From: Stigmatella ashevillena
GTDB lineage: Bacteria > Myxococcota > Myxococcia > Myxococcales > Myxococcaceae
Assembly: GCF_028368975.1 (NCBI RefSeq)
Contig: NZ_JAQNDM010000002.1
Coordinates: 4,954,425-5,018,424 of the forward strand
Reading direction: 5' to 3'
Length of the DNA stretch: 64,000 nt
Shown here: in pieces, positions 1-64,000 of the stretch
How the letters are laid out: each line of letters starts with the position of its first letter
Position numbering within the stretch: position 1 is the stretch's first letter
Notes under the pieces: model-generated
What the model was told of the DNA's origin: nothing
What the model saw: only the letters and a program-made list of their open reading frames with translations
The model's database searches: none
Position numbers and translations under genes: made by a program

Positions 1-1373
1 GGGCTGTAACAGCCGTCCTTCCATGAGTAGGCACGAACACCGCACGGAGGTGTCTTGTCCGCGGACTGCACCCAGCATCCACCGTTGATGTTGACCTGCG
101 GCTTGTCACAGGGAGGCCGCAACTGCCCCGGAAAGGGCTTCTGGGGAACATCCATGTTGACGGTGCTCTGCTCTGTCTGCGACGCGAGCTCGCCTGCTAT
201 GTCCATCGGCCCTGCGTCCGCGTGTCCCCCCAAGCTCGTGCGCTCCTCCTGGAGCCCCGGCCACGACAAGTGAGTGCCTGCCCACCATACGCCTCCGGTA
301 AGAAGGCCCACGCCCACTGCCACCATGAGCCCTCTCACCCCCGTCAGTCCCAAAAGCGGCGGACGGGGCCGACGGCGGGGCACTTCGGGCACTGGCTCCA
401 GGCCCTGAGGTAACGACTTTGACACGGGACGGATGGGCTGATCCGCCAGGGGGCCAGACATCTCCGCCGCATGTTCCAAGGCCTGCGCAACCTCGGTCGC
501 ACTTCCCCGGAGCGCTGGCTCGTCCGAGAGCATCTGGCGGATGAGCGCGGCCAGTTCCGGGCTCACGCTCACCCGGCGCTCGGGGGCCACGGGCTCGGCC
601 GGAACGAATTGAAACCCCTCCTCCGTCTGCTGCATCGCCACGCACTCAGGCGGATACTCGCCCACTGTGAGGCGGTAGGCCGTCACGCCCAGCGCGTACA
701 CATCATCCGCGGGCTGGGCCTCATACCGGGCCCGGGGCAGACGGCGCGCTTCCCATTGAAAGCGCTGACATTCGGGACTCTGGTACTGGGGCGTGCCTGG
801 GGGAGGAAACTGGTGGGTCAGGATTTCCGCTCCCCGGTAGAGTCCTGAACCAAAGTCCATCAGCACGGCGCTGCCATCCATCCGCACCAGCACGTTGTCG
901 CCTTTGACATCGCGGTGTACCCCCTTCACCGCGTGCGTGGCCTCCAAGGCCCGGGCCACCTGCGCCAGGAGTTGAAACACCTTCCGTGAGGTGAGTTCCT
1001 GCTGGGAGGCCCACGCGTACAGCGGCGTTCCTTCCACCCACTCCATGACCAGATACGGAAAGGGCACTCCGCCCGGAAGTACCTGCCAGCCTCGGTCCAG
1101 GAGGCGCGGAACATGGGGATGGCAGATGCGCGAGAGCAACTCCCCTTCCCGCTCGAAGCGCGGGTCCAGGGGGTGACGCGCCAGCTTCAAGGCAAACGGC
1201 CCAGCGCCCGCTTGTGCCTCGCGCTCCACGCGGTAGACGGCGCCATAGGCGCCTTGGCCCTGGAAGCTCACCACGCGCCAAGGACCGAGGAGGGTATCAG
1301 CAGGAAGTGCGTTCGGATTCACAGGCCCGAAGCGTAGCGTGCAATCTTCCCTGCCCCAAGCACTTGGAAACAT
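1..1373 (-). CDS. Membrane Ser/Thr protein kinase, C-terminus cut by window edge
   Basis: Hanks-type kinase, the last gene of a three-gene cassette. Visible motifs are a Gly loop (GQGAYGAVY), the ATP lysine in FALKLARHP, the catalytic loop HRDVKGDN and DFG in LMDFGSG. They are followed by one probable transmembrane helix and an extracytoplasmic tail with a Cys pattern (PPC, GGCW, PPCG, GCY). No stop codon appears before base 1, so the gene runs off the left edge. The start is an ATG 10 bp below the stop of the TPR gene, which implies co-transcription. It is paralogous to the kinase at 22986-24383, including the Cys tail. It should phosphorylate Ser/Thr on unknown partners, and the TPR protein next door is the obvious candidate scaffold (inference). 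Confidence 0.85.
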   Translation of the reverse strand, partial: MFPSAWGREDCTLRFGPVNPNALPADTLLGPWRVVSFQGQGAYGAVYRVEREAQAGAGPFALKLARHPLDPRFEREGELLSRICHPHVPRLLDRGWQVLPGGVPFPYLVMEWVEGTPLYAWASQQELTSRKVFQLLAQVARALEATHAVKGVHRDVKGDNVLVRMDGSAVLMDFGSGLYRGAEILTHQFPPPGTPQYQSPECQRFQWEARRLPRARYEAQPADDVYALGVTAYRLTVGEYPPECVAMQQTEEGFQFVPAEPVAPERRVSVSPELAALIRQMLSDEPALRGSATEVAQALEHAAEMSGPLADQPIRPVSKSLPQGLEPVPEVPRRRPRPPLLGLTGVRGLMVAVGVGLLTGGVWWAGTHLSWPGLQEERTSLGGHADAGPMDIAGELASQTEQSTVNMDVPQKPFPGQLRPPCDKPQVNINGGCWVQSADKTPPCGVRAYSWKDGCYS

Positions 1374-1383
1374 CCTGAAATGA

Positions 1384-3807
1384 CTACGCTTCCCGCTCAA
1401 TCATGGAGCGCAATCTGAGGAGCAAGCCTTTTGAGATAGGATGCTCTTCTCCCAAGCTATCCTGCAAGGCGTCTATGGCCTGGCGAGCTGTCGAGACAGC
1501 CTCGTGCTTCCTCAATATCGACTGAATTTGTGCCAACGAACCAAGACATTGCGCCGTCTCAGGGTGATGCAATCCCCAAGCTTCACGAGCGATGTCAGCG
1601 GCACGCAGCAGAAATGACTCTCCCTCCTGCGGGCGCATGGATGCTGTCACGATAAAGCCAAGGTTGGCCAACATGACACAGAGTTGTGGATTTCGAGGGC
1701 CAAGAGCCCGCTCCGCGATCTCAAGCGCTTGCCATAGCAACGGCTCTGCCTCACTGTACCGGCCCTGAACCGCAAGCACCTTGGCCCACTGATGGAGAGC
1801 TCCCCCATAGTCAGGGTGCTCAGACCCGAGGGCATGCTGCATGATGCCAACAGATTGGCGCACAAGTTCCGCCGCCTCTGTATAGCGACCTTGCGTTTCG
1901 AGCAGTACCGACAGCGAACAGAGGGCTGCCCCATAAAGTGGGTGCCGTAAGCCGAGTGCTCTCTCACGAATAGCCAGAGTTTGGCGAATCAAATCCTCTG
2001 CCTCGACGTAATGTCCTCGCCTATCGAGAACTGAGGCCAGCTCATGAAGCGAATCCGCATAATAGGGATGTTGCTGGCCAATGGATTGCCCTAGGTTGAC
2101 AAGAGACCTTCGCAACGAGTCCTCGGCCTCAGCATATCGGCCCTGCCACTTGAGAACCAAACCCAAACCGCAAAGAGAAATGCCACGATGGGGATGTTGT
2201 ATGCCAAGTACTTCTTCATCAATCGCAAGAGCCCTGCGCAGCAGTTCCTCAGCTTCGGTGTAGCGCCCCAGTTTTTCTAGCACCATGGCCAGCTCAGTCA
2301 GCGAAGCAGCGTATTGCAGCTGGTGCGTGTCGGCTGCCTGTATCAAAAGCGCAAGCGACTGCCGCAGGAGCATTTCCGCTTCTTTGTAACGGCCTCGCTG
2401 GTGAAGAACTCGGCCTAGTTCTCGAAGAATCCACGCGTGAGCCTTACTGGAATCCTCACCCACGGGGAGCTGACGGCGAAGCATCGACTCCGCTGCGTCA
2501 AACTCCCCTCGCTCGCCAAGGATTCTCGCGAACAACTTCCAGTTCGCCGGATCAGCATCGACTGCATTCTTTGCCCAGCCGTAAGCCACATTCATGTCTC
2601 CTCGGCTGAAGGCAACGAATGACGCCTGATTCCACAGTCCTCCGGTCCGAGGCGAATACCGAAGCAACGCTTCCGCAATCTCGCCCTTGCCCGCGAAGTC
2701 TTCGAGGCGTTCTTGAGAAGGGGTTGTCTTTGTCCATGGGGGCCACCCGTCAGCGGCCTCGGCACCTACCCAATCTCCGTGGATCAACCGCTGTTCGATT
2801 GGGCGCATCGAAGGAGGGGGTGCGCTGACTCGAATGCGTTGCTGCTCCGTCACCAACCCATGGGCCAAGGCCAGCCGGCCCACAGCCGCTCCCGGATCCA
2901 TCTCCTTCAGGATCTCCTCTTCTAAGCTGCGCTCATCGCCCCCCCGCTCCAAGAGTGAGCCCAGCAACTGAATGGCCTCGGGCTCCAAGTCTACCAGTGC
3001 CGCCAGTCGGCCTGGCTGCTTCGCCCCGCTGTTCCTCAATCGCTCGGAGGCCGCCCCGAGTTCTGCCACCTGACCCTGGACCTCCCACCACCCCCCAGAG
3101 CGCACTGCGGGTTTGACCAAGAGCGTCCGTGTCCGCCGTCTGGCCTCTGCCAGAGCCCAGCGCACCCGCTGGAGCCGGAAGTCCCCATCCACATCCGTCC
3201 ACGCGAGCCACTCTCCAGGACGGGCTGCCTTGGCTTCCGAGACGAGCTCCGAGTACGGCCGCGCCGCGCTGACGTGCCGAAGCTTTCCGCGCGGCCTCGC
3301 TGCCGCAAAGCTCGCCTCCAGGTCCCCCCCTGTCCACACGATGCCAGGTACCCGGGCCGCCAGCGCCCGGCGGAGTCCCGCCACCGCGTAGGGGGGTGGC
3401 CCCACGGGACACTCCAGACGGAGCGAAACCCAGTCGAGGAAGTCCACCGCGCCCCGCGACAGTGCCACGGACACTTCGCGCGTGCAGAACAGCACCACGC
3501 GCAAGGCACGCGAGGCGAAGAGGGGCCGGTTGAGGTTCAGCCAGTCCGCGTCCTCTGCCCGCGCCACCAGCACCCACGTCGAGCCGGGCTCGGCTTCCGC
3601 CAGCCGGTGGGCCTCGGTGTGGACCTCCAACTCCGGGCAGAGGGGAAGCAACGCCCGCACCAGTTCCCCCAGCCGCTCCATGCGGGCGTGATCCACCAGG
3701 ACCAGCAACCCGGCACGAGACAGCTCCAGCGAGACTTTCAGCCTGCGGAGCCAGCCGGGGGCGGCCGGACCAGGTGCATCGTCAGGAGCGGATGCGGGTA
3801 GTACCAT
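1384..3807 (-). CDS. TPR protein with unrecognised N-terminal domain
   Basis: 807 residues. The C-terminal half holds about seven kinesin-light-chain-like TPR units of roughly 42 residues, recognisable by repeated GRYxEAExLLRxAL and LGxxHPxY motifs. These are protein-binding superhelices. Residues about 20-330 are a separate alpha/beta-looking region with strands such as GLLVLVDHARMERL and ALRVVLFCTREVSV, which I do not recognise. The chosen ATG overlaps the end of the upstream ATPase gene by 70 bp, and no better start was seen. It lies between an ATPase and a kinase on the same strand, so a scaffold or sensor role within one complex is likely but inferred. Confidence 0.85.
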   Translation of the reverse strand: MVLPASAPDDAPGPAAPGWLRRLKVSLELSRAGLLVLVDHARMERLGELVRALLPLCPELEVHTEAHRLAEAEPGSTWVLVARAEDADWLNLNRPLFASRALRVVLFCTREVSVALSRGAVDFLDWVSLRLECPVGPPPYAVAGLRRALAARVPGIVWTGGDLEASFAAARPRGKLRHVSAARPYSELVSEAKAARPGEWLAWTDVDGDFRLQRVRWALAEARRRTRTLLVKPAVRSGGWWEVQGQVAELGAASERLRNSGAKQPGRLAALVDLEPEAIQLLGSLLERGGDERSLEEEILKEMDPGAAVGRLALAHGLVTEQQRIRVSAPPPSMRPIEQRLIHGDWVGAEAADGWPPWTKTTPSQERLEDFAGKGEIAEALLRYSPRTGGLWNQASFVAFSRGDMNVAYGWAKNAVDADPANWKLFARILGERGEFDAAESMLRRQLPVGEDSSKAHAWILRELGRVLHQRGRYKEAEMLLRQSLALLIQAADTHQLQYAASLTELAMVLEKLGRYTEAEELLRRALAIDEEVLGIQHPHRGISLCGLGLVLKWQGRYAEAEDSLRRSLVNLGQSIGQQHPYYADSLHELASVLDRRGHYVEAEDLIRQTLAIRERALGLRHPLYGAALCSLSVLLETQGRYTEAAELVRQSVGIMQHALGSEHPDYGGALHQWAKVLAVQGRYSEAEPLLWQALEIAERALGPRNPQLCVMLANLGFIVTASMRPQEGESFLLRAADIAREAWGLHHPETAQCLGSLAQIQSILRKHEAVSTARQAIDALQDSLGEEHPISKGLLLRLRSMIEREA

Positions 3808-5114
3808 TCCGAGTCGTTGGGATAGGGCAGTAGGTGTTGGTAATCGAGAAGCTCATGCGCCAGCTCGCCGGGAGGAAGCCGGTGCTCCGGGTCCTTCATC
3901 ACTTCCTGCAGGAGCCGGATGTGGTCCGTGTTCAGTCCTGTCTCTTGCCTCAGGCGCCATTCATCCAATACCTGCTTCACCAACTCCGGCGTTGCCGTGG
4001 AAACGTCCTGGTCCCACGCCACCTCGGAGAGCGAGCGAATGAACCGGACGAAGTCCCTGGCCCGTCCGCCCGATCGGTAGGCGAGCTCACCGAGCAGCTC
4101 TGCTCCCACCAGCTCCGACGCCTCGCTTCCCAGGTCATGGACCCGCTGCGCGTACAGCTCCCGGAAGAACTTCACGCCTTCCCCGGGGCGATCCGGCGCA
4201 TCGTGGTCCAACACCGGCTCGTTCACCAGCGCGTTGGCCTTGAAGCCACGCACCCCGGCCGTGGCGACGTCGTGCCGGAGCGCGAAGGGGCCGCACACCA
4301 CCAGGGGACAAATGAGCTGGGAGAGCAGCTGGGATTCGACGAAGAGCGCCTTGGCGCGGGGCAGATCCCGGATCCGGTCCAAGCCATCGATGACGAGCAG
4401 CACCTTCCGGTGCTTCTGCTGGACCTCGCCCAACAACAGGTTGACGGCCCCCAGCAGTTCTTGCACGTGCCGGTCCTGATCAGGCACCGGTTTTTCACTG
4501 CGTCCCAGTGGCAGGCTCCAAGTCCAGGAGCGCATGGCGCCTGCCACGGTCCTGGCGCCCTTGAACGCCAAGGCAGCGCCCGCGGCCTCCGCACCCAGCG
4601 CCCCCGTGGTGGCGAGGGTCGCCCCTAGCTCCAGGGCTTCTTTCGCGAACGAGCCCAGGTCGATTTGAGGATCCGGCGTCTTGGTGGCCTCGGCCAGCCC
4701 CTGCCACGCCTTGCCGAGGTGCCTCACCATCTCGGGGTCCAGTTCGGTCCCCAGCCGCTCCTTGAACCGGAACACCAGCGCCAGCCCCGCCAGGAAGCAC
4801 ACCTCCCACGCCTGAATGCGGTACAGGGCGTTTGGGTCCTTCACCACGTTGGTGAAGTGCCGCTCGAGATCCAGGAAGACGACCAACTCGCGCTGTTCAC
4901 GATCCTCGGCCACGCGCAGCAGTTCGGTTGTCTTCCCTGTTCCCACCGTCCCCATCAGCAGGATGCGCGGCGTGCCGAAGGGCCGATCCAGCGTCTCCAA
5001 CATCTTCTTCGCCGGACTGTGGGGACGCGGCGCCCGCCACTCCGTGCGTGCGGGCAACTCGGGGTCGAACCGCTCGTAGAGTTTCCGCCAGAGATCTCGG
5101 CGTGACGACGACAT
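3738..5114 (-). CDS. P-loop ATPase of the kinase-TPR cassette
   Basis: About 458 residues from an ATG at 5114; a GTG at 5132 is an alternative start. Walker A is MGTVGTGKTT near residues 54-63 and Walker B is VLLVIDGLDR near 240, giving a stand-alone AAA/STAND-like NTPase. Between them lies a Gly/Ala-rich, partly hydrophobic stretch (around 165-195) that could touch a membrane. The last part has no clear enzymatic domain. It is the first gene of a minus-strand unit followed by the TPR protein (70-bp overlap) and a Ser/Thr kinase. The organisation suggests an ATP-dependent switch feeding a kinase, which is an inference. No substrate can be named. Confidence 0.8.
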   Translation of the reverse strand: MSSSRRDLWRKLYERFDPELPARTEWRAPRPHSPAKKMLETLDRPFGTPRILLMGTVGTGKTTELLRVAEDREQRELVVFLDLERHFTNVVKDPNALYRIQAWEVCFLAGLALVFRFKERLGTELDPEMVRHLGKAWQGLAEATKTPDPQIDLGSFAKEALELGATLATTGALGAEAAGAALAFKGARTVAGAMRSWTWSLPLGRSEKPVPDQDRHVQELLGAVNLLLGEVQQKHRKVLLVIDGLDRIRDLPRAKALFVESQLLSQLICPLVVCGPFALRHDVATAGVRGFKANALVNEPVLDHDAPDRPGEGVKFFRELYAQRVHDLGSEASELVGAELLGELAYRSGGRARDFVRFIRSLSEVAWDQDVSTATPELVKQVLDEWRLRQETGLNTDHIRLLQEVMKDPEHRLPPGELAHELLDYQHLLPYPNDSEWYYPHPLLTMHLVRPPPAGSAG

Positions 5115-5178
5115 ACCCGGGGCTTCTAGCACCTGCCCCTGGCTTCGGCGAGCCTCTGCAAGGACACCCGGGGCCGCC

Positions 5179-5198
5179 GCCGTCTCCTGGCCGACGGC
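5179..5198 (-). terminator. GC-rich hairpin between LPMO and ATPase genes
   Basis: GCCGTC (5179-5184) and GACGGC (5193-5198) form a perfect 6-bp stem around an 8-base loop. It lies in the 100-bp gap downstream of the LPMO stop on the minus strand. There is no U tract, so terminator function is only suggested. Confidence 0.3.
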
Positions 5199-5216
5199 CC
5201 CCTCGAAGACCTCGGA

Positions 5217-6191
5217 TCAGTGGCTGCAGGGCTCCGTGGGCGTGGGCTTCTCGATGTCGATCTGGACGCGGTACCCTTCTTCCTGGGCATAGACGATGTT
5301 GCCCTGGGCCGCCTCGACCGGGAGAATCTTGCCCTTCTCATCCAGCGAGCCCACGCGCACGTAGCGCGAGCTGGCGTTGACCTGCTGGGCCAGACGCATC
5401 AGCCAGTTCGCCGCCGAGTTCTTCTCCTCCGACAGCCGCAAGTCGTGCAGTTCCACGTCCCGGCCGTCCCGGTCGAAGACCCGGAACGTCACCCGGCTCC
5501 CCGCGGGCAGCTCTTCCCGGGCCTGCACCGTGTCCAACTCCTTCCAGCCCGTGTCCGTGAGGGTTGTCGCGCCCAGGTCCACGTCGATGCACGCGTAGAA
5601 GGCCTCCGGGCTGTCAGAGCGCTGCCAGATGTTATAGATGAGGTGGCGGCCCTGCTTGCCCGTGGGCAGCGGGCAGCTCACCCGGTAGCGACTGTTCTGC
5701 GGCGTGAGGCTGTTCACCTCACAGAACGGCGTGGTCTCCAAGTCCGACCACTTGAGCGGCTGGGACGGGTTGTAGCCGTTGCGCGTCACGTAGAACCGGA
5801 AGTACTTCGTCGCGTGAGGCGCCGTCACGTGATAGACAAACTCGAATTTTCCATTCGAGCCGGGGACGATGCGCCGCGCCGGCCAGTCGCTCCGCGCCAG
5901 ATCCAACGCCTTGAACGATTCGTTGTTCGCGCTGCACAGCTTGCCGTCAGGAATCTGCGCGCGGTGCTGGTCATTGGCTTCCCCCCGCCGGACGCCATTC
6001 CAGTCGTAGAAGGCCTGGGTGCCTCCCGAGGCAATCGCCGCCGCGCAGGCAGCGGAGTCGGGGCTCTCGGGACCCTCTTTGTAGCAGTTGTACACCCGGC
6101 TGATCGGCACCTCCATGGACCCGTGGGCGAGCGACGCGCCCGCGGACAGGAACGACACCAGGGCCAAAGAGGCGGAGACATGCTTCGTCAT
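5217..6191 (-). CDS. Secreted AA10 lytic polysaccharide monooxygenase
   Basis: 324 residues. A signal peptide (1-22) ends ASLA before His23, and a mature N-terminal histidine is the hallmark of AA10 copper monooxygenases. The second ligand of the histidine brace should be H126 in APHATKYFRFYVT, and the aromatic axial site lies in EAFYACIDVD. After the catalytic domain (about 23-205), residues about 206-324 resemble the second domain of GbpA-type chitin-binding proteins. The family oxidatively cleaves chitin or cellulose outside the cell. For a predator this would serve prey or insect/fungal chitin breakdown (inference). It stands alone, with its own gap on both sides. Confidence 0.9.
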   Translation of the reverse strand: MTKHVSASLALVSFLSAGASLAHGSMEVPISRVYNCYKEGPESPDSAACAAAIASGGTQAFYDWNGVRRGEANDQHRAQIPDGKLCSANNESFKALDLARSDWPARRIVPGSNGKFEFVYHVTAPHATKYFRFYVTRNGYNPSQPLKWSDLETTPFCEVNSLTPQNSRYRVSCPLPTGKQGRHLIYNIWQRSDSPEAFYACIDVDLGATTLTDTGWKELDTVQAREELPAGSRVTFRVFDRDGRDVELHDLRLSEEKNSAANWLMRLAQQVNASSRYVRVGSLDEKGKILPVEAAQGNIVYAQEEGYRVQIDIEKPTPTEPCSH

Positions 6192-6426
6192 GGCGGGCCT
6201 TCATCCTTCTAAAGAGGAGGTTCTCCCTCCAAGAGGTGAAGTCCCGGTTTTTCGGGTCAATCGACCAAGCCTGACTTCTTATCCCTCTGCAGGGGGGGGA
6301 CCGAAGCACAGTCCCAGGCGCTGCTACTGCCACAACTGAGGCAAAATACCCACACTTTCACACTCCTGAGTCCTGCCCTACACGCGTGCCTGCGTGCGTC
6401 AAACCAGGGCGCCCCTCAGAATCTCC

Positions 6427-6819
6427 TCAGGCCCTTTTCTCACGGCGTACCGGAGCAGCCGCTCGCTTCTTGGTTTTCGCTCGTTCTGCCTCGCTGCGCT
6501 TCGACGCCTTGCGGCGCTTGGGACCTGTCGAGGGCTTCGCCCGAGGCTGTACTTCCTTGAGGGCATAGAAGCGCCTTCGGACGAAGTACATCGCGTTCAT
6601 CAACGCGTCCACGGGCCCCACTCCGTAGGAGTAATAAATGCCCTCCGTCACGTGCTCGAAATGGATCGGACAATACCAATCCTTCTTGTCCGCAAGCGGC
6701 GTGGGGCGGCCAATCGTGACTCGCGAGGTTCGCCGTGTTCCATCCTTGGTCTCGTAGGACCAGTAGTCGTCCGCGATCGGATCATCAATGGCAGCAAGAT
6801 TAGGACGCCAGTCCTTCAC
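6427..6819 (-). CDS. Small cytoplasmic protein, DUF6968-like
   Basis: 130 residues with a GTG start behind a strong GAGGAGG ribosome site 5 bases upstream. The core has an IGRPTP strand, a CPIHFEHV strand and a helix PVDALMNAMYFVRR, a pattern I associate with the DUF6968 family (from memory, not searched). The tail (about 95-130) is very basic, rich in Lys/Arg, and may bind nucleic acid. It follows the gene above it by 9 bp on the same strand, so the pair is probably one transcript. Function is unknown. Confidence 0.75.
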   Translation of the reverse strand: MKDWRPNLAAIDDPIADDYWSYETKDGTRRTSRVTIGRPTPLADKKDWYCPIHFEHVTEGIYYSYGVGPVDALMNAMYFVRRRFYALKEVQPRAKPSTGPKRRKASKRSEAERAKTKKRAAAPVRREKRA

Positions 6820-6828
6820 GATACCTCC

Positions 6829-7263
6829 TCACTGTCCCGCGTCCTGAGCGCAGTCAGCCGAGCCGTCACACTCATAGATCGCGTTACACATGCCCCTGCA
6901 AGCCTGCTTGGAACCTTCTGCCGCGCCCCAGCACAGTGCCCTCTTTCGCTCGTTCCGAAGGCGCCTGCAAAAGTTCTTGAGCACCTCCCCGCCCGCCTCA
7001 CACGCATCCAGACACGCTGGCTTGTTCGTAGGGGACTCCAGGTCCTGTACGGGATCAGGCGGGGCACGTGGTGACTGGGGCGGACACCCTTCAGGATTCA
7101 GCGCGCAAAAGCTTCCGGGCCCACGTGGATAGTCCGCCATCAACGCAGGCGTCTCCACCACCTGCGCTTCCGCGCATGCCAGAGCGCTACACAAAGCACC
7201 CAAGTACGCCAGATGCCACCAGGTCTCTCGTGGGCTCGACTTCCGCGATGAAGGTTCCGGCAC
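6829..7263 (-). CDS. Hypothetical Cys-rich exported or lipoprotein-like protein
   Basis: 144 residues from a GTG. A hydrophobic segment (LAYLGALCSALACAEA) near residues 18-33 looks like a signal peptide, possibly with a weak lipobox ending in Cys. The mature part is Pro-rich (60-85) and then carries six or more cysteines in a helical region (CLDACEAGG, FCRRL, CRGMCNAIYECDG). I recognise no family. It is coupled to the downstream DUF6968-like gene, a small two-gene unit of the kind often seen beside contact-dependent toxins, but no toxin domain is visible here. Confidence 0.6.
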   Translation of the reverse strand: MPEPSSRKSSPRETWWHLAYLGALCSALACAEAQVVETPALMADYPRGPGSFCALNPEGCPPQSPRAPPDPVQDLESPTNKPACLDACEAGGEVLKNFCRRLRNERKRALCWGAAEGSKQACRGMCNAIYECDGSADCAQDAGQ

Positions 7264-7294
7264 TTGTACGCCTCGGGAGCAGCCTCGAACGTAA

Positions 7295-7576
7295 AGGTAC
7301 TTTGGCGCAGACTTGCCTACCCAACCGCGCTACTCAAGAGTTCCTGAGACAGGAACCTACTCTTTCACTTCCAGAAACTCCTCCTTCGATACAGTCATCG
7401 AAGTTCGCGACTACAACTCGACCTCCCGGGTCATGGGCTGCAACGATGATTACTCAGACTATTACCAAGGAGGCTTCACCCTCTATGGTATTACCAAGGG
7501 CACCCAGCTATTGATCATCATTGAGGGCTACGAGGGTGAGTGCGGCGCAGCCCATCTGAACATCATCAAGCGGTAA
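7295..7576 (+). pseudogene. Fragment resembling a pre-peptidase C-terminal domain
   Basis: An open frame follows a TAA at 7292. Its product has TGTYSFTSRNSSFDTVIEVRDY, then GCNDDYSD, LYGITKGTQLLIIIEGY and a final CGAAHLNI. This is the jelly-roll signature of bacterial pre-peptidase C-terminal-like domains that follow secreted proteases. There is no convincing start (only an internal TTG) and the upstream part of the domain is missing. I therefore read it as a remnant of a larger secreted protein. A short functional gene cannot be excluded. Confidence 0.5.
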
Positions 7577-7583
7577 ACCGTGA

Positions 7584-8945
7584 TTATCTTTGTGGCCAGA
7601 GCAGCGAGGCGGCTTCGTACCGGCTGGACTGCTGGAAAGAGACGCGGGCCGACGCATCCGACTCCAGCCTCGCCTGCAAGGCTTCAGGCAACTGCGAGTA
7701 CAGGTCTTGCCCCAACAGCCCTTCCAGGGCATCCACCGAGGTGCGCGAGGCCTCGAGAAACGGTGTGATGCCGTCCTTCGTCGTCGGCGCATCCTTCACG
7801 TTGGGCACCATGTACGCGAACATGCTCAGGTTGCCGTTGGGCAGCTCCAGCAACACCGACTTGAATTGATGCGTGGGCACCGCGATGCGGCGCGTGTTCG
7901 CGCCCAGGGTGTCGATCGCCTCAGGAGGTAACGGTTTGCCCTGGGCATTCAAATACAGATTTCCGGTAATGATGTGGGCCTTTCCGCCCGAGGCGAGCAC
8001 GAGGTCATTGACCGCGTCCTCCAGCGTGCGCCACGCCTGCCGGTTCAGATCCGGGTGCTGGGGCGCCACGTTGCTCATCAGGTGGCTCTCGTCCATGGCC
8101 TCCTGGGTGGGCGAGCCCTCCGCCGGCTTCATGTGTCCCCGGTCGAAGCCCGAGCCCGTGTAGTCCGAGTCCACCACCCCCGCCGTCCCCAGCTCCGGGT
8201 CCCTGTGGAAGTGGCTCTTGTCGCGGGAGACCTCCACCGGCGTCTCTTGGATGTCCGCCGCCGACAGCATGTAGCTCACGAAGGTGGGCACGTTCTTCGC
8301 CTCATCCATCGACAGCCGCATGTACTCCTTCACCAGCGACAAGCCGCTGTCCGCACCGGTGGGCCGCAGCGGATCCACCTCGCCTGCGCTCTCCGCCACC
8401 TTGCTCTCGAACACGGCCTGCTTCTGATCCGGCATCCACGCCGTGCCCTCCACCTTCCCCTGCTTCACGTCCGTGAAGAAGGTGTTCAGCTCCGCGCGCG
8501 ACAGCTTCCCATCCGCGTTCCCACTGAGCTGATCCGCCCGGCGCGCCACCGTCTCCTGCCAGCCGGTGTCAAAGGCGTCCACATCCACGGACCGGGTGCC
8601 GCCCGTCAACCGCTGCTCCAGCGCCTCGCGCTGCTGCTGCACCGCGGTCGAAGTCAGAAAGCGGCTGTCCTCGGGCTGCGCCAGGTAACGGTCCACCTCC
8701 GCCGCCGACACCCCCCCGTTGCCCCGGCGTGACGCGGGTGACGTCGAAGCGCCATCCGCCGCCTTCAGCAGATCCGCCTGCCAGCTCCCCTCTGCCCAAC
8801 CGAACTTCTTCTGAAGTTCGGCGATGGGCACCTCCTTCTCGAGCGAGCGGCGCCAGCTCCCAGACTCGGAGGGAACCGTGTCCTCCACCGTCAGGGGGCT
8901 CTGGGGCGCCGCGGGGGAGGGTGCATTCCTCGCACGAACCTGCAT
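7584..8945 (-). CDS. DNA/RNA non-specific endonuclease
   Basis: 453 residues. The C-terminal half carries the beta-beta-alpha-Me nuclease signature FDRGHMKPA, with the catalytic His in DRGH and downstream HLMSNVAPQHPDLNR supplying the metal Asn. This is the NucA/NUC1 fold, which cuts DNA and RNA without sequence preference. Residues 50-170 are helical and contain a calcium-loop-like stretch, NADGKLSRAELNTFF, plus a second similar loop. No signal peptide is visible at the N-terminus (MQVRARNAPSP), which is odd for a family that is normally secreted. It may be exported by another route or delivered by contact. Confidence 0.88.
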   Translation of the reverse strand: MQVRARNAPSPAAPQSPLTVEDTVPSESGSWRRSLEKEVPIAELQKKFGWAEGSWQADLLKAADGASTSPASRRGNGGVSAAEVDRYLAQPEDSRFLTSTAVQQQREALEQRLTGGTRSVDVDAFDTGWQETVARRADQLSGNADGKLSRAELNTFFTDVKQGKVEGTAWMPDQKQAVFESKVAESAGEVDPLRPTGADSGLSLVKEYMRLSMDEAKNVPTFVSYMLSAADIQETPVEVSRDKSHFHRDPELGTAGVVDSDYTGSGFDRGHMKPAEGSPTQEAMDESHLMSNVAPQHPDLNRQAWRTLEDAVNDLVLASGGKAHIITGNLYLNAQGKPLPPEAIDTLGANTRRIAVPTHQFKSVLLELPNGNLSMFAYMVPNVKDAPTTKDGITPFLEASRTSVDALEGLLGQDLYSQLPEALQARLESDASARVSFQQSSRYEAASLLWPQR

Positions 8946-9042
8946 CCTGCGGGCCTTCCGTAAGCCTTCTTCCCTTCAGTGGGAAGCCAAGGGGGGGGTA
9001 CTCCATTGTCTCACGGCGCCGCCCGAAAGTTGCTGGTGCCCC

Positions 9043-9564
9043 TCAGCGGACCCGGTCTGCCTGGGCCCGCTGGACGGTTTGCACCAGGTGCGCCTCCGCC
9101 TGGAGCCGCTCCACATGGTGGGAGGGGAGCCCCGCGTGCTCCGCGGCCCGGGCCAGCGCCACGAGGAAGGCCACGCTCACCGGTCCCGGCGCGGGGTTCC
9201 TCGGATCGACGGGGCTGAAGGCCCGTGCGGCGCGGACGGCCCCGGAGGCGGTGCGCACCCGCACCGGACGCTCCCCGGTGGCCAGCCCCAGCAGCGCCTC
9301 CAACCGCGCCACCTGGCCCCACTCCGAGGAGGGCACCGCGCGCAGCAGCCCCATCACCCGCTGACCTGGGGCCTCCACCAGCCGCGCCACCCGGCCTCCC
9401 CAGTCCGGGGAGGGCACGTCGTAGACGAGTCCCACGTCCAGTGCCTCGGCCAGCTCTCCCGGGGGGAGTTCGGGGACTGGCACGCCCTGGAGACGCTCGA
9501 GCACGAGCTCGGGCGCCAACGTCAGGGAGAACACGAACCAGGGAAGCGGGGCGGAGCCGGACAT
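9043..9564 (-). CDS. Gamma-glutamylcyclotransferase-like hypothetical protein
   Basis: 173 residues. The opening WFVFSLTLAPELVLERL, followed by LVYDVPSPDWGG and VMGLLRAVPSSEWGQVARLE, resembles the small AIG2/GGCT barrel. The characteristic YGSN loop and catalytic Glu context are not evident, so the assignment is tentative. It is a single gene between the nuclease and a small secreted protein, about 50 bp from the latter's end, and could share a transcript with it. Confidence 0.55.
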   Translation of the reverse strand: MSGSAPLPWFVFSLTLAPELVLERLQGVPVPELPPGELAEALDVGLVYDVPSPDWGGRVARLVEAPGQRVMGLLRAVPSSEWGQVARLEALLGLATGERPVRVRTASGAVRAARAFSPVDPRNPAPGPVSVAFLVALARAAEHAGLPSHHVERLQAEAHLVQTVQRAQADRVR

Positions 9565-9615
9565 GGTGCCAGTCTGCCCTGCTCCCGGCTCGAACGGCGA
9601 GCGCCGCGGACCGGC

Positions 9616-9945
9616 CTACCGCGCCGCCGTGAGGTACTGGCTGCCTGGGAAGGCGGGCAGGGCCAGGGCCGGGGTGGCGCAGTCCGCCTGTGGCTGGAAG
9701 TGCTGCTCCAGCAGGCGCGTCATCAGCGACGGAGACGTGGAGGCCCGGAAGGGGATGGGGTACTTGCCACCACACCCGTTGAAGATGCGACACGTGGTGA
9801 TGAAGCCGTCGCCCTCGTCACAGCGCCCGCATACCCCATACCCACAATACTCCGCGCACAGCGGGAGCGCTTGTGCGGCGGGGGCGACCGCTGCGGTGAC
9901 GAGAGAGAGTGCCGAGACGAATCCCATCCATGTGTTTCGAGCCAT
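9616..9945 (-). CDS. Small Cys-rich secreted protein
   Basis: 109 residues. The ATG is preceded by AGGAGG six bases upstream. A clear signal peptide (about 1-26, ending AAQA) precedes CAEYCGYGVCGRCDEG and CRIFNGCGG, giving seven cysteines within about 30 residues and probably several disulphides in the exported protein. An open frame extends far upstream, but the ribosome site and signal peptide fix the start here. No family is recognised. Confidence 0.7.
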   Translation of the reverse strand: MARNTWMGFVSALSLVTAAVAPAAQALPLCAEYCGYGVCGRCDEGDGFITTCRIFNGCGGKYPIPFRASTSPSLMTRLLEQHFQPQADCATPALALPAFPGSQYLTAAR

Positions 9946-10010
9946 GTGCAGCCTCCTGTATGACTTGCGGCCCGTGAAGACTATCACCCTGAAACCGGGA
10001 GCGGTTGCGC

Positions 10011-11920
10011 TTAAAGATCGATCCGGGCGCCCAATTCCATCACCTGCTGGGAAGGAAGACGGAAATAGTCCGTCGTGGGATGCGCATTGCGTTGCATCAC
10101 CCCATACAGCCGCTTGAGCCAGCGGGGCTCCCCTCCGCCCCGCTGCGCGCGAACGCTCACCCGTCCCACATAGTAGGTGACCGCCTCGGCCGGATAGGTC
10201 AGCCCACGCTCCCGGGCCTGCCGCAACACCGCCGGCACGTCTGGATGCTCCATGTAGCCATAGCGCGCCACCACTCGGGTGATGCCAGGGCCCAGCGGCT
10301 CCTGGGACACGCGCTCGGACGGGCTCATGGCCGGCACAGGCTCGGTGTGCACCGTCAGCAACACCACGTGTTCGTGCAGCATCCGGTTGTGCTGAAGGTG
10401 GTGCACAAGCACCAGCGGCGTGCCATGGAGGATGCCGCTCAGAAAGACCGCCGTGCCCTTCACCCGGGGCAGGTTGTTCGCGGTCGCCTCTTGCAGGAAC
10501 GCGTCCAATTCCAGGCCTCGGGCGTTGTGGTGGTCGATGAGCAGCCGCCGTCCCCGCTGCCAGACCTCCATCAACAGGAAGGCCGCAGCCCCGACCGCCA
10601 GCGGGAACCAGCCCCCCTCTCGGCCACCTTGAGCACGTTGGCGCCCAGGAAGGACAGGTCCAAGGCGAGGAATACGCCCACCATGGGCATCCACCCCCAG
10701 GCAGGCCAGTGCCACCGCGCCCGCACCACCGCCGCGAAGAGCACCGTGGTGATGAGCATGGTCTCCGCCACCGCCACCCCGTACGCCGCAGCCAGCGCTC
10801 CGGACGAGCGGAACGCCAGCACCACCCCCACACAGGCGAGCATCAACGCCCCGTTCACCCCGGGCAGGTAGATCTGCCCCATGTGCCCCGACGAGGTGTG
10901 GACGATGTGCAGGGGCGGGCAGTAGCCCAGCTGGATGGCCTGGTGCGTGAGGGAGAACACCGCCGAGATGAGCGCCTGGGAGGCCACCACCGTGGCCAGC
11001 GTGGCCAGCGCCACCATGGGGTAGAGCGCCCCACCGGGAAGGGAGCGGAAGAAGGGCGCATCGGTGCTCCCAGGGTGGTGCAACAGCCATGCCCCCTGGG
11101 ACAGATAGCTCAGCAAGAGCGCGGGCAGGGCCAGCATGAACCACGCCCTCCGGATGGGGCGCCGGCCAAAGCTGCCCATGTCCGCGTAGAGCGCCTCCGC
11201 GCCCGTGAGGCAGAGGATGACGGCCCCCAGCACCCGGAAGCCGGGCCAGCCCGATTCCTGGAAGAAGCGCACCGCATGCCAGGGATTGAACGCGGCGAGC
11301 ACCTCCGGCGCGCGCGCCACGCCCCATGCGCCCAACGTACCGATGCTCACGAACCACAGCGCCACGATGGGGCCCAACACGCCCCCCACCTTTCCCGTGC
11401 CAAAGGGCTGCACGGCGAAGAGCGCCAGGAGGATGCCTACCGTGAGCGGAACGACATAGGGCTCGAAGATGGGCGTGGCCACCTTCAAGCCCTCCACCGC
11501 CGAGAGGACCGAGATGGCCGGTGTAATCACCCCATCCCCGTACAGGAGCGCGGCCCCGAACAGCCCCAGCCCCACCGCCCAACCCGGGCCTCGCCGCGAA
11601 GGGCTCTGCCAAAGCAGCGCCACCAAGGCCAGAATGCCGCCCTCGCCATGGTTGTCCACGCGCATCAACAACGTGAGGTACTTGAGGCACACCACCAAGA
11701 AGAGCGACCAGATGAACAGCGACAGGACGCCCAGGATGTTGCCCGGCGTTACCGCCACGCCCTGCGTTGGTAGCACGGCGGCGTCACCCGGTGTCCCTTC
11801 GCCCCCCCTGGGCGCACGGTCTCCGGGCCGCTCGTGCTCAATCCCCAACGTCCGGTCCACCACTGACTGGACTTTTCTCAGTCCTTCCAGTGGGTTACCC
11901 CCCATGACGCGGGGGGCCAT
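10011..11920 (-). pseudogene. kup: kup potassium transporter, frameshifted and lacking helix 1
   Basis: The translated core is clearly the KUP/HAK/KT potassium uptake permease: RVDNHGEGGILALVALL, YGDGVITPAISVLSAVEG, LTGAEALYADMGSFG. Two defects are visible. Near 10620 a run of six G interrupts the frame: one frame ends after NVLKVAER, while the rest of the protein, from GGWFPLAVGAAAF to its stop at 10011, is read in another frame. One more G would join them. In addition, the N-terminal helix with the family hallmark GDIGTSPLY is absent; the residues before TPGNILGVLSL are polar and unrelated. The total would otherwise match the usual length of about 630. Likely non-functional unless both defects are sequence errors. 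Confidence 0.8.
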
Positions 11921-11955
11921 GGGGGCGTGGAAACGTTTTTCAGGGGGAATCGTCC

Positions 11956-12507
11956 GTGAGCCAGAGGATGGGGAACCCGACGGACGAAGAACTCATGGAC
12001 CGTTTCTGCCAGGGAGAACAAGACGCGTTCGAGACGCTCTTCGCCCGGCACGCCGGGCGCGTGCAGGGCTTTCTCACGCGAATGGTGCGGGACGGGCCCC
12101 TCGCGGAGGATTTGCTTCAGACCACCTTTCTGTCCGTCATCCGGGCCCGGGGACGCTTTGAGCCCGGCACCCGCTTCGCGCCCTGGCTGCTGACCATCGC
12201 CGCCAACGCCGCCCGGGATGCGCTGCGCCACCGCCACCACGTGGACGCGTACGCCCGGGAGAACCCCGGTACACCCACCTCCGTGCCGCCGGCTTTGGGA
12301 GATCCCGCCGCGCGCAAGCACATCGAGGATGCGCTGCAGCAGTTGCCTCCGGAGCAACGCGAGGCCGTCATCCTCGCCAAGGTCGAGGGCTGGTCCTTCG
12401 AGGAGATCGCCTCGCTCCGGGAGATCAGCGTGGGCGCCGCCCGCCTCCGGGCCCACCGAGGATACGAGAAGCTCCGGCAGTTGCTGGGCGGGCTGGGAGA
12501 GCCATGA
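11956..12507 (+). CDS. ECF RNA polymerase sigma factor
   Basis: 183 residues (GTG start; ATG at 11968 also possible). Sigma region 2 lies at about 10-80 (DEELMDRFCQGEQDAFETLF, then LAEDLLQTTFLSVIRA), and region 4 at about 120-178 ends with a helix-turn-helix, EIASLREISVGAARLRAHRG. It overlaps the start of the next gene by 4 bp (ATGA), and that gene encodes a six-helix membrane protein of the anti-sigma type. The sigma factor is therefore probably held at the membrane until a signal frees it. It is divergent from the kup remnant with only a 35-bp gap. Confidence 0.92.
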   Translation: MSQRMGNPTDEELMDRFCQGEQDAFETLFARHAGRVQGFLTRMVRDGPLAEDLLQTTFLSVIRARGRFEPGTRFAPWLLTIAANAARDALRHRHHVDAYARENPGTPTSVPPALGDPAARKHIEDALQQLPPEQREAVILAKVEGWSFEEIASLREISVGAARLRAHRGYEKLRQLLGGLGEP

Positions 12508-13166
12508 AGTCCCCTTCCCTCGATGCCCTGCTCGCGCAGGCCCCTCCTTCCCACGCCGACGCCTTGGAACGGGCCCTGGCCGGCGCGCGCCAGGAGTTGG
12601 CCTTGAAGCGGCCGGTCCGCCGGTGGCGCACCCAGGCCGCCTGGGTCTTCGCCACGCCCGTGGCCCTGGTGCTCGCCATCGCCGCGGCCCTGCTCCTCGC
12701 GGGCCAGGCCTCCCTGGACTTCCTGCTCGGGCGGTGGCCCCTCTTCGCGCTGCTGTGGCTCACCGCGGGGGTCTGCACCTGGGGCGCGGTCTCGCCTCGG
12801 GGACGCCGGGCACGCCTCGCAGGCATTGGGCTGGCCACCGCCAGCGCCGCCGCGCTCGTGCTCTCCCGCGGCACGCCCCACACGGCCTCCACGCTCTCGG
12901 GGTGGGTGTGCACCGTCAGCCATGCCGGCGTCGCCTTGTTGCCCATGGCCGTGGCGCTGCTCACCTTGCGCAACGCCGCCTTCCATCCCTTACGGGCCCT
13001 CGTCGCGGGCCTCGCCGTGGGCACCACCGGCGCCCTCGTGGGCGAGTTGGCGTGTGCGCAAGGCTGGCGCCATGTGGCGGGCTATCACCTGTCCGCGTGG
13101 GCCCTCGTCGCGGGCGCGTCGCTCGCGATGTCCAAGTTCCTCAAACCCCGATCCTTTGCCCCATGA
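12504..13166 (+). CDS. NrsF/DUF1109-like membrane anti-sigma factor
   Basis: 220 residues. A basic cytoplasmic N-terminus (about 45 residues) is followed by six hydrophobic helices with short loops. The last loops carry GELACAQGWRHVAGYHLSAW, which resembles the conserved Cys/His-bearing segment of DUF1109 (NrsF-type) regulators of ECF sigma factors. It is co-translated with the sigma factor gene (4-bp overlap) and overlaps the next gene by 4 bp. I infer that it sequesters the sigma factor. The family assignment is from pattern memory only. Confidence 0.75.
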   Translation: MKSPSLDALLAQAPPSHADALERALAGARQELALKRPVRRWRTQAAWVFATPVALVLAIAAALLLAGQASLDFLLGRWPLFALLWLTAGVCTWGAVSPRGRRARLAGIGLATASAAALVLSRGTPHTASTLSGWVCTVSHAGVALLPMAVALLTLRNAAFHPLRALVAGLAVGTTGALVGELACAQGWRHVAGYHLSAWALVAGASLAMSKFLKPRSFAP

Positions 13167-13468
13167 TCCGAGATCCTTCGCTCATCGTCACCGTGGATGT
13201 GGAAGGTGCCCCCGTGCGGATCGGCGAGCCGGTGCGGATCGTCACCGCCTCGCAGGAGGACTCCGTCGATCAGCGGTTCCTCGGACGCACGGGCATCGTG
13301 GTGGCGCTGGTGTTTGACGATCCCTGGCTTCAGTACCCGGCCGATCCCCTGATCCGGGTCCGTGTTCACGGCCTGGGCGAGGACCTGTTCTTCGTGAGGG
13401 AACTCGACGGCGTGTCCGAGCGGGTGGGTCCCCCCTTCCGGGCGTTGCCTCCCGCGCGGGCGTGTTAG
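13163..13468 (+). CDS. Small SH3-barrel-like protein in the sigma operon
   Basis: 101 residues, overlapping the anti-sigma gene by 4 bp, so translation is coupled. The sequence is strand-rich: GEPVRIVTASQEDSVDQRFL, GRTGIVVALVFDDP, YPADPLIRVRVHGLGEDLFF. The G-x-x-G-x-V pattern is that of a small SH3/KOW-like barrel. I do not know a function. Position suggests a helper or target of the sigma/anti-sigma pair. Confidence 0.75.
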   Translation: MIRDPSLIVTVDVEGAPVRIGEPVRIVTASQEDSVDQRFLGRTGIVVALVFDDPWLQYPADPLIRVRVHGLGEDLFFVRELDGVSERVGPPFRALPPARAC

Positions 13469-13482
13469 CGCGCCAGGCCTCC

Positions 13483-14880
13483 TCATCGCATGGACACGGT
13501 CCGGGCTCGCCACTCCGCGGAGCTCCACCGCTGGAAGGTGCCCGAGTCCTGGGGCCGCTCGGCGCTGGCCAGCGGCACCAGCGTCTCGCGCTTGAGCACC
13601 TGGAACGAGGTCTTCACCTTGCCCTCCACTTGCGCCTCGCGTGCCACCAGCAGGCGCGAGCCGTCCGGTGAGAAGCCCGCCAGTTCCACATAGCCGAGCC
13701 CCGGCTCGGTGGCCGCGGGCGTCAGCGTGTCCAGACGCCACTCGGGCCCTTCCTGGTGGAAGACCCACAACTCCGTCCACCCCTCCAGCATCTGCACGGC
13801 CACCGTGACGGCCGAACCATCCGAGGTCCTCCGGATGGAACCCGGCCACACCACACCATAGGTGCAGCGTTCCGCCAGGGGGCTCTCGGTATCGTCTCCC
13901 AGCCGCAGGCACGTCTCTCCGGGACGCGCCTGGCTCAGCTCCAGCACAGGGCCCGCGCCCGCTTTCTCCGGCACCCGCTCCGAGGCCCACCGCGAGGCGC
14001 CCACCCGCACCGCCGCCACCGCATAGGCAGAACGGTCCTCTTCCGCCAGCTCCGACTTCAGCACGCGCGCCAGGGACTCCACGGCGCGCTCACTGGCCTG
14101 GACGCTCGCGTCCACCTCGCCTCGCCGGGCCCGGTGGTAGGCCAGCGCCGCGAACACCTCGGCCCGCCGCACGTGCAGCCGGTTGGCCATCCACGCGGGC
14201 AACTGCGCGGTGTCCACCTGCTCCAGCACCTCTCCCCGCCAGACATCGATCGCCTGGCGCTGCACCGGACCCAGCTCAGGGTCCACGCACTCCGGCCGCG
14301 TCAGCGCGAGCGCCGCCCGCAGCCTCGCCTGCGGGCTCCCCCCGAGCGCCAGCACCCGGCGGAACGCCTCCCCGTCGTAGCAGATGCGGGTCCGCCCCTC
14401 CTGCTCCAGGCTGACCAGCTTCACCCCATACATCCCCGCCACCTCCAAGTGCGCCGCCAGCGCCTCGTCGGTGCTCTTGCGCACGGAGGCCCTTCGGGCC
14501 AGCCGTTCCGCCAGCGTGCCCAGCGCATCGAAGAGCTCCGGCCCCACCTCGTGGGCAGGGGCCGCGCGCAACAGCGCCGCCGCGTACCCGATGCCCAGCG
14601 CCTCCGAGCCCGGCGTGTCCTTCAGGAACTCCAGTACCGCCCGGAGCTGCGGCACGCTCTGCTCTTCCAGGCGATAGACGCGGACCTGGTGCTCACGCAC
14701 GTAGCCGGGGCGCTCGCGGCGGTGGTCGTAGACCTGGAGGTAGCCCTGCCGCTCTCCCCGGACCTCCAGCCACTCGCCCTGCCAGAGGGTGGCCTGGCGG
14801 GTGGCCGCATCCTGGGGGGCCGCGCGCAGGGAGACAGGGTCCTGAACGACGATGGCGATGGTGAGCAGCGTGGCGAGCAT
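13483..14880 (-). CDS. Exported protein with N-terminal SH3-like domain
   Basis: 465 residues. A hydrophobic N-terminus (MLATLLTIAIVV) suggests export. Residues 25-75 (RQATLWQGEWLEVRG, GYLQVYDHRRERPGYV) look like a bacterial SH3 domain. The middle is helical and may be a TPR-like solenoid, and the C-terminal 130 residues are strand-rich (beta-propeller-like: FSPDGSRLLVAREAQVEG). It starts 3 bp after the SPFH gene, so the two are one operon and probably act together at the membrane. It is convergent with the sigma operon, with a 14-bp gap. Confidence 0.75.
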   Translation of the reverse strand: MLATLLTIAIVVQDPVSLRAAPQDAATRQATLWQGEWLEVRGERQGYLQVYDHRRERPGYVREHQVRVYRLEEQSVPQLRAVLEFLKDTPGSEALGIGYAAALLRAAPAHEVGPELFDALGTLAERLARRASVRKSTDEALAAHLEVAGMYGVKLVSLEQEGRTRICYDGEAFRRVLALGGSPQARLRAALALTRPECVDPELGPVQRQAIDVWRGEVLEQVDTAQLPAWMANRLHVRRAEVFAALAYHRARRGEVDASVQASERAVESLARVLKSELAEEDRSAYAVAAVRVGASRWASERVPEKAGAGPVLELSQARPGETCLRLGDDTESPLAERCTYGVVWPGSIRRTSDGSAVTVAVQMLEGWTELWVFHQEGPEWRLDTLTPAATEPGLGYVELAGFSPDGSRLLVAREAQVEGKVKTSFQVLKRETLVPLASAERPQDSGTFQRWSSAEWRARTVSMR

Positions 14881-14883
14881 GGC

Positions 14884-16203
14884 TTATTCCTCCCCGTACT
14901 CGGACGGCTCGCGGGACGGCTCGGAGGCCTGCGAGTACGCGGCTCCCGGGGGTGCGCGCTTCGCGTACTGGGCATCCTGGGGCTGCCCCAGCAGGCCCCC
15001 GGCGATGAAGCCTCCTGCCTGGGGCGGCGCGATGATGACCTGAATCTTGTCGGACAGCTTGTCCGCGAGGGTCTTCTGGATGAGCAGCGGGTTGCGGCTG
15101 ATGAGCTCCGCATCCCGAGCGAGCTGCTCGGAGGCGGCCTTGCCCGTCACCTCCACCCGGTAGGCATCGGACTCGGCCAGCTTGCGGCGGGCATCCGCCT
15201 CGCCCTGGGCCTCGATTCGGCGGGCGTCCGCCTCGGCGCTCGCCTGGGTGAGCCGGCTCACCTTCGAGGCCTCTGCCTCCAACCGCCGCTGTTCGATCTC
15301 CTTCTCCTTGAAGGGCAGGACGTGGCGCATCGCCTCCGCCTTGGCCTTGGCGGCGATGATCTCCTCGCTGCCCGCGGCCTCCGCGTTCTTCTCGCGGCGC
15401 ACCTTCTCCGCCTCCGCGCTCAACTCGGACTCCTTGACCTGCTTGGACTTGAGCTCCAGCGTGTAGCGCATCTTCTCCGCGCTCAGCTCCTCGGCCAGCA
15501 GCGCCTCCACCCCGGCGCGGTACTGCTGCGGCAGATCCACATTGCCCAGGGTGACCGAGCGCAGCACCACGCCATCCTCCCGCAGCAGAGGGGTGATCTC
15601 CGCGGCGATGTCCTTCTGGATCTGCGCCCGGTGCGTGGCGAAGATTTCCCGGACCGTGTGCTGGGCGAAGTGCCGGCGCAGCACGCCATCGACGGAGGGC
15701 TCCACGATTTCACGGCCCACATCCGCCGGGAGCCGCTGGGCCAATTCGGGGATGCGCGCCGGGTCCAATGAATAGCGCAGCGTCACCTCGATGCCGATGG
15801 ACAGCCCCTCCGCCGCCTGGAAGGGCGCGGGGCCATCGGCGCGCAGGCTCCGCTCGGTCCGGTAGACCTGGTCCTTCAGGCTGTAGAGGTAGAGGCGGTG
15901 CACGTGGGGCACCCTCAGGACCCACCCCTCCCGCACCTCGGAGGAGCCGCCCGTGAGCAGGTTCACCCGGATGCCCACCTGCGCGGGCTCAATCACTTGA
16001 ACCGGGGGATGGGACACCAGCGTCGTCCCCAAGACCACCACCGCACTGGTCACCCCCATGCCGACGGTGAGCCACCGGCCCTGACGCGTCAGCAGGAGCC
16101 AGCGCACGCTGGCCACGGCCGCGGCCACCAACGACACCACCGCCGCTTGCACCGCGGCGCCCCCCACACCCAACACTTCCTTCAGCTTCTCTTGGACGTT
16201 CAT
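14884..16203 (-). CDS. SPFH/Band 7 membrane protein (prohibitin/stomatin type)
   Basis: 439 residues. One N-terminal membrane segment (about 40-65, VGMGVTSAVVVLGTTLV) precedes an SPFH domain (about 65-230: PAQVGIRVNLLTGGSSEV, DVGREIVEPSVDGVLR) and a long charged coiled coil (230-380, Glu/Ala/Lys-rich). The tail, about 60 residues, is Pro/Gly-rich. SPFH proteins oligomerise into membrane cages or scaffolds. The start is set at the ATG with GGGAG nine bases upstream, not at an upstream TTG. It is translationally linked to the exported SH3-like protein that follows. Confidence 0.9.
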   Translation of the reverse strand: MNVQEKLKEVLGVGGAAVQAAVVSLVAAAVASVRWLLLTRQGRWLTVGMGVTSAVVVLGTTLVSHPPVQVIEPAQVGIRVNLLTGGSSEVREGWVLRVPHVHRLYLYSLKDQVYRTERSLRADGPAPFQAAEGLSIGIEVTLRYSLDPARIPELAQRLPADVGREIVEPSVDGVLRRHFAQHTVREIFATHRAQIQKDIAAEITPLLREDGVVLRSVTLGNVDLPQQYRAGVEALLAEELSAEKMRYTLELKSKQVKESELSAEAEKVRREKNAEAAGSEEIIAAKAKAEAMRHVLPFKEKEIEQRRLEAEASKVSRLTQASAEADARRIEAQGEADARRKLAESDAYRVEVTGKAASEQLARDAELISRNPLLIQKTLADKLSDKIQVIIAPPQAGGFIAGGLLGQPQDAQYAKRAPPGAAYSQASEPSREPSEYGEE

Positions 16204-16387
16204 GACGATGCTCCCTTGCCAGGAGGGCAATGCAGGAAGGGGGCCTACGTCCGCGGGCCGTCAGCGCCTTCGGGGAGCTTCCCGCGCCCGTGGCCCCACG
16301 GACTCACGGTGCGGCTGGAGGCCCCCGGAAGCGCTCCACAGATGCGTCCCGCGGTCCACGGCCCGCGCTATGCTGGGGCGCACCTTC

Positions 16388-17407
16388 ATGGACTATGAGC
16401 TGCTGAAGTGTCCGGGCTGTGGCGCGAAGTTCCCGCCGCCCGCTTATCTCTGGGGCGCGCTCACGTGCGAGTACTGCGGCGCCACGGCCGTGGCCGCCAC
16501 CGGAGGCTGGCCCCTCGCGCCGCCTCCGCGCCCCGAGCCCCCCTTCGCGCCCCACCTGCCCCGCGCCACCGTGGCGGGGGTCCGCTACGCCGTTCTCGGG
16601 CGCCTGGGGCAGGGAGATGGCAGCGAGGTGTTCCTCGCCCGCCGGGACGCGCGGCTCAGCGAGCGGGTGGTGCTCAAGGTGGCCCGGGCCCAGGAAGACG
16701 CCCACCTCGTCGCCCGCGAGTTCGAGGTGGTGGGCGAGCTGCTCGCCAGCAAGGCCCAGGGCGCCGAGCACTTCAGCCGGCTCCTGCCCCAGCCCGTGGC
16801 GCAAGGGCCCGTGAAGGACCCCGAGGGCACCCCGCGGGCGGCGGCGGTGTACCGCTGGCGGAGCGGCTTCCAGCACACCTTCTCCGAGGTCCTCGACGCG
16901 TACCCCACGGGCGTGGACCCCCGGGCGGCCGTGTGGATGTGGAAGCGCGTGCTCGAGCTGCTCGCGTTCGTCCACGGCAGCGGGTACGTGCACGGGGCCG
17001 TGCTGCCGCCCCACCTGCTCGTGCACCCCCGGGACCATGGGGTGGTACTGGTGGGCTGGTCGAGCGCCCTGCGCTTCGCCTCCCGGCAGCCCCTGCCCGC
17101 CCGGAGCCAGCGGCACCGGCCCTTCTACCCTCCGGACATTTGGAACGGAGCGCCACCCACCCCCGCCACGGACCTGGCCATGAGCGCGCGCTCGCTCGTG
17201 GCCGTGCTCGGGGGCGAGCCGGAGACGGGAAGGGTTCCCCTGTCCGTGCCCCCGCCGCTCGCGGACCTGCTGAAGTGCCAGGTGAATCCGGACCACCGGG
17301 AAGCCCTGGACGATTCCTGGAAACTGAGAGACCGCCTCGACGCCGCCGCGAAGGACGCCTTTGGCCCTCCGCGGTACACCCCCTTCACCCTGCCCGGATG
17401 GGGCTGA
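16388..17407 (+). CDS. Zinc-ribbon pseudokinase
   Basis: 339 residues. The N-terminus is a zinc ribbon (C8-x2-C11, C27-x2-C30). A protein-kinase fold follows: Gly loop GRLGQGDGSEVFL, ATP lysine in VVLKVARAQ, helical C-lobe. The catalytic loop reads HGAVLPPHLLVH instead of HRDxKxxN, and DFG is replaced by GWS, so catalytic activity is unlikely. It begins an operon 30 bp upstream of a vWA gene and a PurA-like gene. vWA proteins beside a zinc-bearing kinase recall the TerY-P triads of Ter stress systems, although no PP2C phosphatase is present. A regulatory or scaffolding role is inferred. Confidence 0.8.
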   Translation: MDYELLKCPGCGAKFPPPAYLWGALTCEYCGATAVAATGGWPLAPPPRPEPPFAPHLPRATVAGVRYAVLGRLGQGDGSEVFLARRDARLSERVVLKVARAQEDAHLVAREFEVVGELLASKAQGAEHFSRLLPQPVAQGPVKDPEGTPRAAAVYRWRSGFQHTFSEVLDAYPTGVDPRAAVWMWKRVLELLAFVHGSGYVHGAVLPPHLLVHPRDHGVVLVGWSSALRFASRQPLPARSQRHRPFYPPDIWNGAPPTPATDLAMSARSLVAVLGGEPETGRVPLSVPPPLADLLKCQVNPDHREALDDSWKLRDRLDAAAKDAFGPPRYTPFTLPGWG

Positions 17408-17437
17408 GCGCCCGCACCAATAAAGGATTGAGACGCC

Positions 17438-18415
17438 ATGGGACACGGAAGCTACAGCTACGAGGCACACGAGGCGATGACCCGGGCCCGCTCGGACCGG
17501 CCCGTCCAGGAGGTCTTCACCCAGGTCCACTGCCACCCGTTGATGGACCCGCGCGGGGTGAAGATCCGCGAGAGCCGGGACAGCCCCGCCCACCCCCGCT
17601 CCCTGGGCATCGTGTTCGCGCTCGACGTCACCGGTTCCATGGGCGCCATCCCGGACCTGCTGGCGCGCCAGTACCTGCCCACCTTCATGAAGACGCTGCT
17701 GGACTCCGGGGTGCAGGATCCCCAGGTGCTCTTCATGGCCGTGGGAGATGCCAACCATGACCGCGCCCCCTTGCAGGTGGGACAGTTCGAGTCCGCCGAG
17801 CGCCAGATGGACCAGTGGCTCACCTGGACCTATCTGGAAGGCGGCGGCGGGGAGTTCGGCGTCGAGTCCTACGAGCTGGGCATGTACTTCGCCGCCCGCC
17901 ACACCCAGATGGACTGCTGGGCCAAGCGCCAGCACCGGGGCTACTTCTTCATGACGGGGGACGAGCGGCCCTACCCGTACGTCTCCCGCAAGCAGATCGG
18001 CGAGCTCATCGGCGCGCCGCTGGAGAAGGACCTTCCCACCGAGCAGGTGGTGGACGAGTTGCAGCGCACCTTCGAGCCGTTCTTCCTCATCCCGGACCTC
18101 GACCGGCTGCGCCACTGCGAGCGCGCATGGAGGGATCTGCTCGGCGACCGGGTCATCAGCATGGAGAACCCAGTAGACACCGTGGCCGTGGCCGCGGGGC
18201 TGGTGGGCCTGTGCGAGGGCGTCTTCCCGGATCTCGACGCGCTCGTCCGGCGGCTGGAGAAGGAGAACATGCCGCGGCAACGGCTGGGGGCGGTGGTGCG
18301 CTCGCTCACCCCGTTCGCGGCCCTCCTGGAGCGGGATGGTGTCCCCAAGCCCCGGCTCAGCGGGAGCGCGGACCTGCCCACCGGCGAGGGCTCCTCGGGT
18401 TACGGCCGCCGCTGA
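17438..18415 (+). CDS. vWA-domain protein
   Basis: 325 residues. The vWA domain starts at about residue 55. The metal (MIDAS) motif is D63-V-T-G-S, with later conserved Thr/Asp positions around TGDERPY. The N-terminus GSYSYEAHEAMTRAR and the segment CHPLMDPRGVKIRESRDS are shared almost residue for residue with the paralogue at 40941-41846, so they define a subfamily. vWA domains bind ligands or partner proteins through a divalent metal. It lies between the pseudokinase (30-bp gap) and the PurA-like gene (8-bp gap), so the three are almost certainly co-expressed. Confidence 0.85.
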   Translation: MGHGSYSYEAHEAMTRARSDRPVQEVFTQVHCHPLMDPRGVKIRESRDSPAHPRSLGIVFALDVTGSMGAIPDLLARQYLPTFMKTLLDSGVQDPQVLFMAVGDANHDRAPLQVGQFESAERQMDQWLTWTYLEGGGGEFGVESYELGMYFAARHTQMDCWAKRQHRGYFFMTGDERPYPYVSRKQIGELIGAPLEKDLPTEQVVDELQRTFEPFFLIPDLDRLRHCERAWRDLLGDRVISMENPVDTVAVAAGLVGLCEGVFPDLDALVRRLEKENMPRQRLGAVVRSLTPFAALLERDGVPKPRLSGSADLPTGEGSSGYGRR

Positions 18416-18423
18416 GGGCTCCC

Positions 18424-19803
18424 ATGTCCGTGCGCCGTGAGGCCCATGCTGTCGTGGATCTCGGCTTTGGCGATGCCGGCAAGGGGACCCTCACCGAGTG
18501 GTTGGTGCGGCGGCATGGGGCGCGGTTGGTGGTCCGCTTCAACGGGGGCGCGCAGGCGGGCCACAACGTCGTCACCGAGGAGGGACGGCACCACACCTTC
18601 TCCCAGTTCGGCGCCGGCAGCTTCGTGCCCGGGGTGTGGACCCACCTGGCGCGCACCACCGTCTTTCATCCGCTCGCGATGCTCGTGGAGGCGCGGTACC
18701 TGGCACGGCAAGGCGTCACGGACGTGCTCGGCCGCACGACGGTGAGCGAGGGTGCACGGCTCATCACCCCCTTCCACCAAGCGGCGGGACGGATTCGCGA
18801 GTTGGCCCGCGGCGAGGGACGCCATGGCACGTGCGGCGTGGGCGTCGGAGAGACGGTGCGGGATGCTCTGACCCACCCCACCGGCGCGCTCCACGCGGCG
18901 GACCTCCTCCACCCCGAGCGGCTCCTGCGCAAGGCCCGCCAAGCCCAGGAGCGACTTCGCGCGGAACTCGCCGAGGCGCTGCGCGCGGCGAAGGCCTCTC
19001 CCCAGGCCGAGCCTGAACGCTCCTTGATGGAGGACCCCGGCATCGCCTCACGTTGGGCCGAAGCCGTGACGGCGCTCCAGCCGGAACAGCGCGTGGTGGA
19101 GGACGCCTGGCTGGGCACCCGCCTCCAGGAGGGCACCACCGTGTTCGAGGGCGCCCAGGGCGTACTCCTGGACGAGAACTGGGGCTTCCATCCCCATACG
19201 ACGTGGAGCACCTGCACCTTCGACAACGTCCTCGCGCTGCTGCGTGAGCATGGATTCGATGGGCCAGTACACCGGCTGGGCGTGCTGCGCGCCTACACCC
19301 CGCGCCACGGAGAAGGCCCGCTGCCCACCGAGAATGCCGCCCTCGCATCGGCTCTGCCCGAGCCCCACAACAGCGCCGCGGGATGGCAAGGCCACTTCCG
19401 GGTGGGCAGCTTCGACGCGGTGCTGGCACGCTACGCTCTGGCCGCCTGTGGGGGCGTGGATGCCCTGGCGGTGACGCACCTGGACCGACTGTCAGAGCGC
19501 TGGCCGGTGTGCACGGCCTATCGCGCGCCTCTGGGCTGCGACGGAGGGAGCTTCCTCCGGGAACCGAGCGATTCCCCGCGCGTGACCGCACTGCGTCTTG
19601 GCCACCCAGGAGATCTCGCCTACCAGGAGCAGCTCACACGGGGATTGCTCCAGTGCGAGCCTTGGCCAGAAGTGCTCGAACTTGGGGAAGATGCCGAAGC
19701 GCGAGCCGCGCGGTTCGTATCCTGGATTGAAACTACTCTGAGAGTGCCCGTGAAGGTGACGTCCCATGGGCCCACTTCCCTGAATAAGCGCTCCAGAGAT
19801 TGA
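18424..19803 (+). CDS. Divergent adenylosuccinate synthetase (PurA-like)
   Basis: 459 residues. PurA landmarks are recognisable but altered: GFGDAGKGT for GDEGKGK (the Asp and Lys kept), NGGAQAGHN for GGxNAGHT (His kept), GTCGVGVGET for GTTGRGIGP (Arg lost), FEGAQGVLLDENWG, AYTPRHGEGPLPTE for the RVGEGPFPTE segment, and HGPTSLNKRS at the GPxR end. Canonical PurA joins IMP and Asp using GTP. Phage PurZ shows that relatives can act on dGMP. The altered substrate loops and an operon with a vWA protein and a pseudokinase, not purine genes, suggest a specialised nucleotide reaction rather than housekeeping AMP synthesis (inference). Confidence 0.8.
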   Translation: MSVRREAHAVVDLGFGDAGKGTLTEWLVRRHGARLVVRFNGGAQAGHNVVTEEGRHHTFSQFGAGSFVPGVWTHLARTTVFHPLAMLVEARYLARQGVTDVLGRTTVSEGARLITPFHQAAGRIRELARGEGRHGTCGVGVGETVRDALTHPTGALHAADLLHPERLLRKARQAQERLRAELAEALRAAKASPQAEPERSLMEDPGIASRWAEAVTALQPEQRVVEDAWLGTRLQEGTTVFEGAQGVLLDENWGFHPHTTWSTCTFDNVLALLREHGFDGPVHRLGVLRAYTPRHGEGPLPTENAALASALPEPHNSAAGWQGHFRVGSFDAVLARYALAACGGVDALAVTHLDRLSERWPVCTAYRAPLGCDGGSFLREPSDSPRVTALRLGHPGDLAYQEQLTRGLLQCEPWPEVLELGEDAEARAARFVSWIETTLRVPVKVTSHGPTSLNKRSRD

Positions 19804-19813
19804 CAGACTTCCC

Positions 19814-20039
19814 ATGTCATCAGTGAAACGTCGGTACGCATTGGGATTGGCAGGAGCTTCTCTTTTCATATTGATGGAATGGCTCTCTTTTCCATTCCTG
19901 CTAAGCGGTGCAAGCACCTTCGTCCAGTACGCCTTTATGGCTGGAACGTGGCCCTGCTTCTCTTCAATTGGCTGTGCTACGGGCTCTTGGGTTTCCTCGC
20001 CGGGCTCAAACTCGGCGGCGCCCTTTGGAAGGAGCAGTA
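19814..20039 (+). pseudogene. Small membrane protein gene, frameshifted
   Basis: It starts 10 bp after the PurA-like stop. The first frame gives MSSVKRRYALGLAGASLFIL and EWLSFPFLL, a membrane helix. The second half makes sense only in another frame, LYGWNVALLLFNWLCYG then LLGFLAGLKLGGALW, ending at a TAG at 20037-20039. A one-base change between about 19905 and 19935 would restore a two-helix protein of about 75 residues. It is the likely fourth member of the pseudokinase-vWA-PurA operon. Whether it is broken in the organism or only in this sequence is unknown. Confidence 0.5.
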
Positions 20040-20505
20040 GGCCACACGCCACCGATGGTCGTGATGGCCTTCACCTCGTCGGATGACGGGCGTCTGGCTC
20101 ATGTCGAAACCTTTACACTGTCAAACAAACTCTCGGGTTCCCCGACCCTGCTCGTGACGCGGAGATGCTGTCACGTTCCCGGCGCACCAGCACGGGAGGG
20201 TGGATTGTCCAGCTCACGAATGCGCCGCTCACGCTTGAGGCCCCCTCGCACATCGAGGCGCTGCTCCGCGCATATGCGCGCTTCCCAGAGATTGGCGGGC
20301 GCGTCACCCATCGCTGATGTGCTTGGAGTTTGGGCAACTTCTGGAGCATCGCAGTGGCAGCAAGACAAGATGAGACGACCCAAACAGGCATACTGACGGG
20401 GTGTCGACCAGATCACCACAACGTCAGCCTGCCGTCTGACTTGGCGACAGCCTTTTTCCACTCAATATTGACTGACCCAACACAGATCCTTATTAGGAGG
20501 TCCAC
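20040..20505 (+). other. Gene-poor gap with a decayed coding remnant
   Basis: This is 466 bp with no intact gene. From 20164 to 20317 the plus strand reads EMLSRSRRTSTGGWIVQLTN, then APLTLEAPSHIEALLRAYAR, and on to a stop. This looks like the C-terminal end of a real protein whose upstream part is lost; I do not recognise it. The last 40 bp are AT-rich and lead to the ribosome site of the next gene. Confidence 0.35.
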
Positions 20506-21702
20506 ATGAGATGGCATTGGGGAACGCTTGTCGTCGGTGCGATACTGAGCCTCGGAAGCAGCCCCGCCTGGGGTAGCGATGCACTCTCCTTGGCCAAGAA
20601 AGAACTACCAACTGAAATTCCTCCCATCCATGAATACAAAAATTTAGATTCAGTACAGAATCAAAATTCTGAATTCTCTTCATCAAGTGGGTGCCCTGCT
20701 TCAGGAATCGTCGGCTTTAGTGTGGTGGGGTCAGGCCATGTCTCAAGTGGAGAGCCAACACTGCTCGGCTATTCAGGAACCTACCAGAACGTGGGAGGAG
20801 GCTGGATCCAAGGAGGAGGAACATTCATTGCGCCTTGCCCAGGCCTGTACTCCTTCTCGGTCTCCTTCGTGAAGGATGCTTATTACTCTGCCGGGACTAC
20901 GGACGATGTATTTGTCCATATCAAGCAAAACGGGATTGATAAGGGGTATGCTTGGAGCGGCGAGGGGGCAGGATACCGTGACACTGGGGCCTATAGCGTC
21001 GTCCTTCTTCTTCAGGACGGAGATTATATTCAAACATTTGTCAGCAGCGATGGCAGCTCGACTCGTCACCTGGCGAGGTATAATTTCACAGGCCACCTAG
21101 TAAAATCGTCGTCGCTCAAGGCGAATTGCCGGGAGATTCTTGAGGGTGGCTTGTCTAAAGGCAGCGGCTTATACCAAGTCGATTTCGATGATGCTGCTCC
21201 TCTGAGCCCTTCCTGGGTCTACTGCGATATGACGACTGATGGAGGTGGCTGGACACTGGTGATGAATCAGAACCCAGCCGAGCGGTTGCCCTATAATTTC
21301 TCTACTGTCAATCCTCAGAACTTTGGCAGTTTGACCGAGACGTACCGATTGGGTAGCAGCGCCATCAGGGCCTTGCGACCAACGACTGCCTGGGTTTTGA
21401 CTGACGATTCGAATCGAGTCTACTTCCAGCCCACCTGCATGGTGGAGTGGGAGACCAGTCTCCTTAACAAGCCCATTGGTCCTTGCAACCAGGGCTTCAC
21501 GTCACTTGGCTTCTCGACTCCTGTATCTTCTGTGGTCACGGCCAATGGCAGCATGGGGATTGGCCAGAACAATTCCGGACAGTATTGTAGCATCCGAGCC
21601 TTCCTGTACAATCAGGAGCCAGATACAACAAGGTGGCCACCTGGAGCCGCGTTAAGCTGCGCAGGAACGACCAGCCAGACAATCCGGTTGTGGTTCAAGT
21701 AG
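20506..21702 (+). CDS. Secreted C1q-like plus fibrinogen-like protein
   Basis: 398 residues. ATG with AGGAGG at 20495-20500. Signal peptide 1-23. Residues about 65-205 match the C1q/TNF jelly roll: VGFSVVGSG, a YQNVGGGW strand, GGGTFIAPCPGLYSFSVSF, ending LARYNFTGHLV. Residues about 212-398 match the N-terminal half of a fibrinogen C-terminal domain: CREILEGG, GLYQVDFDD, WVYCDMTTDGGGWTLVMNQ. Both are classic animal recognition modules. The DNA is much more AT-rich than its neighbours (for example 20640-20690) and is flanked by transposase and kinase debris, which points to transfer. A role in binding surfaces, prey or kin is inferred. Confidence 0.85.
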   Translation: MRWHWGTLVVGAILSLGSSPAWGSDALSLAKKELPTEIPPIHEYKNLDSVQNQNSEFSSSSGCPASGIVGFSVVGSGHVSSGEPTLLGYSGTYQNVGGGWIQGGGTFIAPCPGLYSFSVSFVKDAYYSAGTTDDVFVHIKQNGIDKGYAWSGEGAGYRDTGAYSVVLLLQDGDYIQTFVSSDGSSTRHLARYNFTGHLVKSSSLKANCREILEGGLSKGSGLYQVDFDDAAPLSPSWVYCDMTTDGGGWTLVMNQNPAERLPYNFSTVNPQNFGSLTETYRLGSSAIRALRPTTAWVLTDDSNRVYFQPTCMVEWETSLLNKPIGPCNQGFTSLGFSTPVSSVVTANGSMGIGQNNSGQYCSIRAFLYNQEPDTTRWPPGAALSCAGTTSQTIRLWFK

Positions 21703-21766
21703 TCCGTGAACATCCAGTGCGGAGCAGGGCACCGTGACTCCGTTGCGAGTGGCCTCCTCCGCGACT

Positions 21767-21838
21767 GCCGTGCTCCTCATCTTCATCTCTGGGAACTTGA
21801 ACTTGGCGGGGGTCGGGAGGCTGCTGGACCGAGATTAA
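21767..21838 (+). pseudogene. Decayed 3' fragment of a membrane kinase
   Basis: 21767-21792 is identical, base for base, to 24027-24052 in the kinase gene at 22986-24383. It encodes the same transmembrane stretch (AVLLIFISG), followed by a diverged NLNLAGVGRLLDRD and a stop. Nothing of the kinase domain remains upstream, because the C1q/fibrinogen gene ends 64 bp before. This records a past duplication or recombination involving the kinase gene. Confidence 0.6.
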
Positions 21839-22045
21839 GGAGTCGCGCAAGAATAAGTTTTCAGGATAGGGATTGCTTTCCAGAGCGGCTGTTCTCGCCG
21901 AGGGCAAAATCTATTTCTGCGCGGCTCCTAAGAGCGACTCTCCCAAATAAGGCCTGGAGCCCACCCCTTTCAAGGTCGTTGATGAAGCAGGAAAAGCGAG
22001 GAGTGAACGCCCAGCGCGCAGCTGAGGGAATAGAAGGTTGCCGCC

Positions 22046-22790
22046 GTGAATCAAGAGGCGCCCCTTTTCCCGGAGATGTGCAGTGGCCTTCGATGCAATC
22101 CTTGGAGTGGGTCGACTCACTCTTCGAGGAGAACCGATCAGAAGAGGCTCAAGCCGCTGCGAGAGTTTCGCGGAGCCGCCTTGCCTGGGCACTCGCTGGG
22201 GGTGTACGCACCGGAACAGGGACTGGTGGAGGACAGGGTGTCCCGTGAGGACGCGCACGCCCAAGAGAGGACGTTGGTGGCCGCCGCGCTGGCGCATGCT
22301 CAGCAGGGGGACTTGTGGATAGCAGACAGGAACTTCTTCACCCCCCGGATTGTCTTTGGCTTGGAGGACCCACACGCCGCTTTCATTATCCGAGAGCACG
22401 GGCGCACTCGCAGCCCGACGCAGGTGAGCAAGCGCAAGAAGGTGGGCCGTGTGGAGACGGGTGTCGTCTTCGAGCAGGCAGTCCAGGTGGAGGACGACAA
22501 GGGACGCCTGCTCACGCTTCGTCGCATCGAACTTCGCTGGATGCTCCCATCGAGGAAGGGGAGCCCCTCATTCCGCCGAACAGGTGGCGTGCTTGTACCG
22601 CAAGCGCTGGAGCATCGAAGGCATGTCTCAGAGCCTTGAATCCGCTCTTCGCAGCGAGGTACGGACGCTGGGCCAGCTCAGAGTGGCACAGCTGGCTCTC
22701 GGTACCGCCGTGGTGGCTTACAACCTCTTGGCAGTCATCCAGGTGGCTATCGAGGTCGGGATGATGATTGCCCTGGTTGACGAGATTTGA
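22046..22790 (+). pseudogene. IS4-type transposase, truncated and frameshifted
   Basis: The main frame gives LREFRGAALPGHSLGVYAPE and ADRNFFTPRIVFGLEDPHAA, the beta-strand with the second catalytic Asp of IS4-type DDE transposases. The C-terminal part lies in a different frame from about 22570: YRKRWSIEGMSQSLESALRS carries the Y-x2-R-x3-E signature, with Glu where the final Lys is expected. It ends at 22790. The N-terminal third with the first Asp is missing. It is clearly inactive. No terminal repeats were found. Confidence 0.75.
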
Positions 22791-22985
22791 GCAGCCTTTG
22801 ACGAGCAGTCCCCTCTCCAACTCATGCGTATACGATTGATGTGCAGCCCAGCGGGCCCATCGCCTACGCCTATCATTTCACACTGGACTGAAGACAGGCT
22901 CGTCCGACGCCCAGGGCCGAGCGGGATGCGCCGGAGAACAAACCTCTCCCGTCATGCTGATTTGGCGCAACCTATCAGGTAGGAT

Positions 22986-24383
22986 GTGGAGGCGGAAAGC
23001 CTCCTGCCTTCACCTCCAGGTGCCCCCTCCATGGACGCGCTGTCACCCGAAGCACTCCCCTCGGGGACCCTCATCGGTTCGTGGGTGGTAGAAGGATGCG
23101 CCGGTTACGGAACATATGGGGTGGTCTACCGCGCACATCGGGAAGGGCACACGGAGCCGGTGGCCCTCAAGTTGGCACGGCACCCGAACGATGAACGCTT
23201 CGCTCGTGAGGCGGAGCTGCTGACCCGGATTCAGCACCCGGGCGTCCCCCGCTTCCTGGACGGGGGAACCTGGACGGGGGGCCGCACGCGGGACAAGTAC
23301 CCTTATCTGGTGATGCAGTGGGTGGAGGGTCTTCGGCTGTATGCCTGGGCGAACCAGCACCCGCTCGTGTCGCCCCAGGTGCCGCGGGTGCTGGCCCAGG
23401 TGGCCAGGGCCCTGGAAGCCACCCACGCGTGCCAGGGACTTCACCGCGACGTGAAGGGGGACAACATTCTGGTCACCCCCAGCGGCCGAGCCTTCCTCAT
23501 GGACTTCGGGTGCGGCACCTGGGCGGGGGCCGCCTCCCTCACCGATGGGATTCTGGCCCCCGGCACCAAGCTCTACCGCAGCCCCCAGGCGCTGCGCTTT
23601 CAGTGGAAACACCGCCGTGCGCCCACCGCCCATTACCCCGCGACACCGGCCGATGATGTGTATGCCTTGGGGGTAACGGCCTACCACCTCTGCACGGGAA
23701 TCTATCCGCCCCTCGCGACGGCTCCCTCCATCCTGGAGGATGATGCACGGGACACGCAGGAGGCGCTCGTACCTCCTGGCAGACTCACCCCGCTGAGGCC
23801 TGAACTGGAGGCCCTCATCCTCCGAATGCTCTCCGATCATCCCCAGGACCGAGGCAATGCCGCAGAGCTGGCCGCGGCCATGGAGGCGCTGGTGGCCACC
23901 ACCGAGCCTGAACCGGGCCCCCCGGTGAGCCAGAGCCTCCCCACCGTGCCTTCAGAGGACACGGGCCCTCCCGCCCCGCTCCCTCATTCCAGCGGCAGAT
24001 GGCCCTTCGTCCTCTTCCCACTGGCCGCCGTGCTCCTCATCTTCATCTCTGGAAGCCTGAACATAGAGGGGGCTCGGTATCCTCCTTCTGGCATGAGTGA
24101 TGGCGGAACCGGCGGTGTGGCGGACGCGGCCGTGGCGGACATTCCCGCTTCCAGCGAGCCGAAGGATGCCGAGCCCAACCGACTGAGCCTCGACATCCCT
24201 CAGGAGCCTTTGCCGGGCCAGCGCCGCCCGCCGTGCCTGCGCTCCCAGAGCAACATCCGGGGAGGCTGCTGGATGGAGCTCAAAGCCGCCCCACCCTGCG
24301 AAGAGGGCTCTTACGCTTGGAAGGAGGCCTGTTACTCCCCTGTGCTCGCCCCTCCCCGTCCTAGCACTTCGGACAGGCCTTAG
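22986..24383 (+). CDS. Membrane Ser/Thr protein kinase
   Basis: 465 residues from a GTG (ATG at 23031 possible). Kinase domain about 28-305: GYGTYGVVYRA loop, VALKLARHP lysine, HRDVKGDNILV catalytic loop, LMDFGCG for DFG. A transmembrane helix (about 340-358, WPFVLFPLAAVLLIFISG) leads to an outside tail with the spaced cysteines RPPC, GGCWME, PPCEEG and EACYSP, the same pattern as the kinase at 1-1373. Unlike that copy it has no TPR or ATPase partners. The tail pattern suggests a small disulphide-bonded sensor domain (inference). Confidence 0.9.
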   Translation: MEAESLLPSPPGAPSMDALSPEALPSGTLIGSWVVEGCAGYGTYGVVYRAHREGHTEPVALKLARHPNDERFAREAELLTRIQHPGVPRFLDGGTWTGGRTRDKYPYLVMQWVEGLRLYAWANQHPLVSPQVPRVLAQVARALEATHACQGLHRDVKGDNILVTPSGRAFLMDFGCGTWAGAASLTDGILAPGTKLYRSPQALRFQWKHRRAPTAHYPATPADDVYALGVTAYHLCTGIYPPLATAPSILEDDARDTQEALVPPGRLTPLRPELEALILRMLSDHPQDRGNAAELAAAMEALVATTEPEPGPPVSQSLPTVPSEDTGPPAPLPHSSGRWPFVLFPLAAVLLIFISGSLNIEGARYPPSGMSDGGTGGVADAAVADIPASSEPKDAEPNRLSLDIPQEPLPGQRRPPCLRSQSNIRGGCWMELKAAPPCEEGSYAWKEACYSPVLAPPRPSTSDRP

Positions 24384-24494
24384 GTCCCTGCGTCCCGTGA
24401 CGGACCAGCGGATCCGTGCAGGGCACACGCCAGCGCGTCGGTCCAACCGGCCATCTCGCGTCTGACGAGGGTGCTGGGGGGGGCCAACAACTCC

Positions 24495-24502
24495 ACCTCA
24501 AC
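24495..24502. repeat. 8-bp target site duplication, left copy
   Basis: ACCTCAAC directly abuts the left end of the IS66 element. The identical octamer is at 26905-26912. Confidence 0.85.
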
Positions 24503-24618
24503 GTATCCGTCCGGCCAGGGACGTGGTGGAGGGGATTGAGGACGGACCCGTGTCGTGCTCGGCGAAGAGCGCGAGTTCAAGGGGGACAGGAGAGCGTTGA
24601 GGAGGAAGCGGAGCGAGC

Positions 24619-26103
24619 TCAGGCCGCGGCGGCGACGTCCAGGTGAGGCTTCCACAGGTGGGGGAGCAGTTCGTCGATGCGCGAGTTGGGGTGAGTCTGC
24701 ACGCGCAGCAGCACGTCTTGCAGGTACAGCTCGGGGTTGATGCCGTTGGCCTCACAGGTGGCCACCAAAGCATAGAGGCCCGCCAGGTTCTCGCCCGCAG
24801 CCTGATGGCCGACGAAGAGGAAATTCTTGCGACCCAAGGCCACCTTGCGCAGTGCGCCCTCGCTGCGGTTGTTGTCCAAAGGCAACCGCTCGTCATCCAC
24901 GAAGCGGCAGAGGGGCTGCCACTGGTGGAGAGTATAGGAGAGAGCCTGACCCATGGGGCTCTTGGGTGGATGCAGCGGCAGTTGCGCGGTGAGCCAGGCG
25001 TGGAGCGCCTGGAGGATGGGGCGGCTCTTGTGCTGGCGCAGAGCCCGGTGGGTCAGCATGCGCACCACGCCTGTCTGCACCGCCTCGTGCTCCACTCGGT
25101 AGAGCGACAGGATGAAATCCAAGGCCTGCTGGGCCTCGGGCGCGGTGGACAGAGCGTCGAAGAATTTGCGGCGCGCGTGCGACCAGCAACCGACGCGGAT
25201 GCGCCCGCCCGGCAGTGTCACGGGGTTGTAACCGGTATACGCATCCACCACGAGCGCCCCCAACGTGCCGTTCAACACCTGCTGGGGTGTTTTTCCAGAG
25301 CGGCTCATGCTGAAGCGGTAGCCAATGAGCCACTGGCCTTGCTCATTCTGAGTCAGGAATGTCCACAGGTAGCCCAGGTGTGTCTTCTTCACCTCCAGCA
25401 CGCGCAGCGGCGTCTCATCGGCCCACACCACGGCCGACTGGCTGATGAGCAGCAGCAGGCGCGCGGCCAATGGGGCCACCCCTTCGGCAGCCCGATGGAA
25501 CAAGTCCGTCAGGGTGCTGCGGCTCATGGGCACCCCGGCTCGCTCCACGCGCTGCGCCAGCCGATGCAGGGGCAACGAGTCTGCGCATTTGGAGGCCACC
25601 ACGTGAGCGATGAAGCCGGGCCCATACTCGCCCCTGTCCACCACCTTGGGGGGAGGGGGCGCCGTCACCACGCCCTTGCCGCAGGCGCACGCCAGCGTTT
25701 CCTGGACATGCACCTGTCGCTCGAAGCGCGGCGGAATGTATTCGTACAGGGCGCTGATGCGACCCGCCCCCAGAGGCTTCAACTCCTGGCTGCCACAAGC
25801 AGGACACTGGCGTTGCTGCTCGGGCACAGCGTGGCGCACCTCGCGGGTGGGTGCCTGCTCCCGCTTGCGAGCGGCCCGCTCGCGTCTCTTCTGGAGCGCG
25901 GCCTGGGCTTGGGCGGCTTCCTCCGTGTCGGTCCTCTCGGCTCGCAATTGCTGGCGCACCGTCGGCAATCGCTCGGCCTTCTTGCCGAACACGTGCCGCT
26001 CCAGGGAGGCCATCTTCGCCTCCAACGTGGTGAGCCGCTCGCGCAGCTCTTCGGCCTCTTCTCTCCACGGGCAGAAATGGTCTAACGGCAGCTCTCGGGG
26101 CAC
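24619..26103 (-). CDS. tnpC: IS66 transposase TnpC
   Basis: 494 residues. N-terminal coiled coil (EELRERLTTLEAKMASLERH, leucine-zipper-like), then a zinc finger with CPACGSQ and CACG, then the DDE catalytic core (VVWADETPLRVLE, LVVDAYTGYNPV, and the final Glu in DNNRSEGALRKVALGRKNF). It ends with the short C-terminal domain typical of the family. Length is normal and the frame is uninterrupted, so it should be active. It carries out DNA cleavage and strand transfer together with TnpA and TnpB. Confidence 0.95.
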   Translation of the reverse strand: MPRELPLDHFCPWREEAEELRERLTTLEAKMASLERHVFGKKAERLPTVRQQLRAERTDTEEAAQAQAALQKRRERAARKREQAPTREVRHAVPEQQRQCPACGSQELKPLGAGRISALYEYIPPRFERQVHVQETLACACGKGVVTAPPPPKVVDRGEYGPGFIAHVVASKCADSLPLHRLAQRVERAGVPMSRSTLTDLFHRAAEGVAPLAARLLLLISQSAVVWADETPLRVLEVKKTHLGYLWTFLTQNEQGQWLIGYRFSMSRSGKTPQQVLNGTLGALVVDAYTGYNPVTLPGGRIRVGCWSHARRKFFDALSTAPEAQQALDFILSLYRVEHEAVQTGVVRMLTHRALRQHKSRPILQALHAWLTAQLPLHPPKSPMGQALSYTLHQWQPLCRFVDDERLPLDNNRSEGALRKVALGRKNFLFVGHQAAGENLAGLYALVATCEANGINPELYLQDVLLRVQTHPNSRIDELLPHLWKPHLDVAAAA

Positions 26104-26146
26104 GGGCTCTCAACAACCCCTTGGGTAGGAATCTTCCTCTCCCACC

Positions 26147-26515
26147 TCACGAGGCGGCTGCGTGCTTGGGCGGCTCCCATGCAGTCGGCCGTTTCACCTC
26201 GGCCACGTCGATGCCGTCCAGCAGCATCGCCAACTGCGTGGCGTCCAGCCTCACGGAGGTTGCCTCCGCCTGCACCTGCGGCAGCCGGAACCGGCCTTGC
26301 TCCAAGCGCTTGTAGTACAGGATGAAGCCGCCGCGGCTGAAGGTGAGGATCTTCACCCGGTCCCCCCTCCGACTGACGAAGACGAACAGGTGTCCGGAGT
26401 AGACGTCCTCTCCGAAGCTGGAACGCACCAGCCCCATCAGCCCGTCGATGGACTTGCGCATGTCCACTGGCTCTGTCGCCAACACAATCTTCACCGCCGA
26501 GGGCAGCGTCAGCAC
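26147..26515 (-). CDS. tnpB: IS66 accessory protein TnpB
   Basis: 122 residues, beginning MLTLPSAVKIVLATEPVDMR, then KSIDGLMGLVR, DVYSGHLFVFVSRRGDRVKIL and YYKRLEQGRFRLP. This is the standard IS66 Orf2 protein, required for transposition although its biochemical role is unclear. It overlaps tnpA by 7 bp, so translation is coupled, and precedes tnpC by 43 bp. Confidence 0.95.
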   Translation of the reverse strand: MLTLPSAVKIVLATEPVDMRKSIDGLMGLVRSSFGEDVYSGHLFVFVSRRGDRVKILTFSRGGFILYYKRLEQGRFRLPQVQAEATSVRLDATQLAMLLDGIDVAEVKRPTAWEPPKHAAAS

Positions 26516-26835
26516 GAGGGGCTCTCCAGTGCTGCTACCAACCGCGCCACGTAGGAAACGTCCGTGCCCAACGCGAAGCTCACCCGCACACCTCTTCCCG
26601 TGAGTACCTCCACCTTCCCCTCGCTACTCACCGTCGGCTCGGCCACCTCCACTGGCAGCAGGCGCACGGCCGGGACACGGACGGCGGACGCTTGGCGCCT
26701 CCGCCGGTAGATCCACGACTGCACGGTACTCAGCGGCAGCCCGTGCTGCTGGGCGAACTGCTTCTGCGTCTGCCCGCTGTGCTCGAACTGCTCGGCGATG
26801 CGGACCCACTGCGGCTTGTCGGCTGGCTTTGTCAT
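26509..26835 (-). CDS. tnpA: IS66 accessory protein TnpA
   Basis: 108 residues. The helix-turn-helix segment EQFEHSGQTQKQFAQQHGLP, then STVQSWIYRRRR, is the DNA-binding part of IS66 TnpA. The C-terminal half is beta-rich (VRLLPVEVAEP, GVRVSFALGTDVSYV). First gene of the element, 69 bp inside the right end. Confidence 0.92.
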   Translation of the reverse strand: MTKPADKPQWVRIAEQFEHSGQTQKQFAQQHGLPLSTVQSWIYRRRRQASAVRVPAVRLLPVEVAEPTVSSEGKVEVLTGRGVRVSFALGTDVSYVARLVAALESPSC

Positions 26836-26904
26836 CAGTCCAGGGGTGACTCACTTCGCTCCACTCAACAAGCTCCCTCAGCACGTCCTCCGTCGGACGG
26901 ATAC

Positions 26905-26912
26905 ACCTCAAC
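26905..26912. repeat. 8-bp target site duplication, right copy
   Basis: ACCTCAAC directly abuts the right end of the IS66 element and matches 24495-24502 exactly. Confidence 0.85.
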
Positions 26913-27106
26913 AGAGCCTCCCTCTCTCCTGGACGTGTCGACGCCAGAAACACAATTTGTGCATCATTTCCCTTCCCCTCGGCTCCTCCCCAGAGCCACC
27001 CCCTCACATGGGGCGATGCGGTCAGGGCCTGGCCGAGCTCCACATGTGTGGACCGATGGCGTTCCGGGAGCAGGGCGGTCTGCTCCCGAGCCCTCAGGAG
27101 CACACC

Positions 27107-29410
27107 TTGGCTTCGTTACGACCTTTTCCTTTGTTCCCACTGCTGCTCGCGGTCCTCGCCGGCTGTGGTTCCACCCCACCACCCGTGTCCGCGACCGGCT
27201 CGGTGCAACTGGCTGTCTCCGCGCACCAGACGCTCTCCGCGAGCGGCATCACTCGCGTCACCGTCACCTTCTCCGCAGCCGACATGCCCCCCCTCACCAC
27301 GGAACTGGCACAGACGGATGGGCTGTGGGGGGGCGTCCTCGGCGACATCCCCGCGGGGGAACAACGCTCCATTCAGGCGAAGGCCTGGGATTCCTCGGGG
27401 ACCCTGCGTTACCAGGGGCAAGCCGAGAACGTCACCATCACCGTGGGGACGGTGACGTTCGTCACGCTCACGCTCCAATCCACCGCTGCCTCCACGCCCT
27501 ACACCAACGAGGCGCCCCTCATGGACGCGGTGGTGGCCGCGCCCACCGTGGTGGCCCCGGGCGCTCGGATGACGCTGACAGCCACCGCGCATGACCCCAA
27601 CGCGGACGATACGCTCTCCTTCGCTTGGACCGCTTCCTCGGGCACTTTCGGCGCTCCTGGCCAGGCCAACACGGACTGGACGGCCCCAGCCTCCCCAGGC
27701 CGGGTGATGCTGACGCTCAAGGTGAGTGACTCGCGGGGCGCGGCCTCGTCGGTGAGTCTCCAGGTGCTGGTGGCGGTGGGAACGGGAGGTGCCGCGGTGG
27801 ACGTGCGCTTCAACACCGCCCCCACGGTGGCGGGCTTCTCCTCCACCGTGTCCTATGTCCCAGTGGACCAGCCCGCGGTCTTCGCGGTATCGGCCACGGA
27901 CCCGGATGGGGACTCGCTCACCTACCACTGGACGGCCACGTGCGCGGGGACTTTCGAGGATGCCAGCACCGCCCACGCACGTTTCACCCCGAGCGCCCTG
28001 CCCGCCGGGACTTGCAACAACTGCCAGGTGGATGTGACCGTCTCTGACGGGCGGGGGGGAACGGCGACGGGCAGCCTGGCCTTGTGCGTGGCCAGGGACA
28101 CCACCCAGCACTTGCCGCCCACGCTCGTGCGCTCCTACCAGTCGAGTCTCTCGGCCCAACCGGGCCAACAACTGTCCTTCGAGGTGGTGGCGAGCGACCC
28201 CGAGGACTCCGCGCTCTCCTTCTCGTGGGCGACCCCCCTGGGCTCGCTGGGATCGCCGGTCACGGGCACACACCAGAGCCGCCTGCTGTGGACCGCCCCT
28301 GCCTGTGTGAAGGCAGGCTCGGAGCCCAGGGTGACAGTCACAGTGACGAACGCCTTCAACCTGACGAGTGTCAAGAGTTTCCAGGTGTCGGGCTTGCCCA
28401 CCTGCGAGCCCGTCGGGTGGACCGCGGCGGCTCCCATGGATTCGCCTCGTAGCTGCCCCATGGCGACGGTGCTACCGAATGGAAAGGTGCTGGTGGCGGG
28501 AGGGAACAACGCGGGGACGACCCTCGCGACCGCAGAACTCTATGACCCCGCATCCAATACGTGGAGCAATGCGGGCTCGATGGCCTCACCTCATGAGTGC
28601 GCTACCACCACGTTGATGCCTAACGGGAAGGTGTTGGTCAGTGCAGGGTTTTACGCGGACCGCGCATGGCTCACCTCGTCCGCCGTGGAGATCTACGACC
28701 CGGTGTCGAACAGTTGGAGCAGCACGGGCAGGCTCGCCAGGTCTCGCGTCGCACACACCGCGACATTGTTGCCCGACGGCACGGTGTTGGTAGCAGGGGG
28801 GGCCATTTCCACCAGTGGCTATGTAGCGACGGCGGAACTCTATCATCCTGCGACAGGGAGCTGGAGCAGCACGGGTTCCATGTCCGTTGGCCGCGCCGCT
28901 CACACCGCGACGTTGTTGCCCAACGGCAAGGTGTTGGTCACGGGAGGACTGGCACCGGGGGGCGGCTCCGCTACGGCAGAAGTTTACAATCCCGCCTCGG
29001 GCACTTGGAGCACCACGGGCAGCATGGCCTTCGGGCGAGCAGATCACACCGCGACGCTGCTGCCCAACGGCAAGGTCTTGGTGGCGGGGGCAATCCAGCA
29101 GGCGGAACTCTATGACCCCGCCTCGGGCACTTGGAGCACCACGGGCAGCATGGCCTCGTGGCGACGCAATCACACCGCGACGCTGTTGCTCAACGACAAG
29201 GTCCTGGTCGTGGGAGGCGACTCCCAGGGCGTTCGCATCGCTGCGGCGGAAGTCTATGATCCGGCATCGGGCACTTGGAGCAGTGTCCCTCCCCTTCCTT
29301 CACCTCGTTGGTTACAGGCGGCGGCCATACTGTCCACCGGTCAAGTGCTGATCGTGGGAGGTTTCAACAGTTCGTCTCAAGTGGCGGAGGCGGCGCTGTA
29401 TACCCCCTGA
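27107..29410 (+). CDS. Kelch-repeat lipoprotein with Ig-like domains
   Basis: 767 residues. The TTG start is chosen because AGGAG sits at 27096-27100 and the product then begins with a short signal ending in the lipobox LAGC. Residues about 20-450 hold Ig/PKD-like beta domains (TLTATAHDPNADDTLSFAWT, ISVSATDPDGDSLTYHW-like pattern). The rest is six to seven Kelch units of about 48 residues with the pattern HTATLLPNGKVLVAGG and AELYDPASGTWSTTGSM, forming a beta-propeller. The repeats are also very similar at the DNA level, so unit number may vary. Probably outer-membrane anchored, with a binding function. It lies upstream of a secreted subtilase. Confidence 0.85.
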   Translation: MASLRPFPLFPLLLAVLAGCGSTPPPVSATGSVQLAVSAHQTLSASGITRVTVTFSAADMPPLTTELAQTDGLWGGVLGDIPAGEQRSIQAKAWDSSGTLRYQGQAENVTITVGTVTFVTLTLQSTAASTPYTNEAPLMDAVVAAPTVVAPGARMTLTATAHDPNADDTLSFAWTASSGTFGAPGQANTDWTAPASPGRVMLTLKVSDSRGAASSVSLQVLVAVGTGGAAVDVRFNTAPTVAGFSSTVSYVPVDQPAVFAVSATDPDGDSLTYHWTATCAGTFEDASTAHARFTPSALPAGTCNNCQVDVTVSDGRGGTATGSLALCVARDTTQHLPPTLVRSYQSSLSAQPGQQLSFEVVASDPEDSALSFSWATPLGSLGSPVTGTHQSRLLWTAPACVKAGSEPRVTVTVTNAFNLTSVKSFQVSGLPTCEPVGWTAAAPMDSPRSCPMATVLPNGKVLVAGGNNAGTTLATAELYDPASNTWSNAGSMASPHECATTTLMPNGKVLVSAGFYADRAWLTSSAVEIYDPVSNSWSSTGRLARSRVAHTATLLPDGTVLVAGGAISTSGYVATAELYHPATGSWSSTGSMSVGRAAHTATLLPNGKVLVTGGLAPGGGSATAEVYNPASGTWSTTGSMAFGRADHTATLLPNGKVLVAGAIQQAELYDPASGTWSTTGSMASWRRNHTATLLLNDKVLVVGGDSQGVRIAAAEVYDPASGTWSSVPPLPSPRWLQAAAILSTGQVLIVGGFNSSSQVAEAALYTP

Positions 29411-29455
29411 GCGCGTTGCCCGGAGGGCTCTTCCGAGCGTTGCCCGGGTCTCGGA

Positions 29456-29580
29456 CGGTCACGCCCCTGCCGTCCGAACTCCACGGTGCCAACCCATTGG
29501 ACCTGGTAGCAGCCGCTGTCCGTCGGGATGAAGGTCCAGAGTTGGTTGCGGACACTGGAGGAGGGCCCCAGTTCGTACCC
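29456..29580 (-). pseudogene. Possible ricin-type lectin remnant
   Basis: On the minus strand the gap between the Kelch and protease genes reads GYELGPSSSVRNQLWTFIPT, DSGCYQVQWVG. The NQLWTFIPTDSGCYQV stretch has the QxW and GCYQV pattern of a ricin-B/RICIN beta-trefoil repeat. No start, stop or further repeats are present, so only a fragment survives. It could be chance similarity. Confidence 0.3.
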
Positions 29581-29657
29581 TTGTGAACTCTGCTTTCCGT
29601 GTGATTCCGTAAAGCAGTGGCGGAGTCACGTCTCCGCCGGTTTCTTGAGGGAACCTC

Positions 29658-32600
29658 ATGCACGATGGCCGTCGAAGACTCGCCCTGGCCCTGTGGACCG
29701 GGGCATTCGCAACACTGTTCTCCGCTCCCACCCGGGCGCAGTCATTGAGAGCGGACCAGTTGTTGGAGGCGCCAGGTGCCACCAGCACGGACTGGATTCG
29801 AGCCCTGCCGCCCGTCCCCGCGCATGAATTGGGGCCCGTGCTGCCCGCGGCCGCGCCCTCTTCTGAGCCGGGACTGGAGGTGGCCTATCCGAAGGTCGCA
29901 CCGTTCCAGGGCGAGGTGCAGCAACCCGTGCAGAGAGAGAAGAACCTGCGCGCGTCGCCGCGTGAGCGTCCTTCACGCGTGGCGCTCATCCGCCTCCCGG
30001 AAGATGACCTCGCCAGTCAGCGAGAGCGTGTGCAGCACTCCCTGGGTGCTCTCGCATGGCATGAGCTTTTCTACGGCTGGCACTTCTTCGAGTTGCCCGA
30101 GACGCTCTCCCCGACGTCGGTCCGCGCACTGCTCCAACGCGTCAACACGGAGATCGTCTATGTCCCGGATGAGCCCCAGGAAGCCGGGGTCATCTGGAAC
30201 GACCCGCTCCTGTCAACGGGCGCGTCCTGGCCACAGAACCAGTGGTACCTCTACAACGTCGGCCAGCGCACCGGCATCACCGGCAGTCCCTACGACTACG
30301 ACATTGATGCCGACGAGGCCTGGGACGTGACGCTCGCAGCGCACGGCCGTGGCCAGTTCTATTACTCCACGGTCGCCGTGGTGGACTCGCAAGTCGACCT
30401 AGGTCACGCGGACATGCCGGATTTCGTCGGTGCCTGCACCTTGGCGAACGCCTGGTCCGACACGCGATGCCTGCCGCCCGAGACCGCGCGCACGCATGGT
30501 ACGGCGGTCGCCGGGCTCATCGGCGCACGTGCTGGCAATGGGTACGGCATGTCGGGAGTGAACTGGGCCGCGCGGGTGCTCGCCTTGAATGTCTCCCTGG
30601 CTTCGGATCCCGAGCGGGGCTTCGGCTATTACCAGGTCATCAACGCCATCGACTACGCCACCCGCAACGGCGCGCACATCATCAACTATTCCGGAGGCAG
30701 CCGGGGCGGCTTCCAGAACAATGACAACGATCCACTCTACGCGGCCATCCGTCGCGCGGGAGAGCGCGACATCCAGTTCATCGCGGCGGCGATGAATGAC
30801 AATCTCAACCTGGACTGCGGAAACGCCTCCTGCCAGGCCTCGCCCGCGGGCATGACCCTCTACAATCTGTGGACGGTGGCCGCGGCGGATGACAACTTCA
30901 ACCGCTCCCACTTCTTCACAGAGGCCAACGGCACCGTCCATGCCTCCAACTTCGGCGCGGTCTCCGTGGACTCCGCGGCGTTTGGCAGTGACGCCTTTCC
31001 CGGCGGCGGCAGCGACCTGGTCTCCCTCTTCCCCGGCAATCAGTTCGCCCCCTTCAGTGGGACCTCTGCGGCCACACCGCTCGTCAGTGGTGTCGCCAGC
31101 CTCATCAAGAGCTTGAGGCCGCAGGCCACGCCGTACGTCTATCAGTCGTGCTTCGGGTACACGGCGGCGCCCCAGCTCAACGGGTTGATGCGCTACCCCG
31201 GCGTCATCAACGCGAAGCTCGCCGCCGACTGCGCTCTCTCCTTTGGCGAGCAGACTCCGCCGCCTGTCTTCAATGTCATCAGCCCGGCGCACTATGCGCG
31301 CCTCAACCAGACGCCCTACCTCACGTGGCAGGCCGCCCCGGACTACTCTGTGAACTATGACGTGTTCCTGGACGGTGTCTTCTACGCCCGAACGAGCGGC
31401 ACCGCGCTGAGCCTCACGAACGTGAGCGACGGCACCCATCGCTGGTACGTGCGCGCGGTGGATGCCTACGGCAACTGGCGCAATTCCACGTACGAGTACG
31501 ACTTCGTGCTCGACCGGGTACCTCCCACCGCGCCCGTGCTCACCCTGCCCACGTCCTCTCAGTACGTGGCCAACCCGCGTCCCGCGCTGCGCTGGGAACA
31601 CGCCACGGACTCCAGCGGCATCTCCCACTACCAGGTCGTCATGGACGGCGTCAGCACCGGCAGCATTGGCGCCGCCGCAGGCTACAACTGGCCCACTGCC
31701 CTGAGCGAGGGGATGCACTCCTGGCGAGCGGTGGCGTGTGACACGCACCAGAACTGCACCCACTCTTTCAGCCGCACGTTCTACGTGGACTCCGTGGCCC
31801 CCACGGCCCCGACGCTCACGACCCCGGCGCACGCGTCCTTCATCGGCACGGCGCACCCGACGCTCACGTGGTCCGCGTCCACGGACGCAAGCCCCGTCTC
31901 GCACCGGATCAGCATCGACTCGGGTCCCTATGTCCCGCCCCTATCCTCGACGTCCCACACACCGGTTGCAGCCCTGACGGACGGCCTCCACTCCTGGACG
32001 GTCCAGGCCTGCGACCCCGCGGGCAATTGCGCGTCCCCCAGCACCCGTACCTTCACGGTGGACACGCTGCCACCCCTCCCGTTCGCGATACAGACTCCCG
32101 CGGAAGGTGCGCTCACCGTGGCCCGGCCGACATTCTCCTGGCAGGCCACGCAGGACGCCACGGGCGTCACGTACCAGCAACTGCGCCTCGATGGCGGAGC
32201 CGCCATCACCCTGGGAGCGAGCGTCACCTCCTACGCCCCCACCGTCAACCTGTCACCGGGCGTCCACTTCGTGACCGTCACCGCATGTGACCGCTTCGAC
32301 CGCTGCTGGACGACGCCGACCCGCTCGATCCAGGTCGTCGGAACACAGCCCACCGCCCCGGTGCCCCTGGCTCCCACGGGAGGCAGCTCCATCGCCACCG
32401 CGCGACCCGAACTCTCCTGGGCCCCGGCCACGGACGACGTGGGCATCACAACGTATGTCCTTGAATGGAGCGGGGGCACGTCGGTGACGCTCGCGGGGAC
32501 GGTGACTCGGTACACGCCCTCGACGAACCTTGCCGAGGGCACTCACTCCTGGCGGGTCACCGCCTGCGACGCCAGCGCGCAGTGCACGAACAGCGGCTGG

Positions 32601-32912
32601 GCGTCCTTCTCCGTGGACCTTCAGGCGCCGACCGCGCCCTTCCTCCTGGCGCCATCTCGCGAGGAAGTCGTGTGGGAGAACCCGCTCTACATCTTCGAGT
32701 GGATGCACGCCTACGACGACCAGCATTATGTCCTGTACACGGTGGTCATCGACAACCAGGAGCACGAGGTCCCCGACTCGAACTCGAGGCTCTACCTGGA
32801 GGAGTTCCTGGATGACGTCGAGCACACTTGGTTCGTGAGGGCATGCGACCTGGCGGGAAACTGCACTGACTCACCCAGTCAGACTTTCACCATCCGGCCC
32901 TACATCAAATGA
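29658..32912 (+). CDS. Secreted S8 subtilase with Ig-like repeats
   Basis: 1,084 residues; GAGGGAA ribosome site. Signal peptide 1-27. A propeptide-like region precedes the subtilisin domain, whose triad is D243 (VAVVDSQVD), H280 (THGTAVAG) and S470 (SGTSAATPLVSG), with the oxyanion Asn in AAAMNDN. After residue about 540 come six repeats of roughly 88 residues starting TAPVLTLP or similar, with a W-x-x-A-T-D core, each an Ig/FN3-like strand set. The last ends the protein. It would be secreted and cleave proteins outside the cell, with the repeats probably holding it on a surface or substrate (inference). Confidence 0.93.
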   Translation: MHDGRRRLALALWTGAFATLFSAPTRAQSLRADQLLEAPGATSTDWIRALPPVPAHELGPVLPAAAPSSEPGLEVAYPKVAPFQGEVQQPVQREKNLRASPRERPSRVALIRLPEDDLASQRERVQHSLGALAWHELFYGWHFFELPETLSPTSVRALLQRVNTEIVYVPDEPQEAGVIWNDPLLSTGASWPQNQWYLYNVGQRTGITGSPYDYDIDADEAWDVTLAAHGRGQFYYSTVAVVDSQVDLGHADMPDFVGACTLANAWSDTRCLPPETARTHGTAVAGLIGARAGNGYGMSGVNWAARVLALNVSLASDPERGFGYYQVINAIDYATRNGAHIINYSGGSRGGFQNNDNDPLYAAIRRAGERDIQFIAAAMNDNLNLDCGNASCQASPAGMTLYNLWTVAAADDNFNRSHFFTEANGTVHASNFGAVSVDSAAFGSDAFPGGGSDLVSLFPGNQFAPFSGTSAATPLVSGVASLIKSLRPQATPYVYQSCFGYTAAPQLNGLMRYPGVINAKLAADCALSFGEQTPPPVFNVISPAHYARLNQTPYLTWQAAPDYSVNYDVFLDGVFYARTSGTALSLTNVSDGTHRWYVRAVDAYGNWRNSTYEYDFVLDRVPPTAPVLTLPTSSQYVANPRPALRWEHATDSSGISHYQVVMDGVSTGSIGAAAGYNWPTALSEGMHSWRAVACDTHQNCTHSFSRTFYVDSVAPTAPTLTTPAHASFIGTAHPTLTWSASTDASPVSHRISIDSGPYVPPLSSTSHTPVAALTDGLHSWTVQACDPAGNCASPSTRTFTVDTLPPLPFAIQTPAEGALTVARPTFSWQATQDATGVTYQQLRLDGGAAITLGASVTSYAPTVNLSPGVHFVTVTACDRFDRCWTTPTRSIQVVGTQPTAPVPLAPTGGSSIATARPELSWAPATDDVGITTYVLEWSGGTSVTLAGTVTRYTPSTNLAEGTHSWRVTACDASAQCTNSGWASFSVDLQAPTAPFLLAPSREEVVWENPLYIFEWMHAYDDQHYVLYTVVIDNQEHEVPDSNSRLYLEEFLDDVEHTWFVRACDLAGNCTDSPSQTFTIRPYIK

Positions 32913-32942
32913 GGAGGTGAACAGCACGGCCGAGCGCGGCGT

Positions 32943-32958
32943 CGAGCCTCCCGGCTCG
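32943..32958. terminator. Hairpin between convergent genes
   Basis: CGAGCC (32943-32948) and GGCTCG (32953-32958) pair around TCCC. It lies in the gap between the subtilase and the convergent methyltransferase gene. The stem is short and there is no U tract. Confidence 0.25.
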
Positions 32959-33044
32959 GCTGAAGGGCCATTCGGTGCTACTGGACGAACCGCTGTCCGA
33001 AGGCACCGTGACCGCGTCGTACCCAGGCGCGGCTCACTCCGCGG

Positions 33045-34652
33045 TCAGCCGTCTTTCGAGAGCAGGGCGATGCCCGGGTTGAAGTCAGGGGCCAGCGCCC
33101 ATGTCCTGGCGAGGAAGCGAGCCGCCTCATCGGGCCGCTTCAGGGCCACTGCACACAACGCCATGTTCCAAAAGGTGCGTGGATCCTCACCATATAAGCA
33201 GAGCGACTCCTGGAAGAGCGCCAGGGCGGCGGTGGGTTCTCCGAGCGTGTGGAGGAGCCCCGCGAACTCGAAGGGCAGGTCCCGCGCCTCGCCGATGTGG
33301 AAGTAGTTCTCCCAGACGCGCGAGACCACGTCGGCCAGTTCCTGACGCTCCATGGGGGAGAGGCTACCGGCATGCATCATCAACACCGGCACGCAGTCGC
33401 GAAGAATGCGTGGGTCGTAGCGGCTCAACCGGAGGAGCGCCAGGATGTGCTCGACTTCGAGCATGGAGTATTGGGATTCGATGCCCTGCCGAAGGCGGAA
33501 GAAGTCGTCGAAGCCCGCCCCCTCGAACGCGAGGTGATAGGCGAAGCACGTCTCTTCTGCGTGGGCAGCGGGCTCTCCCAGGATGAATGCGCAGGTATGC
33601 AGGCTCAACTGCCGGTGCGCAGTGTGCAACGCCAAGCCGCCCTTGGCGCGGAACCATTGGCAGAAGGCATGGTAGTTGACGGGGAGGGAGAAACTGCCAT
33701 GCACCGAGAGCTGAGGATCCTCCCGGCCGGCGAGCTCCTTCTCGTGCACGAAGCCCCTGTCCGCGGAGATGAGCAGCAACCGACCCTTCGCCAGCGCCGC
33801 GAGCCGTTCCACGCACCGCAGCGCCACGGTGGGAAGGAGCACGGTGGTGCCATCAAGTGTGCTGGCGTAGCCACGCAGGAGCTGATTGAACTCTGGCTCT
33901 GGGTAGTGGTCAAACCCAGCGAGACGGTGGCTGTAGTGCAGGCGCATCTGTGAAAACACGCCGGTGGTACCAACACCGGGCGCCTGCGGGTCGGTCAAGA
34001 CGGTGACGAGGCATTCGTGGAGCTGCCCCTCGCTCACCGCGAAGGCATCTTGTGGAACGCTGTCGAAGACATAGTTGGCAATGACGGCGAGCGGTCCGTC
34101 GAAGCTGCCAGGTTGAAGGGGGGTTCCCGACTCGCTGAGCACGAGGCCGTCGTCCTTCTCCACGTCGAAGAGGGCGAAGTCGAGCCAGCCCGCATCGACG
34201 AAGGGCCTCAGCGAAGGATGGGTGCGCCAGAAGGCGAGGTTCGATCCGGCAAGGTCGGTCATCACATACTTGAAGCGGACATCGCGCGAGGGCACGCGCG
34301 CACACAGCTCAAGCATCGCCCGGAGAAACAGATAGGCGAAGCGGCCGCTGCCAGCGCCCAGTTCGAGGATATGCAGCGGGCCGCTCGAAGGACTGGCATG
34401 GCAGTCCCGCCAATACCCCAACACGGTCTGGGCAATCGCATGCACCAAGGAGGGATTGGTGGTGACATAATGCGGGACGGCAGGCGCGCTCCACGCCGCG
34501 ATGCCCTCGCGCTCGAAATAGTCGCGTTGAGCACGCCAGAGAATGGATTTCGAGAGGGGCTGGTCCGCTTCAAGTACGCAGGCCTGAGCCTCCGGGCCGA
34601 AGTCCTCGCTGGGTAGAGCGCCAGCGGCCATGAGAAAAGGCGGAGAGTCCAT
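33045..34652 (-). CDS. SAM-dependent methyltransferase-like protein with TPR tail
   Basis: 535 residues. LHILELGAGSGRFAYLFLRA (around 95) is motif I of a Rossmann methyltransferase and YVMTDLAGSNLAFW supplies the acidic motif II; YVFDSVPQDAF resembles the region after strand 4. The layout (long insertions, N-terminal segment before motif I) recalls MidA/PRMT-like enzymes. The last 150 residues are helical and TPR-like (LGEPTAALALFQESLCLY, RPDEAARFLARTW). The substrate is unknown. Monocistronic, 37 bp downstream of the Fic-like gene on the same strand. Confidence 0.75.
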   Translation of the reverse strand: MDSPPFLMAAGALPSEDFGPEAQACVLEADQPLSKSILWRAQRDYFEREGIAAWSAPAVPHYVTTNPSLVHAIAQTVLGYWRDCHASPSSGPLHILELGAGSGRFAYLFLRAMLELCARVPSRDVRFKYVMTDLAGSNLAFWRTHPSLRPFVDAGWLDFALFDVEKDDGLVLSESGTPLQPGSFDGPLAVIANYVFDSVPQDAFAVSEGQLHECLVTVLTDPQAPGVGTTGVFSQMRLHYSHRLAGFDHYPEPEFNQLLRGYASTLDGTTVLLPTVALRCVERLAALAKGRLLLISADRGFVHEKELAGREDPQLSVHGSFSLPVNYHAFCQWFRAKGGLALHTAHRQLSLHTCAFILGEPAAHAEETCFAYHLAFEGAGFDDFFRLRQGIESQYSMLEVEHILALLRLSRYDPRILRDCVPVLMMHAGSLSPMERQELADVVSRVWENYFHIGEARDLPFEFAGLLHTLGEPTAALALFQESLCLYGEDPRTFWNMALCAVALKRPDEAARFLARTWALAPDFNPGIALLSKDG

Positions 34653-34689
34653 GCAACCTTGAGCGCAGCGGGGGGGGCGGGGCCTTCCT

Positions 34690-35847
34690 CTACTCGTCGT
34701 TCAATTTCTTGAACGTCTTCCAGTGAAGCTCCAGGAACTTCTTGGCTTCGTTGCTGTCTGAGTGTCTCCTGAAGAAAGCGATATGCTCCGGCAGTAGCAC
34801 CGGCAGCGCGATCAATTGCGCCTCCGCATCAGCCAACTTCGCCGCTACGGTGGCCTGATGGGCAGCAGGGGTAAAGTAAACCCTGCCAATCAGAAAGTTG
34901 GAGAGGGCTTGCGTGAAGGGTTTCACCTCCTCCGCGCTCGCGACGGGCGCCTTCGAATCCTGGGCTGAGAGACCCTTGCCGTCACGCATCATTTGCCCGT
35001 ACGCCTTCTTCGAGAGATGCGGCGGCGGGCGCTTTTTCCCCGCCTTCTCGGCACTGAGCCGCTCAATGTAGCCATACAGCATGATGACCTCTACGTTGAG
35101 CCAGCAGGAGTTCAGCGCGCACAGCTTGTAGATCGACCAGCACCCTGTCCGGTGATTTCCACCGATGAATACCTGCCCGTTGACGATATGGCTCGCGAGG
35201 GACGCAGCCGTTTCCGCCACGATACGGCGATGCTCCACGATTCTCGGCATGTGACCGGCGGCGTTGGCCTCCGAGACCATCTTCTCCGTGAGGAGAGAGA
35301 GAGAACGCTCGAACGCCACTTCCTGGACAGTGTCTTGGAGCTCGCCTGTGTACGGCTTCTTCTTCTTGTCCCCGGGGGCGCCCTCAAGGTCGTACAGCTT
35401 TTTGTTGAAGGCGATCAGATGGGCGAGGGAGACGCCGCTCATCTGGCGGCCCCCGCCCTGCGCCGGACGCACCGGGTGTTTCTGATCAGAGAGCAAACCA
35501 TGCGCCAACGCGACGGCCGGCCCGGCAGGGGGAAGGGCTGGATTCCCGGCCTTCGTCTGGGGCACCTCCACATCCGGCTTGGCTTCCAGCGCAGCCAAGC
35601 CGTGCACCGGGCGGGGGGGGGGGACGGCCCTGACCGGTACCCGAGAGAGCAGCCGGTTTGACTCCGCCAGGAGGATGCCCGCCCGCTCAATCATTTGCTC
35701 GGAACTCGGTCGTAGGAAGCTCAGGACTTCCTGGCTTGCGAGGGAGAGTGCCTTCCGGAGGGACGGAGACAGATTGCCGCTCGCGACTTCCATCCGTTGG
35801 GCCTCCTCGATCACCTTCGCCAGAGCCGCATTCTTGAGTGCGAGCAT
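34690..35847 (-). CDS. Fic-like protein with degenerate catalytic motif
   Basis: 385 residues. The only recognisable signature is Q225-V-F-I-G-G-N-H-R-T-G, which aligns with the Fic motif H-x-F-x-x-G-N-x-R. The catalytic His position is Gln and the metal-binding acid is Gly. Flanking helices (VEHRRIVAETAASLASHIVN, YKLCALNSCWLNVEVIML) fit a Fic-type helical core. Residues 1-150 are Pro-rich and low-complexity, with a basic KKKKPY patch. If related to Fic/Doc, it has probably lost AMP transfer or uses other chemistry. The assignment is tentative. No antitoxin-like neighbour. Confidence 0.5.
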   Translation of the reverse strand: MLALKNAALAKVIEEAQRMEVASGNLSPSLRKALSLASQEVLSFLRPSSEQMIERAGILLAESNRLLSRVPVRAVPPPRPVHGLAALEAKPDVEVPQTKAGNPALPPAGPAVALAHGLLSDQKHPVRPAQGGGRQMSGVSLAHLIAFNKKLYDLEGAPGDKKKKPYTGELQDTVQEVAFERSLSLLTEKMVSEANAAGHMPRIVEHRRIVAETAASLASHIVNGQVFIGGNHRTGCWSIYKLCALNSCWLNVEVIMLYGYIERLSAEKAGKKRPPPHLSKKAYGQMMRDGKGLSAQDSKAPVASAEEVKPFTQALSNFLIGRVYFTPAAHQATVAAKLADAEAQLIALPVLLPEHIAFFRRHSDSNEAKKFLELHWKTFKKLNDE

Positions 35848-36003
35848 CTTCTTCGCCGCTTTCTCTGGAACCTATCGCCCCTTCCAGATGCGGCGAGTGT
35901 AGTGACGCTCGCCCACGCGCTGTCAATCGTATCCGCTCGGAACGTGATGGTGGACATGAGCCGTGAAGAACAGGTCCGTGGTCTCTCAGCGGTGGAAGGC
36001 GGC

Positions 36004-36834
36004 TACTTGCTCTTCTTCCCGGAACCCGGCTCGGTGAGCTGCCGGTGCAGTTGGGCCGTGGCCGGATCCGGAATCACTTGGGCGGCGGCCGCCATCCATG
36101 ACGCGATTCTTGAGCGAGCCGGCGACGACCTTGTCCTTGCCCGCCATCAGCGCCTCGAAGCCCTGGCGAGCCACTTCGCCCGCGTCGTCCTTCTGCTGCT
36201 GGCCCACCCGGGTGTCGTCCATGCCCGCCCGGTGGAAGAAGTTCGTCTCGGTGGGGCCCGGCATCAGCGCCGTCACGGTGATGCCCACATCGGAGAGCTC
36301 ATTGCGCAGGGCCTCCGAGAAGGACTGGAGGAAGGCCTTCGAGGCGCCATACACCGCCTCGAAGGGAGCGGGCATGACCGCCGCGATCGACGAGGTGAAG
36401 AGAATCCGGCCGCTGCGCCGCTGGACCATGTCCTTCGACACGCGCTTCGCCAGGTGCACCGCCGAGGTGACATTCAGGCTGATCAGGTTGAGTTCGTCCT
36501 CCAGCCGCGTCTGGCGCGCGAAGTCGCCACCCACGCCGACGCCAGCGTTGATCGCGATGGCATCGACAGGGCGGCCCAGCGCCTGGATCTTCGCATAGAG
36601 AAACTCCACGCCTTCATAGCGGGCGAGGTCGACCTTCACGCTCTCGACGCGCCCGCTCCCCGCCAGCGTCCTGGCAGCCTCCGTGATGCCGTCATCCTCG
36701 GCGGCAATCAGCACGTCGAAGCCGTTATGGACAAACTGCCTGGCCAGTTCATAGCCAATGCCACTGGAAGCACCCGTCACGACGGCAAGCGGCCGGGTCT
36801 TCTTTTGCTCTACTTTTTGCTCTACCGAAGCCAT
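36004..36834 (-). CDS. Short-chain dehydrogenase/reductase, frameshifted near its end
   Basis: The start has AGGAG six bases upstream. Rossmann motif VVTGASSGIGYEL (about 20-32), NAG in AINAGVGVG, catalytic Ser (SSIAAV) and YGASK (Tyr-x3-Lys) are all present, so the NAD(P)-dependent SDR core is intact. Near 36097 (after NRVMDG) the frame slips. Removing one base restores a normal end, AAAAQVIPDPATAQLHRQLT, then EPGSGKKSK and a TAG at 36004-36006. As sequenced, the frame instead runs on to 35986. The defect affects only the last 30 residues and may be an assembly error. Divergent from the hybrid kinase gene. Confidence 0.85.
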
Positions 36835-37070
36835 GGTCTTCTCCTGCGATTCATGGGTTGGCAAACAGTGCTGGAAAACGGTCGGCCCAACGTTGAGGAT
36901 GAATCGAGCCACTGGCCATCCGGGCCGTTCGCCGTACCGGAAGGCAGCCGGGCAAGCACTGTCCTCGCCTGAGCCCTCGCTCATCTCACTGAGCGCCACC
37001 CAACGTCCGCTCCCCAGCGGCCCATCCCCCGGTGTTTCCTCAGAGAAACGAATCCATTAAGAGCACCTCC

Positions 37071-40000
37071 ATGTCTGTGCAGGAACCGCCCCCCCCCAGC
37101 CGCTCAGAGTCTCATCCCCTGCGCGGCGGCGGAGCATGCGGCGCCCTGATGCGGCAAGTGGATTGGTCGAAGACGGCCATCGGGCCGGTGGAGCAATGGC
37201 CTCAGTCGCTGCGCACGGCCGTGGGCATCCTCCTCAACTCCAACTACCCCCTGTACATCGCCTGGGGCCCCCGGTACGTGCAGCTGTACAACGACGCCTA
37301 CCGCCCCATCTGCGGGGCGACGAAGCATCCGGCGGCCCTCGGCCAGGAGGCGCAGGTGACCTGGCCCGAGGTGTGGCATCTGCTCGGTCCCGGCTTCGAC
37401 AAGATCCTGGCCACCGGCGAGGCCAACTGGGTCGAGAACCTCATGATGCCGCTCGACCGCAACGGCTTCATCGAGGAGTGCTACTTCACCTACAGCCACA
37501 GCCCCATCCTGGATGAGACGGGAGGGGTGGGCGGCGTCTTCGCGGCCCTCTCGGAGACCACGAAGCAGGTGCTCGACGCACGGCGGATGCACACCCTCAA
37601 GGACTTGAGCGTGGGCACCGCCGACATGAAATCGGCCAAGGCCGCCTGCGAGGCGGCCGCGCGTATCCTGGCCCAGAACCCTCACGATGTGCCCTTCGCG
37701 CTGCTCTACCTCGTGGCGGAGGAGGGCCACTCGGCCCACCTCGTCGGCGCCGCGGGATTGCAGCCCGGCAGCGCGCACGCCCCCTTCTCCATCAGCCTGC
37801 GCGAGGAGGCCCCCTGGAGCCTCCGCGAGGTGATTCGCACGGGGACGGGGGCGCGGCTCGAAGGCCTTGCCGGAGAGATGGAGCCCCTGCCGGGCGGCCC
37901 CTGGCCGGAGGCCGCCACCACGGCGCTGGTGCTGCCCCTCACCCTGGCAGGGCACGCTCAGCCATCCGGTGCCGTCATCCTGGGCGTGAGCCCCCGCTGC
38001 GCGCTGGATGACAAATACGAGAGCTTCCTCAAGCTGGTCGGCGCGCAAGCCGCCACCACCCTGCAGAGCGCCCGCGCCTTCGAGGAGGAGCAAAAACGGG
38101 CCGAGGCGCTGGCGAAGCTGGATCAGGCGAAGACGGCCTTCTTCAGCAACATCTCCCACGAGTTCCGCACGCCCCTCACGCTCATGCTGGGCCCCATCGA
38201 GGACGGCCTTCAGGACACCGAGCAACCCCTGCCCCCCCGGCAGCGAGACCGGCAGCAGACGGTCCATCGCAACGGAATCCGGCTCCTCAAGCTCGTCAAC
38301 ACCCTGCTCGACTTCAGCCGCATCGAAGCAGGGCGCGTGAAAGCACGCTATCAACCCACCGACCTGAGCGCCTTCACCGCGGACCTGGCCAGCGCCTTCC
38401 GCTCCTTGATGGAGAAGGCGGGCCTCTTCCTCCAGGTGAACTGCCCGCGGCTCTCGGCTCCGGTCTACGTGGACCGGGAGATGTACGAGAAGGTTGTCCT
38501 CAACCTCCTGTCCAACGCGTTCAAGTTCACCTTCACGGGGGGCGTCCGGGTGTCGCTGAAAGCGGAGGCCGGCCGGGTGGTGTTGGCGGTCGCGGACACG
38601 GGCACGGGCATCCCGGAGGCAGAGCTGCCCCATGTGTTCGAGCGCTTCCACCGGGTCGAGGGCGCCAGGGGCCGCAGCCATGAGGGCAGCGGCATCGGGC
38701 TCGCCTTGATTCAGGAGTTGGTCCGGCTCCACGCAGGCACCCTTACGGTGCAGAGCACACTCGGCCAGGGAAGCCGCTTCACGGTGACGCTGCCGCTGGG
38801 CACCGCGCACCTGCCCGCAGAGCAGGTCATGACCACCGCAGCCCCCGCCACCACCGGGCTGAGCGTGGTTCCGTTCATGGAGGAAGCGGCGCTCTGGACG
38901 GAGGCGGTGGACGTCCCGGGCTTCGCCGTACACCCCACCGGCACGGCGCGCGCCCCGGAGTCCGCCCACATCCTCCTCGCGGATGACAACGCGGACATCC
39001 GGGAGTACGTGCGGCAGTTGCTCACCGCCCAGGGTTGGACGGTGGAGACCGCGACGGATGGAGAGGCCGCGCTCGCCCGGGCGCTGGCGCATCCGCCCCA
39101 CCTCGTGCTGACGGACGTGATGATGCCGCGCCTGGACGGCTTCGGGCTGCTCCAGGCGCTGAAGGCCCATGAGAAGACACGGCACGTGCCCGTCATCCTG
39201 CTCTCGGCGCGCGCGGGCGAAGAGGCCACCGTGGAAGGCTTGCAACAAGGGGCGGACGATTACCTCGTGAAGCCCTTCTCCGCGAAGGAGCTGGTCTCCC
39301 GCATCGCCGCGCGCCTGGAGATCGCCCGCGCCCGCTCCGAGGCTGCTCACGCCCGGGAGCGGTTGCACTCGCAGTTCATGCAAGCGCCCGTCGCGATGTC
39401 CGTCGTCAAGGGCCCCACGTTCGTCTACGAGTTGGCCAATCCCCTCTACCTGGAAATGCTGGGCCGTCAGGGCCAGAACCTCACCGGCAAGTCCGTGCGC
39501 GAGGTCCTGCCCGAGCTGCCGGAAGAGGCCCCCGTGCTGAAGATGCTGGAGGACGTCTTCTCCAGCGGGACACCCTTCATGGCCGAAGAGTACTGCGTGT
39601 CCTTCGACCGGACGGGCACCGGCAGGTCCGAGGATGTGTACTTCAAGGTCACCTGTCAGCCGGTGCGCGGCGCGGACGGGCAGGTGACGGACATCATCAC
39701 CGTGGCCGTGGACGTCACGGAACAAGTCCAGGCGCGCCGGCGGAGCGAGGCGCTCGCGCAGGAGCTGAAGCTCGCGGACCAGCGCAAAGACGAGTTCCTG
39801 GCCATGCTGGCCCACGAGCTGCGCAACCCCATGGCCGCCATCAGCCTGTCGCTGTCCATGCTCGAGCGCTCCGAGGGAAACGCCGCCAAGCTGGCCCGGC
39901 ACCGGGAGACGGCGCGGCGGCAGATGGGCAACCTGGTGCGCCTCGTGGATGACCTGCTCGATGTCTCGCGCATCACGCGAGGCAAGATGGAGCTGCGCCA

Positions 40001-40907
40001 GGAGACGGTGGATTTCGCCCTCATCGTGCAGAACGCCCTCTCCGTCGCCCGGCCCCTCATCGAGGCGCGCGGGCATGGGCTGTCCGTGACGCTCGCCCCC
40101 GGCGCCTTCCGGATGAACGCGGACGCCACGCGGCTGGAGCAGGTGGTGGTGAATCTGCTGACCAACGCGGCGAAGTACACCGAGCCCGGCGGACACCTCT
40201 CGGTGAGCCTGTCCCGCGAGGGGGTGGACGGCACCCGCCAGGCGGTCTTGCGCGTGAAGGACACCGGCCGGGGCATCCCCCGCGACATGCTCGGCAAGGT
40301 GTTCGATCTCTTCACCCAGGTGGCGCCCTCCATCGACCGGAGCACGGGAGGGCTGGGCCTGGGCCTCACGTTGGTGAAGCGCCTCGTCGAGATGCACGGC
40401 GGCAGTGCCGAGGCCTTCAGCGAGGGGCCCGGAAAGGGAAGTGAGTTCGCCATCCGGCTGCCGCTGGCCAGGCGCCTCGATGCGCGGGACAGGCCCCCGG
40501 GCGCATCTCCCCAGCCCTGCGCCGCGTTCCACAAACAGCGCATCCTGCTGGTGGAGGACTCGGCGGACATCCGCGCGAGCTTGACCGAGTTCCTGGAGGA
40601 CCTGGGGCACGAGGTGACCGCCGCGAAGGATGGCCTGGAAGGGGTGGAGCGGCTCCTGGCGCTGCGCCCCGACGTGGCCCTCATCGACGTGGGCCTGCCA
40701 GGCATCGATGGCTACGAGGTGGCCCGCCGTGTCCGCGCGGAGCCCGGAGGGGAGCAGCTCTACCTCGTGGCGCTCACCGGCTATGGAGGCCCCGAGGCCA
40801 AGGCCAAGGCGGAGCGCGCGGGCTTTGATCTGCACCTCACCAAGCCGGTCAACATCGACGAATTGCCTCGGATCGTGGCCCCACCGGAACAGCGCTCCCG
40901 AGGCTGA
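37071..40907 (+). CDS. Hybrid sensor histidine kinase, two kinase cores and two receivers
   Basis: About 1,278 residues from an ATG at 37071 (an upstream GTG is possible). Order: PAS-like domain (LRTAVGILLNSNYPLYIAWG), GAF-like region, HisKA with FFSNISHEFRTPLTLML, HATPase (DTGTGIPEAELPHVFERF), receiver (ILLADDNADIREYV, phosphoacceptor in LVLTDVMMPRLDG), second PAS, second HisKA (FLAMLAHELRNPMAAI), second HATPase (DTGRGIPRDML), final receiver (ILLVEDSADIRASL, VALIDVGLPGIDG). No membrane segment, so cytoplasmic. A complete internal phosphorelay. No DNA-binding output, so the signal must pass to other proteins. 33 bp upstream of the vWA paralogue. Confidence 0.93.
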   Translation: MSVQEPPPPSRSESHPLRGGGACGALMRQVDWSKTAIGPVEQWPQSLRTAVGILLNSNYPLYIAWGPRYVQLYNDAYRPICGATKHPAALGQEAQVTWPEVWHLLGPGFDKILATGEANWVENLMMPLDRNGFIEECYFTYSHSPILDETGGVGGVFAALSETTKQVLDARRMHTLKDLSVGTADMKSAKAACEAAARILAQNPHDVPFALLYLVAEEGHSAHLVGAAGLQPGSAHAPFSISLREEAPWSLREVIRTGTGARLEGLAGEMEPLPGGPWPEAATTALVLPLTLAGHAQPSGAVILGVSPRCALDDKYESFLKLVGAQAATTLQSARAFEEEQKRAEALAKLDQAKTAFFSNISHEFRTPLTLMLGPIEDGLQDTEQPLPPRQRDRQQTVHRNGIRLLKLVNTLLDFSRIEAGRVKARYQPTDLSAFTADLASAFRSLMEKAGLFLQVNCPRLSAPVYVDREMYEKVVLNLLSNAFKFTFTGGVRVSLKAEAGRVVLAVADTGTGIPEAELPHVFERFHRVEGARGRSHEGSGIGLALIQELVRLHAGTLTVQSTLGQGSRFTVTLPLGTAHLPAEQVMTTAAPATTGLSVVPFMEEAALWTEAVDVPGFAVHPTGTARAPESAHILLADDNADIREYVRQLLTAQGWTVETATDGEAALARALAHPPHLVLTDVMMPRLDGFGLLQALKAHEKTRHVPVILLSARAGEEATVEGLQQGADDYLVKPFSAKELVSRIAARLEIARARSEAAHARERLHSQFMQAPVAMSVVKGPTFVYELANPLYLEMLGRQGQNLTGKSVREVLPELPEEAPVLKMLEDVFSSGTPFMAEEYCVSFDRTGTGRSEDVYFKVTCQPVRGADGQVTDIITVAVDVTEQVQARRRSEALAQELKLADQRKDEFLAMLAHELRNPMAAISLSLSMLERSEGNAAKLARHRETARRQMGNLVRLVDDLLDVSRITRGKMELRQETVDFALIVQNALSVARPLIEARGHGLSVTLAPGAFRMNADATRLEQVVVNLLTNAAKYTEPGGHLSVSLSREGVDGTRQAVLRVKDTGRGIPRDMLGKVFDLFTQVAPSIDRSTGGLGLGLTLVKRLVEMHGGSAEAFSEGPGKGSEFAIRLPLARRLDARDRPPGASPQPCAAFHKQRILLVEDSADIRASLTEFLEDLGHEVTAAKDGLEGVERLLALRPDVALIDVGLPGIDGYEVARRVRAEPGGEQLYLVALTGYGGPEAKAKAERAGFDLHLTKPVNIDELPRIVAPPEQRSRG

Positions 40908-40940
40908 CGGCCCCCCGGGCTCCGGGCTAGCCTGTGCCGC

Positions 40941-41846
40941 ATGGGATACGGCAGCTACAGCTACGAAGCACACGAGGCGATGACGCAGGCCCGTCAAAAC
41001 TTGCCGCAGCAGGAGGTGTTCCGGCAGCGGGAATGTCACCCGAAGATGAATCCCCACGGGGTGCGGCTCCGGGAGAGCCGGGACAGCGAGGCCCATCCGA
41101 ACTCGCTGGCCATCGTGTTCGCCCTCGATGTGTCAGGGTCCATGGGCGAAATCCCGGACATGCTGGCGCGCAAGCACCTGCCCTCGTTCATGAAGAACCT
41201 GCTGGAGGCCGGGGTCGCCGATCCGCAGGTGCTGTTCATGGCCATCGGCAACGCCTACGCGGACCGGGCCCCGCTCCAGGTGGGCCAGTTCGAGTCCTCC
41301 GAGCAGCAGATGGACCAGTGGCTCACCCGGATGTACCTGGAAGGCGGCGGCGGGGGGCTCGGCGAGACGTACGAGTTGGCGATGTACTTCGCCGCGGAGC
41401 ACACCGCGATGGACTGCCTCGAGAAGCGCCAGAAGAAGGGCTACCTCCTCATGACGGGGGACGAGCCTGCCTTCGACAAGGCCTCCAAGGCGCACATCCA
41501 GCAGGTCATCGGCGATGTCATCCCCGAGGACCTGCCCGTGAAGCAGGTGTTCCAGCGGCTGGAGCAATCCTTCGAGATGTTCTTCCTGATTCCGGACGGC
41601 AAGCGGCGGCAGTACGAGGACTTCTGGCGCTACCACCTGGGCGACCGGGTCATCTGCATGGACGCGCCCGAGGACACGTGCACCGTGGCCGCCGGCATCG
41701 TGGCCCTCCGGGAAGGCGCGGTGTCCTCCGTGGAGGCCCTCACCGAGAGGCTCCGCCAGCAGAATACCCCCGCGGCGCGCATCCGGGGCGTCATCAACGC
41801 CCTGACGCCGTGGGCCCAGAAGCTCCCGGGCGCCGCGAACCGCTGA
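40941..41846 (+). CDS. vWA-domain protein, paralogue
   Basis: 301 residues. MIDAS motif D63-V-S-G-S, a canonical DxSxS. The N-terminus GSYSYEAHEAMTQAR and ECHPKMNPHGVRLRESRDSE align without gaps to the vWA protein at 17438-18415, and the domain body (LFMAIGNAYADRAPLQVGQF, MTGDEPAF) is likewise close. Here the neighbours are a hybrid histidine kinase (33 bp upstream) and a convergent kinase, not a pseudokinase and PurA. So the same vWA subfamily is wired into two different contexts. Confidence 0.88.
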   Translation: MGYGSYSYEAHEAMTQARQNLPQQEVFRQRECHPKMNPHGVRLRESRDSEAHPNSLAIVFALDVSGSMGEIPDMLARKHLPSFMKNLLEAGVADPQVLFMAIGNAYADRAPLQVGQFESSEQQMDQWLTRMYLEGGGGGLGETYELAMYFAAEHTAMDCLEKRQKKGYLLMTGDEPAFDKASKAHIQQVIGDVIPEDLPVKQVFQRLEQSFEMFFLIPDGKRRQYEDFWRYHLGDRVICMDAPEDTCTVAAGIVALREGAVSSVEALTERLRQQNTPAARIRGVINALTPWAQKLPGAANR

Positions 41847-41875
41847 GCGCGGCCAGGCCCGCCGCCTGCCCCGCA

Positions 41876-41897
41876 GCCCGCATATAATGATGCGGGC
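41876..41897. terminator. Bidirectional hairpin between convergent genes
   Basis: GCCCGCAT (41876-41883) and ATGCGGGC (41890-41897) form a perfect 8-bp stem with a 6-base loop. It lies in the 55-bp gap between the vWA gene (plus) and the kinase-ATPase gene (minus), where either transcript could end. Confidence 0.5.
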
Positions 41898-41901
41898 CCG
41901 C

Positions 41902-44900
41902 TCAGGGCTTCTCGGTCTCCGAGGGGACGATGGCCCGGACCACGGTCTCGTCGTTGCCGTCTCCCAGCTCCATCGGACTGGAGCTGGGGTTGGGGTGGGC
42001 GACCGGCGCCGTCTCGCTGTTCAGCCGCCAGAACTGCCGCGGCGCCAGGGGCTCTCCCGTGGGCCCGGGCGCCACGCGCGGCCAGAAGTCGTACTCCGCG
42101 AGCCCCAGCCGCGCCACCAGCTGCCGCCACTCCTCGAACAGCGGCGCCGCGCCCGCGCTGTCTCCCAGCTCCTCCAGCGCCTCCGCGGAGCGTTGCAGGG
42201 TCGGCACGAGGCTGCTCAGGTTGCCGGCGGCCTTGATCCGCGCCACCGCCTCGCTCGCCAGTGCCCGCACCCGCTCCACCGGGCCCTCCGCCAGCGCCTC
42301 CAGGTGTGCCTGCCCCACCAAGCACAACGCCGCGGCATGCTCGTCCTGGGAGCCATCGTTGGACAGCTCCAGGCCTCGTGCGTAGGCGATCCGGGCCTCC
42401 TGAAGGCGGCCCGCCACGAACTCCACATCCCCCAGGAAGGCATGGGCGCTGGGCTCGCCATAGCGGGTATCCTGCCGCCGCATCACCTCGAGCGCCTGCT
42501 GGAGCAGGTGCCTGGCCCGGCCCAGCTGGCCCACGTGGAACTGCTGGCGGCCGGCGTAGAGCAGTGCCAGACACAGGTACATCCCGGTGATGCCGTGGGC
42601 TTCGATGTACGCCAGCATCTCCGCGGTGCGCTTCACGCCCTCGTCCCAGCGGAACTCGGCCTCGGCCACGGCGGCGGCATAGAAGAGCGAGGCCGCCATC
42701 CGCACCGGGTTGCCCAGCCGCATGGCCATGCGTGAGGCCAAGGCCAAACACTCCCGCGCCTGGCGATGCTCGCCGCAGTAGGCCAGCGAGAGGGCCCGCA
42801 GCCCCTCCGAGTGCGCCTGCTCCACGATCTCGCCCGCCTCCGCCTCCAGCGCCGCCGCCTCCGCGAGCAGGGGAACCGCCGGCCCGAACCGCCCCGTGCT
42901 GCACAGCGCCCGGCCCACGATGCTCTTCGGCACGCAGAGGAGCCCTCGCGGCGCGGCCTCCACGGGAACCGCCAAGCACTTGCGGCTGAAGTCCAGCGCG
43001 CGGACGAAGTCCCCTTGCGCGTAATACACCCGCGCGCATGCGCTGTTCAGCGACAGCTCCTGCACCGGCGTGAGGTGGGGCAGCGCCGCGCAGTGCTCCA
43101 GGAATTGAATCAGCTCGGTGGCTTGTCCCAGCAGGCCACCGACGCGGATCCGCTCGCACAGCGCCCGCACCAGCAGGGCATCCCGCTCCGCCGTGCCGGG
43201 CAAGGCGCGGAGCAGCATGTAGGCCTTGCGCAGGTACTGGCTGGCGGTAATGGGCTCCAGCAGCCGCTCGGCCTCCAGCCCCGCCTCCACGTAGACCTGG
43301 GCCGCCCGCATCATTTCGCCGGCCTTCTCCCAGTGAGGGCCGAGCGTCGCCGAGGGCGCGTTGCGCTGCCGCAGCCGCTCGGCGATGCGCCGGTGGATGG
43401 CCGCGTCGTCCTCCCCCACCTCGTCGGCGAGCCGCTCGCGCACGCCCTCGCTCGAGAAGGTGCACGAGTCGCCCGAGGCGGAGCACAGCCGCTGCGCCTC
43501 CGCCGCGGCGAGCGCGGCGCGAACCTCCTCGGGCGTGAACAACCCCAGCGCCGCGAGATCCGAGCCGAGGAACCGCCGACCGATGAGTGCCGCCACCCGG
43601 AGCACCCGCCTCGCGGGCGCCTCCAGGGCACGCCCCATCACGGTGGAGACGGCGTCCGGGGGCCGGTACTCGCTGCGCAGGCGCTCGGACAGGCGGATGC
43701 GGCCGTCCGCGTCCTGCGAGAGGTAGCCCCCGTGTTGCAGGTCCTGGATGATGCGCACGCTGGCCAGCGGGTTGCCCGTGGACAGGAAGGGCACCCACTG
43801 CATCAGCGTGCGCACCACCGGGGTCGTCGCACCGCCCACGAGCGTCGCCAGCAGGAGCTCATTCTCCTCGGCGCTCAGAGCATGGAGCGTCAGCATCCGC
43901 AGCGCCCCGGTGCGCGCCAGGCGCGGCGGCGGGAGGGTGGTGCACAGCAAGAGCACGCCGGGCGGCGGATCCGCGGTCAGCCGCGAGAGCACCGCCAGGG
44001 TGCCCTCGTCCGACCAGTGCACGTCCTCCAGCACCAGCACCAGGGGGTACACCGCCCCCAGGGCGGAGAGCAGGTGTCCCAGGGCCTTGCCCACGCGCTC
44101 GGGGCCCAGCCCCTGGACGAGGGCGCCCTCGGTGCCGCGCGCGGCCTTCCCGGGCAACAGCCGGGCCAGCTCCGGCACCAACCGCCGCAGCTCCTGGGCC
44201 TCGTCCGCGAGCGACAGGCCCGCGACGGCGCGCACCCGCTGGCCGGGCTCGCCCCGAAGGCTCATCATCCGGTCCACCAGTTGCCCCAGCGCCTCGCGCA
44301 GCGGGGAGTAGGGCACCAGCTCCCCGAGCTGCCGGCAGCGGCCATAGCCCACCAGCAGCCGCGCCACCCCTTGCGGGCGCAGCAACACCTCGGAGATGAG
44401 TCGGCTCTTGCCCATGCCCGCTTCGCCCACCAGCATGAGCGCGCGGCCCTGAGGGTCGGCGATGGCATCCACCGCCTCTTGCAGCAGCGTCAGCTCGCGC
44501 TGGCGCCCCACGAAGGGCATCTCGTGCGTGAGCTGCTCGGGCACGGGCGAGGGCGTGGAGGCCCGGTGCCCCACCCGCCCCTGCAACAAGTCGAAGTAGA
44601 CGGCCTGGAGCCGGATGGCCAACCGCCCCGCCCCGCCGAAGCGCTGCTCCGGCTCGGGCTCCAGCAGCGAGCGCACCAGCGCCGCCACCGCCGAAGGCAC
44701 CCGGGGACAGGCCTCCTCCAACGGCGTCATCGCCCCGGAGCGCTTGAGCGTGCCCACCTCCGCATAGGGCTTGTCGCCGGGAAACGGCAGGCGCAGCGAG
44801 AGCATCTCGTACAGCAGCGTCCCCAGCGCGTAGAGGTCCACCTTCTCGCTGAAGCGGTCCACCGCCCCAAAGAAGCACTCGGGCGCCAGGTACGAGAGCG

Positions 44901-45471
44901 TCCCCGCCACGGGCCCGCCCTCGTGGGTGCGAAACCCGCTGGACAGCCGCGCCAGGCCAAAGTCCAGCACCTTCACCCGCGACTCCAGCGCGTCCGTGAT
45001 GATGATGTTGGCGGGCTTGAGGTCCAGGTGCAGCACCTTGGCCTCGTGGCACCAGGCGAGCGCCTCGGCGATGCGGCGGGTGAGTTGGAGGGCCTCCAGC
45101 GTCTCCAAGGGCCCCCGCCGCTGGAGGTACTGGCCCAGCACCTCGCCCTGCACCAGCTCCATCACCAGGTACAGCCGCCCGTCCTCCAGGAAGCCGTAGC
45201 CGAGCACCTCGACGAGCGCGGGGTGCCGCAGCCGCGTGAGCGCCTCGATTTCATTCTGCTGCCAGACGAGCTCCTGCGCGGTGATGGAGCGGGCCGAGTG
45301 CTTGCTGACCTTGATGGCCACCTGCCGCTGCTCGCTGTCCCGCGCGCGGTGCACCACGCCGAAGCCGCCTGAGCTCAGGACGTCCTCGATGACGTAGGCG
45401 CCCACCCGGGTCCCGGGCGTCAGCGCGGCAGGGACGTTCGGGGCGTCCTTTTCCAGGGCAAGGGGGGCCAT
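41902..45471 (-). CDS. Ser/Thr kinase-AAA ATPase-TPR signalling protein
   Basis: 1,189 residues from the ATG at 45471. Kinase domain about 18-290 with GGFGVVHRARD, VAIKVSKHS, DFGLARL and APE. The catalytic loop is HLDLKPAN, with Leu where Arg is usual in HRD. A STAND-type ATPase follows (PFVGRQRELTLLQEAVD, Walker A GEAGMGKSRL, LVLVLEDVHWSDEG), then a winged-helix region and a helical TPR-like C-terminus (about 700-1,150). This is a common myxobacterial design: ligand binding or oligomerisation of the ATPase part controls the kinase. Ends at the hairpin shared with the vWA gene. Confidence 0.9.
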   Translation of the reverse strand: MAPLALEKDAPNVPAALTPGTRVGAYVIEDVLSSGGFGVVHRARDSEQRQVAIKVSKHSARSITAQELVWQQNEIEALTRLRHPALVEVLGYGFLEDGRLYLVMELVQGEVLGQYLQRRGPLETLEALQLTRRIAEALAWCHEAKVLHLDLKPANIIITDALESRVKVLDFGLARLSSGFRTHEGGPVAGTLSYLAPECFFGAVDRFSEKVDLYALGTLLYEMLSLRLPFPGDKPYAEVGTLKRSGAMTPLEEACPRVPSAVAALVRSLLEPEPEQRFGGAGRLAIRLQAVYFDLLQGRVGHRASTPSPVPEQLTHEMPFVGRQRELTLLQEAVDAIADPQGRALMLVGEAGMGKSRLISEVLLRPQGVARLLVGYGRCRQLGELVPYSPLREALGQLVDRMMSLRGEPGQRVRAVAGLSLADEAQELRRLVPELARLLPGKAARGTEGALVQGLGPERVGKALGHLLSALGAVYPLVLVLEDVHWSDEGTLAVLSRLTADPPPGVLLLCTTLPPPRLARTGALRMLTLHALSAEENELLLATLVGGATTPVVRTLMQWVPFLSTGNPLASVRIIQDLQHGGYLSQDADGRIRLSERLRSEYRPPDAVSTVMGRALEAPARRVLRVAALIGRRFLGSDLAALGLFTPEEVRAALAAAEAQRLCSASGDSCTFSSEGVRERLADEVGEDDAAIHRRIAERLRQRNAPSATLGPHWEKAGEMMRAAQVYVEAGLEAERLLEPITASQYLRKAYMLLRALPGTAERDALLVRALCERIRVGGLLGQATELIQFLEHCAALPHLTPVQELSLNSACARVYYAQGDFVRALDFSRKCLAVPVEAAPRGLLCVPKSIVGRALCSTGRFGPAVPLLAEAAALEAEAGEIVEQAHSEGLRALSLAYCGEHRQARECLALASRMAMRLGNPVRMAASLFYAAAVAEAEFRWDEGVKRTAEMLAYIEAHGITGMYLCLALLYAGRQQFHVGQLGRARHLLQQALEVMRRQDTRYGEPSAHAFLGDVEFVAGRLQEARIAYARGLELSNDGSQDEHAAALCLVGQAHLEALAEGPVERVRALASEAVARIKAAGNLSSLVPTLQRSAEALEELGDSAGAAPLFEEWRQLVARLGLAEYDFWPRVAPGPTGEPLAPRQFWRLNSETAPVAHPNPSSSPMELGDGNDETVVRAIVPSETEKP

Positions 45472-45571
45472 CGTCTCGCGGTGGCCCCAGAATGCCAGGG
45501 AACGCACCGGCGATCATCCCCCCGTGCGGAAACGGCCCCCCCCCGGCGTCCGGCGGATGACCGTTGGGCGC

Positions 45572-45949
45572 TCAGGAGCGGGGCGGGAGCAACCGGGCCA
45601 GACACGCCAGCAGCTCGTCGAAGTGCCTCCCCTTCTGGAAGACCGCATCCACCCGCTCACACCGCCCGGCCTCTTCCTGCCACCCCGTCACGAGCACCAG
45701 CTTCGCGGCGGGAAGCCGGCAGCGCACCAGGGGAATGAGGCTGAGCCCATCGCCGTCCCCCAACCGCGAATCCAGCAACACGGCATCATACCGCGGCGCG
45801 TCGCCCAACAACTGGGTGGCGCACGCGAAGGAGTCGGCGGTGACGACGGTGAAGCCCTCATCCTCCAGCAGCATCGAGAGGGTCATCCGGTTGCCAGGAT
45901 CGTCCTCCACCAGCAACAGGCGCTGACGCGCCATCCCCGGGGTTTTCAT
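45572..45949 (-). CDS. Single-domain response regulator
   Basis: 125 residues. Receiver fold: LLLVEDDPGNRMTLSMLL (acidic pocket), phosphoacceptor Asp in AVLLDSRLGDGDG, Thr in LVLVTGW, Lys in VFQKG. No output domain. Last gene of a six-gene two-component operon, 18 bp after a histidine kinase. Acts as an intermediate or end regulator in a phosphorelay. Confidence 0.88.
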   Translation of the reverse strand: MKTPGMARQRLLLVEDDPGNRMTLSMLLEDEGFTVVTADSFACATQLLGDAPRYDAVLLDSRLGDGDGLSLIPLVRCRLPAAKLVLVTGWQEEAGRCERVDAVFQKGRHFDELLACLARLLPPRS

Positions 45950-45967
45950 GAGCGCGCGTCCATCGCC

Positions 45968-46663
45968 TCATGACTCCCCGAGGGGGAAATAGACCCGGAC
46001 CTGGGTGCCGGCCGGCTCACGGGCGAGGATCTCCACCCAGGCCTGGCTGCGCAGGGCCAGCCGCTGAACGATGCACAGCCCCACCCCCACATGGCCGGGC
46101 TTGGTCGTCATGAAGGGCTCGAACACCTGGGCCTGTTGCCCGGGAGGAATGCCCACCCCGGTGTCGCTCACCTCGAGGATGACCTGGGCGTCCTGCTGGA
46201 AGGTGCGCACGGAGAGCTGTCCGCCCTCGGGCATGGCCTCCAGGGCATTCTCCAGCAGACACCGGGCGAGCAGCGCCAGGTCCTCCGCGTCCGCCTCCAC
46301 GGGCGTCTGGTCCTCGCACGAGCGCTCCCACCGCAAGGTGCCCGGCACCCGCACCCGCGCGAAGGCGCGATCCACCGCATCGCGCAGCAGGCTTCGCCCC
46401 AGCGGCTCTCCGGACGGCGGGGGGCCGCGGTGGGAGAGCAGCTCCTCGGCGGAGGCCAGCTCCCGGTCGATGAGCTGGAAGAACGCCTGCACGCGCGGGT
46501 CGGCCTTCCACAGCTCCGTCTTCTGGGCCTGGCGCATCAGGTAGTAGGAGGCGTTGCGGATGCTGGAGAACCGGTTGCGCAGGTTGTGGCGCAGCACGGC
46601 GGTGACGACCTCGGCCACCACCGCGCGCTCATGGCCCTGCTGCCCTTGGGTGTTCTCGTCCAC
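45968..46663 (-). CDS. Soluble sensor histidine kinase
   Basis: 231 residues from a GTG at 46663, chosen for the GGAGGA six bases upstream. VVTAVLRHNLRNRFSSIRN is the phosphoacceptor helix, with the His in RHNLRN, and the ATPase domain has CLLENALEAMPEGG (N box), VSDTGVGIPPGQQ (G1) and HVGVGLCIVQRLA (G2). It has no sensor domain, so its input is probably one of the receivers encoded beside it. Overlaps the stop of the upstream dual receiver (TGACGTG). Confidence 0.9.
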   Translation of the reverse strand: MDENTQGQQGHERAVVAEVVTAVLRHNLRNRFSSIRNASYYLMRQAQKTELWKADPRVQAFFQLIDRELASAEELLSHRGPPPSGEPLGRSLLRDAVDRAFARVRVPGTLRWERSCEDQTPVEADAEDLALLARCLLENALEAMPEGGQLSVRTFQQDAQVILEVSDTGVGIPPGQQAQVFEPFMTTKPGHVGVGLCIVQRLALRSQAWVEILAREPAGTQVRVYFPLGES

Positions 46664-46664
46664 G

Positions 46665-47399
46665 TCAGCTCCTCCCCCACGGGCGGCCGCGGGTCCGGGC
46701 AATGGCCTGAGCCAATTCACGAATGGAGATGGGCTTGCGCATGCAGGCCACGTCGCCGAGCGCGGCCACCTCCCGCATCATCTGAGGCACATCATGTCCG
46801 GAGACGGCGATGACGCCCATGGGGAAGCCCGCGCCCCGCACCTTCTCCACCATCTCCGTGCCCGTCATCCCGGGCATCACCAGGTCCACCACGCAGACAT
46901 CGAAGCGTCCCGAGCGCACGCGCTCCATGGCGGCATCCCCGTCATAGACCGCCTGAGCGCTCAGGCCACACAGGCGCAAGCCCTCCACGGTGGCCTCCGC
47001 CACCTCCTCCGTGTCGTCCACCACCAACACACCGGGGGCTCGCGCCGCGCGCCGCAACGTCTCCAGCAGGTGCTCCACGTCGAAGGGCTTGGGCAGCACG
47101 GTGAAGGCACCCTCGGCGAGCGCATCGTTGATCAAACTCTCCTGGGCGAAGGCCGTCATCAGCACCACGGGCAGCCCGGGGTGCTCGCGCCGCAGGTGGC
47201 GGTGGAGCTCCACGCCGTGCAGCCCCGGCATGCGGATGTCCGTCAGCACCACATCCACCGCCCGCTCGCGCAACAGCCGCAAGGCCTCCTCCCCGCTGGA
47301 GGCCTCCAGCACCACGTGCCCCTCCAGCTCCAGGTTGGCCGCCAAGGTGATTCGCAGGGACTCCTCATCGTCCACCACCAGGATGCTCGCCGTGCTCAC
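46665..47399 (-). CDS. Response regulator with two receiver domains
   Basis: 244 residues from a GTG at 47399 (longer frames upstream lack support). First receiver ILVVDDEESLRITLAANLE with VVLTDIRMPGLHG; second VLVVDDTEEVAEATVEGL with VCVVDLVMPGMTG and Lys in CMRKP. Two receivers and no output domain imply a branching or relay component. It is 10 bp from the preceding membrane kinase. Confidence 0.9.
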   Translation of the reverse strand: MSTASILVVDDEESLRITLAANLELEGHVVLEASSGEEALRLLRERAVDVVLTDIRMPGLHGVELHRHLRREHPGLPVVLMTAFAQESLINDALAEGAFTVLPKPFDVEHLLETLRRAARAPGVLVVDDTEEVAEATVEGLRLCGLSAQAVYDGDAAMERVRSGRFDVCVVDLVMPGMTGTEMVEKVRGAGFPMGVIAVSGHDVPQMMREVAALGDVACMRKPISIRELAQAIARTRGRPWGRS

Positions 47400-47409
47400 G
47401 TCATCCCCC

Positions 47410-48825
47410 TCAGGCGGCCCGAGCAGCCGCGCCCGGTAACTGGATGATGAACTCGCTGCCCTGTCCACGCTGGCTCGACACGTTCAGGCTTCCACCGTGG
47501 CGCTGCACCCGGCTGGCGACAATGGCCAGCCCCAGGCCGGTGCCCCGGGCCTTGGTGGTGAACAGGGGCTCGAAGATGTGGGGCAGCACGTTGGCGGGGA
47601 TCCCCTCCCCGTCATCCACCACGCGCAGGCACAGGGAGCCCTCGCCGCCCTCTTCCGCGCGCACCACCACCTGCCCCGCGCGCTCGGCGGGAATGGCCTC
47701 CACCGCGTTCTGCACGAGGTTGATGAGGACCTGACGGAACTGCTCTCGGTCCAACATGGGCACGGGCAACTGCTCGGGAACCTGATTGAGAACGCTCACG
47801 GACTCCCGGGGAGGTACCACACCGATGGCCTCCTCCACCAATGGCCTGAGCGGACAGGGCTGGAGGAGCAAGGGCCGCTCCCGCGCGAAGTCCAGCAAGT
47901 CTGAAATGATGCGGGCGCAGTTGCCCAGCTCCCGGTCCATGAGCCCCAGGAGCTGCGGCACGCGCGCGTCCCCCACGGCCTGTTCGGGCTTGGCCAGACG
48001 CTTGGCCAGGTAGGTGTGCGCGTTGCGGACCGCGGCCAAGGGGTTGCGCAGCTCATGGCCCACGCTGGCGGCCAGTTGCCCCACGGCGGCCAGCTTCTCC
48101 ACGCGGATGGCTTGCGCCTGGGCGGCGCACAGCTCCTGGAGGGCCCGGTCCAGCTCGATCGACTTGGCGTGCTCGCGCTCGGAGGCCAGCTCCGCGATCG
48201 CCTGGCGCTCGGCCATCTGCCGCATCTCCCACTTGCCTCCGGTGCACGAACGGATGAGCACCAGATCCATGGTGGCCACCCAGAAGACGTGCTCCAGGAA
48301 GCGCCACCCCTGGATGCTGTCCACCCCGTAGATGGACTCGGGCAAGTACAGGCCGCGCAGGACGTGGTCCACCGCCACCACGCCGGAGGCGCTCAGCAGC
48401 ACGGGCCAGTCCCGGTAGAAGGCCAGGAAGGCCAGCGAGCCGAAGATGTGGAAGTGCGTCTCGATGCGGCCCCCCGTCAGGTGGATGAGCAGCGCCGACC
48501 AGAGCATCTGGGAGATGGCCACCACGTGCCGGGTGAGCGCGCTGCCCGGGCGCAGCCACACCAGACAGATGGGAAAGGCGTTGAGCGCCCCGCCGAGCCC
48601 CACCGCCATGTACACGTGCAGGTGCAGCTCGCGCGCGCGGCCCTCCCAGCTGTACGGCGAGACGAAGAGCGCGAGCGCGATGGCGAACACCCACTGCGCC
48701 CCCATCAGCCCGGCGAAGAGCCGGTCCACCCGCCGCCACACCTCCTGCTGGTGCTGGGTGAAGAGCCGCCCGGTTCGCTCCTCCAGCCGCTGCTCCGGCG
48801 TGCACTCCACGGCCGCCGTGCTCAT
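47410..48825 (-). CDS. Membrane sensor histidine kinase
   Basis: 471 residues. Six hydrophobic helices between about 40 and 195 (GLMGAQWVFAIALALFV, HVVAISQMLWSALLIHL), with a conserved His-rich loop RIETHFHIFGSLAF. Then a coiled coil, HisKA (VGQLAASVGHELRNPLAAVRN) and HATPase (LVQNAVEAIPAERA, VDDGEGIPANVLP, GTGLGLAIV). The integral membrane N-terminus likely senses something in or near the bilayer. Overlaps the RedB-like gene by 4 bp. Confidence 0.92.
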   Translation of the reverse strand: MSTAAVECTPEQRLEERTGRLFTQHQQEVWRRVDRLFAGLMGAQWVFAIALALFVSPYSWEGRARELHLHVYMAVGLGGALNAFPICLVWLRPGSALTRHVVAISQMLWSALLIHLTGGRIETHFHIFGSLAFLAFYRDWPVLLSASGVVAVDHVLRGLYLPESIYGVDSIQGWRFLEHVFWVATMDLVLIRSCTGGKWEMRQMAERQAIAELASEREHAKSIELDRALQELCAAQAQAIRVEKLAAVGQLAASVGHELRNPLAAVRNAHTYLAKRLAKPEQAVGDARVPQLLGLMDRELGNCARIISDLLDFARERPLLLQPCPLRPLVEEAIGVVPPRESVSVLNQVPEQLPVPMLDREQFRQVLINLVQNAVEAIPAERAGQVVVRAEEGGEGSLCLRVVDDGEGIPANVLPHIFEPLFTTKARGTGLGLAIVASRVQRHGGSLNVSSQRGQGSEFIIQLPGAAARAA

Positions 48826-49454
48826 GGCCTCTGGCTCCCGGCGAGCAGCGGCTGCGGGTCCTCCAGCGCACAGCCGTAGACGGGGTGCTGGGAACGGCCC
48901 TCCTCCTGCATCACCAGCGCCTCGACCGAGGCGCGCCCGGCGTTGTTGCCTTCATGTCCCCGCGAGCCGGTGATGCCCCCGCTGAAGCGCAAGTGGCCCC
49001 CGGCATCGAAGAGCAGGACATGGCCCGAGGTGGTGGCCCCGAACCGCTGGGCCTCCACGCCCCCCTCATCCTGCCGCACGGTGACGCCCGGGATGGCGGC
49101 GGCGCGCTGCCACAGCGGACCCTCCTCCCACGCGGCGTCCGCGCGCTCGGGGTGCAGGAAGAGCACATGGGCATCCACGCGCGGGCCGGCCCGCTCCATC
49201 ACCTCCTGGAGTTCCGCCAGGCTCGCGCGGGTGCAGGGGCACCGCGGGTGCGCCAGCATCACCAGCAGGAAGCGCCCCGGCGTGGGCCGCAGCGCGCTGT
49301 CCTCGGGAAAGCGCGCCGGGGGCTCGGCCGAAGGGCCCGCGGTGTGGGAGTAGCGCGCCAGCGCCGTCATCCCCCCCACCACCGCCCCGCCCCACAGCAC
49401 GCCCGTGACGGCGAGCATCAGGCGCATCCGCGCCGAGGGCCTTCTGCCTTCCAT
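48822..49454 (-). CDS. RedB-like thioredoxin-fold membrane protein
   Basis: 210 residues from an ATG at 49454. One N-terminal helix (RLMLAVTGVLWGGAVVGGM) anchors a periplasmic thioredoxin-like domain with FLLVMLAHPRCPCTRASLAEL, a CPC motif at the active-site helix, and later SGHVLLFDAGGHLRFSGG, a typical beta-strand pair. Proteins like this accompany myxobacterial two-component genes. A redox or metal input to the adjoining membrane kinase is plausible (inference). Start and stop overlap both neighbours. Confidence 0.75.
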   Translation of the reverse strand: MEGRRPSARMRLMLAVTGVLWGGAVVGGMTALARYSHTAGPSAEPPARFPEDSALRPTPGRFLLVMLAHPRCPCTRASLAELQEVMERAGPRVDAHVLFLHPERADAAWEEGPLWQRAAAIPGVTVRQDEGGVEAQRFGATTSGHVLLFDAGGHLRFSGGITGSRGHEGNNAGRASVEALVMQEEGRSQHPVYGCALEDPQPLLAGSQRP

Positions 49455-49455
49455 C

Positions 49456-49887
49456 TCACAGCGCCCGCTTCCAGGCACCCAGCTCGGACGACAGCGAGCT
49501 CATCATGCGCTTGAGCCGCGAGGACTCCGCCGCCCGGTGGATCAGCTCCACGAGCTGCGTGGGCTGGTAGGGCTTGATGAGCAGGTAGTAGAGCCCCTGC
49601 GCATCGTACTTGTCGCGCTTCTCCAGGTACTCGCGGTGGCCGGTGACCAGCACGCCCGACAGGTGCGGCTGGGCGGCGGTGGCCTCGCGCAGCAACTGGA
49701 TGCCGTTGCGGCCGGGCATGTTGAAGTCCGTGCACAGCACATCGAACGTGTGCTGGGACAGCAACCGCAGCGCGGCCTCCGCGTTCGTAGCCGTCATGAC
49801 CCGGAAATCTTCGGAAAGAATCGCGGCTGCGGTGACGAGCACGGGGTACTCGTCATCCACAACCAAGACATTGAGCCGCTCGTTCAT
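49456..49887 (-). CDS. Response regulator, first gene of the phosphorelay operon
   Basis: 143 residues. NVLVVDDEYPVLVTAAAIL, phosphoacceptor in VLCTDFNMPGRNG, Thr in GVLVTGH, Lys in LLIKPYQP, then a short helical tail. A stand-alone receiver. Next gene begins immediately after its stop. The divergent 328-bp gap upstream must hold the operon promoter. Confidence 0.9.
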   Translation of the reverse strand: MNERLNVLVVDDEYPVLVTAAAILSEDFRVMTATNAEAALRLLSQHTFDVLCTDFNMPGRNGIQLLREATAAQPHLSGVLVTGHREYLEKRDKYDAQGLYYLLIKPYQPTQLVELIHRAAESSRLKRMMSSLSSELGAWKRAL

Positions 49888-50215
49888 GTGTTCCAGCGCC
49901 TTGTGCCTGCTCAGGGTGGATGTAGGCGAACGTAAGTTTTTGAATGACTGCTAGAGGCTGCTGCCTGACAGGACAATATTGAAGCACTGTAACGCCACTG
50001 GATCATTACCGCATGAGGCGCGATGCCGCAGGGGTTGCTCACCAGACACAGCGCGTTGACGCCTCTCGGCACAGGAGTCTTTCCAGCTTTTCCAAGTTTC
50101 TAGAAGTGAACCGTCCTTTCCGTGCCTGTCTCGGCGACCTGGGGAGTAGGAAAACGTAATCTGGTGCCTACCTTGTAGGCCAGAGGACTGGGAATCCTCC
50201 CCAGGAGGAGCGCAC
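49888..50215. other. Divergent intergenic region
   Basis: 328 bp between the phosphorelay operon (minus) and the DUF72 gene (plus). It is less GC-rich than the genes. A small perfect hairpin GCCTAC-CTT-GTAGGC lies at 50166-50180, and GGAGG precedes the DUF72 ATG. No promoter matched a consensus well enough to call. Confidence 0.4.
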
Positions 50216-51106
50216 ATGGTCCGGTTTGGCCCTGCGGGGTGGACATATAAGGACTGGGAAGGGGTGGTGTACCCTGGACGCCGGTCCAAGAGCGTCGAGC
50301 CGCTGGAGGCCATGGCCTCGCTGTTCGATGCGGTGGAAATCAATACCTCCTTCTACCGGCCCGTGAGTCCCCAGAACGCGCACCGGTGGCTGGAACGCAC
50401 GGCAGCCCACCCGGACTTCCGCTTCACGGCGAAACTCTGGCGGCGCTTCACCCACGAGCGAGCCACTCCCTGGACCGAGGAGGAAGTCCGGTGGGCGCGT
50501 GTAGGCCTCACGGTGTTGCACGAGGCGGGGCGGCTGGGGGCGGTGCTGGTGCAGTTCCCCTGGTCCTTCCGCAACACACCGGCGAACCGGGACTGGGTGG
50601 ACGGCCTGGCGGGCGCGTTCGAGGGGCTGCCGCTGGTGCTGGAGGTGCGGCACGCCTCGTGGAATGAGCCCTCGTACTACGCGGAGCTGGTGGAGCGGGG
50701 GCTGGGCTTCGTGAACATCGATCAGCCGCTCTTCAAGGACTCGCTGGCCCCGAGCGCCCGGGCCACGTCGGCGGTGGGCTACGTGCGCGTGCACGGCCGC
50801 AACGCCCGCGACTGGTTCCGCCAGAGCGCGGCCCCCATCGAGCGCTACGACTACCTGTACTCGGCCCAAGAGCTGGCGCCCTGGGCGGAGCGCACGAAGC
50901 AGCTCGCCGAGCACCCGCGCGTGCGGGACGTGTACGTCATCACCAACAACCACGCCCGGGGCCAGGGCGTGGCCAATGCCTTGATGCTCCAGGCGATGGT
51001 GACGGGACACACGGTGAAGGCCCCAGAGACACTGCTGCGTGCGTACCCCGAAGCGCTCGGCCCCTACGTGAGGCCGGAGGCGCCCCGGGAAGCCCCCCGG
51101 CCGTGA
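50216..51106 (+). CDS. DUF72 family protein (YecE-like)
   Basis: 296 residues, strong GGAGG. The N-terminus VRFGPAGWTYKDWEGVVYPG, followed by FDAVEINTSFYRP, FRFTAKLWRRFTHE, VLVQFPWSFR, LEVRHASW and VYVITNNHARGQGVANALML, matches DUF72 throughout. The family adopts a TIM-barrel-like fold of unknown biochemical role. Full length. No linked genes. Confidence 0.92.
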   Translation: MVRFGPAGWTYKDWEGVVYPGRRSKSVEPLEAMASLFDAVEINTSFYRPVSPQNAHRWLERTAAHPDFRFTAKLWRRFTHERATPWTEEEVRWARVGLTVLHEAGRLGAVLVQFPWSFRNTPANRDWVDGLAGAFEGLPLVLEVRHASWNEPSYYAELVERGLGFVNIDQPLFKDSLAPSARATSAVGYVRVHGRNARDWFRQSAAPIERYDYLYSAQELAPWAERTKQLAEHPRVRDVYVITNNHARGQGVANALMLQAMVTGHTVKAPETLLRAYPEALGPYVRPEAPREAPRP

Positions 51107-51132
51107 GCCGGGGGAGACGCCTGTTCTTCCGC

Positions 51133-53505
51133 TCAGCCCGTGATGGCCACGGCCTTGCCCACCCGGGTGTTGTTGTCGGTGAGCAGCTCATCGTCCAGGT
51201 GAGGGTTCACCACGGCCCCGAGGAAGTAGGCGCCGGAGTTGGGAACCGAGGCGCTGCCCACGAGGGACAGCGTCTGGCAGTTGCCCGGCTCCAGGTAGCC
51301 GGTGAACTGGCTCGCCACCCGCGTGTCCGGGGAAGAGCCCCAGGGCGACTGCGGGGTGAGGGTGTTGTCCTCGGACAGGTACGCCTCGACGTAGGTAGAG
51401 CCCGCTCGGGTCCCCTGGTTGCACACGGTCACCGAGGCCGTGAACATCCCCCCCCGCTGCGCGCTGGCCGGACCGGTCACCTTGCTGACGATGAAGTCCG
51501 TGCCATCACCGACGCCCAACCGGGCGCTCACCTTCGTGTTGTTGTCCGTGATCAGCTCCGGCGAGCCGTGCTGGTACGGATTCGCCACGGCGCCCAGGTA
51601 ATACGCGCCCTCCCCCGGAACCGAGGCATGCGCTTCCACGGAAACTGTCTGGCATCCACCGGGCGCCAGATAATCCACCCACCCGTTGCCCACCCGCCGG
51701 TCTCCTTCCGAGGACTGATTCTGGAGGGTGATGATCGTATCCTGGGACAGGTACAGCTCCACGAGGGTGTCACCGCCCCGCGTGCCCTGGTTGCACACCG
51801 TCACCGCCGCGTTGAAGGACTGGCCCGGCTGGACATTGGGGGGGGAGGTCACCTGGGTGACGACGAAGTCCGTCGCGTCCCCCACGCCCACCCGGCTGCC
51901 CACCTTCGTGTTGTTGTCCTCGATGAGCTCGAGGGCGTTGTTCCAGGGATCCACCACGGCGCCCAGGTAATACGCGCCGTCCGAGGAAGAGCCCCCCGCC
52001 GACCCTCTCACCGTCAACGTCTGGCATTGTCCCGGCTCCAGCCAGGACAAGGACTCGCTGCCCACCCGGTAGTCCGTGGAGGGACCGCTCTGCGGCCCTT
52101 CCGGCGTGATGACCGCATCCTTGGACAGGTACAGGTCCACGTTCGTGGAGCCTTCACGCGTGCCCTGGTTGCACACCGTCACCGAGACGTCGAGGTTGGA
52201 GCCCTGCCTGACACTGGCAGGCCCACTCACCTGGGAGACGACGAAGTCAGGCCCCTGACCGATGCCGAACCGGTTGCCCACCTTCGTGTTGTTGTCTTCG
52301 ATCAGCTCGGAGGAGGAGGCCTGCACATCCACCGCGGCGCCCAGATAATACGCGCCCGACTGCACCCCCGACGCCTCGCCGACGAGCGACAGAGCCCGGC
52401 ACTGCCCGGCCTCCAGCCAACCCGTGGGCTCCCGCGACCCGAGGGGCAGGTCTGCTCCCGGCTCCGGGAACAACGTGGGAAGGATGACCTTGTCCTCGGA
52501 CAGATACAGCCCCACCTCGGACTCGCCGCCCTCCGTTCCCTGGTTGCACACCGTCACCGAGGCCACGAAGGAATGTCCCTCCTGGGCGCTGGGAGGGCCA
52601 CTGACCTTGGAGACGATGAAGTCCGGCCCAGACCCGAACCCCAGACGGTTGCCCGCCTTCGCGTTGTTGTCCTCGAGGAACTCGGTGACATCGTTGAACC
52701 GATCCACCACGGCGCCCAGGTAGTACGGCCCTTCCTCCAGGGACCCCGAAAGATCACCGGTCACGGAGACGATCCTGCACTCGCCTGATTCCAGACCGAC
52801 GGGCTGTGAAGCGCCCAGGAACTGGTCCGTGTACGGGCTGGGCGAGGCGGGCACCGTGATGACCGCATCATCGGACAGGTAGAGCGCCACCTCGGTGGAG
52901 CCCCACTGCGTGCCCTGGTTGCACACCTGGATCGACGCGGTGATGGAATTGCCGGACCGGGCGCTGGGAGGGCCACTGACCTCGGAGACGATGAAGTCCG
53001 CCTCATCCCCGATACCCACGCGGGGGCCCGTCTTGACGTTGTTGTTTTCCCGGATCTCGGGAACCTCATTCTGAGGATCCGCCACCGCGCCCAGGTAGTA
53101 CGCCCCAGCCAGGGGGACCTGGGAGAGGCCCTCCACCACGAGCTGCTGGCACGCGCCGACCGGCAGGTAGTCCGTCATCGCGATGCCCGCGGGCTGGTCC
53201 GTGTAGGGCCCAGGGTTCGCAGGCACGGTGATGACCGCATCCACGGAGAAGTAGAGCCCGACCTGCGCGGAGCCATCCTGGGTTCCCTGGTTGCACACCG
53301 TCACCTCGGCGGTGAAACCGGTGGCCTCCCGCACGCTGGCCGGCCCCTTCACGCTCTTCACGATGAAGTCCGGACCGTCCGTGACGACCGCGGGTTGAAG
53401 GGCTTCCGCGAGGGGCACTTCCGGAGAACCTTCCGGTGTCCCGCACCCGACGGCCCCCATCCACGCCACCATGCCAATGACTGCCTTCCCGACGCTTCGT
53501 TGCAC
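51133..53505 (-). CDS. CARDB-repeat lipoprotein
   Basis: 790 residues. Signal peptide with lipobox-like GAVGC (about residue 21). The rest is six tandem units of about 125 residues. Each opens DFIVSKVSGPPSA or a variant and continues VTVCNQGT, V-x-LYLS-x-D, then YYLGAVVDP and EDNNTKVG. This is the CARDB/APHP adhesion-type Ig-like domain. The repeats are close in DNA as well, so copy number may change by recombination. Likely displayed on the cell surface as a spacer or adhesin. Convergent with the DUF72 gene, 26 bp apart. Confidence 0.9.
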   Translation of the reverse strand: MQRSVGKAVIGMVAWMGAVGCGTPEGSPEVPLAEALQPAVVTDGPDFIVKSVKGPASVREATGFTAEVTVCNQGTQDGSAQVGLYFSVDAVITVPANPGPYTDQPAGIAMTDYLPVGACQQLVVEGLSQVPLAGAYYLGAVADPQNEVPEIRENNNVKTGPRVGIGDEADFIVSEVSGPPSARSGNSITASIQVCNQGTQWGSTEVALYLSDDAVITVPASPSPYTDQFLGASQPVGLESGECRIVSVTGDLSGSLEEGPYYLGAVVDRFNDVTEFLEDNNAKAGNRLGFGSGPDFIVSKVSGPPSAQEGHSFVASVTVCNQGTEGGESEVGLYLSEDKVILPTLFPEPGADLPLGSREPTGWLEAGQCRALSLVGEASGVQSGAYYLGAAVDVQASSSELIEDNNTKVGNRFGIGQGPDFVVSQVSGPASVRQGSNLDVSVTVCNQGTREGSTNVDLYLSKDAVITPEGPQSGPSTDYRVGSESLSWLEPGQCQTLTVRGSAGGSSSDGAYYLGAVVDPWNNALELIEDNNTKVGSRVGVGDATDFVVTQVTSPPNVQPGQSFNAAVTVCNQGTRGGDTLVELYLSQDTIITLQNQSSEGDRRVGNGWVDYLAPGGCQTVSVEAHASVPGEGAYYLGAVANPYQHGSPELITDNNTKVSARLGVGDGTDFIVSKVTGPASAQRGGMFTASVTVCNQGTRAGSTYVEAYLSEDNTLTPQSPWGSSPDTRVASQFTGYLEPGNCQTLSLVGSASVPNSGAYFLGAVVNPHLDDELLTDNNTRVGKAVAITG

Positions 53506-53682
53506 ACTGCCTCCTCTGTGAAACTCGAGGCCAGTAGAGCGAGCAAGCGAGCTTTTTATTCACCCTGTGAAGCCCTGATATTCCCTGCGTGGAACGTGCG
53601 CGGGACGAAAGGCGGCAATTGCGTGTCGGGCCGCGAGACGCTTCGATTATTCTTCCCGGCGCCTTCCTCGCCAGAGTGCCCC

Positions 53683-54222
53683 ATGACGATGCCGGCCCCA
53701 CCGGCCCAGATAGAAGTCAGCGGTCAAGCCCTCATGGCCTGGCTGGCCGCGATGAGGATCGTCCAGGAGAAGGCCGTGCAGCTCCTGGCACGGCACGGCA
53801 TCACCCCGCTCGATCGGGACGCTTGGTATCCCTTGAATTCCGTGCTCGCATCGCTCCGGACCATCCTCGTGCAGATCGGCCCGAACACGATGAGGGGCGT
53901 GGGGCGGCATCTGCCAGACCATGCGCCGTTTCCGTCTCCGATTGGCTCCATCGAGGCCGCGCTGCGCGCCATCGACACCGCCTACAAAGCCAGCCACCGG
54001 GGGCCTGGAGACATCGGCGGCTACAGCTACACGCCGCAGGGAAGCCGACAGGGGCGGATGGTCTGCGACAACCCCTATCCGTGCCAACTGGACGAAGGCG
54101 TCATCGAGGCCATGGCCGAGCGCTTCCGGCCCAAGGACTCGTTCTTCGTCCACATCACCCACGAGCCGCAGCAGTGCCGCGAGCGGGGCGGCACCTCCTG
54201 CACGTACATCGTCCGCTGGTAG
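53683..54222 (+). CDS. Hypothetical protein with V4R/heme-NO-like C-terminus
   Basis: 179 residues. The first half is helical (ALMAWLAAMRIVQEKAVQLL). The last 60 residues, GRMVCDNPYPCQLDEGVIEA then CRERGGTSCTYIVRW, resemble the closing strands of V4R/H-NOX-related small-ligand domains, with the pattern C-x4-GG-x2-C. No clear homologue comes to mind. Divergent from the CARDB gene, convergent with the DUF1579 gene. Confidence 0.7.
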   Translation: MTMPAPPAQIEVSGQALMAWLAAMRIVQEKAVQLLARHGITPLDRDAWYPLNSVLASLRTILVQIGPNTMRGVGRHLPDHAPFPSPIGSIEAALRAIDTAYKASHRGPGDIGGYSYTPQGSRQGRMVCDNPYPCQLDEGVIEAMAERFRPKDSFFVHITHEPQQCRERGGTSCTYIVRW

Positions 54223-54231
54223 CGCCGCCCG

Positions 54232-54741
54232 CTAACGGGAGGGGACCCGCCGGTACACCGTCTCGACGGCCTTGGCCTCGGTGCCCTGGCCCTCGGGAGG
54301 AACGTTGTAGTGGGTGATGATCAGCTGATCGGCGTCCGGCTGGTGGATCTCCGTCCTCCACCCCCAGGGCGGCCCGGACGGCGCCCCATAACTGCCCAGC
54401 ACCCCCAGACCCTTTCCGGCCGGAGCGCCCGTCGAGTACATGAGGGCCGTGCCCGTATGGAAGGTGTCGAGCCAGGCCACTTCATAGCGGTCCAGATCCA
54501 GGTGGTACGCGTAGACGGCCATCCCGGACAGCGGCTTGCCCTGGAGCGAGCCCTCATACTCGTGCACCACGAAGCGCCCACCGGCCACGGGGCGGATCGT
54601 CCCGCGCCAGGCGGACTCATCCGCGAGCTTCTCCGGCTCGAACCACGTCTTCGTCACCCCTTCCCACTGCCCGGCGAGCTGGCCGAGCCGGTGGTGGATG
54701 CCACCCTCTGACAGGGACTCCTGGAACGAACGCTGGGACAT
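54232..54741 (-). CDS. DUF1579 family protein
   Basis: 169 residues. LGQLAGQWEGVTKTWFEPEK, VAGGRFVVHEYEGSLQGK, YAYHLDLDRYEVAWLDTFHTG and the GWRTEIHQPDADQLIITHYN strand match DUF1579, a lipocalin-like barrel domain of unknown ligand. Here the family's usual DNxxxKY segment reads LDLDRYEV. Single gene. Confidence 0.8.
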   Translation of the reverse strand: MSQRSFQESLSEGGIHHRLGQLAGQWEGVTKTWFEPEKLADESAWRGTIRPVAGGRFVVHEYEGSLQGKPLSGMAVYAYHLDLDRYEVAWLDTFHTGTALMYSTGAPAGKGLGVLGSYGAPSGPPWGWRTEIHQPDADQLIITHYNVPPEGQGTEAKAVETVYRRVPSR

Positions 54742-54794
54742 GGGCAGCTCCTCTGGGGAACTCAGGTGAGGGGGCTCAGGGTACCAACAACACC

Positions 54795-55286
54795 TCAGGC
54801 GTCGTCGGAGAAGGTGTGGACCAGCTCCCCGGTGAGCTGCAACACAAGCCCAGAGCCCGGCTCGTCATGCTCGTCGTCGCGCCCCACTTCCAGCACCTTC
54901 TCGTCGTCGTCCCACTGCCCGAAGTAGTACTCGCCGCCCGCCGCCATCCACGCCTGCGTGCCCGCCACGAGGGTCTCCACGGTGTCGGAGCCGCTGGTGT
55001 AGCGGTACACGGTGAAGTCCGCGGACTCCTTCTTCAGCTCCTGCACCATCCCGAGCAGCTCCTCATCCTGGGGCTTGCCACCCTCGAGCGTCTCCTTCTT
55101 CCACTCGCGCTTCTCCTCGGCCGGCTTGCGCTCCTTCCAAGCCGTCAGCAGCGCCCGCACCTTGTCGCGCGCATCGGTCTGCAGACCATGCACCTGCGCG
55201 GGCAGTTCGATTTCCCCCAACGCCAGCAGCGCGGTTTCGATCTGCACGGCTTTGAGAATCCACTCGTTCATCGGCGTCCGCAGCAT
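54795..55286 (-). CDS. Hypothetical acidic protein
   Basis: 163 residues from an ATG at 55286 with GGAG upstream; a longer frame adds 21 Gly/Pro-rich residues and looks spurious. A charged helical middle (KPAEEKREWKKETLEGGKPQ) separates an N-terminal helix from a strand-rich C-terminus (GGEYYFGQWDDDEKVLEVGR). Very acidic. No family recognised. Divergent from the PPOX-like gene. Confidence 0.6.
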   Translation of the reverse strand: MLRTPMNEWILKAVQIETALLALGEIELPAQVHGLQTDARDKVRALLTAWKERKPAEEKREWKKETLEGGKPQDEELLGMVQELKKESADFTVYRYTSGSDTVETLVAGTQAWMAAGGEYYFGQWDDDEKVLEVGRDDEHDEPGSGLVLQLTGELVHTFSDDA

Positions 55287-55482
55287 GTGAGGTCTCCCGG
55301 GCCCCGCGAGGGGGCCTCGTCCGGTCAAAAGGGGCGGCCTGCCTATCACGGGCGCGCATCCGCCACCCCACCTTCCAGCAGACGCCTGTCCGCCCGCACG
55401 CCCTGCCTCCAGGCCGAAGCATGCCTGTCAGAGGGTTCCTCACCTCTGGGCGGCTGCTTACCGTGAAGCCGGGAGGCAAGGA

Positions 55483-56007
55483 ATGACCAAAAAGACGGAG
55501 CAGGACGTGGTCGCGCACCTGGGGAAGCTGATCCACGGCATCAAGGTCGCGATGATGACGACGGTGGAGGAGGACGGCAGTCTGCGCTCCCGTCCCATGT
55601 GGACGCAGGAGCGGGACTTCGACGGGGAGCTGTGGTTCTTCACCCGCGAGCACTCGGCCAAGGTGGACGAGGTGGAGCATGACCACCACGTGAGCCTCTC
55701 GTACGCGGAGCCCTCCAAGGATCGCTTCGTGTCGGTGAGCGGCCGGTGCCGGCTGGTCACGGACAAGGCCAAGGCGCGCGAGCTGTGGAACCCCGCCCTC
55801 AAGGCCTGGTTCCCCGACGGCCTCGATGACCCCGAGCTGTCGCTGCTGTGCATCACCGTGGAGAAGGCGGAGTACTGGGACACGCCCAACAGCCGCATGG
55901 TGCAGCTCATCGGCTTCGTGAAGGCCAGCCTCACCGGCAGTCCGTACCAACCGGGAGGTCACGAGAAAGTCAACGTCACCGGGCCGTCGGACTCTTCGAT
56001 GCACTGA
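55483..56007 (+). CDS. Pyridoxamine 5'-phosphate oxidase-like (stress protein 26 type)
   Basis: 174 residues. HGIKVAMMTTVEEDGSLRSR, PMWTQERDFDGELWFFTREH, VEHDHHVSLSYAEPSK and VSVSGRCRLVTDKAKARELW are the split-barrel FMN-binding pattern of the general-stress-protein-26 branch of the PPOX superfamily. The substrate is unknown; the fold binds a flavin or F420-like cofactor. Its stop codon lies inside a 13-bp tandem duplication. Confidence 0.88.
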   Translation: MTKKTEQDVVAHLGKLIHGIKVAMMTTVEEDGSLRSRPMWTQERDFDGELWFFTREHSAKVDEVEHDHHVSLSYAEPSKDRFVSVSGRCRLVTDKAKARELWNPALKAWFPDGLDDPELSLLCITVEKAEYWDTPNSRMVQLIGFVKASLTGSPYQPGGHEKVNVTGPSDSSMH

Positions 56008-56026
56008 GTCAATGCACTGAGTCAAT
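56001..56026. repeat. 13-bp perfect tandem duplication over a stop codon
   Basis: GCACTGAGTCAAT occurs twice in direct succession (56001-56013 and 56014-56026). The first copy holds the TGA of the PPOX-like gene. Probably a replication-slippage event. Confidence 0.8.
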
Positions 56027-56192
56027 CGTTGACAACGGCGGGTAAAAATCCCGTCGAAAATACCGGCGCGAGGGCCTTTCCGGGCCCTCCCAGGGCTGAT
56101 CCTGACTCACCCCCTCCTACCCCCTGCCCGGGCCAGGAGGAATCGTGGCGAGCCCAATGGATTTTCGTTGAAATCGTGGTAACGACGCGGCG

Positions 56193-56221
56193 TTGAACTT
56201 CCAAACGCTTTAGAGTATCAA
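56193..56221 (+). promoter_or_regulatory. Possible housekeeping promoter of the inositol operon
   Basis: TTGAAC (56193-56198) and TATCAA (56216-56221) are separated by 17 bases, a sigma-70 spacing, about 120 bp upstream of the inositol phosphate synthase start. The -10 match is only partial. The 334-bp gap (56008-56341) has no other evident element. Confidence 0.3.
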
Positions 56222-56341
56222 CCATCCGCGTTCGAGAGTTTCCCCTTTCGAGGGGACCGTGCCAGGCCGGGGCCAGCCGCATCTGCGGACTCAAGACCGC
56301 GACAGGGCGGGCCGCGTCCGCCGTCTGAAGGAAGCCATCAC

Positions 56342-57679
56342 ATGGATAAGAAGGTCAGGGCAGTCTCCAAGCCCGAGGGGAAGCTGGCGATTCTGCTGCC
56401 AGGTCTCGGGGCGGTCTCCACCACGCTCATCGCGGGCGTCGAAATGGTGCGCCAGGGCAAGGGCCTACCTGTGGGTTCCCTCACCCAGATGGGCACGGCA
56501 CGCCTGGGCAAGCGGACCGACGGCCGCACGGTGAAGATCCAGGACTTGGTGCCCATCTCTTCTCTCAATGACGTCGTCTTCGGCGCCTGGGACATCATCA
56601 GCGAGAACGCGGCCCAGGTGGCCAAGCGGTCCAACGTGCTGACCCAGGAGCACCAGGAGCTGGTGCGCCCGGCGCTCGAGAAGATCGTCCCCAAGAAGGG
56701 CGTGCACAACCCCGAGTACGTGCGCCGCATCACCGCCAACCACGTCAAGGACACCAAAACGCACCGCGAGAGCATCGAGGCGCTGCGCCAGGACATCCGC
56801 GACTTCAAGAAGGAACTGGGCGCCAAGCGCGCGGTGATGATCGTCTGCGCCTCGGTGGAGACGTACACGGGCGCCCCGGTGGCCACGCAGTCGCTGGCCG
56901 CGCTGGAGAAGGCGCTGGATGCCAACGACGCGTCCATCAACCCCACGCTGCTGTACGCGTACGCCGCCCTGAAGGAGGGCGTGCCCTTCGCCAACGCCAC
57001 GCCGAACACCTCGGTGGACACCCCGGCGCTGCAGGAGCTGGCGCGCCAGGAAGGCGTGCCCGTGGCGGGACGTGACCTCAAGAGCGGCCAGACGATGATG
57101 AAGACGGTCATCGCCCCCTCGCTCAAGGCGCGCATGCTGGGCCTGGACGGGTGGTTCTCCACCAACATCCTGGGCAACCGCGATGGCGAGGTGCTGGATG
57201 ATCCTCAGGCCTTCAAGGCCAAGGAAGTCACCAAGGCGGGCGTGCTGGACACCATCCTCCAGCCGGAGCTGTACCCGGAGCTCTACGGCAAGGTGAGCCA
57301 CAAGGTCTCCATCCACTACTACCCGCCGCGCGGCGACGCGAAGGAAGGGTGGGACAACATCGACATCTTCGGCTGGCTGGGCTACCCCATGCAGCTGAAG
57401 ATCAACTTCCTGTGCCGGGACTCCATCCTGGCGGCGCCGCTGGTGCTCGACATCGCGCTGTTCCTGGACCTGGCCAAGCGCCTGGAGTGGAAGGGCATCC
57501 AGGAGTGGATGTCGTTCTACTTCAAGAGCCCGATGGCCCAGCCGGGCCTCCAGCCGGAGCACGACCTGTTCATTCAGCTGACCAAACTGAAGAACACGCT
57601 GCGCGTGGTCGCGGGCGAGGAGCCCATCACCCACCTCGGACTCGACTATTACGGAGATGACCTCCCGCTCGTCAAATAG
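56342..57679 (+). CDS. ino1: myo-Inositol-1-phosphate synthase
   Basis: 445 residues. NAD-binding start LLPGLGAVSTTLIAG, then VFGAWDIISENA, ASVETYTGAPVATQSL, GVPFANATPNTS, GRDLKSGQTMMKT, FSTNILGNRDGEVLDDP and LVLDIALFLDL, all conserved in MIPS. It converts glucose-6-phosphate to inositol-1-phosphate using NAD as an internal redox cofactor. It is the committed step for inositol lipids and opens a six-gene operon; the next start lies 23 bp inside its 3' end. Located in the cytoplasm. Confidence 0.95.
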   Translation: MDKKVRAVSKPEGKLAILLPGLGAVSTTLIAGVEMVRQGKGLPVGSLTQMGTARLGKRTDGRTVKIQDLVPISSLNDVVFGAWDIISENAAQVAKRSNVLTQEHQELVRPALEKIVPKKGVHNPEYVRRITANHVKDTKTHRESIEALRQDIRDFKKELGAKRAVMIVCASVETYTGAPVATQSLAALEKALDANDASINPTLLYAYAALKEGVPFANATPNTSVDTPALQELARQEGVPVAGRDLKSGQTMMKTVIAPSLKARMLGLDGWFSTNILGNRDGEVLDDPQAFKAKEVTKAGVLDTILQPELYPELYGKVSHKVSIHYYPPRGDAKEGWDNIDIFGWLGYPMQLKINFLCRDSILAAPLVLDIALFLDLAKRLEWKGIQEWMSFYFKSPMAQPGLQPEHDLFIQLTKLKNTLRVVAGEEPITHLGLDYYGDDLPLVK

Positions 57680-58592
57680 CGCCGGTTCGAAGTGGGCGCC
57701 CTGGCTCATCACCCTCCTGGGGGTGGGCCAGCTCCTCTTCGTCACCGCGGTGGGCAGGCTTCGCTGGGAGCACTTCGCAGCGGATCTGTTGATCGTGGGG
57801 CTGGCCTGGGCCGGCCCCTCGTCACGGTCCTTTCTGCTGCGCGGGGGCCTGGCGTTGTGGTTCACCGGCATGTTGATGGACAACCAGTGGCTCTGGTTGA
57901 GCCTGCGAGGCCGCGTGCACACCGGAGACCTGTGGGACTTGGAGCTCTCGCTCTTTCCCGCCCCCGGTGGCACCACCTGGCCGGCGTATTTCGCCACCCG
58001 CACCCACCCGGTGCTGGATCTGCTGTGCGGCTTCTCCTACGCGGCCTACATTTACGAGGTCATCCTCGGGGCCCTGCTGTTCTTCTTCCGCAAGCACCCC
58101 CGCTTCGGGCGGATGTGCTGGGCATTCCTGGCGGTCAACTTCCTCGGGGTCATCACCTACATGCTCTACCCCGCCGCCCCGCCCTGGTACGTGATGCAGT
58201 ACGGCCACGGTCCCGCGGACCTCCTGGCCGCTCCCAGCCCGGCTGGAACGGCGCGTTTCGACGCGCTGCTGGGCATCAGCTATTTCGCGAAATTCTACTC
58301 ACGCAGCCCCAATGTCTTCGGAGCCATGCCCTCGCTGCACGTCGCCTACCCCGTGTTGATGACCTGGCAGTTCTGGGGTCTGGGGCGGGCGTGGCGGGTG
58401 GGAGCCACGGCCTTCGCGATGCTGGTGGCGTTCTCCGCCCTCTACCTGCAGCACCACTACATCCTGGATGTCGTGGCAGGCATGGTGACCGCCTTGGTGG
58501 CCTGCGCGTGTGTTGAGTTCGCATTTTCCCGGCGTGAATCTCCGGCCGTCGCGCCCGTACCTCTCATGCCCGGAGGAGACAGCCGTGCTTGA
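57657..58592 (+). CDS. PAP2/AUR1-like inositolphosphotransferase
   Basis: 311 residues with about six membrane helices. The PAP2 signature is split as in AUR1-type inositol phosphorylceramide synthases: NVFGAMPSLHVAYP (His228) and YLQHHYILDVVAG (His266/267). AUR1 enzymes move phosphoinositol from phosphatidylinositol to ceramide. The assignment to that reaction, rather than to a simple lipid phosphatase, rests on the neighbouring inositol genes. Overlaps the synthase gene upstream by 23 bp and the phosphatidyltransferase gene downstream by 8 bp. Confidence 0.8.
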   Translation: MTSRSSNSAGSKWAPWLITLLGVGQLLFVTAVGRLRWEHFAADLLIVGLAWAGPSSRSFLLRGGLALWFTGMLMDNQWLWLSLRGRVHTGDLWDLELSLFPAPGGTTWPAYFATRTHPVLDLLCGFSYAAYIYEVILGALLFFFRKHPRFGRMCWAFLAVNFLGVITYMLYPAAPPWYVMQYGHGPADLLAAPSPAGTARFDALLGISYFAKFYSRSPNVFGAMPSLHVAYPVLMTWQFWGLGRAWRVGATAFAMLVAFSALYLQHHYILDVVAGMVTALVACACVEFAFSRRESPAVAPVPLMPGGDSRA

Positions 58593-59826
58593 CACTCTCG
58601 TGTCGTGGATTCAGGGAGACCTCTCACCCAGCGCCCGCATCTGGACGGCGCTGGCCCCGGCGATGCTGGCGAGCGCCTATTTCATTGGCGGCTTGCTCAT
58701 CTTCGCCATTCGCTGCGCCTTCAAGGGCGTGCCTCAGGACGAGGAGACGCTCAAGCGCGGCAGCACCGTGCTGGTGGGCATGTTCCTGCGGCACTACTTC
58801 TTCTGGGTCATCCAGCCGCTCTGGGCCGTCGTGTACCGCTCGGGGCTGCCGGCCAACGCGCTGTCCATGCTGTCGGGCCTGCTCGGGGTGTCCTCGGGCG
58901 TGGCGGTGGCGGCCGGGCGCTTCGCGCTGGGCGGCTGGCTGTTCCTGGCGGCCGGCATCCTGGACGTGATGGACGGGCGCATCGCCCGGCTGCGCAAGGA
59001 GGCCAACCCAGCCGGCGCGGCGCTGGACTCGGTGCTGGACCGGTACGTGGACTCGGCGATGCTCATGGGCCTGGCCTGGTACTACCGGGACACGTGGGTG
59101 CTGCTGCCCGTGTTGCTGGCGCTCCTGGGCACCTCGCTGGTGCCCTACGTGCGCGCCCGCGGCGAGGGCCTGGGCATCAACATCCGCGGCGGGGCCATGC
59201 AGCGCCTGGAGCGGGTGCTCTTCCTGGGCGCGGGCGTGGCGCTCTCGCCCATCTTCGAGGCCATCTGGTTCCCGGAGCAGAAGCACCCCATTCACTGGCT
59301 GGCGGTGATTGGCATGGTGTTCGTGGCGGTGATGAGCAACGTGACGGCGCTCTCGCGCTTCCGCGCGCTCGTCAACGCCCTGGCGCCGCCGCCAGCCACC
59401 GCCCGCCCACGCTCGGGGCTGGCCCTGTTCGGCTTCAACGCCGCGGCGGGCGCCATCGCCACGGCGGTGGACTTCGGGGCGGTGCTGGGCATGGTGGAGG
59501 GGCTGAAGTTCTCCCCCGTGGCGGCCACGGCGCTGGGCTGCGTGCTGGGCGGGGTGGTGAACTACACGCTCAACCGCCTCATCACCTTCCGGAGCCGGGG
59601 CGCGGTGGCGCCGCAGATGGCCCGGTACACGCTGGTGAGTGCGACCAGCGCGCTTCTGAATGCAGGGGGCGTGGCGTTGCTCACGCTGCACCCACAATTG
59701 GCGTATACCCTGGGATGGTGGCTGGCACGCGGGGCGGTGTATTTCGCGTGGAATCTCCCCCTTCAGCGGGACTACGTCTTCAATGACCCGCCGGAGGCGC
59801 TCATGGAGCGCCCTCATGCGGCATGA
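58585..59826 (+). CDS. CDP-alcohol phosphatidyltransferase fused to GtrA-like domain
   Basis: 413 residues; GTG start with GGAGGAG six bases upstream. The full CDP-alcohol signature D-x2-DG-x2-AR-x8-G-x3-D-x3-D is present at residues 127-152. Six helices carry this N-terminal half. Residues about 280-405 are a second four-helix unit (FNAAAGAIATAVDFGAVLGM, VVNYTLNRLITFRSRG) matching GtrA, a family linked to polyprenyl-lipid flipping and sugar attachment. In this operon it probably makes phosphatidylinositol phosphate from CDP-diacylglycerol and inositol-1-phosphate (inference). The fusion is unusual and may couple synthesis to membrane flipping. Confidence 0.85.
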   Translation: MLDTLVSWIQGDLSPSARIWTALAPAMLASAYFIGGLLIFAIRCAFKGVPQDEETLKRGSTVLVGMFLRHYFFWVIQPLWAVVYRSGLPANALSMLSGLLGVSSGVAVAAGRFALGGWLFLAAGILDVMDGRIARLRKEANPAGAALDSVLDRYVDSAMLMGLAWYYRDTWVLLPVLLALLGTSLVPYVRARGEGLGINIRGGAMQRLERVLFLGAGVALSPIFEAIWFPEQKHPIHWLAVIGMVFVAVMSNVTALSRFRALVNALAPPPATARPRSGLALFGFNAAAGAIATAVDFGAVLGMVEGLKFSPVAATALGCVLGGVVNYTLNRLITFRSRGAVAPQMARYTLVSATSALLNAGGVALLTLHPQLAYTLGWWLARGAVYFAWNLPLQRDYVFNDPPEALMERPHAA

Positions 59827-60799
59827 AAGACTCTCACGATTGACCTGGTTGGCCGTGCTCGCCCTGCCCTTGCTGGCGTGGGCGGGCCCGGTGCTGGAGC
59901 CCGCGTTCTCCTCGAGTGACAACTACGGGGAGACCTACAGCTTCACGGTGGACCTGGAGGACGGCACCTTCATCTCGGCGCAGTTCTCCGTGACGAATGT
60001 CGGCCCTGGCAGCCGCCACGGCATCTGCCGGGCCACGGTGGTCCGCCCGGGCCGCAAGACGTGGGCGCCCTCGACGCGGGTGGGCGGCGACGACTGGGGA
60101 TACGACAAGGCCACCAACACGCTCAAGGTGGGCGCGTGCACACTGCACACGGGCAATGGCACGCACCTCACCCTGCCGCTGGATGGAGGGCTCATCCGCA
60201 TCGTCTTCGAAGAGCCCCTGACGCCCAAGGCGCCGCCGAACGCCGAGGTGGTGCTCGGCAACACGCGTTACCAGCACGAGGTGCTGGTGCCCTTCAGCGC
60301 CGTGAAGGTGACGCTGCAGCTGCCAGGGGCCACTGCGCCCCTGGTGCTGACGGGCGGCGGCTACAGCGACCACTCGCACTCCACGGTGGTGCCGGCGAAG
60401 CTGGCCCGGAGCTGGGTGCGCTTCCGGTCGCTGCGCGGCCCGGAGAACCTGCTGATCCTGGGGCGCGAGGGGCACGATGGCGAGTATGGCCCCGTCTACC
60501 TTTGGTCGGTGGGCGGAGAGCCTCGAAACCTGGAGAGCTTCGAGCTGCGCCGGCTGGACAATGGCAAGTCCAAGTCCGCCCAGTGGGAGGCGGAGGTGAG
60601 CGGCGAGGGCGGGCCGTGGACGCTGCGCTCCACCTCGCAACTGCTGCGCAGCGCCCCGGTGCAGGACCTGGGAATGCTGGGCAGCCTGGTGAAGTCGGTG
60701 GTGGGCTCGCCGGTGACGTACGTCATGCGGGCCGTGCTGGAGCGCGCGGGCCATCCCCCCGTGGAGGGCCTGATGGAAGTGACGTTGGATGAAGGCTGA
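59816..60799 (+). CDS. Exported lipocalin-like protein of the inositol operon
   Basis: 327 residues; the start overlaps the previous stop by 11 bp. Signal peptide about 1-23 (LTWLAVLALPLLAWA). The rest is beta-rich with SSDNYGETYSFTVDLEDGTF, ISAQFSVTNVGPGSRHG and, later, GGGYSDHSHSTV. This dG-x-x-i-x-x-qf pattern is like the AttH/CrtC/Svf1 double-lipocalin group. In yeast, Svf1 acts in ceramide transport, which would fit an inositol-sphingolipid operon, but I hold the family call as weak. Probably acts in the periplasm on a lipid. Confidence 0.6.
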   Translation: MRHERLSRLTWLAVLALPLLAWAGPVLEPAFSSSDNYGETYSFTVDLEDGTFISAQFSVTNVGPGSRHGICRATVVRPGRKTWAPSTRVGGDDWGYDKATNTLKVGACTLHTGNGTHLTLPLDGGLIRIVFEEPLTPKAPPNAEVVLGNTRYQHEVLVPFSAVKVTLQLPGATAPLVLTGGGYSDHSHSTVVPAKLARSWVRFRSLRGPENLLILGREGHDGEYGPVYLWSVGGEPRNLESFELRRLDNGKSKSAQWEAEVSGEGGPWTLRSTSQLLRSAPVQDLGMLGSLVKSVVGSPVTYVMRAVLERAGHPPVEGLMEVTLDEG

Positions 60800-60820
60800 G
60801 CGGACCGGGGGACTTCGCCC

Positions 60821-61411
60821 GTGAGCGTGTCGTTGTTGAGGGATGTGCACCATGTGCCGGGCGTGCGCGGCTGGGTGCGCAAGCAGGTGTTGCGCTCGGT
60901 GGCGCGAGTGGTGGAGTGGACCACGAAGCTGCCCGGGCAGGGGCTGAACATCTCCCAGGTGGAAGACTGGCTGTGGGTGGGCGGCTCGGTGTCGCGCGCG
61001 CAGTACGGGGCGCTGGCGGACCGAGGCATCACCGCGGTCATCGACCTGCGCGCCGAGCGCTGCGACGACGAGCGGGCGCTGGCGCAGCGGGGCATCGAGC
61101 TGTTGCGCCTGCCCGTGGTGGACCGCTATCCCCCGTCGGTGGCGCAGCTCTGGCAGGGAGTGGAGTGGGCCCTGCCGCGGGTGACGACCGGAGGGCGCCT
61201 CTACGTCCACTGCGAGCACGGCGTGGGGCGCGGACCGTTGATGGGTCTGGCGGTGATGGTGGCGCGCGGCTGGGAGGCGCACGAGGCATACCGGAAGCTC
61301 CGAAAGGCCCGCTGGCAGGCAACGCTGAACGACCGGCAGTTGGAGGGACTCGCGGACTTCACCTCGGCGTGGACGTCTCCTCCGGAGCGCGCCCAGGCCC
61401 GTGTGAGCTAG
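60821..61411 (+). CDS. Dual-specificity protein/lipid phosphatase
   Basis: 196 residues; GTG start with GGGGGA upstream. The active site is HC131-E-H-G-V-G-R137G, the C-x5-R cysteine phosphatase motif. The general acid is probably the Asp in LPVVDRYPPS, and WLWVGGSVSRAQYGALADRG is the DSP opening. DSPs of this size include PTPMT1-type enzymes that remove phosphate from phosphatidylglycerol phosphate or phosphoinositides. Beside a phosphatidylinositol-phosphate-type synthase, a phosphatidylinositol phosphate phosphatase is the natural hypothesis. Confidence 0.85.
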   Translation: MSVSLLRDVHHVPGVRGWVRKQVLRSVARVVEWTTKLPGQGLNISQVEDWLWVGGSVSRAQYGALADRGITAVIDLRAERCDDERALAQRGIELLRLPVVDRYPPSVAQLWQGVEWALPRVTTGGRLYVHCEHGVGRGPLMGLAVMVARGWEAHEAYRKLRKARWQATLNDRQLEGLADFTSAWTSPPERAQARVS

Positions 61412-61437
61412 ACTGCTCCTTCCGCGGAAGGAGAGGC

Positions 61438-61989
61438 ATGAACACCCCCACTGCCGTGTCGCAGGGACGGCCCACGCTCCTGGGATTCTCGACCCCCCGG
61501 CACTTCAACCCTGTCTCATGGGTGGTGCGCCGCTTTACCGGGAGCGAGTGCAGCCACTGCTTCTTCCTGTACTGGGACGACGACTTCCAGTGCGACATGG
61601 TGTTGGAGTCGCATGAGCTGGGCTTCCGGCTCATCACCTGGCAGCGCTTCGTGGCCAACAACCGCATCATCGCGCTCATCGAGCCGCTCCATCCGCTGGA
61701 GATGGGCTTCATCAAGCTCGGCGACTGGGTGGGCAGCGCGTATGACTTCCAGGGACTGTTTGGCCAATCCCTCGTGCAGGTGGGGCGCTGGATGAAGCGC
61801 AAATGGCTCAATCCCTCTCAGTCCTCGAAAGCCATGTTCTGCAGCGAGTCCATCGTCCGCTGCATGCAGTGGGCCGAGCACCCGGAGGCGGCCACGTTCT
61901 CCCCCAAGGAGACGACGCCGCAGGACTTGCTGACCTTCTACCGGGAAGCCACCCGCGGCAAGGCGCTGGACATCCAGCCCTGGGCCTGA
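61438..61989 (+). CDS. Permuted papain-like (YiiX/NlpC-P60-type) protein
   Basis: 183 residues; GGAGAGG ribosome site. HFNPVSWVVRRFTGSECSHC (His in ECSHC), DMVLESHELGFRL and the Cys in KAMFCSESIVRCMQ fit the permuted NlpC/P60 (YiiX-like) hydrolase fold, where His precedes Cys. Members act on lipids or peptides at membranes. Last gene of the inositol operon (26-bp gap). Its target is unknown. Confidence 0.7.
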   Translation: MNTPTAVSQGRPTLLGFSTPRHFNPVSWVVRRFTGSECSHCFFLYWDDDFQCDMVLESHELGFRLITWQRFVANNRIIALIEPLHPLEMGFIKLGDWVGSAYDFQGLFGQSLVQVGRWMKRKWLNPSQSSKAMFCSESIVRCMQWAEHPEAATFSPKETTPQDLLTFYREATRGKALDIQPWA

Positions 61990-62008
61990 CAGGTGGCACC
62001 CAAAGCCT

Positions 62009-64000
62009 TCAACCACACCCTGGAGACTCGTCAAGGGCCAGGTTCTGGCTCAGCGGCAACTCAACGATGAATTCTGTGAAGCGTCCTTCCTCCGTCTCGA
62101 ACCGAAGCGTCCCGCCGTGCCCCTGCACGACAATGTCATGGCTGATGGAGAGCCCCAACCCAGTGCCCTGCCCCGGCGGCTTCGTGGTGAAGAATGGCTC
62201 GAAAATCCTGTCACGGACCTTCTCAGGGAGTCCGCTGCCATTGTCCCAAACCCGTATCTCCACGTGGCGCCCAAGCGCCCGGGTCGAAATACGCACCCGC
62301 GGGGTAACACCGGCCTTGTCCAGCTTGCGCGGGTGGATACTCGCAGCGTAGAGGGCGTTGTTCACCAAATTCAGGATCACCCGGGCGATGCCCTGGGGCA
62401 CCACCTCCACCTTTGGGATCGCTGGATCGAAGTCCTTCTCGACAAGCACTTCGCCATCCAGGCTTTTGTTCTGCATCCCTTGGTACGCAAGAGTCACCTG
62501 TTGGTCGGCCAGGGCATTGAGATTCGTCGGCATCCGTTCGCCGGCCGCTGTCCGCGAGTGCAGCAACATCCCATTGATGATGTCGTTGGCCCGGCTGCCG
62601 TGCTGAACGATTCCCTTCGTATTGCCCTTCAGGCGCTCCAGGAGCTCCGCGACACTTCCCATCACCTCCCCAACCCGCCTCTCAGGATTGACCTGGAGCT
62701 CCGCCAGTGTTTCATCCACGATCTCGGAGGAGAGTTCTGCGAAGTTCTTCACAAAGTTGATAGGGTTCTTGATCTCATGAGCGATGCCAGCAGTGAGCTG
62801 TCCGAGGGATGACATTTTCTCGGAATGGATCAGGATCTGCTGCGTCTGCTTGAGGTTCTCAAGGGTAACGCTCAGCTCGGAGTTCTTCTTGCGTAACTCC
62901 GTGGTGCGCTCCTCGACCTTCTGCTCCAGCCGCTCATAGAGCCGCGCATTCACGATGGAGATGGCCACCTGGGATGAGAGGAGCTGCAGAAACTCCACAC
63001 GGTCAGGCGTGAAGGCGTCTGTGGCCAGGTTGTTCTCAATATAGAGAATCCCCAGCAACTGCTTCTGATGGATGAGCGGCGCGCAGAGTACGGACTTGGG
63101 CTGCCGCAGGGCAATGTTGGCGTCACTCGTGAACAGGCCTTCGCGCGCCGCGTCCCTCAACACCACGCTCTCGCGCGTCCTCGCCACGTAGTTCACGATC
63201 GCGGGAGAAAGTCCCTCACACTGTTCCACTGGCAGGGACTGTTTTCCCCGCACCGCGTGTTGGCCAGACACACCCTCCGCCTCCACCACCCAGCGCTCCC
63301 CTTCCTTCATGAGGAGGAAGCCGCAGCCTGCCCCGGCATTCTGGAGCATGAACTCCATGGCCCGCATGAGCAACTGGCCGAGGACGATCTCGCCGGAGAG
63401 CACCTGCGACATCTGAATAGCCGTTTTGAGGTCCAGTTCCACGGAGCTGGAAATGGCGGCCATCCCCTCACGCCGCGCCTGAGACCCAACCGTGGACAAG
63501 GCCTGGGCCATGAACTGGGGGTACTGGGCCTCCAGTGCCCGTACCTTCGAGTTGGCGCCCCAGGTGAGATAGCCGAACCGGGCATCCTGAAGATACGAAT
63601 TCGCCAGGTTAGCGCGGCCCTGCGCCAGGTAAAACCCCGCTGCGCGCTCACAGGCGATGGCCGCGTCATGCATGTACTCGTTCTTACGCGCCGCCTGAAT
63701 GGCCTCGTCATACAACCGGGCGGCCTCACCAGGGTTGTTCTCCCGCCGGGCAAGCTCCGCTTGGAGGAGCAGGTACTTGTGGCCTGTGTTCTGAGGACTG
63801 TGCAAGGCCCACCGCTTCAGCGTCCGCCGGGCCCGCTCCACTCTTTTGAGGTAGGACCTTCGCGCTTCACCCTGTGCGTCTGGCAACAACGAGAGCGCCG
63901 AGAGCCCGCAGTAGAACGCGTGGAAATGAACAAGGCTGGCGCTGGGTTCAAGCATGGCCTTGTAGAGGGGGCTTTCAAGCCGCGCTCCCAGCTCAAGGAC
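62009..64000 (-). CDS. GAF-domain histidine kinase, N-terminus cut by right edge
   Basis: The frame stays open to base 64000, so the protein starts outside the window. Visible: helical TPR-like region (GEAARLYDEAIQAARKNEY), GAF domain (VLCAPLIHQKQLLGILYIEN), a coiled-coil linker (ERLEQKVEERTTELRKKNSE), HisKA (LGQLTAGIAHEIKNPINFVK) and HATPase (VILNLVNNALYAAS, VWDNGSGLPEKV, GTGLGLSISHDI). This matches the C-terminal part of very large kinase-ATPase-histidine kinase proteins common in myxobacteria. Convergent with the inositol operon, 19 bp apart. Confidence 0.9.
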   Translation of the reverse strand, partial: VLELGARLESPLYKAMLEPSASLVHFHAFYCGLSALSLLPDAQGEARRSYLKRVERARRTLKRWALHSPQNTGHKYLLLQAELARRENNPGEAARLYDEAIQAARKNEYMHDAAIACERAAGFYLAQGRANLANSYLQDARFGYLTWGANSKVRALEAQYPQFMAQALSTVGSQARREGMAAISSSVELDLKTAIQMSQVLSGEIVLGQLLMRAMEFMLQNAGAGCGFLLMKEGERWVVEAEGVSGQHAVRGKQSLPVEQCEGLSPAIVNYVARTRESVVLRDAAREGLFTSDANIALRQPKSVLCAPLIHQKQLLGILYIENNLATDAFTPDRVEFLQLLSSQVAISIVNARLYERLEQKVEERTTELRKKNSELSVTLENLKQTQQILIHSEKMSSLGQLTAGIAHEIKNPINFVKNFAELSSEIVDETLAELQVNPERRVGEVMGSVAELLERLKGNTKGIVQHGSRANDIINGMLLHSRTAAGERMPTNLNALADQQVTLAYQGMQNKSLDGEVLVEKDFDPAIPKVEVVPQGIARVILNLVNNALYAASIHPRKLDKAGVTPRVRISTRALGRHVEIRVWDNGSGLPEKVRDRIFEPFFTTKPPGQGTGLGLSISHDIVVQGHGGTLRFETEEGRFTEFIVELPLSQNLALDESPGCG

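Follow-up and report, generated by a model that had tools for sequence, protein, structure and literature searches.

A PurA-like enzyme of an apparent third branch, encoded with a vWA-domain protein and a kinase-like protein in bacteria and large phages

Introduction

A stretch of 64,000 nucleotides from Stigmatella ashevillena (contig NZ_JAQNDM010000002.1, positions 4,954,425 to 5,018,424; hereafter the window) contains a relative of adenylosuccinate synthetase (PUR) directly behind the genes for a zinc-ribbon kinase-like protein (KIN) and a vWA-domain protein. This raises the question whether PUR is a housekeeping PurA that happens to lie beside unrelated genes, or whether the three genes belong together and, if so, what the enzyme does.

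Results

The three genes and their surroundings

KIN, vWA and PUR were found where a first-pass annotation of the sequence had placed them, and its spacings of 30 bp between KIN and vWA and 8 bp between vWA and PUR were reproduced. The encoded proteins have 339, 325 and 459 amino acids, respectively. The features are as follows, with their basis in brackets.

16388..17407, + strand: KIN, N-terminal Cys4 zinc ribbon and degenerate protein-kinase-like domain, a predicted pseudokinase (translation, alignments, phrog_3043)
16409..16477, + strand: zinc-ribbon cysteines C8, C11, C27 and C30 of KIN (alignments)
17438..18415, + strand: vWA-domain protein with MIDAS-like D63-x-T-G-S67 (alignments, structure model, phrog_2971 at 2.1e-50)
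17624..17638, + strand: MIDAS-like motif DVTGS of the vWA protein (alignment of 44 rows)
18424..19803, + strand: PUR, PurA-superfamily enzyme, apparent third branch beside PurA and PurZ (PF00709 at 8e-60, trees, model)
18469..18486, + strand: GDAGKG of PUR, presumably catalytic D17 and K20 kept (E. coli D13, K16; alignment)
18541..18567, + strand: NGGAQAGHN of PUR, H47 kept (E. coli H41), N38 replaced by Q and T42 by N (alignment)
18826..18852, + strand: GTCGVGVGE of PUR, E. coli T129 replaced by C and the GIGP proline by E (alignment)
19369..19407, + strand: loop N316..W321-Q322-G323..R326-x-G328 of PUR in place of the aspartate loop TTGRxRR (alignment)
40941..41846, + strand: VWA2, a paralogue 60% identical to the triad vWA protein (sequence comparison)

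A small membrane protein gene had been proposed as a fourth member. However, the open reading frame that starts at 19814 ends at 20086, and the stop at 20039 belongs to a different frame. With either frame, the best matches in 34 loci of the order, including three of the same genus, had E values of 0.2 or worse, and the gene was rejected as a module member because it is not conserved in these loci. VWA2, about 21 kb from the triad, had been missed in the earlier annotation. Its match to the Pfam VWA family (0.0032) is under the Pfam cut-off, and a homologue of it lies immediately 3' of PUR in Myxococcus-like genomes.

The triad is conserved in bacteria and phages

Loci were fetched with the vWA protein alone, and 79 of them came from named genomes. 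PUR was present on the same strand in 74 of these 79 loci and all three genes in 70; two of the five loci lacking PUR are at a contig end. The three genes have a conserved co-linear order, and, judged by record titles, they are spread over about twelve bacterial groups of phylum rank. The gene triple seen in the window is thus conserved in other genomes. Within the order it was found in 33 of 145 genomes (some matches being weak or partial), and within the genus in four of seven, where the window triad is syntenic.

Among phages, vWA and PUR occurred together in 80 of 83 loci, a set that includes near-copies. KIN was undetected in 45 of the 83, some of which are cut near a contig end, so KIN is not required everywhere. 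Two of the viral loci (L184 and L185) are short contigs with a vWA protein 59% identical to that of the window and may be bacterial DNA. In GenBank phages, vWA and PUR were represented by 188 and 189 records for Mycobacterium, 10 and 10 for Rhizobium, and 6 and 6 for Vibrio; the two genes adjoin on identical accessions in the Vibrio records, the Rhizobium records and one faecal phage. Mycobacteriophage Pleione encodes KIN (gp265), vWA (gp266) and PUR (gp268). At least 375 viral-contig stretches carry vWA and PUR together, and the triad, for which we use the name KVP, was found in large phage genomes.

A description of the triad was not found in the full texts searched, a coverage that leaves out most subscription papers and preprints. 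Term counts for "adenylosuccinate" and "PurA" were zero in the main texts of PMC7159879, PMC11090510, PMC7824862 and PMC9503650. The triad thus appears to be an undescribed system.

PUR is neither PurA nor PurZ

The simplest explanation would be a housekeeping PurA beside unrelated genes. Public annotation indeed names PUR adenylosuccinate synthetase, and it matched Pfam Adenylsucc_synt with 203 bits. The predicted structure (pLDDT 93.7) had E. coli PurA as its best PDB match (E 6.7e-34, about 25% identity over the model), so that PUR has the fold and superfamily of PurA. However, its scores are far under the NCBIfam cut-offs for PurA (NF002223, 158.7 vs 402; TIGR00184, 135.1 vs 395.55), and the triad extends over the bacterial groups and phages described above. 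Moreover, PUR is not the only PurA of its genome but an extra copy, linked to vWA and KIN: a separate canonical PurA scored 610 bits, compared with 202 bits for PUR. A canonical PurA was likewise found in 24 of 25 other host genomes tested (one copy being split over two contigs). The separate PurA copies and the conservation of the triad refute the housekeeping explanation, which we regard as almost certainly wrong. Within the genus, PUR has a dN/dS of 0.13-0.17 (triad genes overall, 0.13-0.23).

The second candidate was PurZ, which serves 2-aminoadenine in phage DNA. PUR would, in analogy, synthesize an unusual (deoxy)purine nucleotide that goes into phage DNA or RNA, and bacteria would have captured the module. 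Like PurZ and PurZ0, PUR is a PurA-superfamily enzyme carried by phages, including large ones; the widest PUR diversity in our sample, as seen in the tree, is that of phages, and PHROGs and RefSeq give it the product name of phiVC8 PurZ, "2-aminooxy adenylosuccinate synthetase". However, PUR scored 42.7 bits against the PurZ family, with a cut-off of 300. The catalytic Asp is Ser in both PurZ rows, whereas every PUR or phage row without a gap at this position has Asp, and the GTP-site Asp, which is Q or N in PurZ, is kept in PUR. In a tree with PurA and phage PurZ, from which row L149 was dropped and in which PurZ0 sequences were absent, PurA and PurZ (25 rows) were separated from 109 PUR rows with a support of 0.998. 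PUR was therefore rejected as a PurZ-type enzyme on its score, its catalytic Asp and its position outside the PurA and PurZ clade. By sequence comparison, PUR forms a third branch in this superfamily.

The genomic context may also argue against a role in phage DNA modification. In the retrieved surroundings of the Pleione genes, no gene is annotated as MazZ or DatZ, and the annotation of Vibrio pv27 shows no more than an unspecified metal-dependent phosphohydrolase at a distance of about 7 kb. In addition, the triad lies on the chromosome of many bacteria, and DNA hypermodification would leave those chromosomal triads that adjoin NAD genes unexplained. Overall, we regard this explanation as improbable.

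The substrate site of PUR is altered in a uniform manner

In E. coli PurA, Asp13, Lys16, His41 and Gln224 are the residues that we take to be catalytic. Both Asp13 and Lys16 are retained in 104 of 107 PUR rows, the remaining three having a gap; the His41 position is H in 106 rows and the Gln224 position is Q in 104, the rest again being gaps. The guanine-site D333 equivalent is also kept, so these five positions are common to PUR and PurA. The two enzymes differ at the positions of the aspartate loop and the IMP contacts. The N38 column is Q in 105 of 107 PUR rows, the T42 column N in 97, the T129 column C in 104 and the GIGP proline column E in 101. The T300 column is W in 101 rows and the T301 column is Q in 104, compared with T in 23 of 23 PurA rows. 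WQG or WNG was present in 98 of 110 PUR and phage rows, and WQG in none of the 23 PurA rows. The aspartate-binding loop TTGRxRR was not found in PUR in the 107-row alignment. One loop arginine, R326, is kept and matches neither R303 nor R305 of E. coli unambiguously. The R143 column was left out as evidence because it is poorly aligned (R in only 16 of 23 PurA rows). According to the accessible text of PMC8342488, R303 of E. coli PurA contacts aspartate. The alignments thus indicate that the residues for GTP binding and 6-oxo activation are intact in PUR and that the aspartate and IMP contact positions are replaced.

This pattern could also be read as that of a GTP-binding switch or nucleotide sensor, which would have lost synthetase activity, read the state of 6-oxopurines and signal via vWA and KIN. 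The retained GTP-site residues, the exchange of substrate-site residues for other, nearly invariant ones, and a partner kinase that is mostly a pseudoenzyme are consistent with such a role. However, a pure sensor would have no need of the catalytic Asp and His or of the Gln, all three of which are present in every ungapped row, and we consider the sensor function quite improbable.

The vWA protein and KIN

Pfam recognized neither KIN nor the vWA protein of the window, and a PDB sequence search with the vWA protein yielded no matches. The predicted structure of the vWA protein (pLDDT 93.7) matched integrin beta I domains with Z scores of about 14.5-16 over 186-200 residues. D63, G66 and S67 are conserved in at least 90% of 44 rows, and DVTGS is presumably a MIDAS-like motif. 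The model and the conserved residues point to a Rossmann-like vWA fold with a MIDAS.

The description of KIN as a zinc-ribbon kinase devoid of HRD and DFG is borne out by its translation, in which the sites are occupied by HGAV and VGW and the ribbon is formed by Cys8, 11, 27 and 30. The four cysteines are invariant in a 15-row alignment from the window's order and are retained in 25-29 of 40 rows of a wider alignment; some members have a J-domain-like N-terminus in place of the ribbon. Profile matches, mostly weak, suggest that KIN is related to protein kinases: kinase families of PADLOC, NCBIfam and PDB were matched weakly, phrog_3043 ("kinase") was matched at 5.7e-22, and phage relatives matched Pfam Pkinase above the Pfam cut-off (4e-12 and 9e-9). 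In 59 non-redundant bacterial rows, HRD was present in two (13 of 100 when near-copies are counted, mostly of the Variovorax type), the DFG Asp in nine and the VAIK Lys in 55. The corresponding numbers for 38 phage rows were zero, six and 21. The dN/dS of KIN within the genus is 0.22-0.23, indicating purifying selection. KIN is thus probably mostly a pseudoenzyme that has largely lost HRD and DFG and is nevertheless under purifying selection.

As far as the accessible text of PMC11090510 describes it, the TerY-P triad consists of a vWA protein, a PP2C phosphatase and a kinase with a C-terminal zinc ribbon. KVP resembles it in being a compact operon with a vWA gene beside that of a zinc-ribbon kinase-like protein. 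However, a PurA-like enzyme takes the place of PP2C, the ribbon is N-terminal (residues 8-30), and the active Ser/Thr kinase of TerY-P contrasts with a window KIN lacking HRD and DFG. PP2C was absent from the window neighbours scanned and from the 25 of 85 families listed for the operonic neighbours, of which 51 of 70 were scanned (those omitted were mostly near-duplicates). Membership in TerY-P was rejected on these three grounds, and the distinction drawn in the first-pass annotation holds against TerY-P as described there.

The likeness to TerY-P could nonetheless reflect a stress or anti-phage switch, in which vWA and the kinase would sense a threat and PUR would make an alarm nucleotide or drain GTP or IMP. 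The weak KIN matches include the defence kinases MkoA, PglW, PD-T4-6 and MAD6, the distribution in the order and genus is patchy, and on an Agrobacterium vitis plasmid the triad is followed by genes for an AAA ATPase, a DUF5682 protein and a WGR-domain protein. On the other side, neither PP2C nor a nuclease was seen among the window neighbours scanned or the recurrent neighbour families listed, the kinase is mostly degenerate, and the syntenic window triad is in no obvious defence island. Many phages carry the module, which is unusual for host defence; this carriage, in hundreds of records and contigs, is explained no less well by phage metabolism or counter-defence. We judge a defence switch to be unlikely.

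NAD and ADP-ribose genes recur near the triad

Gene neighbours were analysed for 66 non-redundant loci. At 10 of these, a Nudix-domain gene lies within 2.5 kb of the triad (eight NrtR-like, two NadM-like), and at 56 none was found with the same profile, which is biased towards these genes because eight of them went into it. In the farther flank (637 kb), a Nudix gene was present at four loci, three of which have NrtR heading the same NAD operon. The NrtR domains of triad-neighbour genes were confirmed by Pfam. In Accumulibacter-like genomes, the triad closes an NAD-salvage operon with the order NrtR, NAPRTase, NAD synthase, NadM, KIN, vWA and PUR. NrtR is rare: 15 triad genomes (about 105 Mb) contain 17 copies, and three of the 15 have none. 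In the genome of the window, the only NrtR is located about 1.5 Mb from the triad. NrtR, Nudix and NAD-salvage neighbours thus recur in several lineages, at a minority of loci.

For the most part, the other flanking-ORF clusters in bacteria comprised lineage-specific genes or housekeeping genes. The widest (11 loci; sensor kinases and response regulators by eye) was discounted, as its members have both orientations and many distances. Among clusters common to unrelated lineages, only the Nudix/NrtR genes are near the triad. In the 83 phage loci, four Nudix-like ORFs were found, two of them near-copies; recurrent phage neighbours were an R2K ATP-grasp protein, a HAD protein of the RNA-repair type, a ligase-like gene and a TROVE protein.

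Systems centred on ADP-ribosylglycohydrolase contain, as section 3.8 of PMC9503650 describes them, a Nudix regulator and a vWA protein. An NrtR-type regulator and a vWA protein also occur in KVP loci, and in one Anaerolineae locus (L137) the triad and NrtR are accompanied by an ADP-ribosylglycohydrolase two genes 3'. However, a scan of the window neighbours did not find this core enzyme, a scan of 51 operonic neighbours gave a single instance, and PurA or adenylosuccinate is not mentioned in the main text of that paper.

Discussion

With somewhat less than even confidence, we favour the view that KIN, vWA and PUR are one functional module of bacteria and large phages and that KVP consists of a purine-modifying enzyme with a link to NAD or ADP-ribose and of a vWA/pseudokinase pair as its partners. 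In this scheme, PUR would use GTP to phosphorylate the 6-oxo (lactam) group of a purine, and a nucleophile would then displace the phosphate. The substrate would be other than free IMP and the nucleophile other than aspartate. Because of the NrtR, Nudix and NAD-salvage neighbours, an NAD- or ADP-ribose-derived hypoxanthine nucleotide appears most likely, or else another purine borne by a dinucleotide or polymer. The vWA protein, as a putative Mg-dependent binding domain, and the pseudokinase may together serve as a scaffold, or in the manner of a co-chaperone, and either bring the substrate to PUR or gate it. Where the NrtR regulator is present, expression would be tied to ADP-ribose. Against this view stand the many loci that have no Nudix gene within 2.5 kb, the distant NrtR of the window's genome, the three triad genomes with no NrtR, the small number of Nudix-like ORFs in phage loci, the phage loci in which KIN was undetected, and the retained loop arginine R326.

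A more far-reaching version, which we rate as rather unlikely, would add a third class of enzyme to the superfamily. PUR would then be an aminase or ligase that depends on GTP and acts on the hypoxanthine base of an NAD/ADP-ribose-type or polymer-borne nucleotide, delivered and gated by a chaperone-like vWA/pseudokinase pair, and phage and bacterium would both use it in their contest. If this were true, PUR might, for example, restore deaminated NAD, or make or remove a conflict signal.

PurZ is a PurA relative able to change the DNA alphabet. A second kind of departure from PurA is represented by PUR. It forms an apparently undescribed branch that has partner proteins tied to it and whose substrate site shows a nearly invariant pattern of its own, and current annotation hides it under "adenylosuccinate synthetase" or a PurZ-type name. 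With NrtR and NAD genes as neighbours, the question of its substrate is open to direct tests, and Pleione-type mycobacteriophages, which can be propagated on a laboratory strain in standard use, offer an immediate genetic model for the module.

The triad and its surroundings in the window

The first-pass annotation had proposed an operon of four genes, encoding a pseudokinase, a vWA protein, a PurA-like enzyme and a small membrane protein. The first three genes, termed KIN (pseudokinase-like), vWA and PUR (PurA-like) and together the triad, stood as a closely spaced group, whereas the small fourth gene did not, its conservation being absent in either frame across 34 loci of the window's order.

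Triad genes and the second vWA paralogue in the window
16388-17407, plus strand: KIN, first of three head-to-tail genes
17438-18415, plus strand: vWA, 30 bp after KIN
18424-19803, plus strand: PUR, 8 bp after vWA; Pfam Adenylsucc_synt, 203 bits
40941-41846: VWA2, second vWA paralogue

Among the three triad genes, Pfam recognised only PUR. The vWA protein matched phrog_2971 (function unknown). Its AlphaFold model (pLDDT 93.7) aligned with integrin beta I domains over 186-200 residues (Z 14.5-16), and the vWA reading therefore stands.

VWA2 lies about 21 kb from the triad, with a hybrid histidine kinase gene directly before it; in Myxococcus-like genomes it comes after PUR (order KVPV, with K for KIN, V for vWA and P for PUR). 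ORFs that by eye resemble IS66-type and broken transposases lie at about 22046-26103, between the triad and VWA2, and could explain the split. The protein encoded at 20506-21702 has a C1q domain (Pfam 3.9e-8) and a fibrinogen-C domain (2e-7).

PUR is distinct from PurA and has an altered active site

PUR as the housekeeping PurA, a possibility left by the first-pass annotation, was rejected: PUR scored far under the NCBIfam PurA cut-offs, and a canonical PurA (610 bits) is encoded elsewhere in the genome. A separate canonical PurA was likewise found in 24 of 25 other triad genomes, one of these copies being divided between two contigs. In the remaining genome, a Chloroflexi metagenome-assembled genome, PUR alone was found. 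The tree of PUR with PurA and PurZ (a phage PurA relative linked to 2-aminoadenine) that had been suggested earlier was calculated with FastTree (134 rows) and set 109 PUR rows opposite 23 PurA and 2 PurZ rows with a support of 0.998. IQ-TREE recovered the same split (100/99) from 69 rows, one of them bad; neither tree took in PurZ0, a further phage relative, or archaeal PurA. Within the sample, PUR was most diverse in phages. Public records label mycobacteriophage PUR proteins (e.g. NC_023737 gp268, PHROG 1211) as "2-aminooxy adenylosuccinate synthetase", a name of the PurZ type to which the tree gives no support. A passage of a 2026 PurZ paper describes its tree as rooted with "other PurA homologs" (PMC12884076).

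Active-site columns were compared for 107 PUR rows, near-copies counted in. Residues D13, K16, H41, Q224 and D333 (E. coli numbering throughout) were retained in 103-106 rows, the remainder being gaps except for one D333 to N exchange; therefore, the GTP-binding and 6-oxo-activating parts of PUR remain. Other positions were replaced: N38 by Q (105 rows), T42 by N (97), T129 by C (104), the proline of GIGP by E (101), T300 by W (101) and T301 by Q (104). The sites that bind aspartate and the nucleotide are thus altered in a concerted and conserved manner and, because the new residues hardly vary between rows, the loss does not represent random decay. One arginine of the loop was retained in PUR, its E. 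coli counterpart being ambiguous; R303 of the E. coli enzyme touches aspartate and the IMP ribose, according to part of one report (PMC8342488).

KIN is a maintained, probable pseudokinase

KIN matched defence kinases weakly. The best PDB match was the pseudokinase VRK3 (3.6e-4), followed by many active kinases that were weaker still, and a clear match was obtained to phrog_3043 "kinase" (5.7e-22). Motifs were scored in 59 non-redundant rows, of which two came from plasmid loci, one from a mycobacteriophage and the rest from bacteria. The VAIK lysine was retained in 55 rows and the DFG aspartate in nine, while the HRD triplet occurred in two, HGA being the commonest triplet at that site (32 rows). 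When near-copies were counted, HRD was present in 13 of 100 rows, mostly of the Variovorax type. In 38 KIN rows from viral contigs, the corresponding numbers were 21 (VAIK lysine), 0 (HRD) and 6 (DFG aspartate). The zinc-ribbon cysteines were invariant across the window's order and present in 25-29 of 40 rows of a wider set. Within the genus, dN/dS was 0.22-0.23 for KIN, 0.18-0.20 for vWA and 0.13-0.17 for PUR, and the probable pseudokinase is therefore maintained.

The N-terminus of some KIN proteins matched the DnaJ domain below the Pfam cut-off (1.5e-4 at locus L186, 1.7e-4 in Acetobacter). At L186:4643-5806 and L269:4977-6008, such a J-domain match was seen at the N-terminus and a zinc ribbon was not. 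Together with the vWA protein, these matches suggest a possible scaffold or co-chaperone role.

The triad is conserved in bacteria and on plasmids

The vWA gene was detected in 33 of 145 genomes of the window's order (a few matches being weak or partial) and 8 of 46 genera, in four of seven listed genomes of the window's genus, and in 35 of 195 for the phylum at E 1e-10. Conservation of the gene triple elsewhere was confirmed with 79 named-genome loci, which were fetched with the vWA alignment alone before the other genes were located by HMMs: all three genes were present in 70, and a same-strand PUR in 74. Of the five loci without PUR, two are at contig ends (L081, L131) and three are not (L069, L073, L128). 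The order KIN-vWA-PUR was found in 60 of the 79 loci, and tandem vWA genes (KVVP, KVPV) in six. According to record titles and tree labels, the loci came from Myxococcota, Pseudomonadota, Actinomycetota, Chloroflexota, Acidobacteriota, Verrucomicrobiota, Planctomycetota, Fibrobacterota, Eremiobacterota, Bdellovibrionota, Bacteroidota and Uhrbacteria. On plasmids, vWA followed by PUR was found in Rhodococcus, Tsukamurella, Variovorax, Agrobacterium and Acetobacter.

On the Agrobacterium vitis plasmid (L268:8364-12762), the triad is accompanied by a divergent NrtR-like gene and then by genes for an AAA ATPase, DUF5682 and a WGR-domain protein. In the Myxococcus-like genus g19, partial vWA matches were found at L059 and L060 (genomes G117 and G116), and L059 also had a partial PUR match, suggesting possible decay of the module.

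The module is also encoded by phages

Of 50,697 phage records, 207 were matched by vWA (Mycobacterium 188, Rhizobium 10, Vibrio 6 and three further records). With PUR as the query, 189 Mycobacterium, 10 Rhizobium and 6 Vibrio records were matched plus further ones, some of which contained a canonical-like PurA. Among the matches listed, the vWA and PUR queries from the Vibrio phage pv27 found the same 6 Vibrio and 10 Rhizobium accessions and one faecal phage, and in those records the two genes adjoin. In phage Pleione, KIN (gp265), vWA (gp266) and PUR (gp268) are annotated merely as kinase, hypothetical protein and PurA. A vWA relative was encoded in at least 375 viral-contig stretches among the 600 pattern matches listed.

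The 83 phage loci analysed (80 viral-contig loci and L179-L181, near-copies included) contained KIN-vWA-PUR in 37 cases, vWA-PUR in 43, KIN-vWA in one and vWA alone in two. Directly upstream of vWA, 27 of the 45 loci without detected KIN carried a small gene of about 128 codons (e.g. L246:5181-5567), which never co-occurred with KIN within this set and had no Pfam match in the two examples scanned. It was also found in Hahella. Its position at L140 is:

L140:9576-9968: small gene (about 128 aa) in KIN's place upstream of vWA

Recurrent neighbours in the 83 loci were R2K ATP-grasp (15), DNA-ligase-like (14, by eye), RNA-repair-type HAD (14) and TROVE (10) genes, one representative each of the ATP-grasp, HAD and TROVE groups having been scanned with Pfam. 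Such a neighbourhood suggests repair of nucleotides or RNA as a candidate function; the recurrence of these genes may also reflect phage lineage. The R2K-clade ATP-grasp genes (L218:8228-9031 and 14 other loci) belong to one phage group and lie mostly less than 1 kb downstream of PUR, with HAD_SAK_2-type genes less than 1 kb upstream in 11 cases.

NAD and ADP-ribose genes neighbour a minority of loci

Of 66 non-redundant loci, 10 had a Nudix-domain gene no more than 2.5 kb away (near flank, 299 kb in all), compared with four loci in the farther flank (637 kb), three of these being NrtR of the same NAD operon; the profile used was built from eight of the genes it counted. Eight of the ten near genes were NrtR-like and two NadM-like. 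The winged-helix domain of NrtR, a Nudix-type regulator, was above cut-off at L085, L090, L098, L135, L140, L137, L138, L142 and on the Agrobacterium vitis plasmid; the match was weak in Rhodococcus (0.013), and the Nudix domain alone was detected in Tsukamurella. At L085, the order is NrtR (divergent), an isochorismatase-type gene (a weak match that by eye resembles a nicotinamidase), NAPRTase, NAD synthase, NadM, KIN, vWA and PUR. L080 is arranged similarly; at L135, KIN is not directly preceded by a NadM gene. An ADP-ribosylglycohydrolase gene lies two genes downstream at one Chloroflexota locus, and in one Rhizobium phage, HAD hydrolase, PRTase_3 and Nudix genes lie 3-5 kb upstream of vWA. 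NrtR is described as an ADP-ribose sensor in one section of a published article (PMC9503650, section 3.8).

NrtR is rare, with 17 copies in 15 genomes (about 105 Mb), six of which were chosen for a nearby NrtR; the other nine had six copies in total, and three of the 15 had none. However, most loci lack the NAD/ADP-ribose link, the sole NrtR of the window's genome lies about 1.5 Mb from the triad, and only four Nudix-like ORFs were found in the 83 phage loci. For this minority of loci, the neighbours point to NAD or ADP-ribose compounds as a candidate substrate class.

Proposed function

The most economical reading of the predicted PUR enzyme is that it would still run the PurA half-reaction, in which GTP is used to phosphorylate the 6-oxo group of a purine, that both the purine and the nucleophile would differ from those of PurA, and that the vWA/pseudokinase pair would assist or gate the enzyme. 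No description of the triad was found in the open full-text literature, and older work could still mention it. We rate the triad as a new system, the final class of which hinges on its function.
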